Assembly (NCBI RefSeq): GCF_900112895.1
Contig: NZ_FONL01000016.1
Location: 1 to 40,297, forward strand
DNA: 40,297 bases
Direction of reading: 5' to 3'
Origin: Succiniclasticum ruminis DSM 9236
GTDB lineage: Bacteria > Bacillota > Negativicutes > Acidaminococcales > Acidaminococcaceae
The notes beneath the pieces were generated by a model. It had not been told where the DNA came from. It was given only the letters and a program-made list of their open reading frames with translations, and searched no databases. Positions 1 through 40,297 of this stretch are shown piece after piece; the first letter of the stretch is position 1, and every line of letters begins with the position of its first letter. Position numbers and translations under genes: made by a program.

Positions 1-156
1 TTCGATGATTTCTACACCTTTCCATTTGCACAAATCTTTAAGAATCGTTCTGATATCCAAACGCAATTGGTTATAAATGATTTTTCTTCTGTATTTTGGT
101 GTAAATACAATGTGATATTTGCATACCCACTTGGTATGTGCTAAACTATTTGCCAT
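1..156 (-). CDS. tnpA: IS200/IS605-family transposase TnpA, N-terminal part (cut by window edge)
   Basis: The 52 visible codons begin MANSLAHTKWVCKYHIVFTP and match the start of IS200-type Y1 (HUH) transposases, which nick and rejoin single-stranded DNA at hairpin ends. The KYHIVFTPKYRRK stretch is the usual first beta strand of the family. The catalytic tyrosine lies further along, outside the window. The ATG at 156 follows an AAAGGATG ribosome site that is buried in a hairpin (see 158-223). The gene reads leftward off the window, so whether it is intact cannot be judged. The family assignment is confident; activity is unknown. Confidence 0.9.
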   Translation of the reverse strand, partial: MANSLAHTKWVCKYHIVFTPKYRRKIIYNQLRLDIRTILKDLCKWKGVEIIE

Positions 157-157
157 A

Positions 158-223
158 GGGCAACATCCTTTCTTGTTTTAGTGACGGCTTGAACACTATC
201 ATTATACAAGAAGGATGTTGCCC
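158..223 (-). promoter_or_regulatory. Ribosome-site-sequestering leader hairpin of tnpA
   Basis: Arms at 158-176 and 206-223 are complementary over about 18 bp with one bulge. The arm next to the gene contains the AAGGATG ribosome site, only 1 nt from the ATG. In IS200, a leader stem-loop that hides the ribosome site keeps transposase expression very low, and this structure is the direct equivalent. A TATAAT sits in the loop. Confidence 0.75.
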
Positions 224-316
224 TTTTGCTTAAGCATTAATCCCACCTGCGTAGCAGGTGGTTTTTGAGCCAAATCCCCTTGAGGGATTCGGCTCCCAAG
301 CTAAAGCCATAATAAT

Positions 317-345
317 AAAAAGGACGCTTTCGGGCGTCCTTTTTT
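317..345. terminator. Intrinsic terminator, usable on both strands
   Basis: An 11-bp perfect stem (core GGACGC and GCGTCC, six-base loop TTTCGG) is flanked by an A run on one side and a T run on the other, so it can end transcription in either direction. It separates the IS element from the chelatase cluster. Confidence 0.85.
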
Positions 346-635
346 ATTCTGCGCGCTTGCGGGATCTCACGACGGGTAAGAGAAAGGCCAGCCAGCGTAG
401 TATATTCACCTGGAATCTGCGGTGTCAAAGCCCCTCAACCTACCGGAATAAGCCTCTGATACAGCTTCATGTAAATATAGTGTGCTTTTATGAAACATTT
501 ACTAATAACTAAAACTAATGTATAATTAATAGAAGTAAATACTAATAAAATTGAAATTTTTCAACATATTACAAAATGCGGCAGACCTGCATGCTCTCAT
601 ATTTTTCAAGGAAGAGAGGGGGAATTATTTCTTTT
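346..635 (+). promoter_or_regulatory. Non-coding leader upstream of the CobN gene, with probable promoter
   Basis: No gene is recognised here. 346-480 is moderately GC-rich with no B12 box or other riboswitch motif I can identify. 480-575 is very AT-rich. A TATAAT at 521-526 with TTTACT at 498-503 (17-bp spacing) is a plausible promoter. ACTAAT-like hexamers recur around it (501, 515, 541) and could be operator half-sites, which is only a guess. Confidence 0.45.
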
Positions 636-3600
636 ATGGATATGGATATAAAAATAATTTACCTGACTAACGATACCCGCCGCTATGCCGGCATGAAGAA
701 CGCCTGTCTGCAGCTGCAGGACGAGATGAAGATTTCCGATCTGTGCATGGCTGTCAAGCTGGAACGTTCCAGCGAATGGAACTATGTCTGGGAACGGAAG
801 CTCCGGGGCAGCAGCCTGATTGTAGCCAGGTTCTTCAATAATATTTTTAAATCAAAATTCTGGGAAGAATGCCGCAGATTTCTGGATGCCAACCACATCC
901 CCTATGTCATCGACGCAGTGGAATCTGCTTCAGCCGGGAATGGTGCGGGAGTGGAAAAATCTGTTGCCGCACGCCTCAGGGGATATACCTTCTACGGCGG
1001 CGCCGAAAACTTTCGGAACTTCTGGTTGTATGCCTCTTCTCTTACAGACACATCTGTCACCGTTCCGGACGAACCGAAACCTCAATGCTGGGCGGGTATC
1101 TATCATCCTGACATGCCTGACGGCTTCATGACCGATTTGGCCGCATACCGGGAACAATTCTGCAAACCGGACAGGCCGGTCATCGGTCTGCTGTTTTACC
1201 GTGACGAATGGATCTGGGACGACCTGGCCTACCCCACCGCTTTCATCCGGGAAGCGGAACAAAAAGGCTGCAACGCTCTGGCCGTATTCACCAACCAGAT
1301 GCCTGACGAATCCCTGGGCATGCCCAGCATCCGCAAGGTATTTCATGATTTCTTCACCCAGAACGGTGAAACCGTAATCGATGTTCTCGTCAGCGCCATG
1401 AAATTCTCCCACGTAGGCAACGGCAGCCTAACTACAGACGAACTGGAACAGCTGGGCGTACCGGTTTTAACAGCCTACACCCTGCTGACGACGGAAGAAG
1501 ACTGGCGCAAAAATCCCGAAGGCCTCAACGCGGTGGAAACTTCCATCGCCGTAGCCCTGCCGGAATTTGACGGCGCGATCCACGGGGTTCCTATCGCCGG
1601 CCGTAACGTACTGCCTGACGGCGCCATCGAATACCAGCCCATGCCAGAACGTATGGCCGCCATGGTGGATAAGGCCATCAAATGGGCAAGGCTCCACCGT
1701 CTGAAAAACGAAGATAAAAAGATCGCCCTGATTTTCCATAATTACCCGCCCAAAAATTACAATATCGGCAGCGCCTCCGGCATGGATTCCATGGAAAGCG
1801 CGACCCGGCTTCTGGCCCGCATGCAGGCGGATGGCTACAAGATTGACTTCCTGCCGGAATCGGCGGAAGAGTTTATCCGCATCATGACTTCCCATGCCAC
1901 CAACGATTTAAGTCTGTTAACCGACAAGCAGGCAGAAGAATGCCAGAAGCTTTCCGCGGATGAATATGCGGCTTTCTTTGCCACCCTGCCGGAAGAAGCA
2001 CGGCAAAAGATGACGGAACAGTGGGGCGAAACTCCCGGCGATATCATGCTGTCCGATGAAGGCAATATTCTGGTGCCCGGTACCATGAACGGCAACATTT
2101 TTATGACTGTGCAGCCTGCCCGCCAGTATGGCATGGATCCCGCCCGGGCCTATCACGATCCTACCATAGCCCCCACCCACCAGTACCTGGCGTTCTATTA
2201 CTGGCTGCGGGAAGTGTTCAAAGCTGATGCAGTGATCCATCTGGGCACCCACGGTAATCTGGAATGGCTTCCCGGTAAGGCAACCGGACTGGACCGTTCC
2301 AGCTATTCCGATATCGCCCTGGGTTCCCTGCCCAACATTTACCCTTACCTGATGACCATCTCCGGCGAAGGCGTCATCGCCAAACGCCGCAGCAGCGCCT
2401 GCCTTATCGGCTACCTGCCCGCCCCCGTAGCGGAAGCCGGTGCTTTCGACGAACTGGCAGAGCTGGAAAAAATGGCTGACGAATACAGCCATTTCCAGAA
2501 ACAGGATTCAGAACAGGCGGCCGAACTGGAGAAAAAAATCATTGAACTGGCCCATGAAACGAAGATCGACGAGTCTGTTGCCTATGACGAAACAAAACCT
2601 TTCACCGATTATCTGGCAGAACTTCATGAATATATTGAAGAGCTGCAGGACAGCGAGATCCATGTCGGTCTGCATGTGCTGGGTCAGCCGCCGGAAGGAG
2701 ATATCCTCATCGGCGAGGTCATGCATCTCCTGCGCCTGTCAAACGGGCCGGTGCCTTCCTTATATAACTTGTGGGCAGAAAAATTCAGTTTGAATTTTGA
2801 GGAACTGGAAAAGAATCCCTCCGCCATCGTGGAAGCCTTCGACCTGACCGGTGGCGAATTGCTGCGCCGCATCCGCAACGAAAGCCGGGCATTTGTAACG
2901 GCCATTGCGGAAAAAGGTTTCACGGAACAGTCTGTCAACGCGGCCATGCAGCTGCCGGAAATGGCAGAAGGGCCGGAAGAATGGAAGCAGAAAACTAAAT
3001 CCCTTGGACAATATATCATTGAAGAAATATATCCCCGTCTTGCCAGAACAACAGATGAACTGGATCATACGCTTTCAGCCCTCTCCGGCAAATATGTGGC
3101 CCCCGGGCCTTCCGGATCTCCCAGCGCCGGCGGCGTAGATCTGCTGCCTTCCGGTCGTAACTTCTACGGTGTGGATCCCCGGGCACTGCCCTCCCAGGCA
3201 GGCTGGATGGCCGGGAAAAAACTGGGCGACCGCATGATTGAAAAGTACATTACCGACGAAGGAAAGTATCCCGAGAACATCGGTATGGTCCTCTGGTCAG
3301 GCCCCAACATGCGGAGCAGCGGCCAGGACATCGCCGAGTTCCTGTACCTGCTGGGCGTCAAACCCGTCTGGCAGAAAGGCAGTCTGCGGGTTACCGATCT
3401 GGAAGTAATTCCCCTCGACGAACTGAAACGGCCCCGCATCGATGTGACGGCCCGCATCAGCGGCTTATTCCGGGACACGCTCCCCCACCTGGCCGAGCTG
3501 ATGGACAAAGCCGTGCTGATGGCCGCGAAACTGGACGAATCCGATGATGACAACTTTGTACGAAAACATATCCGGGAAGACAGCGAAGCCTTACAGGCAG

Positions 3601-4364
3601 ACGGCGCTTCCGCAGACGACGCCTGGCGTAACGCGGCCTTCCGTGTCTTCGGCGATGCCCCCGGCACATACGGTTCCGGCATCAACGTAGTGCTGGACGC
3701 CAAGAACTGGGAATCGGAAAAAGACCTGGCCGACGTGTATGTACGCTGGGGCGGCCACGTCTTCGGCGGCGGACAGCGGGGCATATATCAGCCCGAACTG
3801 TTCAAGAAACGTCTGGCGCAAATGGAACTCACCGTAAAAAACGAAGAGAACCATGACATGAACATCCTGAGTTCCGACGACTACAACGGTTTCCACGGCG
3901 GCATGATCGCAGCGGTCAAGAGTTTCGGGCAGAAGACGCCGGTGTCCTACGTGGGCGACAGCGCCAACCGGGGCGCCCCCAAGATCCGCACGGTAGCGGA
4001 AGAAATGAAACGGGTGGTGCGCACGGAATCCCTGAACCCGAAGTACATCGAAGGCCTGATGCAGCACGGTTACAAAGGCGCCATGGACATGGCCAACCGG
4101 CTGAACATCAGCTTCCAGTGGGACGCCACCAGCAGTGTAATGGAAGACTGGATGTATAACGATTACGCTGAGAAATACGCCTTTGACCCGAAAGTACAGC
4201 AGTGGATGAAAAAAGTGAATCCATGGGCCCTGCAGAATATCGCAGAAACCCTGCTGGAAGCAGAACAGCGCCAGATGTGGAACGCAGACGATGAAACGAA
4301 AGAAAAACTGCAGGAACTGTATCTTTCCGTGGAAGGCGAGATTGAAGAAGACGACGAAGACTAA
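636..4364 (+). CDS. cobN: CobN/BchH-family metal chelatase large subunit
   Basis: This 1242-residue protein belongs to the family whose members bind a tetrapyrrole and insert Co2+ (CobN) or Mg2+ (BchH/ChlH), working with an AAA+ motor. The family block HLGTHGNLEWLPGK is near residue 535 and the conserved YVRWGGHVFGGGQRG segment near 1035; the length is normal for CobN. No signal peptide is seen, so it should be cytoplasmic. I chose the ATG at 636 (MDMDIKIIYL) because of GAGGGGG upstream, although the spacing of 13 nt is long; in-frame ATGs at 576 and 591 lack a ribosome site. It leads a cluster with ChlI, ChlD and a corrinoid/haem-type importer. Cobalt insertion is the default reading. Because the Bacteroidales haem-uptake protein HmuS is also a CobN homologue, a role in processing imported haem is an alternative. 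Confidence 0.88.
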   Translation: MDMDIKIIYLTNDTRRYAGMKNACLQLQDEMKISDLCMAVKLERSSEWNYVWERKLRGSSLIVARFFNNIFKSKFWEECRRFLDANHIPYVIDAVESASAGNGAGVEKSVAARLRGYTFYGGAENFRNFWLYASSLTDTSVTVPDEPKPQCWAGIYHPDMPDGFMTDLAAYREQFCKPDRPVIGLLFYRDEWIWDDLAYPTAFIREAEQKGCNALAVFTNQMPDESLGMPSIRKVFHDFFTQNGETVIDVLVSAMKFSHVGNGSLTTDELEQLGVPVLTAYTLLTTEEDWRKNPEGLNAVETSIAVALPEFDGAIHGVPIAGRNVLPDGAIEYQPMPERMAAMVDKAIKWARLHRLKNEDKKIALIFHNYPPKNYNIGSASGMDSMESATRLLARMQADGYKIDFLPESAEEFIRIMTSHATNDLSLLTDKQAEECQKLSADEYAAFFATLPEEARQKMTEQWGETPGDIMLSDEGNILVPGTMNGNIFMTVQPARQYGMDPARAYHDPTIAPTHQYLAFYYWLREVFKADAVIHLGTHGNLEWLPGKATGLDRSSYSDIALGSLPNIYPYLMTISGEGVIAKRRSSACLIGYLPAPVAEAGAFDELAELEKMADEYSHFQKQDSEQAAELEKKIIELAHETKIDESVAYDETKPFTDYLAELHEYIEELQDSEIHVGLHVLGQPPEGDILIGEVMHLLRLSNGPVPSLYNLWAEKFSLNFEELEKNPSAIVEAFDLTGGELLRRIRNESRAFVTAIAEKGFTEQSVNAAMQLPEMAEGPEEWKQKTKSLGQYIIEEIYPRLARTTDELDHTLSALSGKYVAPGPSGSPSAGGVDLLPSGRNFYGVDPRALPSQAGWMAGKKLGDRMIEKYITDEGKYPENIGMVLWSGPNMRSSGQDIAEFLYLLGVKPVWQKGSLRVTDLEVIPLDELKRPRIDVTARISGLFRDTLPHLAELMDKAVLMAAKLDESDDDNFVRKHIREDSEALQADGASADDAWRNAAFRVFGDAPGTYGSGINVVLDAKNWESEKDLADVYVRWGGHVFGGGQRGIYQPELFKKRLAQMELTVKNEENHDMNILSSDDYNGFHGGMIAAVKSFGQKTPVSYVGDSANRGAPKIRTVAEEMKRVVRTESLNPKYIEGLMQHGYKGAMDMANRLNISFQWDATSSVMEDWMYNDYAEKYAFDPKVQQWMKKVNPWALQNIAETLLEAEQRQMWNADDETKEKLQELYLSVEGEIEEDDED

Positions 4365-4492
4365 GTCTGCTTGCCATCGGTAACGGTTAAAAAACGCAGG
4401 ACTGTAGCGAAACCTGCACTGTGGGTTCACAACCTAAGGTATTGATTAACATATTATAAATTATCAAATGATTACGGGAGGACGATACGATT

Positions 4493-5515
4493 ATGAAACG
4501 ACAGGGAACCTTTCCATTTACCGCCATTATCGGGCAGGAAGAGATGAAAAAAGCGCTGGTGCTGAACGTAGTGAATCCGCGCCTGGGCGGCGTACTGATC
4601 CAGGGGGAAAAAGGTACAGCCAAGTCCACCGCCGTGCGTGCCCTGGCCGACCTGCTGCCGCCGCGCCTGTGCATCAAAGGCTGCAAGTTCCACGACGACC
4701 CCAACGACAAATCCAACTGGTGTGATGAATGCCACGAAAAATATGACAATGCGGCGCCGGAAACAGAAGAACTTCCCATGAAAGTAGTGGAACTTCCCGT
4801 CAGCGCCACAGAAGACCGTGTCGTAGGAACCCTGGACATTGAAGCTGCTATCAAAGAAGGGAAACGTTCCTTTGAGACCGGTATTCTGGCGGACGCTAAC
4901 CGGAATATTCTGTATGTAGACGAAATCAATCTGCTGGACGATCACGTAGTAGACGTACTGCTGGACTCCGCCGCCATGGGTATCAACACCGTAGAACGGG
5001 AAGGCATCTCCTACTCCCACCCCGCCCGCTTCTCCCTGGTTGGTACCATGAACCCGGAAGAAGGCGATATCCGGCCCCAGCTGCTGGACCGTTTTGCCCT
5101 TTCTGTTTACGTAGCCGGCGAAAAGGACCTGGACAAACGGGCCGAGGTTATCAAACGGCGTCTGGAATACGAAGACGATCCGGAAGAATTCATTAAAAAA
5201 TGGGAAGAAGAACAGCAGAACGAAGTGCACCGCATCCAACGCGCCATGAAACTGCTGCCCCAGGTAACCACATCCAATGAGATCCTGCGCATGGCAGCCC
5301 AGATTTCCATTACACTGGGTGTTGACGGTCACCGGGCTGATATCGTGCTGATCAAAACCGCGGAAACCCTGGCAGCCGTGGCCGGACATACCGAAGTTAC
5401 CAAAGAGGACCTGCGGGAAGCCGCCCACCTGGCGCTGCCTCACCGTATGCGCCGCCGTCCTTTTGAAGAACAGAAGCTGGACTGGGAAAATGTGGATAAG
5501 GTGATTGACGCATGA
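4493..5515 (+). CDS. chlI: Chelatase AAA+ ATPase subunit, ChlI/BchI type
   Basis: This 340-residue AAA+ protein forms the ATP-driven ring that powers metal insertion by a CobN/BchH partner. The Walker A is GEKGTAKST at residues 38-46, with a Walker B ([11 protein letters not shown]) near 140. The family's sensor and arginine-finger regions follow ([18 protein letters not shown] near 185). A small loop holds four cysteines (60, 64, 77, 80) in a C-x3-C...C-x2-C pattern, as in many ChlI proteins of anaerobes, and could bind a metal ion. It has a good ribosome site (GGGAGG). Its last four bases overlap the start of chlD, so the two subunits are translationally coupled. Confidence 0.92.
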
Positions 5516-7419
5516 AAAGAACAGGATATCCGCTTGCCGCAGTCTGCGGTATGGAAAAGGCAAAGGAAGCCGTAACGCTGGCCCTTGTCAATCCACATGC
5601 AGGCGGAGTGCTGGTAAGCGGTGAAAAAGGAACCGGGAAGTCCACCCTGATGCGGGGAGCCCGGGAATTATATAACGCGCCCTGGATCGAGATTCCCGTA
5701 AGCGTTACGGAAGACCGGCTGTTCGGTTCCATTGATGCCGAAGCAGCGGTAAAATACGGCAAACGGCAGCTCCAACCGGGGTTGATCGACGAAGCGAACG
5801 GAGGTGTTGTCTACCTTGACGATGCCAACCTGCTGCGGGACGATATACTGTCTGCCGTGCTCCGGGTTGAGGAAACCGGCGGTTACCAACTGGAACGGGA
5901 CGGCCTCTCCGAACACAGGGACACAAAATACACGGTGCTGGCCGTCATGGCTCCAGAAAGCGGCACTCTTTCTTCTGCCGCTCTGGACCGTTTTGGTCTG
6001 TTCGTTTCGGTAGAAGCGGAAACCGATGAAGAAGCCCGGATGGAAATCGTACGCCGGGTCACCTCTTTTGAAAAAAACGGAGAAACCTTCCGGAAAAACT
6101 GGGCCGCAGAAACTGAACGGCTGGCAGAAAAAATTGCCAAAGCCCGCGCGCTGCTGCCCGAGGTGGAAGTATCCGACGCCATGATCCGGCTGTCCTCCGT
6201 TTATACGATCAAAGCCAACGTGGCCGGGCACCGGGCCGACATTTACCTGATGGAAGCCGCCCGGGCTGAAGCCGCTCTGGCCGGACGCAAATACGTACTG
6301 CCCAAGGATCTGGAAAAGGCCGCGGAATTCGTGCTGCCCCACCGGATGCGGGAATTGCCGCCGGAACAGCCACAGGAGCCGCAGCAGAACGAAACAAAAG
6401 AACCGGAAGACGCACAGCAGAATCCGCCGCCGCAACGGGAAGAACAGGATGAACTGTTCTCCATGCCGGACGCGCCGGAACCGGAAGAAACCGATACGGA
6501 AGCCCACGAAGGCAACCAGGAGGAACATAAGGAAGACGAAACCATGACCAACCCCAACGCGGGAAGCAACGACCGCGTGGACGCGGCGGACATGCGGGTG
6601 AAGCTTCCGCCGGTCTGGGTTGAACCGGTAAAAGGAAAACAGAAACGCAAAGGCAGCGGCAAACGCAGCGCCACCCGTACAGACGAACGGCAGGGACGTT
6701 ATGTCCGCGCCGAGATTCCCCATTCCAAATCTTCTGACATCGCTTTTGACGCCACCCTGCGGGCCGCAGCCCCCTACCAGAAATGGCGGGAGTCCAACGG
6801 CTGCGCCCTGGTTATCAAAGAAGAAGACCTGCGCACCAAAGTCCGTGAGAAACGTACCGGCAATATTTTCCTCTTTGCCGTAGACGCCAGCGGTTCCATG
6901 GGCGCCCGGGAACGGATGAAGACCGTAAAGGGCGTCATCCTGAAAATTTTACTGGAAGCCTATCAGAAACGTGACCGGGTCGGCATGATTGCCTTCCGGA
7001 AAAACCAGGCGGAAGTATTGCTGCCAGTCACCAAGAGCGTTGACTTCGCCCAGAAAAAACTGGCCGCCATGCCCACCGGCGGAAAAACACCGCTGGCCAA
7101 AGGCCTTTCCAAAGCGGAAGACGTGCTGGATATGCTGTACCGGCAGGACCCGCTGCAGGATCCTGTGCTGATCCTGATTACGGACGGTCACGCCACCCTG
7201 CCCCTGGAAAACGGCACCAACGCGGTGGACGATGCCATGACCGAAGCAGAACACATCGGCAAACGGAATATCCCCATTGCGGTCATTGACACCGAAAACG
7301 GGTTTATCAAGCTGGGACTCGCCAAAAAACTGGCCCGGAAAATGGACGCATCGTATTTTAAAATTGATAAACTTTCGGAAGACAGCCTGCTTCACATATG
7401 GCGAAAAATGAGCGGATAA
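5512..7419 (+). CDS. chlD: Chelatase subunit ChlD/BchD type (AAA+ plus von Willebrand A domain)
   Basis: The order is classic for ChlD. The N-terminal AAA+ module has Walker [10 protein letters not shown] at 37-45. A long proline- and acid-rich linker spans about 280-345. The C-terminal von Willebrand A domain carries a complete MIDAS motif DASGS (D458, S460, S462). In Mg- and Co-chelatases the vWA domain bridges the ATPase ring and the large subunit. Unlike many ChlD proteins, its Walker A looks intact, so it may itself bind ATP. The ATGA overlap with chlI gives a 1:1 coupled pair. The gene is followed by a 107-nt gap with a small GC hairpin before the exporter genes. Confidence 0.92.
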
Positions 7420-7483
7420 GGTAAAATAATATAACCGGCTGCCGCGCATAACAGAAAAGCCGGAAAACCTACAGCGTCTGACG

Positions 7484-7501
7484 CCGGCACGGAAATGCCG
7501 G
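7484..7501. other. Small GC hairpin between chlD and the ABC-2 genes
   Basis: Arms CCGGCA and TGCCGG enclose CGGAAA. No T run follows on the plus strand, so it is not a convincing terminator. It could act as an mRNA stability or processing element within the cluster. Confidence 0.4.
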
Positions 7502-7526
7502 GCATAGATGCGGAAGGACACAACAT

Positions 7527-8399
7527 ATGATAGAAGTAAAAAATCTCCGAAAAACGTTCCCCCATAAAGATACCCATAATAAAAAAGCGGAAAAGGTAGC
7601 TGTGGAAAATCTTTCCCTGACCATCGGCACCGGTGAAATTTTCGGTCTGCTGGGCCCCAACGGCGCCGGCAAGACAACCACGATCCGGATGCTGACCATG
7701 CTGTCCCGTCCCACCTCCGGAGAGATTCTGTATGACGGCAGACACATCGGCAACGCGGACGATGCCCGTCAAATCAAGCAGATGATCGGCGTCGTGCCTC
7801 AGAATCTGAACTTTGATCAGGATCTGACTGTAGGGGAAAACCTGGAATTGCACGCAAGGCTTTACCACATGAACCGGGAAGAACGGGAAGCCCGTATTGC
7901 CGAACTGTTGGAATACGTTGAACTGCAAAACGTAATCAATGACGGGGTGCGGCAGCTTTCCGGCGGCATGAAACGCAGACTGCTGATTGCCCGGGCCCTG
8001 ATCCACCGGCCTGAGATCCTGTTCCTGGACGAACCCACGGTAGCCCTGGATCCCCAGGTGCGCTGGCGTATCTGGGAGCTTGTGCGGCGGCTGGCAAAAG
8101 ACGGTGCAACGGTTCTGATCACCACCCATTACATTGAAGAAGCAGAAGAACTTTGCGACCGGGTGGCCATCATGAATAAAGGGAAACTGATTGATGTAGA
8201 CACACCTCAGAATTTCATCAACCGTTTCGGCCGGTTTGTAGCGGAATGGCGCGACGACGTGCACCGGGACTTTCGCTTTTTCAACACCCGTGAAGAAGCC
8301 CGGCAGTTCATCGGCACCATCGACGCGGCCTCTTCCATCCGCAAATCGAATCTGGAAGACGTATTCATTGAACTGACCGGAAGGAAGGAGGGACTCTGA
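7527..8399 (+). CDS. ABC-2-type transporter ATP-binding protein
   Basis: This 290-residue ATPase has Walker A GPNGAGKTT (43-51), signature LSGGM, Walker B ILFLDEP and the switch histidine in ITTHYIEEAEE. The sequence is closest to the NodI/DrrA/CcmA class that drives ABC-2 exporters. A C-terminal extension after residue 230 is typical of this class. The stop overlaps the permease start as TGATG, so the two form one exporter. The substrate is unknown; its placement between the chelatase and importer genes suggests tetrapyrrole- or metal-linked export. Confidence 0.88.
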   Translation: MIEVKNLRKTFPHKDTHNKKAEKVAVENLSLTIGTGEIFGLLGPNGAGKTTTIRMLTMLSRPTSGEILYDGRHIGNADDARQIKQMIGVVPQNLNFDQDLTVGENLELHARLYHMNREEREARIAELLEYVELQNVINDGVRQLSGGMKRRLLIARALIHRPEILFLDEPTVALDPQVRWRIWELVRRLAKDGATVLITTHYIEEAEELCDRVAIMNKGKLIDVDTPQNFINRFGRFVAEWRDDVHRDFRFFNTREEARQFIGTIDAASSIRKSNLEDVFIELTGRKEGL

Positions 8400-9139
8400 T
8401 GCTGTCTGACATCTGGACTGTTTTCTGGCGGGACTGGGTCGTACTGAAGCATCGCATGACCGCCTTCATCCTTTCCCGCATGGTAGCGCCTCTCCTGTAT
8501 CTGGTAGCCTTTGGCTGGGGGCTGGGCCGCAGCATCCAGACGGCTAACGGCGCTTCCTATATTGATTTCCTGGTTCCGGGCATTCTGGCCCTGAACTCCA
8601 TGAACATCAGCTTCAACAGCGTAACGCCGGTCCACGCGGAGCGGGTGTACCACAAGAGCATTGAAGAATATATCATCGCCCCCATCCGCCCATACGCTTA
8701 TGTAATCGGAAAAGTGCTGGCAGCCGTGCTGCGTGGACTGATCTCCTCCGCTATCATCATCGCGCTTTCCTATGCTTTCGGCGCGCACTTCACCATTACG
8801 CCCCTCTTTTTACTGGTGCTGATACTGAATTGCGCCATCTTCGCCGAAATCGGTTTTGCCGCGGCCATGTTCCTCTCGACGTATGAACAGATGGGCCAGG
8901 TGAATACTTATATCCTGTTGCCCATGTCCTTTTTATGCGGCACCTTTTTCTCCACAAAAGCGTTACCCGATGCGTTGCGTATTTTTATCGAATGCCTGCC
9001 CCTCACCCACACCAGTTACCTGTTGCGGGGCATCGGCAGCGGGGCGGAAGTGTCGTTATGGTCAGTGGGAATCCTGCTGATTTATCTGGTCGTGGTCTTT
9101 GTCATCGGCGGCCAGGCGTTTATAAAGCTCAGAAATTAA
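8399..9139 (+). CDS. ABC-2-type transporter permease
   Basis: This 246-residue membrane protein has about six hydrophobic spans and the NodJ/DrrB pattern, including the VPGILALNSMN block after the second span and a late LPLTHTSYLLRG segment that matches the ABC-2 signature region. It pairs with the ATPase immediately upstream through a TGATG overlap. It ends 18 bp before the lipoprotein gene, so transcription probably continues. Confidence 0.85.
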   Translation: MLSDIWTVFWRDWVVLKHRMTAFILSRMVAPLLYLVAFGWGLGRSIQTANGASYIDFLVPGILALNSMNISFNSVTPVHAERVYHKSIEEYIIAPIRPYAYVIGKVLAAVLRGLISSAIIIALSYAFGAHFTITPLFLLVLILNCAIFAEIGFAAAMFLSTYEQMGQVNTYILLPMSFLCGTFFSTKALPDALRIFIECLPLTHTSYLLRGIGSGAEVSLWSVGILLIYLVVVFVIGGQAFIKLRN

Positions 9140-9157
9140 TAAGGAAGTGTACGGATT

Positions 9158-10138
9158 ATGAAAAAAATTCTTTTCTTTTCACTGATGGTAAGCCTGCTGG
9201 CCTTTGTTTCTTTCGGCTGTAAGCCGGAAAACGCAGCCACGAACGCAGGCAGCAAACCGGCAGTTCAGACCTCGCAAAAAGCTTTTGCGGAAATTACCGA
9301 TTCCGAAAAACGCAACGTGGTTCTTACCAAAAAGCCGGAGCGGGTCGTGGTCATGGTGCCTTCGATTCTGAATTACGTGGACGCAGTGGGCGGAACGATT
9401 ATCGGCCGTCCTTCCAGCAGCAAAGCGTCTGTGATTCCCCCTTCCATGGAAAAAGCCGAGGACGTCGGCCATGTGTTTAACATCAACATGGAAAAAGTTG
9501 TGGGACTGAAGCCGGACCTGGTGTTCATCAATGCGGCGCAATACCAGAAATTTATAAAAATGCTGGAGACCAACAACATAAACGCCATTACGCTGCAGCC
9601 GAAAACCTATGAAGAAACCAAAGAAGCGCTGGTTATCACCGGTAAGGTTTACGGGAAATCTGCTGAAGCGGAAAAACTGAACAAGACAATGGATGATAAA
9701 ATCGCTGCCACCATTGCCAAAATGCCGAAAGACCACAAGAAGCGCATCGTGATCCTGCACGCCACCCCGTCCACCGTAACTGTGGAACTGGAAAACAGCA
9801 TTGCCGGCAACGCAGCAAAAATGCTGGGCTTTGTCAACATTGCCCAGGGCACCACAGCCATTCAGGGCAAACCGGAAAAAGCCCCTTACAGCATAGAAGT
9901 ACTGGTGGAAAAGGATCCGGAAATCATCTTCATCACCTCCATGGGCGCCCAGGACAAGATTGAAAAACGCCTGAAGGCCGATGTGCAGGGAAATCCCGCC
10001 TACAGCGCCTTAACCGCCGTAAAGAACAACAAAGTGTTTATCCTGCCGGAAGATTTATTCCTGACACCTCCGGGCTTACGGTATCCGGACGCAGTGGAAC
10101 TGATGGCGAAACATGTATTCCCGGAAAACTTTAAGTAA
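9158..10138 (+). CDS. Substrate-binding lipoprotein of a corrinoid/haem/siderophore ABC importer
   Basis: The signal peptide ends in a lipobox (FVSFGC, lipidated Cys21). The mature part is a Peripla_BP_2 fold of the BtuF/HmuT/FecB class: KPERVVVMVPS at the start of the first lobe, GLKPDLVFIN in the middle and ILPEDLFLTPPGLR near the end. It should hand substrate to the permease encoded 17 bp downstream. The sequence alone does not separate cobalamin, haem and ferric siderophore. The chelatase context favours a tetrapyrrole. Confidence 0.85.
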   Translation: MKKILFFSLMVSLLAFVSFGCKPENAATNAGSKPAVQTSQKAFAEITDSEKRNVVLTKKPERVVVMVPSILNYVDAVGGTIIGRPSSSKASVIPPSMEKAEDVGHVFNINMEKVVGLKPDLVFINAAQYQKFIKMLETNNINAITLQPKTYEETKEALVITGKVYGKSAEAEKLNKTMDDKIAATIAKMPKDHKKRIVILHATPSTVTVELENSIAGNAAKMLGFVNIAQGTTAIQGKPEKAPYSIEVLVEKDPEIIFITSMGAQDKIEKRLKADVQGNPAYSALTAVKNNKVFILPEDLFLTPPGLRYPDAVELMAKHVFPENFK

Positions 10139-10155
10139 TATCGGAGGAAAACAAT

Positions 10156-11184
10156 ATGGCAGATAAATTGCCGGACGCATCCGAACGGGCGGAACGTTAT
10201 GGTATTGACCGCAGGGTCTGGCGCGTCGCCATGCTGATCCTGTTTACAGTCCTTGCCGTGACCGGCTGCCTTATGTCCATTGCCTTAGGCGCTGCGGATA
10301 TTTCGGTTTCCCAGGTCGTGGAAATATTACTGCATCCCAAGGCAAGCCCCCAGGATCAGATCATCTGGAACATCCGGCTGCCCCGGACCATTGTAGGCGC
10401 CATGGTAGGCCTGAACCTGTCGCTTTCCGGCGCGATTTTACAGGCCGTCATGCGCAACCCCCTGGCAGACCCACACATCATCGGCATTTCTTCCGGCGCG
10501 GGTATCGCAGGCATCACCATTATGATCCTCTTCCCTGCGCTGGAATACCTGATTACGCCGGTAGCCTTTATCGGCGCCATGCTGGCCGCTATCGCCATTT
10601 ACATCCTGGCCTGGAAAAACGGCATCAAGCCGGTCCGCATCATTCTGGCGGGCGTAGCCGTGTCCGCCTTTTTAAGCGCCGGCATCTCCGGTCTGCTGGT
10701 ATTCTACAGCGACCGTGTTAACGGCGCCCTGATGTGGATGGTAGGCGGTCTGGCTGCCAGAAGCTGGCCCCATGTTACCATTATCGTTCCCTACGCATTG
10801 ATCGGTCTGGTACTTGCCATCGTCAGCGCCCACTATCTGAACATCCTGCAGTTAGGCGATGAGATGGCCAAAGGCCTTGGCGTAAACGTTGAAGTTACAC
10901 GCATTGCCCTGACTGCCATTGCGGCGCTCCTGGCAGCCAGTGCCGTCAGTGTGGCAGGCCTGTTGGGTTTCGTCGGCCTGGTAATTCCTCATGTAGCCCG
11001 TCTGATTCTGGGTTCCGACTACCGTTTCCTGATTCCGGGAGCCGCCCTGCTGGGTATCGCCATCATAACTTTCAGCGATACGTTCGCCCGGGTAGCCTTT
11101 GCGCCCATTGAACTGCCCGTAGGCATTATCATGGCGTTTATCGGCGCGCCCTTCTTCCTGTTCCTGTTAAGGAGGGAATTATGA
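10156..11184 (+). CDS. FecCD-family ABC permease (BtuC/HmuU/FecC type)
   Basis: This 342-residue membrane protein with about nine to ten spans has the family landmarks: RLPRTIVGAMVGLNLSLSGA near residue 75, NPLADPHIIGISSGAG near 105, and the coupling-helix region GLLGFVGLVIPHVAR near 275, which contacts the ATPase. It probably works as a homodimer. The last four bases overlap the ATPase gene (ATGA). Confidence 0.92.
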   Translation: MADKLPDASERAERYGIDRRVWRVAMLILFTVLAVTGCLMSIALGAADISVSQVVEILLHPKASPQDQIIWNIRLPRTIVGAMVGLNLSLSGAILQAVMRNPLADPHIIGISSGAGIAGITIMILFPALEYLITPVAFIGAMLAAIAIYILAWKNGIKPVRIILAGVAVSAFLSAGISGLLVFYSDRVNGALMWMVGGLAARSWPHVTIIVPYALIGLVLAIVSAHYLNILQLGDEMAKGLGVNVEVTRIALTAIAALLAASAVSVAGLLGFVGLVIPHVARLILGSDYRFLIPGAALLGIAIITFSDTFARVAFAPIELPVGIIMAFIGAPFFLFLLRREL

Positions 11185-11966
11185 TGGACAATATGATTGA
11201 AGTAAGAGACCTGCAGGTCACTCTGTCAGGAAAAACGATCGTACAGCACATGAACGCGGATATTCCAAACGGGAAGATTACCGCCATCATCGGACCAAAC
11301 GGCTGTGGCAAGAGTACTACGTTGAAAGCCATCTGCCGGATCAATCCCATTTCTGCCGGCCAGATCACCCTGCTGAACCGGAACGTGTGGGACTTCGGTT
11401 ACAAAGAATTCGCCCAGAAACTGGCTATCCTGACCCAGTCTCCCCAGGCCCCGGCTGATATGACAGTACGGGATCTGGTGGCCATGGGACGTTTTCCCTA
11501 TCGCAGTCTCTTCGGCAAAGCCACTAAGGAAGATCAGGAATGTATAGAGTGGGCGCTGGAAGAAACCAGCCTGGTGCCCTACCAACACCGCATCCTGCAG
11601 ACGCTGTCCGGAGGCGAAAGGCAGCGCGCCTGGATTGCCATGGCCCTGGCCCAGAAGCCCCAGGTACTGCTGCTGGATGAACCAACAACCTATCTGGATA
11701 TCTGCCACCAGCTGGAAGTCATGAAGCTATTGGACCGGTTAAACCGGGAGCTGAAGCTGACAGTCGCGCTGGTACTCCACGATTTAAATCAGGCAGTACA
11801 GTTCGCCCACCATGTGGTGGTCATGAAGAAAGGAACATTGGTCACAAGCGGGAACCCGGCAGATGTAATTACGGTAGACCTGTTAAAAGAAGTCTTCCGT
11901 GTAAAAGCAGAGGATGTATATACTTCGGAAGGCGTGCGCACACTGGTGCCGCTGGATTTGTATTAA
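11181..11966 (+). CDS. ABC importer ATP-binding protein (BtuD/HmuV/FecE type)
   Basis: This 261-residue ATPase has Walker A GPNGCGKST (38-46), signature LSGGERQ, Walker B LLLDEPTTYLD and the switch histidine in LVLHDLNQA, all standard for ferric-siderophore/B12/haem importers. It completes the lipoprotein-permease-ATPase set. It is the last gene of the plus-strand cluster. Downstream lies a hairpin-rich region whose terminators face the opposite strand. Confidence 0.92.
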   Translation: MMDNMIEVRDLQVTLSGKTIVQHMNADIPNGKITAIIGPNGCGKSTTLKAICRINPISAGQITLLNRNVWDFGYKEFAQKLAILTQSPQAPADMTVRDLVAMGRFPYRSLFGKATKEDQECIEWALEETSLVPYQHRILQTLSGGERQRAWIAMALAQKPQVLLLDEPTTYLDICHQLEVMKLLDRLNRELKLTVALVLHDLNQAVQFAHHVVVMKKGTLVTSGNPADVITVDLLKEVFRVKAEDVYTSEGVRTLVPLDLY

Positions 11967-11972
11967 TCAAAT

Positions 11973-11999
11973 AAAAAAGCGACCGGCCACGCCAGTCGC
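11973..11999 (-). terminator. Intrinsic terminator for leftward transcription
   Basis: The stem GCGAC...GTCGC, with an inner GGC/GCC, is followed on the minus strand by six T. It would stop transcription arriving from the small membrane gene before it runs antisense into the ABC ATPase gene. Confidence 0.65.
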
Positions 12000-12025
12000 A
12001 CAAAAGAAAACACCGGAATCTTTTC

Positions 12026-12064
12026 ATGCGGATTTATACTGCCAGACGTAGTATAAATCCGCAT
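12026..12064. terminator. Strong 15-bp hairpin after the importer operon
   Basis: Perfect arms at 12026-12040 (ATGCGGATTTATACT) and 12050-12064 enclose a nine-base loop. Outside them, GGAATC and GATTCC can pair as well. No clean T run follows, so it may be a 3'-end stabiliser or a factor-assisted terminator for the plus-strand operon. Confidence 0.55.
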
Positions 12065-12122
12065 AATGCTTTTCAGCCGGATTCCACAAAACAAAAAAAT
12101 GAAGAGGAATCATCAGAAAAGG

Positions 12123-12178
12123 GTTAGCCATTGCTAACGCACTATGCAAAAAATTGGTTAGCTTTCGCTAACCAATTT
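12123..12178 (-). terminator. Tandem GTTAGC/GCTAAC hairpins, the first a terminator for the small membrane gene
   Basis: At 12151-12178 a perfect 12-bp stem (AAATTGGTTAGC and its complement) has a GAAA loop when read on the minus strand, followed by six T: a textbook intrinsic terminator 65 bp after the stop at 12243. At 12123-12138 the same GTTAGC-N4-GCTAAC core is repeated. The shared core could also be a repressor site, but position favours termination. Confidence 0.75.
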
Positions 12179-12242
12179 CATTTTACCCTACTACTATCCA
12201 TTTGTCAAGCGTTTTTGAAAAATCCATAATTCAAATATCCGC

Positions 12243-12452
12243 TTACATAAAAACGCGGGGCGCTCCCGGAGGCAGCAGTCCCAGCAAATCTGCCAGGAAG
12301 TAGGCAGATGCGGGAATCAGGATGCCAAACGCCGTGCCCCAGGCCTTATCCCCCGTTTGGAAATTACGGAAACAACCACGGATACTGCAAATCAATACGA
12401 CACCCCAGATAAAAATAAGGGACGTGGTAGTACTTTCTCCACCCGGAAACAT
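12243..12452 (-). CDS. Small membrane protein of unknown function
   Basis: This 69-residue protein has two hydrophobic spans (about 10-24 and 41-60), a short charged loop between them, and a proline-rich tail. A good ribosome site (AGAAGGTG, 7 nt from ATG) and a strong terminator downstream support a real gene. I do not recognise the family. It is an isolated transcription unit between the importer cluster and the tRNA operon. Confidence 0.65.
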   Translation of the reverse strand: MFPGGESTTTSLIFIWGVVLICSIRGCFRNFQTGDKAWGTAFGILIPASAYFLADLLGLLPPGAPRVFM

Positions 12453-12549
12453 GAATCAACACCTTCTTTTCTGAAGAAAACATTACGCTAATACGATTTA
12501 CGAAATCCCTGCGTATCTGAAAAGCGTTTTACTTCTTTCTTATACAAAA

Positions 12550-12577
12550 TTACCCACGGTGTGACACCCGTGGGTAA
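12550..12577 (-). terminator. Terminator of the tRNA operon
   Basis: Ten-base arms TTACCCACGG and CCGTGGGTAA enclose an eight-base loop, followed on the minus strand by TTTT. It lies 13 bp after the CCA end of tRNA-Phe. Confidence 0.85.
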
Positions 12578-12590
12578 CTGCGTTTCAAAA

Positions 12591-12666
12591 TGGTGCCTCA
12601 GCACAGAATCGAACTGTGGACACAGGGATTTTCAGTCCCTTGCTCTACCAACTGAGCTACCGAGGC
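12591..12666 (-). tRNA. tRNA-Phe (GAA)
   Basis: This 76-nt cloverleaf has acceptor stem GCCTCGG/CTGAGGC, anticodon loop CTGAAAA with GAA, T-loop GTTCGATTC, and an encoded CCA end. It is the last tRNA of a four-gene operon. Confidence 0.97.
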
Positions 12667-12670
12667 ATAC

Positions 12671-12747
12671 TGGCGACCCGGACGAGACTCGAACTCGTGA
12701 CCTCCGCCGTGACAGGGCGGCATTCTAACCAACTGAACCACCGGGCC
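12671..12747 (-). tRNA. tRNA-Asp (GTC)
   Basis: This 77-nt cloverleaf has anticodon GTC in loop CTGTCAC, D-loop AGTTGGTTAGA, T-loop GTTCGAGTC and encoded CCA. It is 4 bp upstream of tRNA-Phe. Confidence 0.97.
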
Positions 12748-12760
12748 GGACATAAAAAAA

Positions 12761-12836
12761 TGGTGGGCGCTAACGGGATCGAACCGCTGACATTCTGCTT
12801 GTAAGGCAGACGCTCTCCCAGCTGAGCTAAGCGCCC
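12761..12836 (-). tRNA. tRNA-Val (TAC)
   Basis: This 76-nt cloverleaf has acceptor GGGCGCT, anticodon TAC within CTTACAA, T-loop GTTCGATCC and encoded CCA. Confidence 0.97.
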
Positions 12837-12839
12837 ACA

Positions 12840-12915
12840 TGGTGATCGACCGGGGGCTCGAACCCCGGACCCACTGATTAAGAGTCAGTTGCTCTGCCAG
12901 CTGAGCTAGTCGACC
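12840..12915 (-). tRNA. tRNA-Lys (CTT)
   Basis: This 76-nt cloverleaf has anticodon CTT in loop CTCTTAA, T-loop GTTCGAGCC, discriminator A and encoded CCA. It is the first gene of the tRNA operon. CTT is the rarer lysine isoacceptor; the TTT one must be elsewhere. Confidence 0.96.
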
Positions 12916-12935
12916 ACTTGACGTGTTACTTGAAT

Positions 12936-12964
12936 ATTATAGAACAAAGGAAAAGGATTGTCAA
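12936..12964 (-). promoter_or_regulatory. Consensus sigma-A promoter of the tRNA operon
   Basis: TTGACA and TATAAT are both perfect hexamers with an exact 17-bp spacer, reading toward tRNA-Lys, whose first base lies about 20 bp beyond the -10. This fits a constitutive stable-RNA promoter. Confidence 0.95.
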
Positions 12965-12982
12965 GAAAAAGTTGAAAAACTG

Positions 12983-13408
12983 TTAATCCGCGATTTCCAG
13001 TTTTTCCAGATTCCTGTACATGAAATCAAGACGGTCAAACCCGAAATTAAGATAATGCTGGATGCTGTCCGTGGTCGTATTTTCCGGCCAGAAGATAATA
13101 ATCAGGTTCTTTCCTTCCACATTATAATTGTAACTGTCCGGTGTATGGCGCCGGTTCATCAGCCCGTTAAACTGTTGCAGTACCGCCAGGCATTTACGGG
13201 GATGGTACTTGCTTAAATCGGCCCCCACTACCTTAACCATCATAAACCGTCCCGGAGGCACAGCAATAACGCCCATATAATCAATTTCCGCCACCTCAGA
13301 ATGATGCTTCACAACATACACATCATTGCCAGTTGCGGTGTCAACCATCACTTCATAGGGGACATTTTTACCATCCAACCACGTCCGAACGTCTTCAATT
13401 GTTATCAT
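12983..13408 (-). CDS. Hypothetical protein, cytoplasmic, 141 aa
   Basis: It has no signal peptide or membrane span, and is a mixed alpha/beta sequence with an aromatic C-terminal half (FWPENTTTDSIQHYLNFGFDRLDFMYRN). The GGGAGGATG ribosome site precedes the ATG at 13408. The gene ends 19 bp before the -35 of the tRNA promoter, with no terminator between them, so its transcript may run into the tRNA operon. I do not recognise the family. Confidence 0.7.
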   Translation of the reverse strand: MITIEDVRTWLDGKNVPYEVMVDTATGNDVYVVKHHSEVAEIDYMGVIAVPPGRFMMVKVVGADLSKYHPRKCLAVLQQFNGLMNRRHTPDSYNYNVEGKNLIIIFWPENTTTDSIQHYLNFGFDRLDFMYRNLEKLEIAD

Positions 13409-13768
13409 CAGCCTTCATCCTCCCGAATTATTGGGGCCGGCGTCCGAAATTGCCGCGCCGGTTCCGTTTTCTTTCGATCATGACTGTGAGAGTAGTAACG
13501 GATTCATACTTCTTCATTATCACGGTTGTATACTCCGTCATTATCACAGAGTAATACTACGAAAATATTATAATATATTCTCACGCTGCGAACAAGCACC
13601 ATTCCTTATAATAATGAAGATTTTTATTTTCAACATTGACAAGATTCTTCCGTCGGCATAAAATTATTTTGATACTTATGTTTTCATAAGAAGACAAAAT
13701 TAAGGACCTGCTGGTTCCTGAAGTTTTATTTTTATCATTTTATATTGTAAAAGAAAAGAGGTTTTGAA
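13409..13768 (+). promoter_or_regulatory. Divergent intergenic region with ilvD promoter
   Basis: TTGACA at 13636-13641 and TAAAAT at 13659-13664 (17-bp spacer) make a good promoter for ilvD with a leader of about 100 nt. The leader has one weak hairpin (AGGACC/GGTTCCT) but no T-box or leader-peptide pattern that I can see. Further upstream, TCATTATCAC occurs twice (13516, 13539) between GTAGTA and TACTAC half-sites. These may be operators, which is unproven. Confidence 0.6.
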
Positions 13769-15445
13769 ATGCGAAGCGATTTAGTCAAAAAGGGTTCCAC
13801 CCGCGCGGCCCATCGTTCCTTATTCTATGCCCTCGGCTTCAGTGATGAAGATCTCAAAAAACCGCTGATCGCCGTAGTGAATTCCCAGACAGATATCATT
13901 GCAGGCCATGCCCATCTGGATGACCAGGCCAAAATGGTAAAATACGGCATCCTGGCGGCAGGCGGCGTTCCCATTGAAGTTCCTGCCATCGGCCTTTGCG
14001 ACGGTATCGCCATGGGCCACGAAGGAATGAAATACCCCCTGGCAAGCCGTGAACTGATCGCCGACAGCATTGAAGCGCAGATCAACGGCCATGCCTTTGA
14101 CGGCATGGTGCTGATTCCTAACTGCGATAAAATTGTGCCCGGCATGCTGATGGCTGCGCTGCGCCTGAATATCCCTGCAGTATTCTGCAGCGGCGGACCC
14201 ATGCTCCCCGGCCGTTATGAAGGCAAAGATATTTCCATCTCCACCACGTTTGAAGCGGCCGGCCGTTTTGAAGCCGGCAAGATCGATAAAGCAGAACTGT
14301 CCCGCATCGAGCGCTGCTCCTGCCCCGGCTGCGGCAGCTGCGCCGGCCTGTTCACCGCCAATACCATGAACTGCCTCACCGAAGTATTAGGTATGGGCCT
14401 TCCCGGCAACGGAACCATTCCGGCAGCCTTCCAGGGCGACCGTGCCCGCCTGGCCAAAAAAGCAGGCGAAACCGTTGTCCGCCTGGTGAAAGAACAGCTC
14501 CTGCCCCGGGATATCATGACTATGAACGCCTTTAAGAATGCCATCACCGTAGACATGGCCATCGGCGGAAGCTCCAACACAGCGCTGCACTTACCGGCTA
14601 TCGCTCACGAAGCCGGCCTCAAACTGCCCTTATCCCTGTTTGACAAAATCTCCAAGAAGACTCCGTACCTAACCAAACTGAGTCCCGGCGGTTTCCATCA
14701 TATGATTGACCTGAACGAAGCCGGCGGCATCGCCGCGGTCATGAACGAACTGAGCAAACTGGGACTCATCAACAAGAGCTGCAAGACCGTCACCGGCAAG
14801 ACCATCGGCGCTTTGATCAAAAACGCGGTCATTACGCGTCCGGATGTAATCCGCAGCGTGGAAGATCCCTACCGCAAGACCGGCGGCATCGCCGTACTGA
14901 CCGGCAACATCGCGCCCATGTGCTCCGTTGTAAAGGAAAGCGCCGTGGCAGAAGAGATGCTGGTACATTCCGGCCCGGCCCGGGTATTTAACTCGGAAGA
15001 CGAAGCTATCAAAGCCATCTGCGCCAAAAAGATCAACAAGGGCGACGTGGTCGTTATCCGTTATGAAGGACCCAAAGGCGGCCCGGGCATGCGGGAAATG
15101 CTGAACCCCACTTCCGTACTGGCCGGCATGGGCCTGGATAAAGACGTAGCCCTCCTCACCGACGGACGTTTCTCCGGCGCAACCCGCGGCGCCTGCATCG
15201 GCCACATCTCTCCGGAAGCACGGGAAGGCGGCAACATCGCATTGATCGAAGAAGGCGATATCATCGAGATCAACATCCCGAAACGTTCCTTAAACGTTAA
15301 GGTTTCCGACAAAGAACTGGAAAAACGCCGGGCTAAATGGAAATGCCCGCCGCCCAAAGTAAAGAGCGGCTACCTGGCCCGCTATGCAGCGCTGGTATCC
15401 TCCGCCGCAGAAGGCGCTATCGTACGGGTTCCCGGAGAAGAATAA
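13769..15445 (+). CDS. ilvD: Dihydroxy-acid dehydratase
   Basis: This 558-residue enzyme dehydrates 2,3-dihydroxy-isovalerate and -methylvalerate, the third step of valine/isoleucine synthesis. Cluster-ligand motifs are [11 protein letters not shown] near residue 118 and CPGCGSCAG near 187. The N-terminal block reads AGHAHL rather than the PCNxHL found in [2Fe-2S] members, as in the oxygen-sensitive E. coli enzyme, which suggests a [4Fe-4S] cluster and an anaerobic lifestyle. It stands alone as a monocistronic unit with its own promoter and terminator. Confidence 0.96.
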
Positions 15446-15465
15446 TGTGCTAAGATTCTTTTAAA

Positions 15466-15557
15466 ATGCAGGATGATTTTTACTGATATTCCTGCATGAA
15501 ACACAAAACAAAACTGTACAAAGCAATGGAAATCCCATTTGCTTTGTACAGTTTTTT
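15466..15557. terminator. Bidirectional terminator between ilvD and the convergent permease gene
   Basis: The main stem at 15510-15557 (AAAACTGTACAAAGCA and complement, one bulge) is flanked by A and T runs, giving termination on both strands. A smaller hairpin precedes it, with arms ATGCAGGA (15466-15473) and TCCTGCAT (15490-15497). Confidence 0.88.
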
Positions 15558-15680
15558 ATTTTGCTTTATCTTTCTTCTGAAACAGTATAACGGATTCGAA
15601 TTCTGTTTGCACGCTGTCTGTTTTCACGTAATGGAACTTTACTATTATATTTTCCATTACATAAGATGCATCGTACTACT

Positions 15681-17213
15681 TTATCTGCTTTTCCGCAGCC
15701 GGTACGACCTGCGGTATTTTTCCGAAACAGCCCCTGCCGCCGCTGCCAGCAGGATCAGACCCCAAAGCAGCGCGCCGGCCTGCTTCCATTCATAATGATT
15801 CATGGCCAGGACCAGAGGCGTACCGATGCCGCCCGCGCCAACCAGACCCAGCACGGCCACTTCTCTCAGGTTGATATCCATGCGGTAGATAACGGCAGAC
15901 AGATAATGGGGCAGTATCTGGGGAACCACAGCCCAGCGCACAGCCGCCAGGATGTGAACACCGGAGGCCCGCAATGCGTAATACGGTTTCATATCAATGC
16001 TGTCAATAGCAATCAGGAAGCGTTTGGCCAGAAGTCCGATGCTGCACAAGGCCATGGTCAGCACGCCGGCAAACGGACCCGGCCCGGTCACCCGGATCCA
16101 CAGCAGTCCGTAAACAAGGACGGGAACCGAACGGAACACCAGCAACAGCAGGCGCATCAGCAGGGCTGCAAGCCCCAAAAAACGGAAGCAGGAAAGAACA
16201 GATAACAGCAGAGCAAATACAGTTCCTCCGAGAGTACCCAGAAAAGCAATGCAAAGCGTTTCAAACAACAAGGTCGGAACTGCTTCAGTTGCCAGAGAAA
16301 ACATCATTGTAATATCCGGAGATACAACACCTTCCGCAATAGATGCCAGCGCGGTTTTGTTTACTCCGGACATGGCCGGAAAGCCGGTTAAAAAAGAGAA
16401 AAAGATGAAAAAACCGCACAGAACCGTGGGAATATACCATTTTTTGTGTTTTGTTTCCGATTCTATCAGATGGACACGCAGGAAACCGCTTAAACTCTCG
16501 GTTGCCAGCACAACCAAATATAACACGCACAGGATCATGCCCACTTTGGAGTACTCCCGCCAGGCCAGTTTTTCATTCAGCAGCAGGCCTATGCCTCCCG
16601 CTCCCACAAAACCCAGCACGGCAGCGTTACGCACATTGGATTCCAAAAGATACAGCAGGTTGGCAAGATAACCCGGAAGTATCTGCTTCCATACAGATAC
16701 CCACCAGGCCTTGAAACACCCCGCTCCCGCATATTCCAATACGCGGGCCGTTTTCAGTTCCGCGTTCTCACTGTCTTCGTATCCCAGACGGGAAAGCACG
16801 GCTGCAGTTGACAGAGTAACCGCGATAATGCCGGACCACATGCCAAGACCGAACACAAACGTGCAGAGCAGGGCCAGAATCAGCACAGGAATGCAGCGAA
16901 ACACGTGTACCGCCGCCTTCAGGATAATCCGCGCAACTTTCCACCGGTTCACATATCCGTTGCACAACACGGTCCCCACTGCCCCGATGATTCCGCCCAA
17001 AACGGTTCCCAGCAATGAAATATACACCGTGTCCCGCAGTGGAACCAGAATCACATCCAGAAAAGAAGTATCCGGAGGGAACATCCTGGCAGCAGTGTCA
17101 ATAAAATAATGCCCCCGCTCCCATAACAGGGGAAGGGAAAACTCTGTCTGCCATAAGGAAACCAGCAGACAAAGCACAACTATTGCACTGCGGACAAGAT
17201 ATGACCGTTTCAT
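15681..17213 (-). CDS. Double PhnE-type ABC permease (two permease domains fused)
   Basis: This 510-residue membrane protein contains two complete permease modules. Each ends in the same coupling motif: NAAVLGFVGAGGIG in the first half and EVAVLGLVGAGGIG in the second, after (L/I)P.YL and N(V/I)R/NLRE segments. Single PhnE proteins are about 260-290 aa, so this is a tandem fusion that would give a monomeric channel. I chose the ATG at 17213 (MKRSYLVRS) because its ATGA overlaps the stop of a 22-codon ORF that in turn overlaps the ATPase stop. An in-frame start at 17315 would overlap the ATPase by 41 bp. The leader element at 19430 suggests thiamine-type cargo. Confidence 0.85.
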   Translation of the reverse strand: MKRSYLVRSAIVVLCLLVSLWQTEFSLPLLWERGHYFIDTAARMFPPDTSFLDVILVPLRDTVYISLLGTVLGGIIGAVGTVLCNGYVNRWKVARIILKAAVHVFRCIPVLILALLCTFVFGLGMWSGIIAVTLSTAAVLSRLGYEDSENAELKTARVLEYAGAGCFKAWWVSVWKQILPGYLANLLYLLESNVRNAAVLGFVGAGGIGLLLNEKLAWREYSKVGMILCVLYLVVLATESLSGFLRVHLIESETKHKKWYIPTVLCGFFIFFSFLTGFPAMSGVNKTALASIAEGVVSPDITMMFSLATEAVPTLLFETLCIAFLGTLGGTVFALLLSVLSCFRFLGLAALLMRLLLLVFRSVPVLVYGLLWIRVTGPGPFAGVLTMALCSIGLLAKRFLIAIDSIDMKPYYALRASGVHILAAVRWAVVPQILPHYLSAVIYRMDINLREVAVLGLVGAGGIGTPLVLAMNHYEWKQAGALLWGLILLAAAAGAVSEKYRRSYRLRKSR

Positions 17214-17278
17214 TTCGTTACCCCGTATCCAACTGCAACAAAAAGCGTACCAATCCAAACAGCATTCTGCCGTTTCAT
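17210..17278 (-). CDS. 22-codon relay ORF between ATPase and permease genes
   Basis: It begins at an ATG that overlaps the ATPase stop (ATGA at 17278-17275) and ends in a TGA that overlaps the permease start (ATGA at 17213-17210). It encodes MKRQNAVWIGTLF followed by VAVGYGVTK, a short hydrophobic stretch with basic ends. GGAGGCGCGCA just before it is a ribosome site. It may be a real micro-protein, or simply a relay that carries ribosomes to the permease start. Confidence 0.45.
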   Translation of the reverse strand: MKRQNAVWIGTLFVAVGYGVTK

Positions 17279-18015
17279 TGCGCGCCTCCATATACGTTCG
17301 CAAAGGAAGCTTCATCCCATGCGGAAACAGGAGCGTCTTTTACCACAACGCCCTGCTTTAAGCCGATGATCCGCTCCGCATACTGCGCAGCCTGAACCGT
17401 GTTGTGGCTGTTCATGACTACCGTCAGCTTATTCTCCTGCTGCAGGTTTTTTAATAATGAAAGAACCTGTTCCGCGGCCACCGGATCCAGCGAGGCCACG
17501 GGCTCATCAGCCAGAATGATGCGGGCCTGCTGCAGCAATGCCCGGGCAATGGCCACCCGTTGTTTCTCGCCACCGCTTAACGTTGAGACCAAGCTATCCG
17601 CTTTCTCAGCCAGTCCGACTTTGGCCAGGGCCGCTCTCGCGTTTTCCTGGTCCTGTTCCGAAAAGCAGCCTGTCATAACACGCCAGAGCGGATTCCGGCA
17701 CAGCGCCCCGTGCAGCACGTTTTCCAGAGCCGTCGACTGGGGAACCAGGCAGAAATCCTGATAGATTACCGCGATCTTCTGCTGTATCTGCCGCAGCTTT
17801 TTCCCGCTGCAGTTTGACAGGCACTCCCCGTCTACCCAGACTGTGCCCTGCTGCGGTGTCACCATCCCGTTGAACAGTTTCAGCAGAGTTGTCTTCCCTG
17901 CCCCGCTGCGCCCGATCACGGCCACAAACTCCCCATCGGTAACCCGCAGGGAAACCTGCTGCAAAACCGGGTCGTCCTTATGAAATTGATGTGTTACATT
18001 TTTTAACTCCAGCAT
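17275..18015 (-). CDS. PhnC-type ABC transporter ATP-binding protein
   Basis: This 246-residue ATPase has Walker A GRSGAGKTT (35-43), a Q-loop (VIYQDFCLVPQST), signature LSGGEKQ, Walker B ILADEPVASLDP and the switch histidine in VVMNSHNTVQ. The pattern ALENVLHGAL...WRVMTGCFSEQD is characteristic of the PhnC class. It sits between the lipoprotein and permease genes in the usual D-C-E order. Its ribosome site AAGGTG lies next to a 17-bp tandem repeat. Confidence 0.9.
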   Translation of the reverse strand: MLELKNVTHQFHKDDPVLQQVSLRVTDGEFVAVIGRSGAGKTTLLKLFNGMVTPQQGTVWVDGECLSNCSGKKLRQIQQKIAVIYQDFCLVPQSTALENVLHGALCRNPLWRVMTGCFSEQDQENARAALAKVGLAEKADSLVSTLSGGEKQRVAIARALLQQARIILADEPVASLDPVAAEQVLSLLKNLQQENKLTVVMNSHNTVQAAQYAERIIGLKQGVVVKDAPVSAWDEASFANVYGGAQ

Positions 18016-18025
18016 ACCGAATCAC

Positions 18026-18059
18026 CTTAACGCAATATCTCACTTAACGCAAGATCTCA
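18026..18059. repeat. Tandem 17-bp direct repeat upstream of the ATPase start
   Basis: Two abutting copies of CTTAACGCAATATCTCA differ at one position (T/G). They occupy the last bases before the ribosome site of the ATPase gene, so copy-number change by slippage would alter its spacing and leader. Confidence 0.85.
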
Positions 18060-18176
18060 GGCACCAATATACCATTACCTGACCGTTCGCTGCCGCTTTT
18101 CCACGCAAACCTGCGACCTGCCCCGCCAACACACCGCATGTTACAGCGCACATCAAAGAGAAAGTGCGACACAATC

Positions 18177-19208
18177 TTACTTCCCTTTCAGTTCCCGCTG
18201 TACCCGGCGTTCGTCGTCATAATTCTTCGCATCAGCCCAGTCGTAACCTTTGTGACCCAGAATCTTCAGCGCGTCCAGTCCCTCTTTCGTCTTTCCGATC
18301 TCAATCAGCGCTTCTCCGAAAGCCTTGCGGAACTTCTGGTCCTGCATGGTTTTGGACGTTTTGCTCACGCAGACCGTATCATTATAAATCTTATCCGTCA
18401 CGCCGATGATGCCCGTCTGTTTCCAGATCGTGTCCGTTCCCCCCAGCTTTTTCTGCCAGTTCTTTTCATTGCGGATCCGTATGTGGGAAAAGGCCACCGC
18501 AATGTCCGCCTGCCCGGAAGCCAGCCGCGCCATGGATGTGGTGTAAGACTCTGCCTGCACCACATGGGCCAGATCAGCAATTGTTTTCCCGTATTCCTTT
18601 TTCAAAAACAAGGAAGGATACAGGTAGCCCGAAGCAGAAGCCGGACTCATCACTGTCCAGGTCAGCCCGTTCAGTTCCTCCCAGGAAGGTTTTTCTCCCT
18701 TTTTCACCTTCTCCAGCAAGGCTTTTCCTTTGGCGGAAGGACCTGTCACCAGAACAGAGCGGTAATGCTGGACAAGCTTGTCGTTAAACTTCTCCGGTTC
18801 CCCTTCGTTCCAGATCTTTACGTCTGTCGTATCCTTGCTGATCCCCTGCCGCAGCGCCGTAAGCAGCACATCGATTTCCTTATCAAACAACACATACGTG
18901 GCGCCGGAAACGAAACCCGCGTCTGCACTGCCCGCGCTTAAAGCTTCCCCTACCGCGCTGTAGGATGTGCCTACGCTTACGGATACCTTGCCGACCGCAA
19001 AGCCTTTTTCCTTCAGTTTTCCCTGCAGCATTGTACTTAACGGACCCACTGCTGTTTTTACCGTCTCCGCATCCTGGTAAGGAGAAACAGCAATCTTCAG
19101 CTCTTTAATCTCATTGCTTCCTGCACTCTTTTTCGTTTCACCGCCGCAGCCGGCCAGCAAACCCGCGCAAAGGCACAGGAACATGATAAAAGCAATTGTC
19201 TTTTTCAT
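18177..19208 (-). CDS. PhnD-family substrate-binding lipoprotein, probable thiamine-compound binder
   Basis: The signal peptide carries lipobox LLAGC (Cys21), followed by a PhnD-like domain: KIAVSPYQDAE at the start, VGTSYSAVGEAL and SADAGFVSGATYVLF around the first hinge, and MSPASASGYLYPSLFL in the middle. The ATG at 19208 has GGGGG at good spacing; upstream extension would give an implausible leader. PhnD-fold lipoproteins bind phosphonates, phosphite or, in Mycoplasma Cypl/p37, thiamine pyrophosphate. No phosphonate-degradation gene is near. The leader carries a THI-box-like element and a terminator, so thiamine or a thiamine precursor is the better guess. Confidence 0.82.
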   Translation of the reverse strand: MKKTIAFIMFLCLCAGLLAGCGGETKKSAGSNEIKELKIAVSPYQDAETVKTAVGPLSTMLQGKLKEKGFAVGKVSVSVGTSYSAVGEALSAGSADAGFVSGATYVLFDKEIDVLLTALRQGISKDTTDVKIWNEGEPEKFNDKLVQHYRSVLVTGPSAKGKALLEKVKKGEKPSWEELNGLTWTVMSPASASGYLYPSLFLKKEYGKTIADLAHVVQAESYTTSMARLASGQADIAVAFSHIRIRNEKNWQKKLGGTDTIWKQTGIIGVTDKIYNDTVCVSKTSKTMQDQKFRKAFGEALIEIGKTKEGLDALKILGHKGYDWADAKNYDDERRVQRELKGK

Positions 19209-19278
19209 TTTAATCCCCCATTCTTTCGCTATAACATATTGAATACTGCAACCACGCCTCACAATTCCAAAAGATGCT

Positions 19279-19310
19279 AAAAATAATAAAAGCGCGACAG
19301 CATATCGCGC
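19279..19310 (-). terminator. Leader terminator upstream of the PhnD-type lipoprotein gene
   Basis: GCGCGA and TCGCGC arms with a seven-base loop are followed on the minus strand by TTTTATTATTTTT. It lies between the riboswitch-like element and the lipoprotein ATG, where a transcription-attenuation platform is expected. Confidence 0.8.
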
Positions 19311-19429
19311 CTTACATGCCAAAACCAAAATGCGTTTCAGGAACGATATGCATGAAATGGAACTGCGCATCAGGAAAACGATTGCCGCTGCTGTTTCACA
19401 ATCCGCGCTTCACAGCCACTTCTCAACGG

Positions 19430-19585
19430 CAGCTTTTCCCTACATACATCGGTTTTCCTTCATACAAACCGGCGGTCGATGATCTCTGGCATCCTCTCAG
19501 CCCGGCACACGGGCTCCCTCGCATTTCGGCTTCAGAAAATATTTATATTTTCATACAGGACCAGGGCGCTCCCCCAAGTCCCTCG
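19430..19585 (-). promoter_or_regulatory. THI-box/TPP-riboswitch-like leader element
   Basis: Reading the minus strand, the leader contains GACTTGGGGGAGCGCC, then a hairpin insert (AGCCCG/CGGGCT), then GGGCTGAGAGGATG, a CATC pairing partner, CGACC, and finally ATGTAGGGAA. GGGGxGCC, GGCTGAGAGG, GACC and GTAGGGA in this order are the conserved blocks of the TPP aptamer. The CCTGAT block before the last stem is degenerate here, and the outer P1 stem is weak. I therefore call it TPP-like; a different riboswitch remains possible. A promoter just upstream and a terminator 120 nt downstream complete the arrangement. Confidence 0.58.
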
Positions 19586-19596
19586 CCACAATAAAT

Positions 19597-19624
19597 TTTA
19601 TAAAGTTATGGAATCAAAAAGTTA
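19597..19624 (-). promoter_or_regulatory. Probable promoter of the thiamine-type transporter operon
   Basis: TTAACT and TATAAA with 17-bp spacing read leftward and would start RNA right at the structured leader. The -35 overlaps the edge of the upstream terminator stem. Confidence 0.55.
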
Positions 19625-19656
19625 AAAGCACACAGAAGAATCTTCTGTGTGCTTTT
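19624..19656. terminator. Terminator of the TAXI/TRAP operon
   Basis: The 16-base arms AAAAGCACACAGAAGA and complement are nearly contiguous. The minus strand continues TTTTAACTTTTT. It lies 60 bp after the TAXI lipoprotein stop. Confidence 0.88.
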
Positions 19657-19664
19657 AGTATAAT

Positions 19665-19680
19665 TGTTTCACGTGAAACA
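19665..19680. promoter_or_regulatory. parS site (ParB/Spo0J binding)
   Basis: TGTTTCACGTGAAACA is a perfect 16-bp palindrome that matches the bacterial chromosomal parS consensus (TGTTNCACGTGAAACA). It lies in an intergenic gap. Chromosomal parS sites cluster near the replication origin and load ParB-CTP clamps and SMC. Confidence 0.9.
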
Positions 19681-19714
19681 GGCAAGCAAAATTTTTACGA
19701 AGCGTTTTCCGCGT

Positions 19715-20731
19715 TTATTTCAGCACGCCGATTTCCTTGTAATATTTTTCCGCGCCGGGATGCAGCGGGATCTTGGCGATATCTTTTACGGCTTCAGCCG
19801 GTTTCAGTCCTTTCAGGTTCTTCTGGGACTGACCCAGTTCATCGATGTGTTCCCAGAAAGTCTTGGTCAGCTGGTAAACGGTATCTTCCTTCAGGTCATG
19901 ACGGCAGAACATAACCATCTTAATCGCGGAGGTGTTGATGGCTTCTTTCTGGTTCGGATAGGTGCCTGCGGGAATGGTGTACTTAACATACCAGGGATAT
20001 TTTTCCTGCAGCTTTTTAATAATGTCGTCGCTGATATTTACCAGACGGCAGTTGGCGCTCAGAGCCTGGGAAACAGCGGATGCCGGGGTGCCGGACATGA
20101 TCCAGGCGCCGTCGATGGTGCCGTTCTGCAGCATGTCAGCCGCGCCGCCGAACGCGATGTATTCCGCTTTGATCTCTTCCGGGAATTTGATGCCGGCCGC
20201 GGTGAAATGGGTCTGGCATTCGTTATAAACAGAGGAACCGGCAGAAGCAACCGCAAAATGTTTGCCCTTCACCTCTTCCAGTTTCGTGATACCGGATTTG
20301 TTGGTTACTACAACCTGGTTGGGGTTCAGGTACAGACCGGCGATAGCTTTCAGGTCTTTGTAAGCATGGCCTTTAAAGCTGTCGGTGCCGTTCATGCACT
20401 GGTACGCGTTGCTGCTGATTGCGATGGAAACCTGGGCTTCCCCGTCGGAAACCATGTTCAGGTTGGCAATGCCGCCGGCAGAAGCCTGGCTCGCCGCGCT
20501 GACGGAAGGAACGGTCTTGTTCCAGTTATTGGTAATGGCAGCGCCTACTGCATACAGGGCGCCGGAAGCAGAAGCTGTCGGGAAATTGATCTTGATCTTT
20601 TCCGTCGCAGCCGCGGGAGCTTTCTTCGGAGCTTCCGCCTTTTTTTCTCCGCCGCCGCAGCCAGTTAATGCCCCTACCATTAACATGGTGGCCAAAGATG
20701 CGCTTAATATGCGTTTCAAGGATTTTTTCAT
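19715..20731 (-). CDS. TAXI-family TRAP transporter substrate-binding lipoprotein
   Basis: The signal peptide with lipobox GALTGC (Cys25) is followed by an alanine/lysine spacer and a TAXI domain of the TRAP class: FPTASASGALYAVGAAI at the start, SAGGIANLNMVSDGEAQ (ligand region) near 85, and a YIAFGGAADMLQNGTIDGAW block near 195. TAXI proteins deliver carboxylates such as glutamate-like or dicarboxylate compounds to a fused permease. It is transcribed after the permease gene but separated from it by a 196-nt palindromic element. The ribosome site AAGGAGG is strong, fitting the need for excess binding protein. Confidence 0.92.
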   Translation of the reverse strand: MKKSLKRILSASLATMLMVGALTGCGGGEKKAEAPKKAPAAATEKIKINFPTASASGALYAVGAAITNNWNKTVPSVSAASQASAGGIANLNMVSDGEAQVSIAISSNAYQCMNGTDSFKGHAYKDLKAIAGLYLNPNQVVVTNKSGITKLEEVKGKHFAVASAGSSVYNECQTHFTAAGIKFPEEIKAEYIAFGGAADMLQNGTIDGAWIMSGTPASAVSQALSANCRLVNISDDIIKKLQEKYPWYVKYTIPAGTYPNQKEAINTSAIKMVMFCRHDLKEDTVYQLTKTFWEHIDELGQSQKNLKGLKPAEAVKDIAKIPLHPGAEKYYKEIGVLK

Positions 20732-20832
20732 AGTTCTTTTCCTCCTTAAAAAATTTACATGTTCAGGTAATGCTACTTGAACTATTATATCGCTTTTTTC
20801 ATAAAAATAACAGAGTTACTTATTTGCAGTTG

Positions 20833-21028
20833 TATAAAATTTTGCGGAAGAAAAAGACATGAGTAAAACATCGGGAACGTTTGCGTGATTCCATGAGATG
20901 AATTTCGCCGTTATGGCGAGACTGTCTGAGGGGCGTAGCCCCGAGTTTCGAAGCCATAGGCGAATAAGTCCATGGAATAGCAAACGGGCACGGTTTTACT
21001 AAGTCTTTTCCTAATGCAAAATTTTATA
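20833..21028. repeat. 196-nt imperfect palindrome (MITE-like or structured RNA)
   Basis: Matching arm segments face each other around the centre GGGGC-GTA-GCCCC at 20930-20942. The outer ends are TATAAAATTTTGC and GCAAAATTTTATA. Moving inward come AGTAAAAC/GTTTTACT, CGTTTGC/GCAAACG, ATTCCATG/CATGGAAT, TTCGCC/GGCGAA and TATGGC/GCCATA. The whole fills the gap between the TRAP permease and its binding protein. It could be a mobile miniature element inserted at TA, or an intercistronic RNA structure that changes the permease-to-binding-protein ratio. Confidence 0.75.
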
Positions 21029-21038
21029 TAAATAAAAC

Positions 21039-23027
21039 TCAGCTTTTCTTCCTTCTGATAAACTGCAGGGCCCCGATTACCACCAGGCAGGCCAATCCGA
21101 TGAAATCGGTGAACGTTCCCGGGTACAGCATGGCCGGCGCCGCGGCGATGAGGACAAGCCGCTCTACCATATTACATTTCTGTACCAGCCAGCCTTCCAG
21201 CCCGGCCACCAGGGCGACGGTTCCCACGCAGGCCGTGAATACGGTCCATAAGGTTGTTGCTAATGCTGCGTTGGGATCCACCCCGATCAACAACACCGGG
21301 TTATCCAGGAAGAAGAAGGGGATGATAAAACCAATCAGCCCCAACCGTACCGCCCACAATCCCGTCTTCGTCTGGTCGGAACCGGCAATGCCGGACGCCA
21401 CATAGGCGCTCATGGCAACGGGCGGGGTGATGTTGGACAGACAGGCATAGATGAGACAGAACAGATGAGAAGTCAGGGGCAGCACGCCGGCCTTGATCAG
21501 GACCGGAACCGCCACCGCCTGCACGATAACGTAAGCGGCCACGCCGGGAACGCCCATGCCCAGGATCGTGGACATGATCATGACCAGAAGGCCCGTCACA
21601 TAAATATTGTCATTGTTAATTACATTCAGGATCAGGTAACCCATGTTGAGACCCATGCTGGTCAGGGTCACCGTGCCGATGATGACGCCGATGATGACGC
21701 AGCAGACGCCAACGGAAATAGCGCCCTTGGCCCCTTCCACCGTGGCTTCGATAATCTTGTTCCAGGTCATGCGGGTCTCTTTCCGGATCCAGCTGGCCCC
21801 GATGGTGGCAAAGATGGCGATGACCGCGGCATACAACGGCGTGTAGCCCGCAAACATGAGGGCAATCAGCACAACCAGAGGGATCACCAGGTGCCCCTGC
21901 TCCCGGATCACCTTCATCGCATCGGGAATGTTTTCCTTCGACAGACCGGAAAGGCCCAGCCGTTTCGCTTCAAAGTGCACGGACATCAACAGTCCCAGAT
22001 AATACAGGAACGCCGGCACGATCGCCGCCAGCATAACTTTCGTGTAACTCAGGTTCAGGAATTCCGCCATGACGAAACCGACCGCGCCCATGATGGGAGG
22101 ACAGAACTGACCGCCGGTAGAAGCCACCGCTTCCACTGCCCCGGCAAATTCTTTCCGGTACCCGGTCCGCTTCATCAGGGGAATGGTAATGGTACCCGTG
22201 GTGGCCACGTTGGCAATGGCGGAACCGTTAATCATACCCATGAGGGCAGAAGCAACCACCGCCACCTTCGCCGGACCGCCGGGGGTCTGGCCCACTAATG
22301 TGAGGGAAAAATCGTTGATGAATTTGGAAAAACCACTGTGTTTTAAGAACGCGCCAAACACAACAAAGAGGAAAATGTACGTGGCCGATACGCCGATACC
22401 GGTGCCCAGCACACCCTGGGTCCCCCAGAACTGGGTAATCAGCACCCGCTTCAGGGTAAACCCGTTATGTCCCAGCAACCCCGGCAGGAATGCGCCGAAC
22501 CAATTGTAACCCAGAAAGATGAGGGCCAGCAACGCCAGATTCCCGGAAGCGCGCCGGGCCGCTTCAAACACCACCAGCAGCGCCACCGCCGCAATGCCCA
22601 CCTCAAAAGAATCCACACGTCCCCCGGTCTCGGCGATGCGGGTAAAATTCGTAATCAGGTAACCGAAAGAACCGGTTCCCAGCAAAATCAGAAGGATATC
22701 CCAAACCGGCGGCAGTTTCCACACGCGCTTCTCTTTTTTGTATGTAGGGAACAGCAAAAACGTAAACAGCAGCAAAAAGATACAGTGGAACGCCCGCAGG
22801 TTAATGGCGCTGATCGCCCCCAGCGTAGTGAAATACAGCTGGAATACCGTCCAGACGCAGAGCAGTACGACCAGTATTTTACTCATGGGACCGATATAGG
22901 TCCGCATGCGGGAGTCCGCTTCCTTTTCTTCCAGCAATTCCTGCGCCTTTTTGTCCAGTTCTTTCTGCAGCTGCGCTTCATCCTTTACGTTTTCAGGATT
23001 TACAGCCGCTTTCTCTTTCCCCTGCAT
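21039..23027 (-). CDS. TRAP transporter fused permease (DctQ-DctM)
   Basis: This protein of about 662 residues has a charged, coiled N-terminus (residues 5-40), four spans corresponding to the small DctQ subunit, then the large DctM-like domain with repeated family signatures such as GMINGSAIANVATTGTITIPLM and GMGVPGVAAYVIV. It uses a sodium gradient to import what the TAXI lipoprotein binds. I chose ATG 23027 (MQGKEKAAV) because AGAGGGG lies 10 nt upstream; the in-frame ATG at 23075 has no ribosome site. It follows the NSS gene by about 75 bp on the same strand. Confidence 0.9.
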   Translation of the reverse strand: MQGKEKAAVNPENVKDEAQLQKELDKKAQELLEEKEADSRMRTYIGPMSKILVVLLCVWTVFQLYFTTLGAISAINLRAFHCIFLLLFTFLLFPTYKKEKRVWKLPPVWDILLILLGTGSFGYLITNFTRIAETGGRVDSFEVGIAAVALLVVFEAARRASGNLALLALIFLGYNWFGAFLPGLLGHNGFTLKRVLITQFWGTQGVLGTGIGVSATYIFLFVVFGAFLKHSGFSKFINDFSLTLVGQTPGGPAKVAVVASALMGMINGSAIANVATTGTITIPLMKRTGYRKEFAGAVEAVASTGGQFCPPIMGAVGFVMAEFLNLSYTKVMLAAIVPAFLYYLGLLMSVHFEAKRLGLSGLSKENIPDAMKVIREQGHLVIPLVVLIALMFAGYTPLYAAVIAIFATIGASWIRKETRMTWNKIIEATVEGAKGAISVGVCCVIIGVIIGTVTLTSMGLNMGYLILNVINNDNIYVTGLLVMIMSTILGMGVPGVAAYVIVQAVAVPVLIKAGVLPLTSHLFCLIYACLSNITPPVAMSAYVASGIAGSDQTKTGLWAVRLGLIGFIIPFFFLDNPVLLIGVDPNAALATTLWTVFTACVGTVALVAGLEGWLVQKCNMVERLVLIAAAPAMLYPGTFTDFIGLACLVVIGALQFIRRKKS

Positions 23028-23101
23028 AAAACACAATCCCCTCTTCAACACACCGACCGACGTAATGCCGTTCATCCGGAAACCGTCCGGCTAAACCTGT
23101 G

Positions 23102-24499
23102 TCAGTTAAACACGCCAAAGGCCTGTAAGAATAATATAAACAGCAGTACCGGCGTAACATATTTCACCATGATCCGGTACATGCTTTTACGTCCAAATGT
23201 ATATTTGCCCTGCTCGATTTCTTCAATGATCCAGTCCGCCCCGACAACCCAGCCGATCAGCAGGCATTCGCCAATGGCCACCAGCGGCATGAACACGATA
23301 TTGCTGATATAATCCATCAGATCCAGGATCTGGGCCACCGCTCCGTTAGGCAGCGGCAGTTCGAAATAGGCCACATTATAGCCCAGGCATACGATGATGC
23401 CGCCGATCAGGGCGTACAGGCCAATCAGCAGCGTAGCCTTGGAACGTTCCCAGTCGAACCGGTCCATAAAGCTTGCTACGATAGCTTCCTGTACCGACAT
23501 GGCGGAAGTCAGCGCCGCAAAGGTTACCATGACAAAGAAAACAATTCCCACAACAGACCCGGCGGAGCCCATGGCCGCAAAAACCTTTGGCAGGGAGATA
23601 AACATCAGCGACGGACCCGCGGACATGCCTTCCTTGCCCATAAAGGTGTAAACAGCCGGAATGATCATGACACCGGCCAGAAACGCTGCCAGGGTGTCAA
23701 ACAGTTCAATGTGGTTGATGGACTGGCTCAGGTCCACATCCTTTTTCGCATACGAACCGTAGGCAACCATGATGCCCATCGCTACCGAAATGGAATAAAA
23801 CAGCTGCCCCATGGCATCCATCAGTACATTCAGAAATTTGCTGAAGGTAACACCTTCCAGATTGGGAACCGTATATACCAGAAACCCTTCCCACCCCGTA
23901 CGGGTCACACCGGACGCATCGGTATAACTTAACGTGAGGGAGTACACCGATACCCCGATGATCATAAGGAAAAAGACCGGCATCAAAACCTTGGAATACT
24001 TTTCAATCCCCTGTTCCACGCCAAGATAAATAATAAACACAACCGCCGCCATAAAAATCGCAAACCAGAAGATCGGCTCCCAGGTACTGGTGATAAAACC
24101 GGTAAAGTATTTATCCCCCGCAGCTGCCAGACCGGCGCCGCTGACAAACGCCGCCAGATACTTTAACACCCAGCCGCCGATGACGCAGTAGTATGGCAAG
24201 ATCAACACCGGCACGAGGCAGGCCAGCACACCGATGGCAGAGCCCCGTTTATCCATCTGGGTATACGCCGTTAACGGCCCCTGCCGGGTCTTACGCCCAA
24301 TAGCGATTTCCGAAGACAGCAGCGTATAACCAAAGGTTGCAACCAACACCAGGTAACAAACCAAAAACAAACCGCCGCCGTCGCGGGCAGCCAGAAACGG
24401 AAACCGCCAGATATTTCCCAGCCCAATGGCGCTGGCCGCCGAAGCCAGAACAAAACCAAGCGTTCCCGTAAAATTATTTCTTTCCTTTTCCTGATTCAA
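23102..24499 (-). CDS. Neurotransmitter:sodium symporter (NSS/SNF) family transporter
   Basis: This 465-residue protein with about 11-12 spans has the family signature GLGNIWRFPFL at residues 26-36 and a second unwound-helix region (FYSISVAMGIMVAYGSY) near 240 that forms the sodium and substrate site. Bacterial members such as MhsT and LeuT import hydrophobic amino acids with Na+. It is first of three genes with the TRAP permease and TAXI lipoprotein, implying linked amino- or organic-acid uptake. Confidence 0.93.
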   Translation of the reverse strand: MNQEKERNNFTGTLGFVLASAASAIGLGNIWRFPFLAARDGGGLFLVCYLVLVATFGYTLLSSEIAIGRKTRQGPLTAYTQMDKRGSAIGVLACLVPVLILPYYCVIGGWVLKYLAAFVSGAGLAAAGDKYFTGFITSTWEPIFWFAIFMAAVVFIIYLGVEQGIEKYSKVLMPVFFLMIIGVSVYSLTLSYTDASGVTRTGWEGFLVYTVPNLEGVTFSKFLNVLMDAMGQLFYSISVAMGIMVAYGSYAKKDVDLSQSINHIELFDTLAAFLAGVMIIPAVYTFMGKEGMSAGPSLMFISLPKVFAAMGSAGSVVGIVFFVMVTFAALTSAMSVQEAIVASFMDRFDWERSKATLLIGLYALIGGIIVCLGYNVAYFELPLPNGAVAQILDLMDYISNIVFMPLVAIGECLLIGWVVGADWIIEEIEQGKYTFGRKSMYRIMVKYVTPVLLFILFLQAFGVFN

Positions 24500-24743
24500 A
24501 TGAAGGCCCCCAAGTCTCTGAAAATAAATTTTGTGCCAGGGTTTTCACATATCTGTCACAATAATAATGTTCATTATAATATGAAAACAACTTTAAAGCA
24601 ACTTATAATTACACAGAAAAATGCATTTTGACAAGGCAATGTATTTCGGGCGCCCCCCTGTCAGGCAGACTAAAAAACGCTTTCAGGCATTACTCTGAAT
24701 GCAAGCCTGAAAGCGTATATTGAATAATTGAAAACTCGCCGGG
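24500..24743 (-). promoter_or_regulatory. Intergenic gap containing the terminator of the DUF3298-type gene
   Basis: The hairpin at 24677-24716 (12-bp arms ACGCTTTCAGGC and complement) is followed by six T on the minus strand, closing the upstream gene at 24744. The rest (24500-24660) is AT-rich and should hold the NSS promoter; no consensus pair stands out. Confidence 0.75.
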
Positions 24744-25523
24744 TTATTTCATATATTTTTTGTTAAACAGCATTTCATTTCCCTTAAAGGGAATGAAAGC
24801 CTCAACCGGTCCCATGACCGCGGGCCCAATGGTTTCCGCCGGGAAAATCATGGTGATTCCTTCATAACCCCAGGTCCATGTCAGAGGCGGTTCGCCGGCA
24901 TAATCCCTTTGAAACAGGTCGTCCACAATGGTCTTGTAGTTATCGTAATAAAACAGTCCCCGCTCCTTTTTCACCTTTTCCAGGGCCGGCTTCACATACA
25001 TATCACGGAATTCGTTCCGTTTGCCGGGAGCCAGCGCGTCGTCCATCGTTATGAAATCACCGGTCACCGGGTCAAGGTTGTAGGTAAAAATATCGATGTT
25101 CGGATGGGCCCCGCCCCGGCTCTGATAATACTCTACGTAGAGACTCAGGATGTTCCGGCTCAGATACTTCTGCCAGACCCTCTCTTCCAGCAGATAGTGC
25201 ATATAATCTTCCGGGCGGTGCTTTTTCAGTTCCACTGCGTCCTTGTAATCTTCCCGTGCTTCGTCTTCCATGCGGTAATTCCACTCCCGGTTATGCACCT
25301 GCTCCAGCTTTTTCGCCAGTGCCGGGAACGCGTCCGCATTCTCCACAATCAGGCGGCTGTAATCGGTGACGATACAGACCTGCCCCTGGGGCGTCCGGTA
25401 CTCCTGCTTCTGCTGCTCCATGCGGATCTCAGGCAGAACGTCCGCCGGCTTTTCCGCAAAACAGGGCAATGCCGCGCATAACATCAACAACGCAGCAACA
25501 AGACTTACCACTATTTTTCTCAT
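24744..25523 (-). CDS. Secreted DUF3298/RsiV-like protein
   Basis: A signal peptide (MRKIVVSLVAALLMLCAALPCFA) is followed by a domain matching the RsiV/PdaC C-terminal fold: SLYVEYYQSRGGAHPN, then a DPVTGDFITMDDAL strand pair, and TWGYEGITMIFPAETIGPAVMGPVEAFIPF at the end. In RsiV this fold binds lysozyme; in PdaC-type enzymes it accompanies cell-wall deacetylases. Here it stands alone, so its role is unknown. The AAGGAGG ribosome site fixes the start at 25523, not the upstream in-frame ATG. Confidence 0.8.
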   Translation of the reverse strand: MRKIVVSLVAALLMLCAALPCFAEKPADVLPEIRMEQQKQEYRTPQGQVCIVTDYSRLIVENADAFPALAKKLEQVHNREWNYRMEDEAREDYKDAVELKKHRPEDYMHYLLEERVWQKYLSRNILSLYVEYYQSRGGAHPNIDIFTYNLDPVTGDFITMDDALAPGKRNEFRDMYVKPALEKVKKERGLFYYDNYKTIVDDLFQRDYAGEPPLTWTWGYEGITMIFPAETIGPAVMGPVEAFIPFKGNEMLFNKKYMK

Positions 25524-25770
25524 TATATGTACCTCCTTCAGCCGCCCGGTCACAGAAACCGCGCAGCAATTTTAAACAGATTAACCCGGCAGTCGTCCGG
25601 CCCGAAAAAAGAAAAGCCGTCATAAAACGGTAACGGTTCCCCCATGAACGTAAGCAAAAACCGAAACGAAGGCTTACTTTCCTCTACAATTAATTATAGC
25701 TATTTTAACACAGATATTCTATAATATAAATGATGTTTTGATATTTTTCTGAAAGGAGCGGAACCATCCT

Positions 25771-26997
25771 ATGAAACGACTGCTGACCTTCTGTCTGGCA
25801 ATCCTTTTCTGCCTGTCCTTTTCCGGATGCTACCTGGATGACTTCACTTCCTCCGAACAGGACAAGCTGTACGACAGCGCCATAAAAATCTTTAAAGAAT
25901 ACCTCGCCAAAACGGATCCCAACGCAAAGGTCAAAGAGGTTTCGAGCGTAAAATATCTGGGGGAAAATCACCAGCTGCAGCTGACGGAATTCGTAAGCGG
26001 CGAATACGAGTCCGGCAGCAAAAAGCTGAAGTTCGCCGTCAACACCAAAACCGGCGACATCTATACCTCCAAACAGGCTGATTTATACGCGGAAAAAGCG
26101 ACCGCCCTGGTCAATGACATGCTGGGACTGCAGTGGACCGCGGTAAAACCGGAGGTTCACATTTCGTCCCGGGTCGACATGCACGGCAAAAAGCCGCCGA
26201 TCGGGGGCAATAAAGAAGACAACGAACTCGGTGGCGTCTTGCCCATTACCATCAAAGACATGGACGCCTTTGCCAAAAATTCTTTTAAAGACAAAAATTA
26301 CTCCGTCAACCTGCACTTCATCTACACCGGGGCCCCGCTGCGCCCCCGTGCTGTGATGGAGACAGCGGCGGAACAATTCGGCAGCCGCGTGCGTCTGGAC
26401 CTGCAGCGTTTCCCGGATGCGCTGCAAAAAGACGTGGAAGCGGCCAGCCGCGCAGCCTGGGGCGAGAATCCCCGGTGGCCGGTGAACGGACACGATTCCC
26501 TGGCCGTTGAATCCCTGACAGTCTACGGAAGCGACAAGCTTGAACACAAACAGTGGCAGGATTACAACGGCAAAGCGCCCTTTACCATCCACTACCCTGC
26601 CATCACGCTCCTGCGTGAAAAACAGAAAGACGGTTCCTTCAAAGACCGGGAAAGCCGTTTCGACATAACCCGCGACATGCAGATCAAACAAAACGGCAAC
26701 GCTTTTGAATTTGCCATGAAAGATAACCGTAAAATCAAATACTATGTATTTATGGACAGCCTGGCCCCGGCCGACAACGTAACAGCCATCGCGGCCCGCA
26801 ACCGCAAATTCCACGACGCCGCCTACAACGAATTCGGATGGCATCCCGTGCTGGAACGCTGGTGCATCGGACAAAAAATACATAAAACAAACAGCCCCAA
26901 CCAGATATATGCCATGGAAGAAAACGACCTGATCATCATCGGCAACGAAGGTCTGAACAAACTGAAACCCAAACAGAAAGAGCCGGAGAAGAAATAA
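25771..26997 (+). CDS. Predicted lipoprotein of unknown function, 408 aa
   Basis: The signal peptide has lipobox LSFSGC (Cys20). The mature protein is soluble with no recognisable domain; YLGENHQLQLTEFVSGEYESGSKKLKFAVNTKTGDIYTSKQ around residues 65-105 resembles a PepSY-like strand layout, but weakly. The tail is basic and proline-rich (KPKQKEPEKK). The ribosome site AAAGGAG is good. It precedes the secreted vWA protein on the same strand by 133 bp. Confidence 0.72.
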   Translation: MKRLLTFCLAILFCLSFSGCYLDDFTSSEQDKLYDSAIKIFKEYLAKTDPNAKVKEVSSVKYLGENHQLQLTEFVSGEYESGSKKLKFAVNTKTGDIYTSKQADLYAEKATALVNDMLGLQWTAVKPEVHISSRVDMHGKKPPIGGNKEDNELGGVLPITIKDMDAFAKNSFKDKNYSVNLHFIYTGAPLRPRAVMETAAEQFGSRVRLDLQRFPDALQKDVEAASRAAWGENPRWPVNGHDSLAVESLTVYGSDKLEHKQWQDYNGKAPFTIHYPAITLLREKQKDGSFKDRESRFDITRDMQIKQNGNAFEFAMKDNRKIKYYVFMDSLAPADNVTAIAARNRKFHDAAYNEFGWHPVLERWCIGQKIHKTNSPNQIYAMEENDLIIIGNEGLNKLKPKQKEPEKK

Positions 26998-27130
26998 CCG
27001 TAAAAACACATTTTTGACAAATAATTGTCATACAATAGCTACAATCAATAATCGGAAAGCTGGCGCGCCCTGCTTCCGTTTCGTCTTATTTTTCGTAAAA
27101 CAGTCATTTACTTTACGGGAGGAACTCATC

Positions 27131-27928
27131 ATGAAAAAAACTGCCATCATCTGCACGGCTCTTCTTGCCTTAGCCTGTTCCGCGACGGCTTTCGCCGCTT
27201 CTTCTTCGGAAACGTTAGCGGACAAATTGGGCATTCCTACGGGCACCAAAATTTTTGCCACGGAAACCACGGAAAAAGAAAAACCTGCCGAACATCAGAA
27301 AAAAACAGAAAAGGCCACTTCCATGGACCTGGTGCTGATCCTGGATAAATCCGGCTCCATGTACGGGCTGGAAAAAGACACCATCGGCGGCTTCAACTCC
27401 ATGCTGGACAAACAGCGCCAAAGCGACCTGCCGGTGAAGGTGACGGCCGTCATGTTCAACAACGCGGTTTCCACCATCTATGAACGCGCCGACCTGGATA
27501 AAGTGAAAAATATTACCGATAAAGAATACACGCCCCAGGGTACCACGGCCCTGCTGGACGCTGTCGGCAACACCCTGTCCCAGATGAAAACCCTGCCGGA
27601 CATCGATGCCAAAGGCAACAAAGTACTGGTAGTCATCACCACGGACGGCAAGGAAAACGCGTCCAAAGAATGGACCTACGCCAAAGTGAAAGCGCTGATC
27701 TCCGAACTGCAGGAAAAGAATTTTGAATTTGTCTTCCTGGGCGCCAACATCGACGCGGCCGCAGCGGCACAGAACATCGGCATCAAAAAGGAACATGCCA
27801 TGAAATACAGAAACACCCAGTCCGGCGTGAAGGCCAACTTCCGCGCTGTGAACGCCATGGTGGCCGATTACGCAGCCGGCGAAATGGAATCCGGAAACTG
27901 GAAGAAAGAAGTAGAAGAAGACAAATAA
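27131..27928 (+). CDS. Secreted von Willebrand factor A domain protein
   Basis: A cleavable signal peptide (ending near TAFAAS) is followed by a charged spacer and a vWA domain with a full MIDAS: DKSGS near residue 75, the TPQGTTALLDAVG threonine block near 135 and the ITTDGKENAS aspartate near 180. Such domains bind proteins through a metal ion. The start at 27131 follows GGGAGGA; the longer in-frame ATG at 27014 would destroy the signal peptide. It is followed by its own terminator. Confidence 0.85.
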   Translation: MKKTAIICTALLALACSATAFAASSSETLADKLGIPTGTKIFATETTEKEKPAEHQKKTEKATSMDLVLILDKSGSMYGLEKDTIGGFNSMLDKQRQSDLPVKVTAVMFNNAVSTIYERADLDKVKNITDKEYTPQGTTALLDAVGNTLSQMKTLPDIDAKGNKVLVVITTDGKENASKEWTYAKVKALISELQEKNFEFVFLGANIDAAAAAQNIGIKKEHAMKYRNTQSGVKANFRAVNAMVADYAAGEMESGNWKKEVEEDK

Positions 27929-27946
27929 TCAGCAACAAATAATGAA

Positions 27947-27982
27947 ACGCCGGAGCCCGCTAACAGGGTTCCGGCGTTTTTT
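27947..27982 (+). terminator. Intrinsic terminator after the vWA gene
   Basis: The stem ACGCCGGA/TCCGGCGT with inner CCC/GGG is followed by six T. It lies in the gap between convergent genes. Confidence 0.9.
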
Positions 27983-27986
27983 ATTA

Positions 27987-29102
27987 TTATTCGCACAGCT
28001 TTTTTATATTCGCAAACTCCCAGTAATACTCAATGTCTTCCATGGTTCTTATGACAACGTCCTGCATAAGCTTGTCGGCCACCGCGAAGAATTCGTATTT
28101 TCCGCTGTCCCGCAGTTGTTTCGCGGAGATGGCTAGCTGCAACCAGGTCTTTTCCTGCTCCGCTTCCGCGAATCCTTCCATCAACACCGCTTTCACGCCG
28201 GTGGCCACCTGCCCCAGGAAGCTGTTCTCCAGCCAGTAGGCCATCTTCATGCCGCGGTAACTGCTTCCGCACAGGTTCCGCAACGCGTAAAACGGTTTTT
28301 CCTCCTGCAGCCCGTTCCAGATATCCGCAAAGCAGAAATCATATTCCCCGTCCTGTACCTTCGGCATGAACTCGAAGGCATCCTCCTGCATCACACGGAT
28401 CTTTGCACCGGCCTCTCCGAACTGCGGCAGAATCTTCTCTTTGAAGAATTCGATGATGCCTTCGTTCCGTTCCACAACCGTTACGCTTTCCACATCCGGT
28501 TTCAGCGCCGCCATATAGGCGAAATAGCCTAACCCCAGGCCCAGCGTCAGCACCCTGCCCTTCGCTTCGTCAACGGCCGGCTGCATGGTAAAGATCTCAT
28601 TGAACGTGACGGACATCCATCCGTTTCCCTCTTTGTCCTGCAAAATATAATAGGGCGCGGGTTCGTCTTTCCAGAAACCGATACAGGGAACGAAGGAATC
28701 CAGACCGCCGCATTTTTCACAGACGACCTCGTTCCATAAAATAACCTCGAACTGCCTGTCAATGACAGAAGCAACCCGGAAATCCCCCAGCTCACAGCCT
28801 TCCAGCCGTATGTCACGGTAATAGGGATTCCCCAGCAGATCCTCACGACTAAAAGCTTTACAATGCGCAATCAGGGGATAGAACGGATCCTGCTCCGAAG
28901 TAATCTGATGACCCGCCAGCGCGCTGACCACATTGACCGGGGTTATGTCCCCATCCTTCGCGTTTCCCAGGTTCAGGACGCAGTCATACTTGGTGTCGGA
29001 AATCATGGACAGGATCTGACTGAACGCGGACTGGTACGTAAAATAATTCTCAATATATCCCGGGAACAGATTCCGGATCCGTCGGCTGCTTACAAATTTC
29101 AT
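27987..29102 (-). CDS. Methyltransferase-fold (spermidine-synthase-like) protein
   Basis: This protein of about 371 residues has in its C-terminal half a Rossmann methyltransferase core: VLTLGLGLGYFAYMAAL (SAM-binding glycine motif), VTVVERNEGIIEFF (acidic residue at the end of strand 2), IRVMQEDAFEF and YDFCFADIWNG. The N-terminal 170 residues are unrecognised and include a C-x2-C pair (CEKCGG). The ATG at 29102 has GGAG at 6 nt; the ATG 12 nt upstream is weaker. It follows a small GTG-start gene and queC on the same strand. The substrate is unknown. Confidence 0.75.
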   Translation of the reverse strand: MKFVSSRRIRNLFPGYIENYFTYQSAFSQILSMISDTKYDCVLNLGNAKDGDITPVNVVSALAGHQITSEQDPFYPLIAHCKAFSREDLLGNPYYRDIRLEGCELGDFRVASVIDRQFEVILWNEVVCEKCGGLDSFVPCIGFWKDEPAPYYILQDKEGNGWMSVTFNEIFTMQPAVDEAKGRVLTLGLGLGYFAYMAALKPDVESVTVVERNEGIIEFFKEKILPQFGEAGAKIRVMQEDAFEFMPKVQDGEYDFCFADIWNGLQEEKPFYALRNLCGSSYRGMKMAYWLENSFLGQVATGVKAVLMEGFAEAEQEKTWLQLAISAKQLRDSGKYEFFAVADKLMQDVVIRTMEDIEYYWEFANIKKLCE

Positions 29103-29129
29103 GTTACTCTCCATTCCGCCGCCGTTGAT

Positions 29130-29363
29130 TTATTTCAGATCGGCAGCCAAAACCTCAAACACAATGCTGCCCGCTTCGTCCAGAAACGCAGCCATCGCTT
29201 CCCCTTCTCGCAAAACGATGAGTTCCCTGCAGCGGGCAACCGCCTTCGCCCTGTCGGCGTTCAATCCGGCTGCATATGCCTTTGCCTCCGCTTCCTTTTG
29301 GAAAGCGCAGTCGATCAACGTCTGTGCAGTGTTAAACGTACAGGTGATGATGTAAATTTTCAC
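29130..29363 (-). CDS. Small hypothetical protein, GTG start
   Basis: This 77-residue, alanine-rich, probably helical protein has no signal peptide. The start is GTG at 29363, supported by GGAGGAG nine bases upstream. It ends 27 bp before the methyltransferase-fold gene, so the two are likely co-expressed. I do not recognise the family. Confidence 0.65.
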   Translation of the reverse strand: MKIYIITCTFNTAQTLIDCAFQKEAEAKAYAAGLNADRAKAVARCRELIVLREGEAMAAFLDEAGSIVFEVLAADLK

Positions 29364-29487
29364 GGTGACACTCCTCCTTTTATTTAATACTGCTTTAAGT
29401 AACTTTTCCTCTTATTTAATTTTAATCACAAAATTTTTAATTCACTGTGATTCCAATCACATAATTCCTTTTTTATACGCGCCTTCA

Positions 29488-30183
29488 TCAGTCCTTCCCA
29501 TTCTCATACGCAATGGGATCAGCCAAACCGTTCTCCTGAAAAGCCCGTTTCCGGTCACGGCACGTCCCGCAAACACCGCAGGCTTTCTCATGTCCCTCGT
29601 AACAACTCCAGGTCATTGCAAAAGGAACGCCGATTTCCAATCCCGCGGCTACAACATCCGCTTTCGACCTGCCGATAAAAGGCGCAACCACGCGCAGCGC
29701 CTTTCCGCTGCCTACATAAATGGCGTCGGCTATGGCCTTGTTAAATTCTACACTGGTATCAGGGTAAGCGCTGCCTGTCGCGTCATCCGCATGGGCTCCG
29801 TAATAAATCACTTCACAGCCATTTCCTATGGCAACAGAAGCCGCGGAGGAAAGGAACAATCCGTTACGGAAGGGAACATACGTGCTGACCGGCGCGCCGT
29901 TTGTTTTGGCAAGCTGGTCAGAATACTCCTCATGGGGAATATCCGCTGCCGATCCTTCCAGCAGGCTGCAGTCGGCGCCTCTGAATATTTCCCCCAGATC
30001 AAGCGTAATCCTTTTAACGCCATAGAAGGAAGCAATTTTTTCCGAGGCTTCCAGCTCCTTCTTATGTTTCTGGCCATAATAAATGGAAAGGGCCAGTACT
30101 TCGTCCGCCCCATATTTTTTTACGGCGAGCCCCAGGCAGACGGAGCTGTCAAGACCGCCGCTGAACAATACCAGTGCTTTCAT
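29488..30183 (-). CDS. queC: 7-cyano-7-deazaguanine synthase
   Basis: QueC converts 7-carboxy-7-deazaguanine to preQ0 with ATP and ammonia in queuosine synthesis. The PP-loop SGGLDSS is at residues 8-14, STYVPFRNGLFLS and YYGAHADDATGSAYPD form the substrate pocket, and the zinc site is C-x8-CGVCGTC near the C-terminus. The length (231 aa) is normal. Start 30183 has GAGG at 9 nt. No queD, queE or queF is visible beside it, so the pathway is split or the cell salvages intermediates. Confidence 0.95.
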   Translation of the reverse strand: MKALVLFSGGLDSSVCLGLAVKKYGADEVLALSIYYGQKHKKELEASEKIASFYGVKRITLDLGEIFRGADCSLLEGSAADIPHEEYSDQLAKTNGAPVSTYVPFRNGLFLSSAASVAIGNGCEVIYYGAHADDATGSAYPDTSVEFNKAIADAIYVGSGKALRVVAPFIGRSKADVVAAGLEIGVPFAMTWSCYEGHEKACGVCGTCRDRKRAFQENGLADPIAYENGKD

Positions 30184-30314
30184 AAAACGATTCCTCAAAA
30201 TTAAAATGGTTTTGTAAAACCTTCTTTACTTCCTGAAAGCGCATATTCTTATCCAATGCTTTTATGCGCATCAACAATTGAACGTATCAGGCCAATCATT
30301 GCAGCGGGATACAT

Positions 30315-30481
30315 TCACTTCATCAAAATCAACACGGCCAGAATCAGATTAATCACCGCCACCAGAGGACGAAGATAACGGTTTACCTTCCGGCGGTCCA
30401 GTTTTGACATAAGCCACGGCCCAACGAAATAATCAGCATGCCCGCAAAAAAACCTATCAGCGGTAAATATAAAACTGGCAT
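30315..30481 (-). pseudogene. Small two-span membrane gene broken by a frameshift
   Basis: From the ATG at 30481 (ribosome site GGAAGGG) one frame gives MPVLYLPLIGFFAGMLIISL. The protein-like sequence then continues in another frame as VGPWLMSKLDRRKVNRYLRP followed by a hydrophobic end, stopping at 30315. The second part resembles the end of TSUP/TauE-type permeases, weakly. A one-base shift near 30420 is the simplest explanation. The gene may be a remnant, or two tiny overlapping ORFs. Confidence 0.4.
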
Positions 30482-30527
30482 GACACAATCTGCCCTTCCA
30501 ATTCTGTCATTTTTGTCATTTCCCGGT

Positions 30528-30875
30528 TTACAGGTTATATTCGACCCATTCCCCGTCTTTCAGTGTTTCGTAAACGCCCCACTCCGGTTTTCCGATATCC
30601 CGGCCCTTCACCCGCAGGGGTATGAACGCGTCATGCTGGCAGCCCGGAAGGGGATCCTCCAGCTCGATCCAGCCTGTTTCATCGATCAGATCGTTCCAGT
30701 CAGCATACAGGTCTTCCAGCGAATCATAACAGTAGTCCGCCGCGCTCAGGACCGCGTCCGCGCCGGAATAGGTAAAGAGATAGATGCCTTCCCCGGTTTT
30801 ATACAGCATAATCTTATAAATATAAGTATTATCATCCGATTTTCTGGGCTCTCTGAGCCGGGCATACATTCTCAT
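30528..30875 (-). CDS. Hypothetical cytoplasmic protein, 115 aa
   Basis: It is rich in tyrosine, aspartate and tryptophan, with no signal or span. MRMYARLREPRKSDDNTYIY at the start and EWGVYETLKDGEWVEY at the end suggest a compact beta-rich fold. The TGGAGGT ribosome site is strong. Upstream lies a copy of the dispersed hairpin repeat with TTATAAT. I do not recognise the family; similar small proteins are often cargo of accessory regions. Confidence 0.65.
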   Translation of the reverse strand: MRMYARLREPRKSDDNTYIYKIMLYKTGEGIYLFTYSGADAVLSAADYCYDSLEDLYADWNDLIDETGWIELEDPLPGCQHDAFIPLRVKGRDIGKPEWGVYETLKDGEWVEYNL

Positions 30876-30898
30876 ATCGTTACCTCCATTAATAATTA

Positions 30899-30938
30899 AT
30901 TATAACAAAACAGCCGCAGAAAATAAATCCCACGGCTG
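30899..30938 (-). repeat. Dispersed hairpin repeat, copy 1 (CAGCCG/CGGCTG with TTTTGTTATAAT)
   Basis: Reading the minus strand, CGGCTG arms are followed by TTTTGTTATAAT. The same unit occurs at 31441 and 37627. The hairpin plus T-rich tail acts like a terminator, and the TATAAT could double as a -10 for the gene at 30875. This copy has the least perfect stem. Confidence 0.7.
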
Positions 30939-31070
30939 CCAGGTTAAAATCTATTTAAATCATTACAACTTAAATCATTACAACGGATATCTGCTTTGCC
31001 TGTTATAAACGAAACAGGAAAAGAAACCACACCCGCTGCAATACATGAAACTTGCATGAACAGGTTCCGG

Positions 31071-31100
31071 TTGCAAAAGAACGCGCGCTTTTGTTATAAT
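31071..31100 (+). promoter_or_regulatory. Promoter of the 52-aa membrane protein gene
   Basis: TTGCAA and TATAAT are separated by 18 bp and read toward the ATG at 31137, giving a leader of about 30 nt. Confidence 0.75.
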
Positions 31101-31136
31101 TATAAGCAGCAGTTCTACAGAAAGGGGAATACGGAT

Positions 31137-31295
31137 ATGGCGGATCAGAACAAGAAACCTACTATAAAAAACAAGGAAGTCATCGTAGACCTGTTTTGTC
31201 TATGGCTCGCTTTGACCGCGCTTTCCTGCGCAGCGATAAATCTACATCTCACACTGAATAAACTGGAACAAAAAAAAGAAGAAGAACGCACGTAA
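31137..31295 (+). CDS. 52-aa single-span membrane peptide
   Basis: It has basic ends and one hydrophobic segment (VDLFCLWLALTALSCAAINL, residues 17-36), then an EQKKEEERT tail. It has its own promoter, ribosome site (AAAGGGG) and a strong structured terminator, so it is a deliberate transcription unit. The size and layout resemble type I toxins and small membrane regulators, but no antisense RNA is evident. Family unknown. Confidence 0.6.
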   Translation: MADQNKKPTIKNKEVIVDLFCLWLALTALSCAAINLHLTLNKLEQKKEEERT

Positions 31296-31308
31296 ACCTG
31301 AACTCTCC

Positions 31309-31389
31309 AAAGAAGGTGCTGAATCACCGGCCACATCCGGTCCCGGTTTCCCGGGAGGAAGTGAGCGCTGATCCAGGCCTTCTTTTTTT
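31309..31389 (+). terminator. Long structured terminator after the 52-aa gene
   Basis: The outer stem AAAGAAGG (31309-31316) pairs with CCTTCTTT (31378-31385) and runs into seven T. Inside are two GC hairpins (ACCGG/CCGGT and CCCGG/CCGGG). The three-way shape is larger than an ordinary terminator needs and may be a stable 3' RNA. Confidence 0.7.
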
Positions 31390-31440
31390 GTGATTTCATT
31401 TATCCGGCAGCACAGCAGATTCTCGGACGCGTACAGGTAC

Positions 31441-31478
31441 ATTTATAACAAAACAGCCGCAGAAAAATCTGTGGCTGT
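31441..31478 (-). repeat. Dispersed hairpin repeat, copy 2; terminator of the esterase-fold gene
   Basis: ACAGCC...GGCTGT with CAG/CTG inside is followed on the minus strand by TTTTGTTATAAAT. It lies 53 bp after the stop at 31531. Confidence 0.75.
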
Positions 31479-31530
31479 CAGCATAATTATTCCCTTAACA
31501 TAGTATGTTTTGTCTACACAATGCTGTCTC

Positions 31531-33525
31531 TTAATACTTTCCGATAAACTCCGGCAAACCCTTAATCTCTGTCAGCTTGTCTTCCACCGGACCGCAGCGC
31601 AATCCTTTATCGGAAACGAGGAGAGCCTTCGGGAACCGTTCCCACTCAATCGCACTGACTCCCCTGATTTCGTTATTGTAAAACCGCATCGCGTCGCCGC
31701 GCAGAAATTTTACTAAAAAACTCCGGAGCACCTCGGATATATCCGCATCCAGGACATTGCCGTACAGCTGCGCCCCGTCGCTGTTTCCCAGAAACGCCGA
31801 AGCCACGTCCACCGTGCCCGATCCCAGGTTCTCGAGCAGCGGCTTTACGTTCCAGTACAGCAGATACACTTTATTTCCGCCTTCTGCCAGTTTTCTTGCG
31901 CTGAGATACACACCCAGCGCGCTGCACTGTTCCACCGCTTTCGCTTTCGCTTCCACCTCGGGCACCGTGGCCGCCTGTTCCCGGACATAGGCTCTTATAG
32001 CCTGTGCATCAGGAGGACTGACTTCATCAAGGTAGCGTAAAATGACGTTCAGTTCACTGGATATGAAATCCCCGTAGGTCTGATTGCCGACAAAGGACCT
32101 GTAAATCTTTCTTTCATTGCTGGCGACGCCGATCAGGAATTCGATATCGGTCGCGGTTCCGTTCCGGTACGCTTCATACACATCTGCGGAAATCAGTTTT
32201 CCGTCACGGACCGGCCCGGAGAGAAACAGTCCCATCAAAAGTTTTTGCGACGCTTCCTTCAATTGTTCCGTGGAAAGCTGCATCAGTTCTTCCATCGTCG
32301 CCGCCGACGTTTCCTGCAACAACTTCTTCGCCAGCATTCTCGACATTTCCGGGGTATCGAAAGCCGCCATGGGATTGCCGTGGAACACAAACGCTTTCCG
32401 GAACAGGCCCTTCGCCTGTTCGCAGGCCGCCAGCAGACTGATGGAGACAGCCCCGGACTCGAAGCCCATCACGGTAATCCGGTCCGGATCGCCGCCGAAA
32501 GCCGCTATGTTTTCTTTGATCCATCGCAGCGCCGCAATCTGGTCAAGGAGTCCCAGGTTTAAGGCATCGGGATACGCTTCCCCGCCGGGGACCTCCGAAA
32601 AATCAATGAAACCGAAGAGACCCAGACGGAAATTAAAGCTGACGCCCACAACGTCCGGACAGGTTCGGATCAGACTGGTACCGTCCATCAGCGGATCGGC
32701 AGACCCGCCGTAGGCAAAATCGCCGTGATGGAACAGCACGATGACCGGCTTTTTCCGGTCCGTCTTTTTACTGCCTACGCAAATATTCAGCGTCAGGCAG
32801 TCCTCACTTTGCCTGTGATGCTTTAAAATCGAGCCCTCGTGGTCCACCTGAATCGCGGATGCGCCGAGGTGCTGCGCCTCAAATACGGCCTCCGATTCCG
32901 GCAGGGGTTCGGGCGCTTTCCACCTGCGTTCCCCCACAGGAGGCTTTGCATAGGGAATTCCCGAATAGTAAATGATGTTCTTCTCTTTAACACCGACATA
33001 CGTCCCGGTTTTTGTCTTTACCGCCAGACCGGTGTCATAGGCGCCGCGGATGGGCCGGTTCTGCCGGTTCACTTCGTCCAGGTCGATGGTTTTCAGCGCT
33101 TCGTCAAACACAAAACCATTGCTCCCGTCCCCGTATTGCCTGCGGACTTTCCGGATACGGTACCAGCGGACAGCCATACTTAACAAAAATCCCAGAACCG
33201 GGAAGGCGATGACACTCCTGTACTGCACCAGCAAATGCCCGAGCATGGAGACTCCCAGCCATGACATGGCGATATGCTGGACCGCCAGAAAGATGAAGAT
33301 GAACAGGGCAAAAGCCACGAACCTGTACGCCGGTTTCTTCTGTATGGCCCTGCTGAAGATGATTCTGCCTACCGCAAAATCCATCGCAAATCCGGCCACA
33401 AAGCAGACTGCCAGGCACTGCCAGTCGGGCCATCCCAGCAGCTTCGGAATTTCATAGCCCAGTCCATACCCAAGCGCTGAGACGAAGGCTATCATAAAAT
33501 CATCAACCGTAAATAATTTTTTCAT
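31531..33525 (-). CDS. Membrane-anchored carboxylesterase-fold protein, probably non-catalytic
   Basis: This 664-residue protein has about four N-terminal spans (residues 10-130), a charged linker, then a type-B carboxylesterase domain from about 165 (YYSGIPYAKPPVGERRW, SEDCLTLNI, NFRLGLFGF, NLGLLDQIAALRWIKENIAAFGGDP). The catalytic positions are altered. The nucleophile elbow, usually GESAGA, reads GFESGA, placing Glu at the Ser position. The oxyanion HGGGF reads HHGDF. The usual late HGxEL histidine motif is replaced by a DVASAFLG segment. This points to a pseudo-esterase used for binding or signalling, as in neuroligin-type proteins. The shift could instead leave the neighbouring Ser as a weak nucleophile. 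Confidence 0.8.
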   Translation of the reverse strand: MKKLFTVDDFMIAFVSALGYGLGYEIPKLLGWPDWQCLAVCFVAGFAMDFAVGRIIFSRAIQKKPAYRFVAFALFIFIFLAVQHIAMSWLGVSMLGHLLVQYRSVIAFPVLGFLLSMAVRWYRIRKVRRQYGDGSNGFVFDEALKTIDLDEVNRQNRPIRGAYDTGLAVKTKTGTYVGVKEKNIIYYSGIPYAKPPVGERRWKAPEPLPESEAVFEAQHLGASAIQVDHEGSILKHHRQSEDCLTLNICVGSKKTDRKKPVIVLFHHGDFAYGGSADPLMDGTSLIRTCPDVVGVSFNFRLGLFGFIDFSEVPGGEAYPDALNLGLLDQIAALRWIKENIAAFGGDPDRITVMGFESGAVSISLLAACEQAKGLFRKAFVFHGNPMAAFDTPEMSRMLAKKLLQETSAATMEELMQLSTEQLKEASQKLLMGLFLSGPVRDGKLISADVYEAYRNGTATDIEFLIGVASNERKIYRSFVGNQTYGDFISSELNVILRYLDEVSPPDAQAIRAYVREQAATVPEVEAKAKAVEQCSALGVYLSARKLAEGGNKVYLLYWNVKPLLENLGSGTVDVASAFLGNSDGAQLYGNVLDADISEVLRSFLVKFLRGDAMRFYNNEIRGVSAIEWERFPKALLVSDKGLRCGPVEDKLTEIKGLPEFIGKY

Positions 33526-33592
33526 GCTTCACCAGCATTATTGTCTCTATTAACATACTTGCGTCGTAAAAACTGCGGTTGAGCCAGCCGTT

Positions 33593-34012
33593 TCACTCCC
33601 ACTTCCAGGAATCGCTGTAATTGATATTTTTTTGCTTCATATACGGCTTCATCGTTTCCCAGACGGCTTTCAAAACCGGCCTTTCATTTTTGGAAGGAGA
33701 ATACTCCCACAGGTCGGTGGATTTTTCATAAAACGCCCCTACCATGCGGTCGTTTTGAGACTCGAAACCGTAAATGACAATCCGTTCCAGGGAACCGTCG
33801 TTTTCTCGGACCGCCTTTACCGATACCCGGTAATCCATTCCCGTCGGAAGATTTGCCGCGTTAATGCTGTCCGAATCCAGATAAAAGGTACGGCCGTCGT
33901 GGGAACAGCACCACACATCCGCGGCCAGGGATACGCCCGGCAGCCACAGGGCGCCGACCGCGAAAACCGAAACCGCCAGGACAAGAATTTTTAAAACTCT
34001 TCCTATGTACAT
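33593..34012 (-). CDS. Small secreted protein of unknown function
   Basis: A signal peptide (to about residue 31, SLAADV) is followed by about 108 residues with a two-cysteine start (WCCSHDG) and a pattern FYLDSDSINAANL...YRVSVKAV typical of small exported proteins described only by their stress-neutral beta fold. The AGGAGG ribosome site is strong. It lies in a series of three exported or membrane proteins on the same strand. Confidence 0.72.
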   Translation of the reverse strand: MYIGRVLKILVLAVSVFAVGALWLPGVSLAADVWCCSHDGRTFYLDSDSINAANLPTGMDYRVSVKAVRENDGSLERIVIYGFESQNDRMVGAFYEKSTDLWEYSPSKNERPVLKAVWETMKPYMKQKNINYSDSWKWE

Positions 34013-34113
34013 GATAACCTCCTGTTATCTACATGGCTGCCATCAGCGCATTCAGCATTGTTTCATCAATCACGTCTGTCTTATCTTTTTTTCCCACCGG
34101 CCGCAGGCGGTTT

Positions 34114-34140
34114 CAGTTGCTTGCAATTTGTAAACAACTG
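34114..34140. repeat. 27-bp near-palindrome, copy A
   Basis: It begins CAGTTGCTTGCAATTTG and ends AACAACTG. It is nearly identical to 35264-35290 (three differences) and self-complementary except near the middle. It lies between two genes transcribed leftward. No T run follows, so it is more like an operator or REP-type element than a terminator. Confidence 0.75.
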
Positions 34141-34152
34141 AGCGTTCCTCCT

Positions 34153-34500
34153 TTACGCCCCCTGTCCGTCCAGATACGTATTGATGGCATCCTGGGCCAG
34201 CACAAGATCCACCAGACCGAAGCCCAGAATATACACGATCAGATACAGAATGCCCGAATTGCCGCCGGGGTTCCGCTTCAGATTGTCCACGTTCTCCCCC
34301 AGCCGGTAGGCCCAGATAAATCCATAGAGCCCGCAGGTAATCAAGGTTAAAATCAGGACCATCATGCCGCCCATGGCATCCTTTTTATACAACAGGGTGT
34401 TCATCTCGTTGGTAACTTTGTAAATCCAGTACAATCCGTATAACCCGAAGGTGACGAAAGAAAAAATCACCGCGAACACAATACTTCTTTTCTTAACCAT
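34153..34500 (-). CDS. DUF4234-family small membrane protein
   Basis: This 115-residue protein has three hydrophobic spans and the family hallmark repeated: FVTFGLYGLYWIYKVTNEMN near the start and LITCGLYGFIWAYRLGENVD in the middle. The function of DUF4234 is unknown. Start 34500 has GAGGGGG at 9 nt; the in-frame ATG at 34569 lacks a ribosome site. Confidence 0.82.
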   Translation of the reverse strand: MVKKRSIVFAVIFSFVTFGLYGLYWIYKVTNEMNTLLYKKDAMGGMMVLILTLITCGLYGFIWAYRLGENVDNLKRNPGGNSGILYLIVYILGFGLVDLVLAQDAINTYLDGQGA

Positions 34501-34620
34501 AATAGTTTCCCCCTCAATTGTTACAGTTTTTTTATAACCCGTTCCATCTTTGCCGCAAAGCAACTCCATTCTGTGTTCCCCGCAGCGCGTTTCTCATTGC
34601 CGCGAAAACACAACGTTCCC

Positions 34621-35235
34621 TTATTTCTTCCACTCTTCATGGCGCTCGCCCTTGTCGTCAAACCAGATATGCTTGTCGCGCCGGCTTTTATCCGGATAAA
34701 TCCAGAAAATATTTATATGACGCCAGCCTTTCGCATCGTAGGTCGTGACGCTCTCCCGGTAAAGAGTTTGTCCGTTAATGATGACGTACCCGTATTCCTT
34801 GCCATACTGTTTCCCGTCCTTATCATACCATATATGCTCGATATCTTTATCACCCTTGGACGTGAAAAATGTATATTCTTTGTGAAAAATACCTTTCTCG
34901 TCATACCAGTACCGGATCCGTGACTTTGCCGACGTCGCTGCCGAAACCGTATTTTCTCTCGTCCACTCAGGAGACGTGGTTATTTCATGCTGGTTTCCCT
35001 CCCTGTCATACCAGGTATGCATCACAACCTCGACCTGTCTGGAGAGCAGGCCTCTCTCGTCCTTGGCATAGACGTAGGAGTTATACTGCTCGTGGAACAA
35101 ACCGTCCTTATCATACCAGTTCTTCGGCGAATCGCCTGCCTCCGCCGCAAGTCCCATGCAGACACAAGTTGCAAGAATTACCGCCGCGAAAATTAAGCCC
35201 GTAACTTTTTTAAGTAAAAATCTGCCTGCGTTCAT
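34621..35235 (-). CDS. Secreted protein with six WYDxxGxxH-type repeats
   Basis: The signal peptide ends near residue 31 (LAAEAG). The remaining 170 residues consist of repeats with the core (W/Y)-(Y/F)-D-x-(K/E/D)-G: WYDKDGLFHE, WYDREGNQHE, WYDEKGIFHKE, WYDKDGKQYG, TYDAKGWRHI and WFDDKGERHE. Short aromatic-Asp-Gly repeats of this kind form extended beta hairpins, as in MORN-like and YD-type repeat proteins. The ribosome site GGAGGTG is strong. A near-palindrome lies 29 bp upstream. Confidence 0.78.
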   Translation of the reverse strand: MNAGRFLLKKVTGLIFAAVILATCVCMGLAAEAGDSPKNWYDKDGLFHEQYNSYVYAKDERGLLSRQVEVVMHTWYDREGNQHEITTSPEWTRENTVSAATSAKSRIRYWYDEKGIFHKEYTFFTSKGDKDIEHIWYDKDGKQYGKEYGYVIINGQTLYRESVTTYDAKGWRHINIFWIYPDKSRRDKHIWFDDKGERHEEWKK

Positions 35236-35263
35236 CGTTTGTCACCTCCGCAAAAATGTCATT

Positions 35264-35290
35264 CAGTTGCCTGCAATTTGCAAGCAACTG
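35264..35290. repeat. 27-bp near-palindrome, copy B
   Basis: It begins CAGTTGCCTGCAATTTG and ends AGCAACTG; it is the partner of 34114-34140. It sits directly upstream of the repeat-protein gene, in the position of an operator or leader hairpin. Confidence 0.75.
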
Positions 35291-35319
35291 CGCATATTGT
35301 CTTTTTCGAGCCAGATCTG

Positions 35320-35913
35320 TCACTGCTCATCCTGCCGGGACGGCTTATATATTTTTTTGCCTTTCGCCACATAGTTCCGCAGCACCTGCTCGCCCAGCTC
35401 CCGCTCAATGTTGCCGTACACGATGATGCCCCGTTTCCTAAACTCTTCCAGCCATCCGGGTTTATAGCCTTCATCAAACCCCGTGATCTCTTCCACGGAT
35501 TCGGTAGGCACGCCGTAGTACACTTCCTTTATGCCTGACCACATAATGCCGCCCATGCACATCAGACAAGGCTCAGAGGTTGAATACAATTTCAAATAAA
35601 ACGGGGAAAGATCATACGTTCCCAGCTTTTCCTCCGCTGCTTTTATGGCATTCATCTCCGCATGATTATGGGAACAATTGTCCAGCGTAACCGTGTTCGG
35701 CATTTTTGCCACAAGGTTCCCCTCCGCGTCATAGATTGCCGCGGCAAAGGGACCGCTGCCCAGATCCGCCAGTTCCTCCAGTTCATGTTGCAGCGCCGCG
35801 ATAATGCGGCTTGCTTCCGCAATTTTATGTTTGTCAGGCGTTTCGTTTGAAACAACCCTGGAAGATACAACCGCAGAAGCGGAAAATGTTTCACGTGAAA
35901 TATTGTCAGCCAT
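35320..35913 (-). CDS. Cytidine/guanine-deaminase-fold protein
   Basis: This zinc-dependent deaminase has motif HAEMNAI (zinc His and proton-shuttle Glu) near residue 88 and PCLMCMGGIMW (two zinc cysteines) about 30 residues later, closest to guanine deaminase/tRNA-adenosine deaminase class enzymes. An N-terminal extension of about 30 residues is encoded partly by a parS-like site. The start is ATG 35913 (MADNISRETF), which overlaps the end of the kinase gene; GTG 35922 is an alternative. It is the third enzyme of the Sir2-kinase-deaminase operon. Confidence 0.85.
   Translation of the reverse strand: MADNISRETFSASAVVSSRVVSNETPDKHKIAEASRIIAALQHELEELADLGSGPFAAAIYDAEGNLVAKMPNTVTLDNCSHNHAEMNAIKAAEEKLGTYDLSPFYLKLYSTSEPCLMCMGGIMWSGIKEVYYGVPTESVEEITGFDEGYKPGWLEEFRKRGIIVYGNIERELGEQVLRNYVAKGKKIYKPSRQDEQ
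35887..35902. promoter_or_regulatory. Second parS-like site, inside a coding region
   Basis: TGTTTCACGTGAAATA matches the parS palindrome at 15 of 16 positions (the C of the last ACA is T). It encodes NISRETF-region residues of the deaminase. Several known parS sites lie in coding sequence. Confidence 0.7.
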
Positions 35914-36754
35914 TTCTATCACTCACTTTCTTCGCCCATTCCCAGGGTCCTGCATACTTTACGCTTTCGGTGGCGATTTTTGAAGCGAACGTAAGAGCTT
36001 CCCTGAAATCATACTGCTTATGATAATAAGCAAAGCAAAACGCCCCATGGAAAATATCCCCGGCCGCCAGGCTGTCCACGCAGGTCACGGACGCTACAGG
36101 AATCTCACCGTCATCCAGACGCACCGGTTTTTCTCCCCTTGTCATGGCCTTTTTGGCATTCGCACATTCTTCGATGGCAAAAATGTCACGGCCCGCAGGA
36201 TCCCTGAACTCTTCGGAAGAAATTACAACACTTGCTTTTTTAAGAAACGCAAGGGTTTCTCCTTTCCAGGAACCCGCATCCACTACAATTTCACAAGCAC
36301 AGTCAGGAAGAACGCCCAGCGAAAGTTCCTGCTGGTTCAGGTCAAACAGGCAGAAAGCCGGTTCTTCCAACGCAGGAACATGAATTGTTTTATATTGGTT
36401 CTGGCCGCTGAAAATCTGCCGGTCGCCGTTCCGGTCCACCGCGATGGCCGCCACGGCAGGCATGGCATCATCCTCCGTACAATTGACAACGGTCACGCCA
36501 AATTTTTCCAGCGTTTCTTTTATCATGTGCGACTCCGCCGTGTTGCCGAGGCAGGTGACCAACACAGCGCTTCCGCCCAGCAGCGAATAAGTTATGGCCG
36601 CGTTCGCCGCCGGCCCGCCCACAAGCCTCGTGAAATGATTCGTTTTTACTTTGGAATTTTTCCGGGGATGGGAATCGACATAAAACACATAGTCCATTGT
36701 CGTCAATCCCACAAAATATCCCCGGGGATTTGTTTGCCGTTCCAGTCTGTCCAT
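35906..36754 (-). CDS. PfkB-family (ribokinase-like) carbohydrate/nucleoside kinase
   Basis: This 282-residue kinase has the N-terminal glycine region LVGGPAANAAITYSLLGG and the C-terminal signature VDSLAAGDIFHGAF with the catalytic aspartate (usual form DTTGAGD). It phosphorylates a sugar or nucleoside with ATP. The ATG at 36754 lies one base after the Sir2 stop, and its 3' end overlaps the deaminase start, so the three are co-translated. In this company a ribose- or nucleoside-like substrate is plausible. Confidence 0.88.
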   Translation of the reverse strand: MDRLERQTNPRGYFVGLTTMDYVFYVDSHPRKNSKVKTNHFTRLVGGPAANAAITYSLLGGSAVLVTCLGNTAESHMIKETLEKFGVTVVNCTEDDAMPAVAAIAVDRNGDRQIFSGQNQYKTIHVPALEEPAFCLFDLNQQELSLGVLPDCACEIVVDAGSWKGETLAFLKKASVVISSEEFRDPAGRDIFAIEECANAKKAMTRGEKPVRLDDGEIPVASVTCVDSLAAGDIFHGAFCFAYYHKQYDFREALTFASKIATESVKYAGPWEWAKKVSDRNG

Positions 36755-36755
36755 T

Positions 36756-37502
36756 TTAAATCCCTTCTACCGCCGCCGAAAGCACCTTCCCGATGGCGTC
36801 GCGTATGACAAGCTCCGCTCTGGAGTCCGCTTTCGTTTCGGTCTTGTTGATCAGAACGAGATGGTGCCCCCGGAAATAATCGATCAGCCCCGCCGCCGGA
36901 TAGACCACCAGCGACGTGCCGCCGATGATCAGCGTATCCGCTTCCCGGATGGCGCGGACCGCGTTATGCACCACATCGGAATCCAGGCCTTCCTCATAAA
37001 GCACCACGCCCGGCCGGACGATGCCGCCGCAGTCTTCACAATAGGGAATCGGCTTGTTTTCTTCCTGCAGCACGTAGTCCACCGGATACACCCTGCCGCA
37101 CTGCAGGCATGGCCACCGGAGAATGGAACCGTGCAGCTCGTACACGGTTTTTGAGCCCGCCAGCTGATGCAGCCCGTCAATATTCTGCGTGACGACGGCC
37201 TTCAGAATGCCGCGCCGTTCCAGTTCCGCCAGCGCGATATGCCCCGCGTTGGGCCGGATGTTCCGGAAAATCCGGTGTTCCCTGTAGAACTCGAAGAACG
37301 CTTCCGTATGGTTCACGAAGAAACTGTGGGAAGCCATCTCCTCCGGACGGAACTCCTGATGGAGCCTCCGGCTGTAGATTCCGTTGGCGCTGCGGAAATC
37401 CGGCACCCCGGACTCCGTGGACATCCCGGCGCCGCCGAAGAACACAACATTTTTACTTTCCCTAAGAATCTGTGTAAGCGCTTCTATACTGTTCATTTTC
37501 AT
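36756..37502 (-). CDS. cobB: Sir2-family NAD-dependent protein deacylase
   Basis: This 248-residue protein has the sirtuin motifs GAGMSTESGVPDFRS (NAD site) near 24, TQNIDGLHQLAG near 105 and the catalytic histidine in YELHGS. A C-x2-C...C-x2-C zinc site (CLQC and CEDC) lies between about 132 and 158. It removes acyl groups from lysine, producing nicotinamide and O-acyl-ADP-ribose. The ATG at 37502 overlaps the stop of a 37-codon upstream ORF (ATGA). Confidence 0.93.
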   Translation of the reverse strand: MKMNSIEALTQILRESKNVVFFGGAGMSTESGVPDFRSANGIYSRRLHQEFRPEEMASHSFFVNHTEAFFEFYREHRIFRNIRPNAGHIALAELERRGILKAVVTQNIDGLHQLAGSKTVYELHGSILRWPCLQCGRVYPVDYVLQEENKPIPYCEDCGGIVRPGVVLYEEGLDSDVVHNAVRAIREADTLIIGGTSLVVYPAAGLIDYFRGHHLVLINKTETKADSRAELVIRDAIGKVLSAAVEGI

Positions 37503-37612
37503 CCTTTCTCCGGATTAAGGATCTCTGTTTCAGGATATTCCAGAGGAGCACTGCAAATCAAACATTCTTCTTTCACAAACCGTTCCCCTGATAAACCACT
37601 TTCTGTGTACAC
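37499..37612 (-). CDS. 37-codon CxxC micro-protein preceding the sirtuin
   Basis: The GTG start at 37612 has AAGGA at good spacing. The product contains the segment EECLICSAPLEYPETEI, like the first half of a zinc ribbon (C-x2-C followed by APLEY) found at the start of some methyltransferase and regulator proteins. The usual second CxxC is missing because the ORF stops at the sirtuin start (ATGA overlap). It may be a truncated relic used as a translational lead-in, or a peptide that dimerises to bind zinc. Confidence 0.45.
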   Translation of the reverse strand: MYTESGLSGERFVKEECLICSAPLEYPETEILNPEKG

Positions 37613-37626
37613 TCCGTTTTCCTTAA

Positions 37627-37662
37627 TTATAACAAAACAGCCGCGGAAAAATCCACGGCTGT
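37627..37662 (-). repeat. Dispersed hairpin repeat, copy 3; terminator of the RiPP-type operon
   Basis: ACAGCCG...CGGCTGT with GG/CC inside is followed on the minus strand by TTTTGTTATAATTAAGG. It lies 35 bp after the precursor stop at 37698, and its TATAAT is 13 bp before the GTG of the micro-protein, so it may both end one operon and start the next. Confidence 0.75.
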
Positions 37663-37697
37663 TGAGTCATTTACTGTGCAAAATTGGAGTTTTTCGA

Positions 37698-37931
37698 TTA
37701 TTCTATCCGTTTCGGCCGTTGGGCATCATACGGACCGGTGCCACCGGCAATAGCCTGCAGCTTTTCCCCGTCCAGATCGTAATCGGCCAGCTCCGCCATG
37801 TACGCTTCCGCTTCCTCTTTGGTTATCTCATAGCCGCCGGCCTTCGCCAGCGCTATCAGTTCGTCGGCAGTTTTGCACTGCATGGCCTTCATGATTTGTG
37901 CTTTTGTGAGTTCTTTTTTGTTGATCGGTAT
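37698..37931 (-). CDS. RiPP precursor with Nif11-like leader and double-glycine site (ATA start)
   Basis: Read from the codon aligned with its paralogue's ATG, this is 77 residues: a helical leader (KKELTKAQIMKAMQCKTADE onward), ELADYDLDGEKLQAIAGG ending at Gly64, and a 13-residue core TGPYDAQRPKRIE. The pattern D-L-D/x-E-x-L-x-A-I-A-GG is that of Nif11/double-glycine leaders, cleaved by C39-type peptidase-transporters. The first codon is ATA, eight bases after a perfect GGGAGGG ribosome site. The first ATG (37892) has no ribosome site and would remove 13 leader residues. It follows the radical SAM gene by 27 bp. Confidence 0.78.
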   Translation of the reverse strand: MPINKKELTKAQIMKAMQCKTADELIALAKAGGYEITKEEAEAYMAELADYDLDGEKLQAIAGGTGPYDAQRPKRIE

Positions 37932-37958
37932 AGCAGAATCCCTCCCAAATTCAATTAT

Positions 37959-39593
37959 TTATTTTTCCGCTTCCGCCGGTTCCGGTAAAAAGGCGGTCGC
38001 TTTTACGATATCAAATATTTCCTTCTGGCTGGTTGTTGACATAATCGTCTCCCGTTCCGCATTTGTAAACCGCGAGGCAGGTCCGGCCAGGGACAGTGTC
38101 AGTTCACCTGCGCAGGCATCCATGCATGCTTCCCCCGCGGCAGCGGCGGCACAACGTTTTTCCCATTCCCGACCGGCCACACGGGACGCAACGAAAGCAA
38201 AAATTTCCCTGACCTCGCCGCAGAACTCCCGGAAGTAGTCGCCATGCGCGTTGCTGGAGCGGGAAGCGCAGCCACCCCGGCAGATCAGGGCGTGCGGGCA
38301 GGTCTGGCAGGCTTTCATCAAATCCACGGTGCGGGTACGCCACTTTGCCTTATTGAAATTCCATAAGAACCGGCTCATACCGGGCTGGACGTAACCCGTC
38401 ACCTGGTCGTCTTTCCCTACGACGTCCCAGCAGGTATAGATTTTCCCGAAGGGGTCCACCACCAGCATTCCCGTCTCGGCACCGCAATACGCCGGGGAGA
38501 AATCCGGATAACTTTCCTTTTTGAAGAGATTGTTCATCCGGTACCAGATCATGTCGTACTGGCTCTGGCGGGCAACCGCCTCCTCCGCCGTGAAGCCGAT
38601 CTTCATCATTTCGTCAATGGTATCCTGCTCGCTGATATTCTTTTCGGGATGCGCGTCATCGGTGGTCGCCTTAAAGTAATAGCTGAACACGCCCCGCTTC
38701 GTCTTCGCTTTGAGATCGGTTTTCCTGAGTTCCGCCTCTTCTTTGGCCCGTTCTTCTTCTTTCGCGATAAAGCCCCGGGCCTTCAGGTCATCGACCAGGT
38801 CCTTAATCCCGTGCAGGTTCTCTTTGCCCACGTTCACCCGCAGACGCACCGTCACGCCCCGCTGCAGCGCCAGTTCCACATTGCGGAGGATGCGGTCGTA
38901 GGTGGGCAGGCCGTTCTTGTGGAGACGCCGGCGGTCATTCAGCTCCGCCGTGCCGTCCACCGTCACCTGTATGCTTCCCAGCTTGTATTCCTCCATGAAG
39001 TCCAGATACGCTTCCAGATCGTACCCGTTGGTGACGGCGCCCATGAACAGCCCCATTTCCCTGCATTTGCCGGCAATCTTTTTTACCACGCCGATGTTCT
39101 TTGCCAGGAAAGGTTCCCCGCCATAGAACGTGCAGCCGTTCACCACATAACCCCGCGCTTTGTAGTCCTTCAGCGCGGCGAAAACGGCCTCTATCATCTC
39201 ATCGCTCATGGTGTTATCGAGCCAGTCCTGCCCTTTCTTCAGCCGGTGCTGTTCAAAGCAGTACGGGCAGCGGAAGTTGCAGTCGTAGGTGGGCATGATG
39301 ACCAGCCCTACACCCATGCGGCCCTGAACGTTCTTGTAGATGCGTGAAAAAAGTTTCAGGTCCGCCAGTTCGCCCGCTTCGTCTTTGCGGGTAATGTGTC
39401 CGCGCAGCATAAGCCGTTCCCGCAACGCGGCGGACAATCCGGCAAAATTTCCTGCCTGCAGCCTGTCCGCGTCTTCCTTCGGCACTACGTCCATGGCGCC
39501 GTACAGGCCGTTCACCAGCAGCGCGTATCCCTCAATCGGTTTTTCATCCGCACCGACCAGCGGCAGGATGATTTCATAGGTGCTTAGTCTCAT
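37959..39593 (-). CDS. Radical SAM/SPASM peptide maturase
   Basis: This 544-residue enzyme has C105-x3-C109-x2-C112, which binds the SAM [4Fe-4S] cluster, with YGGEPF at 157-162. A C-terminal SPASM region has cysteines at 370, 388, 429, 432, 438, 442 and 458 for auxiliary clusters (CGAETG..., CWD, CQTCPHALICRGGC). The first 95 residues resemble the N-terminal leader-binding region of peptide-modifying SPASM enzymes. A lysine/glutamate-rich insert is at 276-300. Such enzymes install C-C, C-S or C-O crosslinks or epimerise residues in RiPP cores. It lies between two precursor-like genes; its ATG is 3 bases after the stop of the first and in the same frame. Confidence 0.93.
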   Translation of the reverse strand: MRLSTYEIILPLVGADEKPIEGYALLVNGLYGAMDVVPKEDADRLQAGNFAGLSAALRERLMLRGHITRKDEAGELADLKLFSRIYKNVQGRMGVGLVIMPTYDCNFRCPYCFEQHRLKKGQDWLDNTMSDEMIEAVFAALKDYKARGYVVNGCTFYGGEPFLAKNIGVVKKIAGKCREMGLFMGAVTNGYDLEAYLDFMEEYKLGSIQVTVDGTAELNDRRRLHKNGLPTYDRILRNVELALQRGVTVRLRVNVGKENLHGIKDLVDDLKARGFIAKEEERAKEEAELRKTDLKAKTKRGVFSYYFKATTDDAHPEKNISEQDTIDEMMKIGFTAEEAVARQSQYDMIWYRMNNLFKKESYPDFSPAYCGAETGMLVVDPFGKIYTCWDVVGKDDQVTGYVQPGMSRFLWNFNKAKWRTRTVDLMKACQTCPHALICRGGCASRSSNAHGDYFREFCGEVREIFAFVASRVAGREWEKRCAAAAAGEACMDACAGELTLSLAGPASRFTNAERETIMSTTSQKEIFDIVKATAFLPEPAEAEK

Positions 39594-39596
39594 GAT

Positions 39597-39776
39597 TCAC
39601 ATCTTCCTTTGCTGACCAGAGGCCGAAGCCGCCAGTTCCGCCATATACGATTCGGCTTCTTCTCTGGTAATCGTAAAGCCCCCGGCTTTCGCCATTTCCA
39701 TCAGTTCCTCCGGTGTTTTGCACTGCATGGCTTTTACAACCATTTCTTTTGTAAGATCTTTTTTGTAGATCGGCAT
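39597..39776 (-). CDS. Nif11-like leader peptide without core (59 aa)
   Basis: The residues MPIYKKDLTKEMVVKAMQCK begin a sequence paralogous to the peptide at 37698: both have the KAMQCKT-x-(E/D)EL helix, AKAGG-(F/Y)-x-ITxEEAExYMAELA. It then ends in SASGQQRKM, with no double glycine and no core. GGGGAGGG precedes its ATG. The stop TGA is followed by ATC and then the maturase ATG, all in one frame. It may be a precursor that lost its core, a leader acting in trans on the enzyme, or an upstream regulator of maturase translation. Confidence 0.75.
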   Translation of the reverse strand: MPIYKKDLTKEMVVKAMQCKTPEELMEMAKAGGFTITREEAESYMAELAASASGQQRKM

Positions 39777-40051
39777 AGTAACACCCTCCCCAAAAAAGCT
39801 TTTTAATGCATCTCACTAATTATATACAGGACAAAATATCGAAAATTGACACTCACGGGAATTATTTTTTAAATTATATCACAGAACCTTTGGTGAGTAA
39901 AACTGCAACTTACAGTAACAGTCTCATCTGTATTTCATTATAATCGCTTCCACCCCTTCAAGGGGTGGTTCGCTTAGCCCTATAAGGGCCCAACACAGGC
40001 CAGCGCCTAAATGACGCTGGCTTTCACTTTGTTCAAGCCGCAGTGGTATGA
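39777..40051. other. Promoter region of the RiPP-type operon and IS200 right end
   Basis: 39777-39850 is AT-rich and carries TATAAT on the minus strand about 45 bp before the 59-aa gene, a probable promoter with a poor -35. 39950-40021 belongs to the IS end. No gene is seen. Confidence 0.5.
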
Positions 40052-40297
40052 CTACTTGCTACCCTTAAAAGGGTCTTCGTATTCTTTACTGAATAACGAA
40101 TCTTCCATTTGATCCATCTTATCCTGTTCCCGGATATATTTCTGTATGGTTTGCGCATTCAGCCCTACCGTACTAACGTAATATCCGGTTGCCCAGAATT
40201 TTCGATTTCCAAATTTATATTTCAGATTCGCATGTCGTTCAAATATCATCAGTGAACTTTTTCCCTTTAGATACCCCATGATATAGGAAACACTCAT
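39950..40297 (-). mobile_element. IS200-type insertion sequence, transposase-stop end
   Basis: After the transposase stop come a hairpin GCCAGCG/CGCTGGC (39999-40021), an AGCCC/GGGC(C) pair, and a hairpin with 8-bp arms CCACCCCT and AGGGGTGG and a 3-nt loop (39950-39968). That last hairpin has the same size and CCACC start as the one at the left-edge element (243-261). It is probably the right-end recognition hairpin. The rest of the element lies outside the window. Confidence 0.65.
40052..40297 (-). CDS. tnpA: IS200/IS605-family transposase TnpA, C-terminal part (cut by window edge)
   Basis: The 81 visible residues (YIMGYLKGKSSLMIFERHAN, GNRKFWATGYYVSTVGLNAQTIQKYIREQ, EYEDPFKGSK) are the standard C-terminal half of IS200 TnpA. 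It includes the helix with the catalytic tyrosine, probably in the GYYVSTVG-to-KYI region. No stop or frameshift is seen in this part. It has the same orientation as the transposase at the left edge. Confidence 0.92.
   Translation of the reverse strand: MSVSYIMGYLKGKSSLMIFERHANLKYKFGNRKFWATGYYVSTVGLNAQTIQKYIREQDKMDQMEDSLFSKEYEDPFKGSK

Follow-up and report, generated by a model that had tools for sequence, protein, structure and literature searches.

The DNA analysed here (hereafter the window, 40,297 nt) is one entire contig of the Succiniclasticum ruminis DSM 9236 genome, whose assembly comprises 39 contigs and is 98% complete. In the order of transcription, its minus strand encodes a 59-aa Nif11-like peptide (pepU), a radical SAM/SPASM enzyme of 544 aa, and another Nif11-like peptide, this one having a double glycine and a core (pepD). 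The three frames of the first-pass annotation (39597-39776, 37959-39593 and 37698-37892) were all recovered on this strand, and its reading of the region as a RiPP-type locus was borne out, the SPASM enzyme having peptide maturases as its best family matches and lying between two Nif11-like peptides. This is a real, somewhat unusual RiPP locus, with the following features:

39597..39776, minus strand: pepU, leader-only Nif11 peptide of 59 aa (open frame, profile matches, alignment with relative G012)
39629..39642, minus strand: breakpoint zone of the pepU truncation (matches to the G012 precursor gene and to G006 DNA just upstream of the maturase gene)
37959..39593, minus strand: radical SAM/SPASM enzyme of 544 aa (profile matches, invariant Cys, predicted fold)
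37698..37931, minus strand: pepD, Nif11 precursor gene, with 77 codons and a stop when ATA is taken as the start (alignment with relatives)
37701..37739, minus strand: pepD core TGPYDAQRPKRIE after the double glycine (TxPYDAQ kept in G013, G225 and G239; in-frame remnant in G006)
37626..37663, minus strand: terminator-like hairpin and T-run containing a repeated 19-mer (19-mer search of the genome)
40052-40297, upstream of the locus: IS200/IS605 transposase interrupted by the contig end, C-terminal part (profile matches)

With up to 2 mismatches allowed, the terminator-like 19-mer occurs 36 times genome-wide (0 for the reversed control), and it follows 9 of the 22 Nif11 matches of the genome within 250 b on the same strand. 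It is also found at 30899-30916 and 31442-31459 of the window.

The open frame of the enzyme evolves under purifying selection (dN/dS 0.18-0.32 against five relatives). Its radical SAM motif CxxxCxxC (C105/C109/C112) and seven SPASM cysteines (370, 388, 429, 432, 438, 442 and 458) are invariant in 26 sequences, and a SPASM domain model exceeds its own cut-off in a profile search. The best NCBIfam matches are peptide maturases, none of which reaches its cut-off among the best 25 of 73 models (best 134.9 of 525 bits), be they thioether maturases (TIGR04463 134.9/525, NF038107 134.3/600, TIGR04334 133.5/600, NF047865 98.8/340 and TIGR03974 68.2/425 bits), the nif11-like peptide radical SAM maturase TIGR04064 (69.6 of 518.7 bits), or triceptide/cyclophane maturases (YhhB 62 of 445 and AmcB 46.6 of 425 bits). 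Within these best 25 of 73 models the enzyme group has no curated model of its own and, as all stay under cut-off, the family does not fix the chemistry of the enzyme.

The closest solved fold to the predicted enzyme model (mean pLDDT 90.5, pTM 0.87) is that of the thioether maturase CteB (5wgg; Z 22.1, rmsd 3.7, 393 residues, aligned range 4-476), followed by the sulfatase-maturating enzyme anSME (Z 20.8), ChlB (20.5) and then TigE (19.2); CteB is also the top solved relative by sequence. Residues 1-90 of the model form three strands and three helices, in what is predicted to be an RRE-like fold, and among the best fold matches only CteB (from residue 4) and TigE align from the first residues onward. 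A SPASM enzyme with a non-peptide substrate was considered and rejected: anSME, PqqE, MoaA and viperin all occur in the fold list, yet CteB comes first, although its lead over anSME is small.

The upstream peptide exceeds the cut-off of the Pfam Nif11 profile (PF07862; 24.3 bits, cut-off 23.8), stays under that of NCBIfam TIGR03798 (25.7 bits, cut-off 32.3), and has neither double glycine nor core. Its counterpart in G012 is full-length, the same leader being followed by a double glycine and the core YCWHHCDGYSCEWDYEYI. Window positions 39780-39629 align to the 5' part of this precursor (L141:8389-8540, 146 of 152 aligned nt identical), the match ending at 39629, and positions 39642-39560 align to L142:1803-1886, that is, to G006 DNA just upstream of the enzyme gene. 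Because the window switches its match in this way, the pepU tail ASASGQQRKM is mostly enzyme 5' region, and pepU is a 3'-truncated precursor gene, broken mid-leader, whose core was presumably lost by deletion or rearrangement. In G012 the peptide is separated from the enzyme by a 672-aa ORF interpreted as a sensor kinase.

The collected loci comprise 45 distinct enzyme starts, some of them distant (for instance L069, L070 and L075), with less than 600 b of upstream sequence available for L205, L051, L054, L062 and L056. Within 600 b upstream of these starts, an open leader-only frame of comparable length is present in the window alone, the other 44 being preceded by full precursors, broken pieces or none. 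Short broken leader pieces lie upstream of the enzyme in L054, L066, L197 and L209; in L206 the leader has lost an internal segment and the core is retained. Across 174 distinct Nif11 stretches, 12 are 3'-truncated (that of the window counted), 4 are truncated on both sides, and 17 are 5'-truncated, an appearance that frames cut by a locus edge can also take.

These data bear on the proposal of the first-pass annotation that pepU is a leader-only paralogue acting in trans. As a conserved partner it was rejected on the full-length G012 copy and the survey of enzyme starts (up to 600 b upstream), the peptide being a truncated precursor that the other enzyme loci surveyed lack. A functional docking or folding partner is, more generally, very improbable: the ATG, the ribosome-binding site and the open leader are all kept, and the 4 synonymous and 1 nonsynonymous changes relative to the G012 copy are too few to exclude selection, but the origin of the tail, the full-length version in G012, the isolated position of the window among the 45 starts (up to 600 b upstream), and the frequency of 3'-truncated leaders (12/174) all weigh against it.

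The downstream peptide scores 26.7 bits against Pfam Nif11 (cut-off 23.8), and 33.0 bits against TIGR03798 (cut-off 32.3), or 31.6, just below, in a whole-genome search. It is, as described earlier, the only one of the two with a double glycine and a core devoid of Cys, Ser and Met, which was confirmed on TGPYDAQRPKRIE, where Thr is present. For the 64-aa ORF at 37698-37892 the frame was correct but the start was not: in the nearest relative, G013 (L144), the same gene starts with ATG at the codon that reads ATA in the window (37931-37929), so that the ORF, which opens on the first in-frame ATG (37892), begins at an internal Met, the gene start being placed by alignment at 37931. Over the 63 leader codons that follow the start, the G013 copy shows 2 differences from that of the window, and it ends with the core TDPYDAQRPKRIE. 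In the window, translation of pepD may begin at ATA or at an internal codon, or the peptide may not be produced at all; an error in the assembly is possible too. A frame error concealing a Cys core was rejected, as the two other frames of the core contain no Cys and all 4 differences from G006 are synonymous in the annotated frame.

TxPYDAQ cores occur in the window, in G013 (on a contig other than that of its enzyme pieces), in G225 (TGPYDAQQDGKK; the genome of L049, a Selenomonadaceae bin), where its gene comes directly after that of an enzyme with 77% identity, in G239 (TGPYDAQRDGKK), within an array of six precursors, and, with its leader broken, as a remnant in G006. From one genus to another, 18-20 of the 63 leader residues change (about 30%), as against 0-1 of the 7 residues of TxPYDAQ, with 1-3 synonymous nucleotide changes. 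Window and G225 are separated by 30 nonsynonymous and 13 synonymous nucleotide differences in the leader versus 0 and 3 in the core, and the core of the window differs from the G006 remnant by 0 nonsynonymous and 4 synonymous changes. That the core is better conserved than the leader speaks for a function, albeit from few sequences. The search for homologous loci and the alignment of their cores, both suggested in the first-pass annotation, thus reveal a Cys-free core that three genera have retained through synonymous changes.

In a search confined to 380 genomes of the class, the pattern GPYDAQ gave 10 matches versus 5 for the reversed control pattern, 6 of them in short or unrelated frames and 4 of Nif11 type (G000, G006, G225 and G239); the TDPYDAQ variant of G013, missed by this pattern, was found by a separate search. 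A CYPDC/CCPDC-type core shares the locus or array of TxPYDAQ in G006, G225 and G239 (G000 and G013 were read only in part for such cores), both peptides being intact in G239 only: the TxPYDAQ copy is broken in G006, and the CCPDC copy has a TAA in its leader in G225. Since G239 has the TxPYDAQ peptide but only another enzyme type, the core is not tied to the window-type enzyme. A Nif11-like peptide of Synergistaceae (L063:3835-4053), near a related enzyme, has the Cys-free end APGEPQYDIKKEK, whose echo of PYDAQ..K may be due to chance.

The 22 Nif11 matches of the genome are spread over 10 contigs. The regions that contain them encode 20 other full-length precursors whose leaders are similar and whose cores all have one or more Cys, and truncated Nif11 copies are present as well. 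A second enzyme copy (55% identity) has as neighbours a Nif11 precursor, a radical SAM C-methyltransferase (TIGR03975) and genes for NHLP export, among which the C39 exporter TIGR03796 and the HlyD-type protein TIGR03794 are over cut-off, and the TIGR03797 protein, a partial sequence, is under it. The absence of a peptidase-transporter from the window was confirmed (no C39 peptidase match there), and the search for a C39 transporter elsewhere in the genome returned a single match, on another contig, namely the C39 peptidase of this second locus. The genome also has a separate SCIFF maturase. At L035:11897-12874, in the same genome, a Nif11 start is fused in frame to an ORF read as alpha/beta-hydrolase-like.

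Enzyme and precursors tend to occur together. In 14 genomes of the genus, 8 of the 9 with at least 5 Nif11 matches have the enzyme (matches with E up to 1e-20), and 0 of the 5 with 0-1 do (one-sided hypergeometric p about 0.003, calculated by hand with relatedness ignored), the match in G011 being a C-terminal piece at a contig end. A renewed search for the enzyme in G002 and G010 again returned none. Close leaders occur in 27 of the 380 genomes of the class, and 15 of 20 close-leader genomes (17 outside the genus plus G002, G010 and G011) have an enzyme match. Open enzyme genes with no Nif11 match within 600 b on their own strand are found in G003 (two copies) and G001. The named relatives belong to Selenomonadaceae, Lachnospiraceae, Spirochaetia and Synergistaceae, and the titles of many mention rumen (also as RUG), reticulum or omasum. 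Most genomes compared are draft assemblies. Many relatives come from metagenome bins, to which an individual contig may have been assigned wrongly; no MAG label is attached to Lachnospiraceae bacterium AC3007 or Selenomonas ruminantium S137.

Of the 139 distinct cores collected (length up to 40 aa, from closed frames of the collected loci, which is not a genome census), 127 contain Cys, the 12 Cys-free ones being four of the TxPYDAQ family, one one-residue end, a pair of similar spirochaete cores, and five singletons. The Cys cores include 97 non-redundant ones; 55 of these contain C[YW] (mean of the shuffles 18.8), 41 CxxxC (16.1) and 30 CxxD (16.4), values reached by 0 of 1000 shuffles in each case, whereas CxxxD, the spacing of PapB substrates, is not enriched (12 versus 15.1). 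Orthologues of the window enzyme with 93-96% identity adjoin Cys-containing Nif11 precursors. Hence the earlier exclusion of a thioether product holds for the TGPYDAQ core alone, and not for the enzyme, in view of these orthologues and of the 20 Cys-core precursors in the genome; to judge from sequence and fold, its likeliest activity is the formation of thioethers on cores that contain Cys and are provided in trans. The central oddity of the locus, a conserved Cys-free core, stands; the leader-only partner and the excluded thioether do not hold for the system.

Taken together, these observations are probably best explained by a genome-dispersed multi-precursor RiPP system, with one enzyme type and many Nif11 precursors, mostly with Cys cores, and a conserved Cys-free member. 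The enzyme would bind the similar Nif11 leaders through its predicted RRE-like N-terminal fold and modify the cores of many precursors encoded across the genome, most likely by forming radical S-C crosslinks (sactipeptide/ranthipeptide-type) at C[YW]xx.C motifs, and the single NHLP/C39 transporter of the second locus would cleave after the double glycine and export the products. Both local precursors appear damaged in the genome of the window (core lost in pepU, ATA for ATG in pepD) and the enzyme is under purifying selection, from which we infer that it probably works mainly in trans. The TxPYDAQ peptide would be a Cys-free member of the same precursor set, sharing leader and exporter, and may be exported unmodified or with a non-thioether modification (e.g. 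Tyr/Asp chemistry). Some points run against this reading: G002 has 10 Nif11 matches and no enzyme match, in a genome 75% complete; no maturase model among the best 25 of 73 reaches its cut-off; anSME comes close to CteB in fold (Z 20.8 versus 22.1); CxxxD shows no enrichment; and in G239 the TxPYDAQ peptide occurs with only the other enzyme type.

How far the TxPYDAQ peptide follows the other precursors is a matter on which the readings diverge. It could well be, with a probability somewhat below even, an unmodified linear peptide (a signal, or a partner of CYPDC) that borrows the Nif11 leader for processing at the double glycine and export: the core is short and polar, without Cys or Ser, a GG site and an NHLP/C39 exporter are at hand, and CYPDC/CCPDC-type cores share its locus or array in three genomes, but no receptor or dedicated exporter was noticed beside its gene, and both peptides are intact in only one of the three (G239). 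The view of the first-pass annotation, in which the enzyme carries out non-thioether chemistry on this core (Tyr cyclophane, Tyr-Asp bond or epimerisation), is rather unlikely, even though the core is Cys-free and kept across genera through synonymous changes, the peptide is the first gene after the enzyme in both the window and G225, and some SPASM enzymes are described as forming C-C bonds and cyclophanes (PMC11002830). Cyclophane-maturase models fall far under cut-off (YhhB 62 of 445 bits), Cys is found in 127/139 distinct cores, and the G239 and G013 copies of the peptide are not located beside an enzyme of the window type. The TxPYDAQ motif is, moreover, presumably unlike known cyclophane motifs. 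Less likely still is a decaying, non-functional locus, which the truncated pepU, a pepD without ATG and the broken TxPYDAQ copy of G006 would suggest, and against which stand the open enzyme frame under purifying selection and the 20 other full-length precursors that remain in the genome.

Among known systems, the closest to this dispersed set of precursors are the prochlorosins (ProcM with Nif11-type ProcA), described as having Nif11 leaders, many diverse cores per genome and precursors far from the enzyme (PMC7268733, PMC10783134). The window system likewise has Nif11 leaders, diverse cores and enzyme-distant precursors, its Nif11 matches lying on 10 contigs and co-occurring in the genus with the enzyme, which would act on these precursors; in contrast to prochlorosins, the enzyme is a radical SAM/SPASM protein and not a LanM, the hosts are largely rumen bacteria, and the cores are rich in C[YW] and CxxxC. 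With CteB/SCIFF and other ranthipeptide-sactipeptide maturases the enzyme shares Cys cores and the order of N-terminal domain, radical SAM and SPASM, but it has 19-24% identity to them, is about 90 residues longer and misses the NCBIfam cut-offs (best 25 of 73 models), and the system has many unrelated cores, unlike the one conserved SCIFF peptide. The second locus resembles NHLP/Nif11 bacteriocin secretion (TIGR03794/03796/03797), whereas the window locus has no exporter. Triceptide maturases act on aromatic residues of Cys-free cores. They are SPASM enzymes, as is that of the window, but their models stay under cut-off and the window core has the motif P-Y-D-A-Q; triceptide (3-residue cyclophane) maturases are described as forming cyclophanes (PMC11002830).

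A partial literature search returned no paper title or abstract opening on such a Nif11/radical SAM system. Should the enzyme have the promiscuity that its leaders point to, it would make peptide libraries by natural radical-SAM chemistry and be a useful tool, and the dispersed-precursor strategy of picocyanobacterial lanthipeptides would also exist in the rumen, with unrelated chemistry. A full radical-SAM counterpart of the prochlorosins, with 1-2 SPASM enzymes, up to about 30 dispersed precursors, several rumen phyla, and a non-thioether reaction on TxPYDAQ, is a doubtful extension of this idea, for which the Cys-free TxPYDAQ core offers a clean test of an enzyme switching from sulfur to another acceptor.

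In Spirochaetia and Selenomonadaceae, Nif11-type leaders with a Cys core fused to a Hint (hedgehog/intein-type) domain adjoin related enzymes (L055:1923-2705, L056:2955-3719, L058:5037-5699 and L208:117-809). Hint_2 is over the Pfam cut-off in 4/4 and Pfam Nif11 in 2/4 of these fusions, which are possibly self-cleaving RiPP precursors; no paper on Nif11 with a Hint domain came up in the partial literature search. Some cores are almost identical between genera or phyla, as in L015/L059 (CYPDC..DYCFEN), L038/L024/L068 (CW.NCP...C.HHVCGTVGWENFKGC) and L054/L066 (IFECYMRHNCGYIGDDWK).
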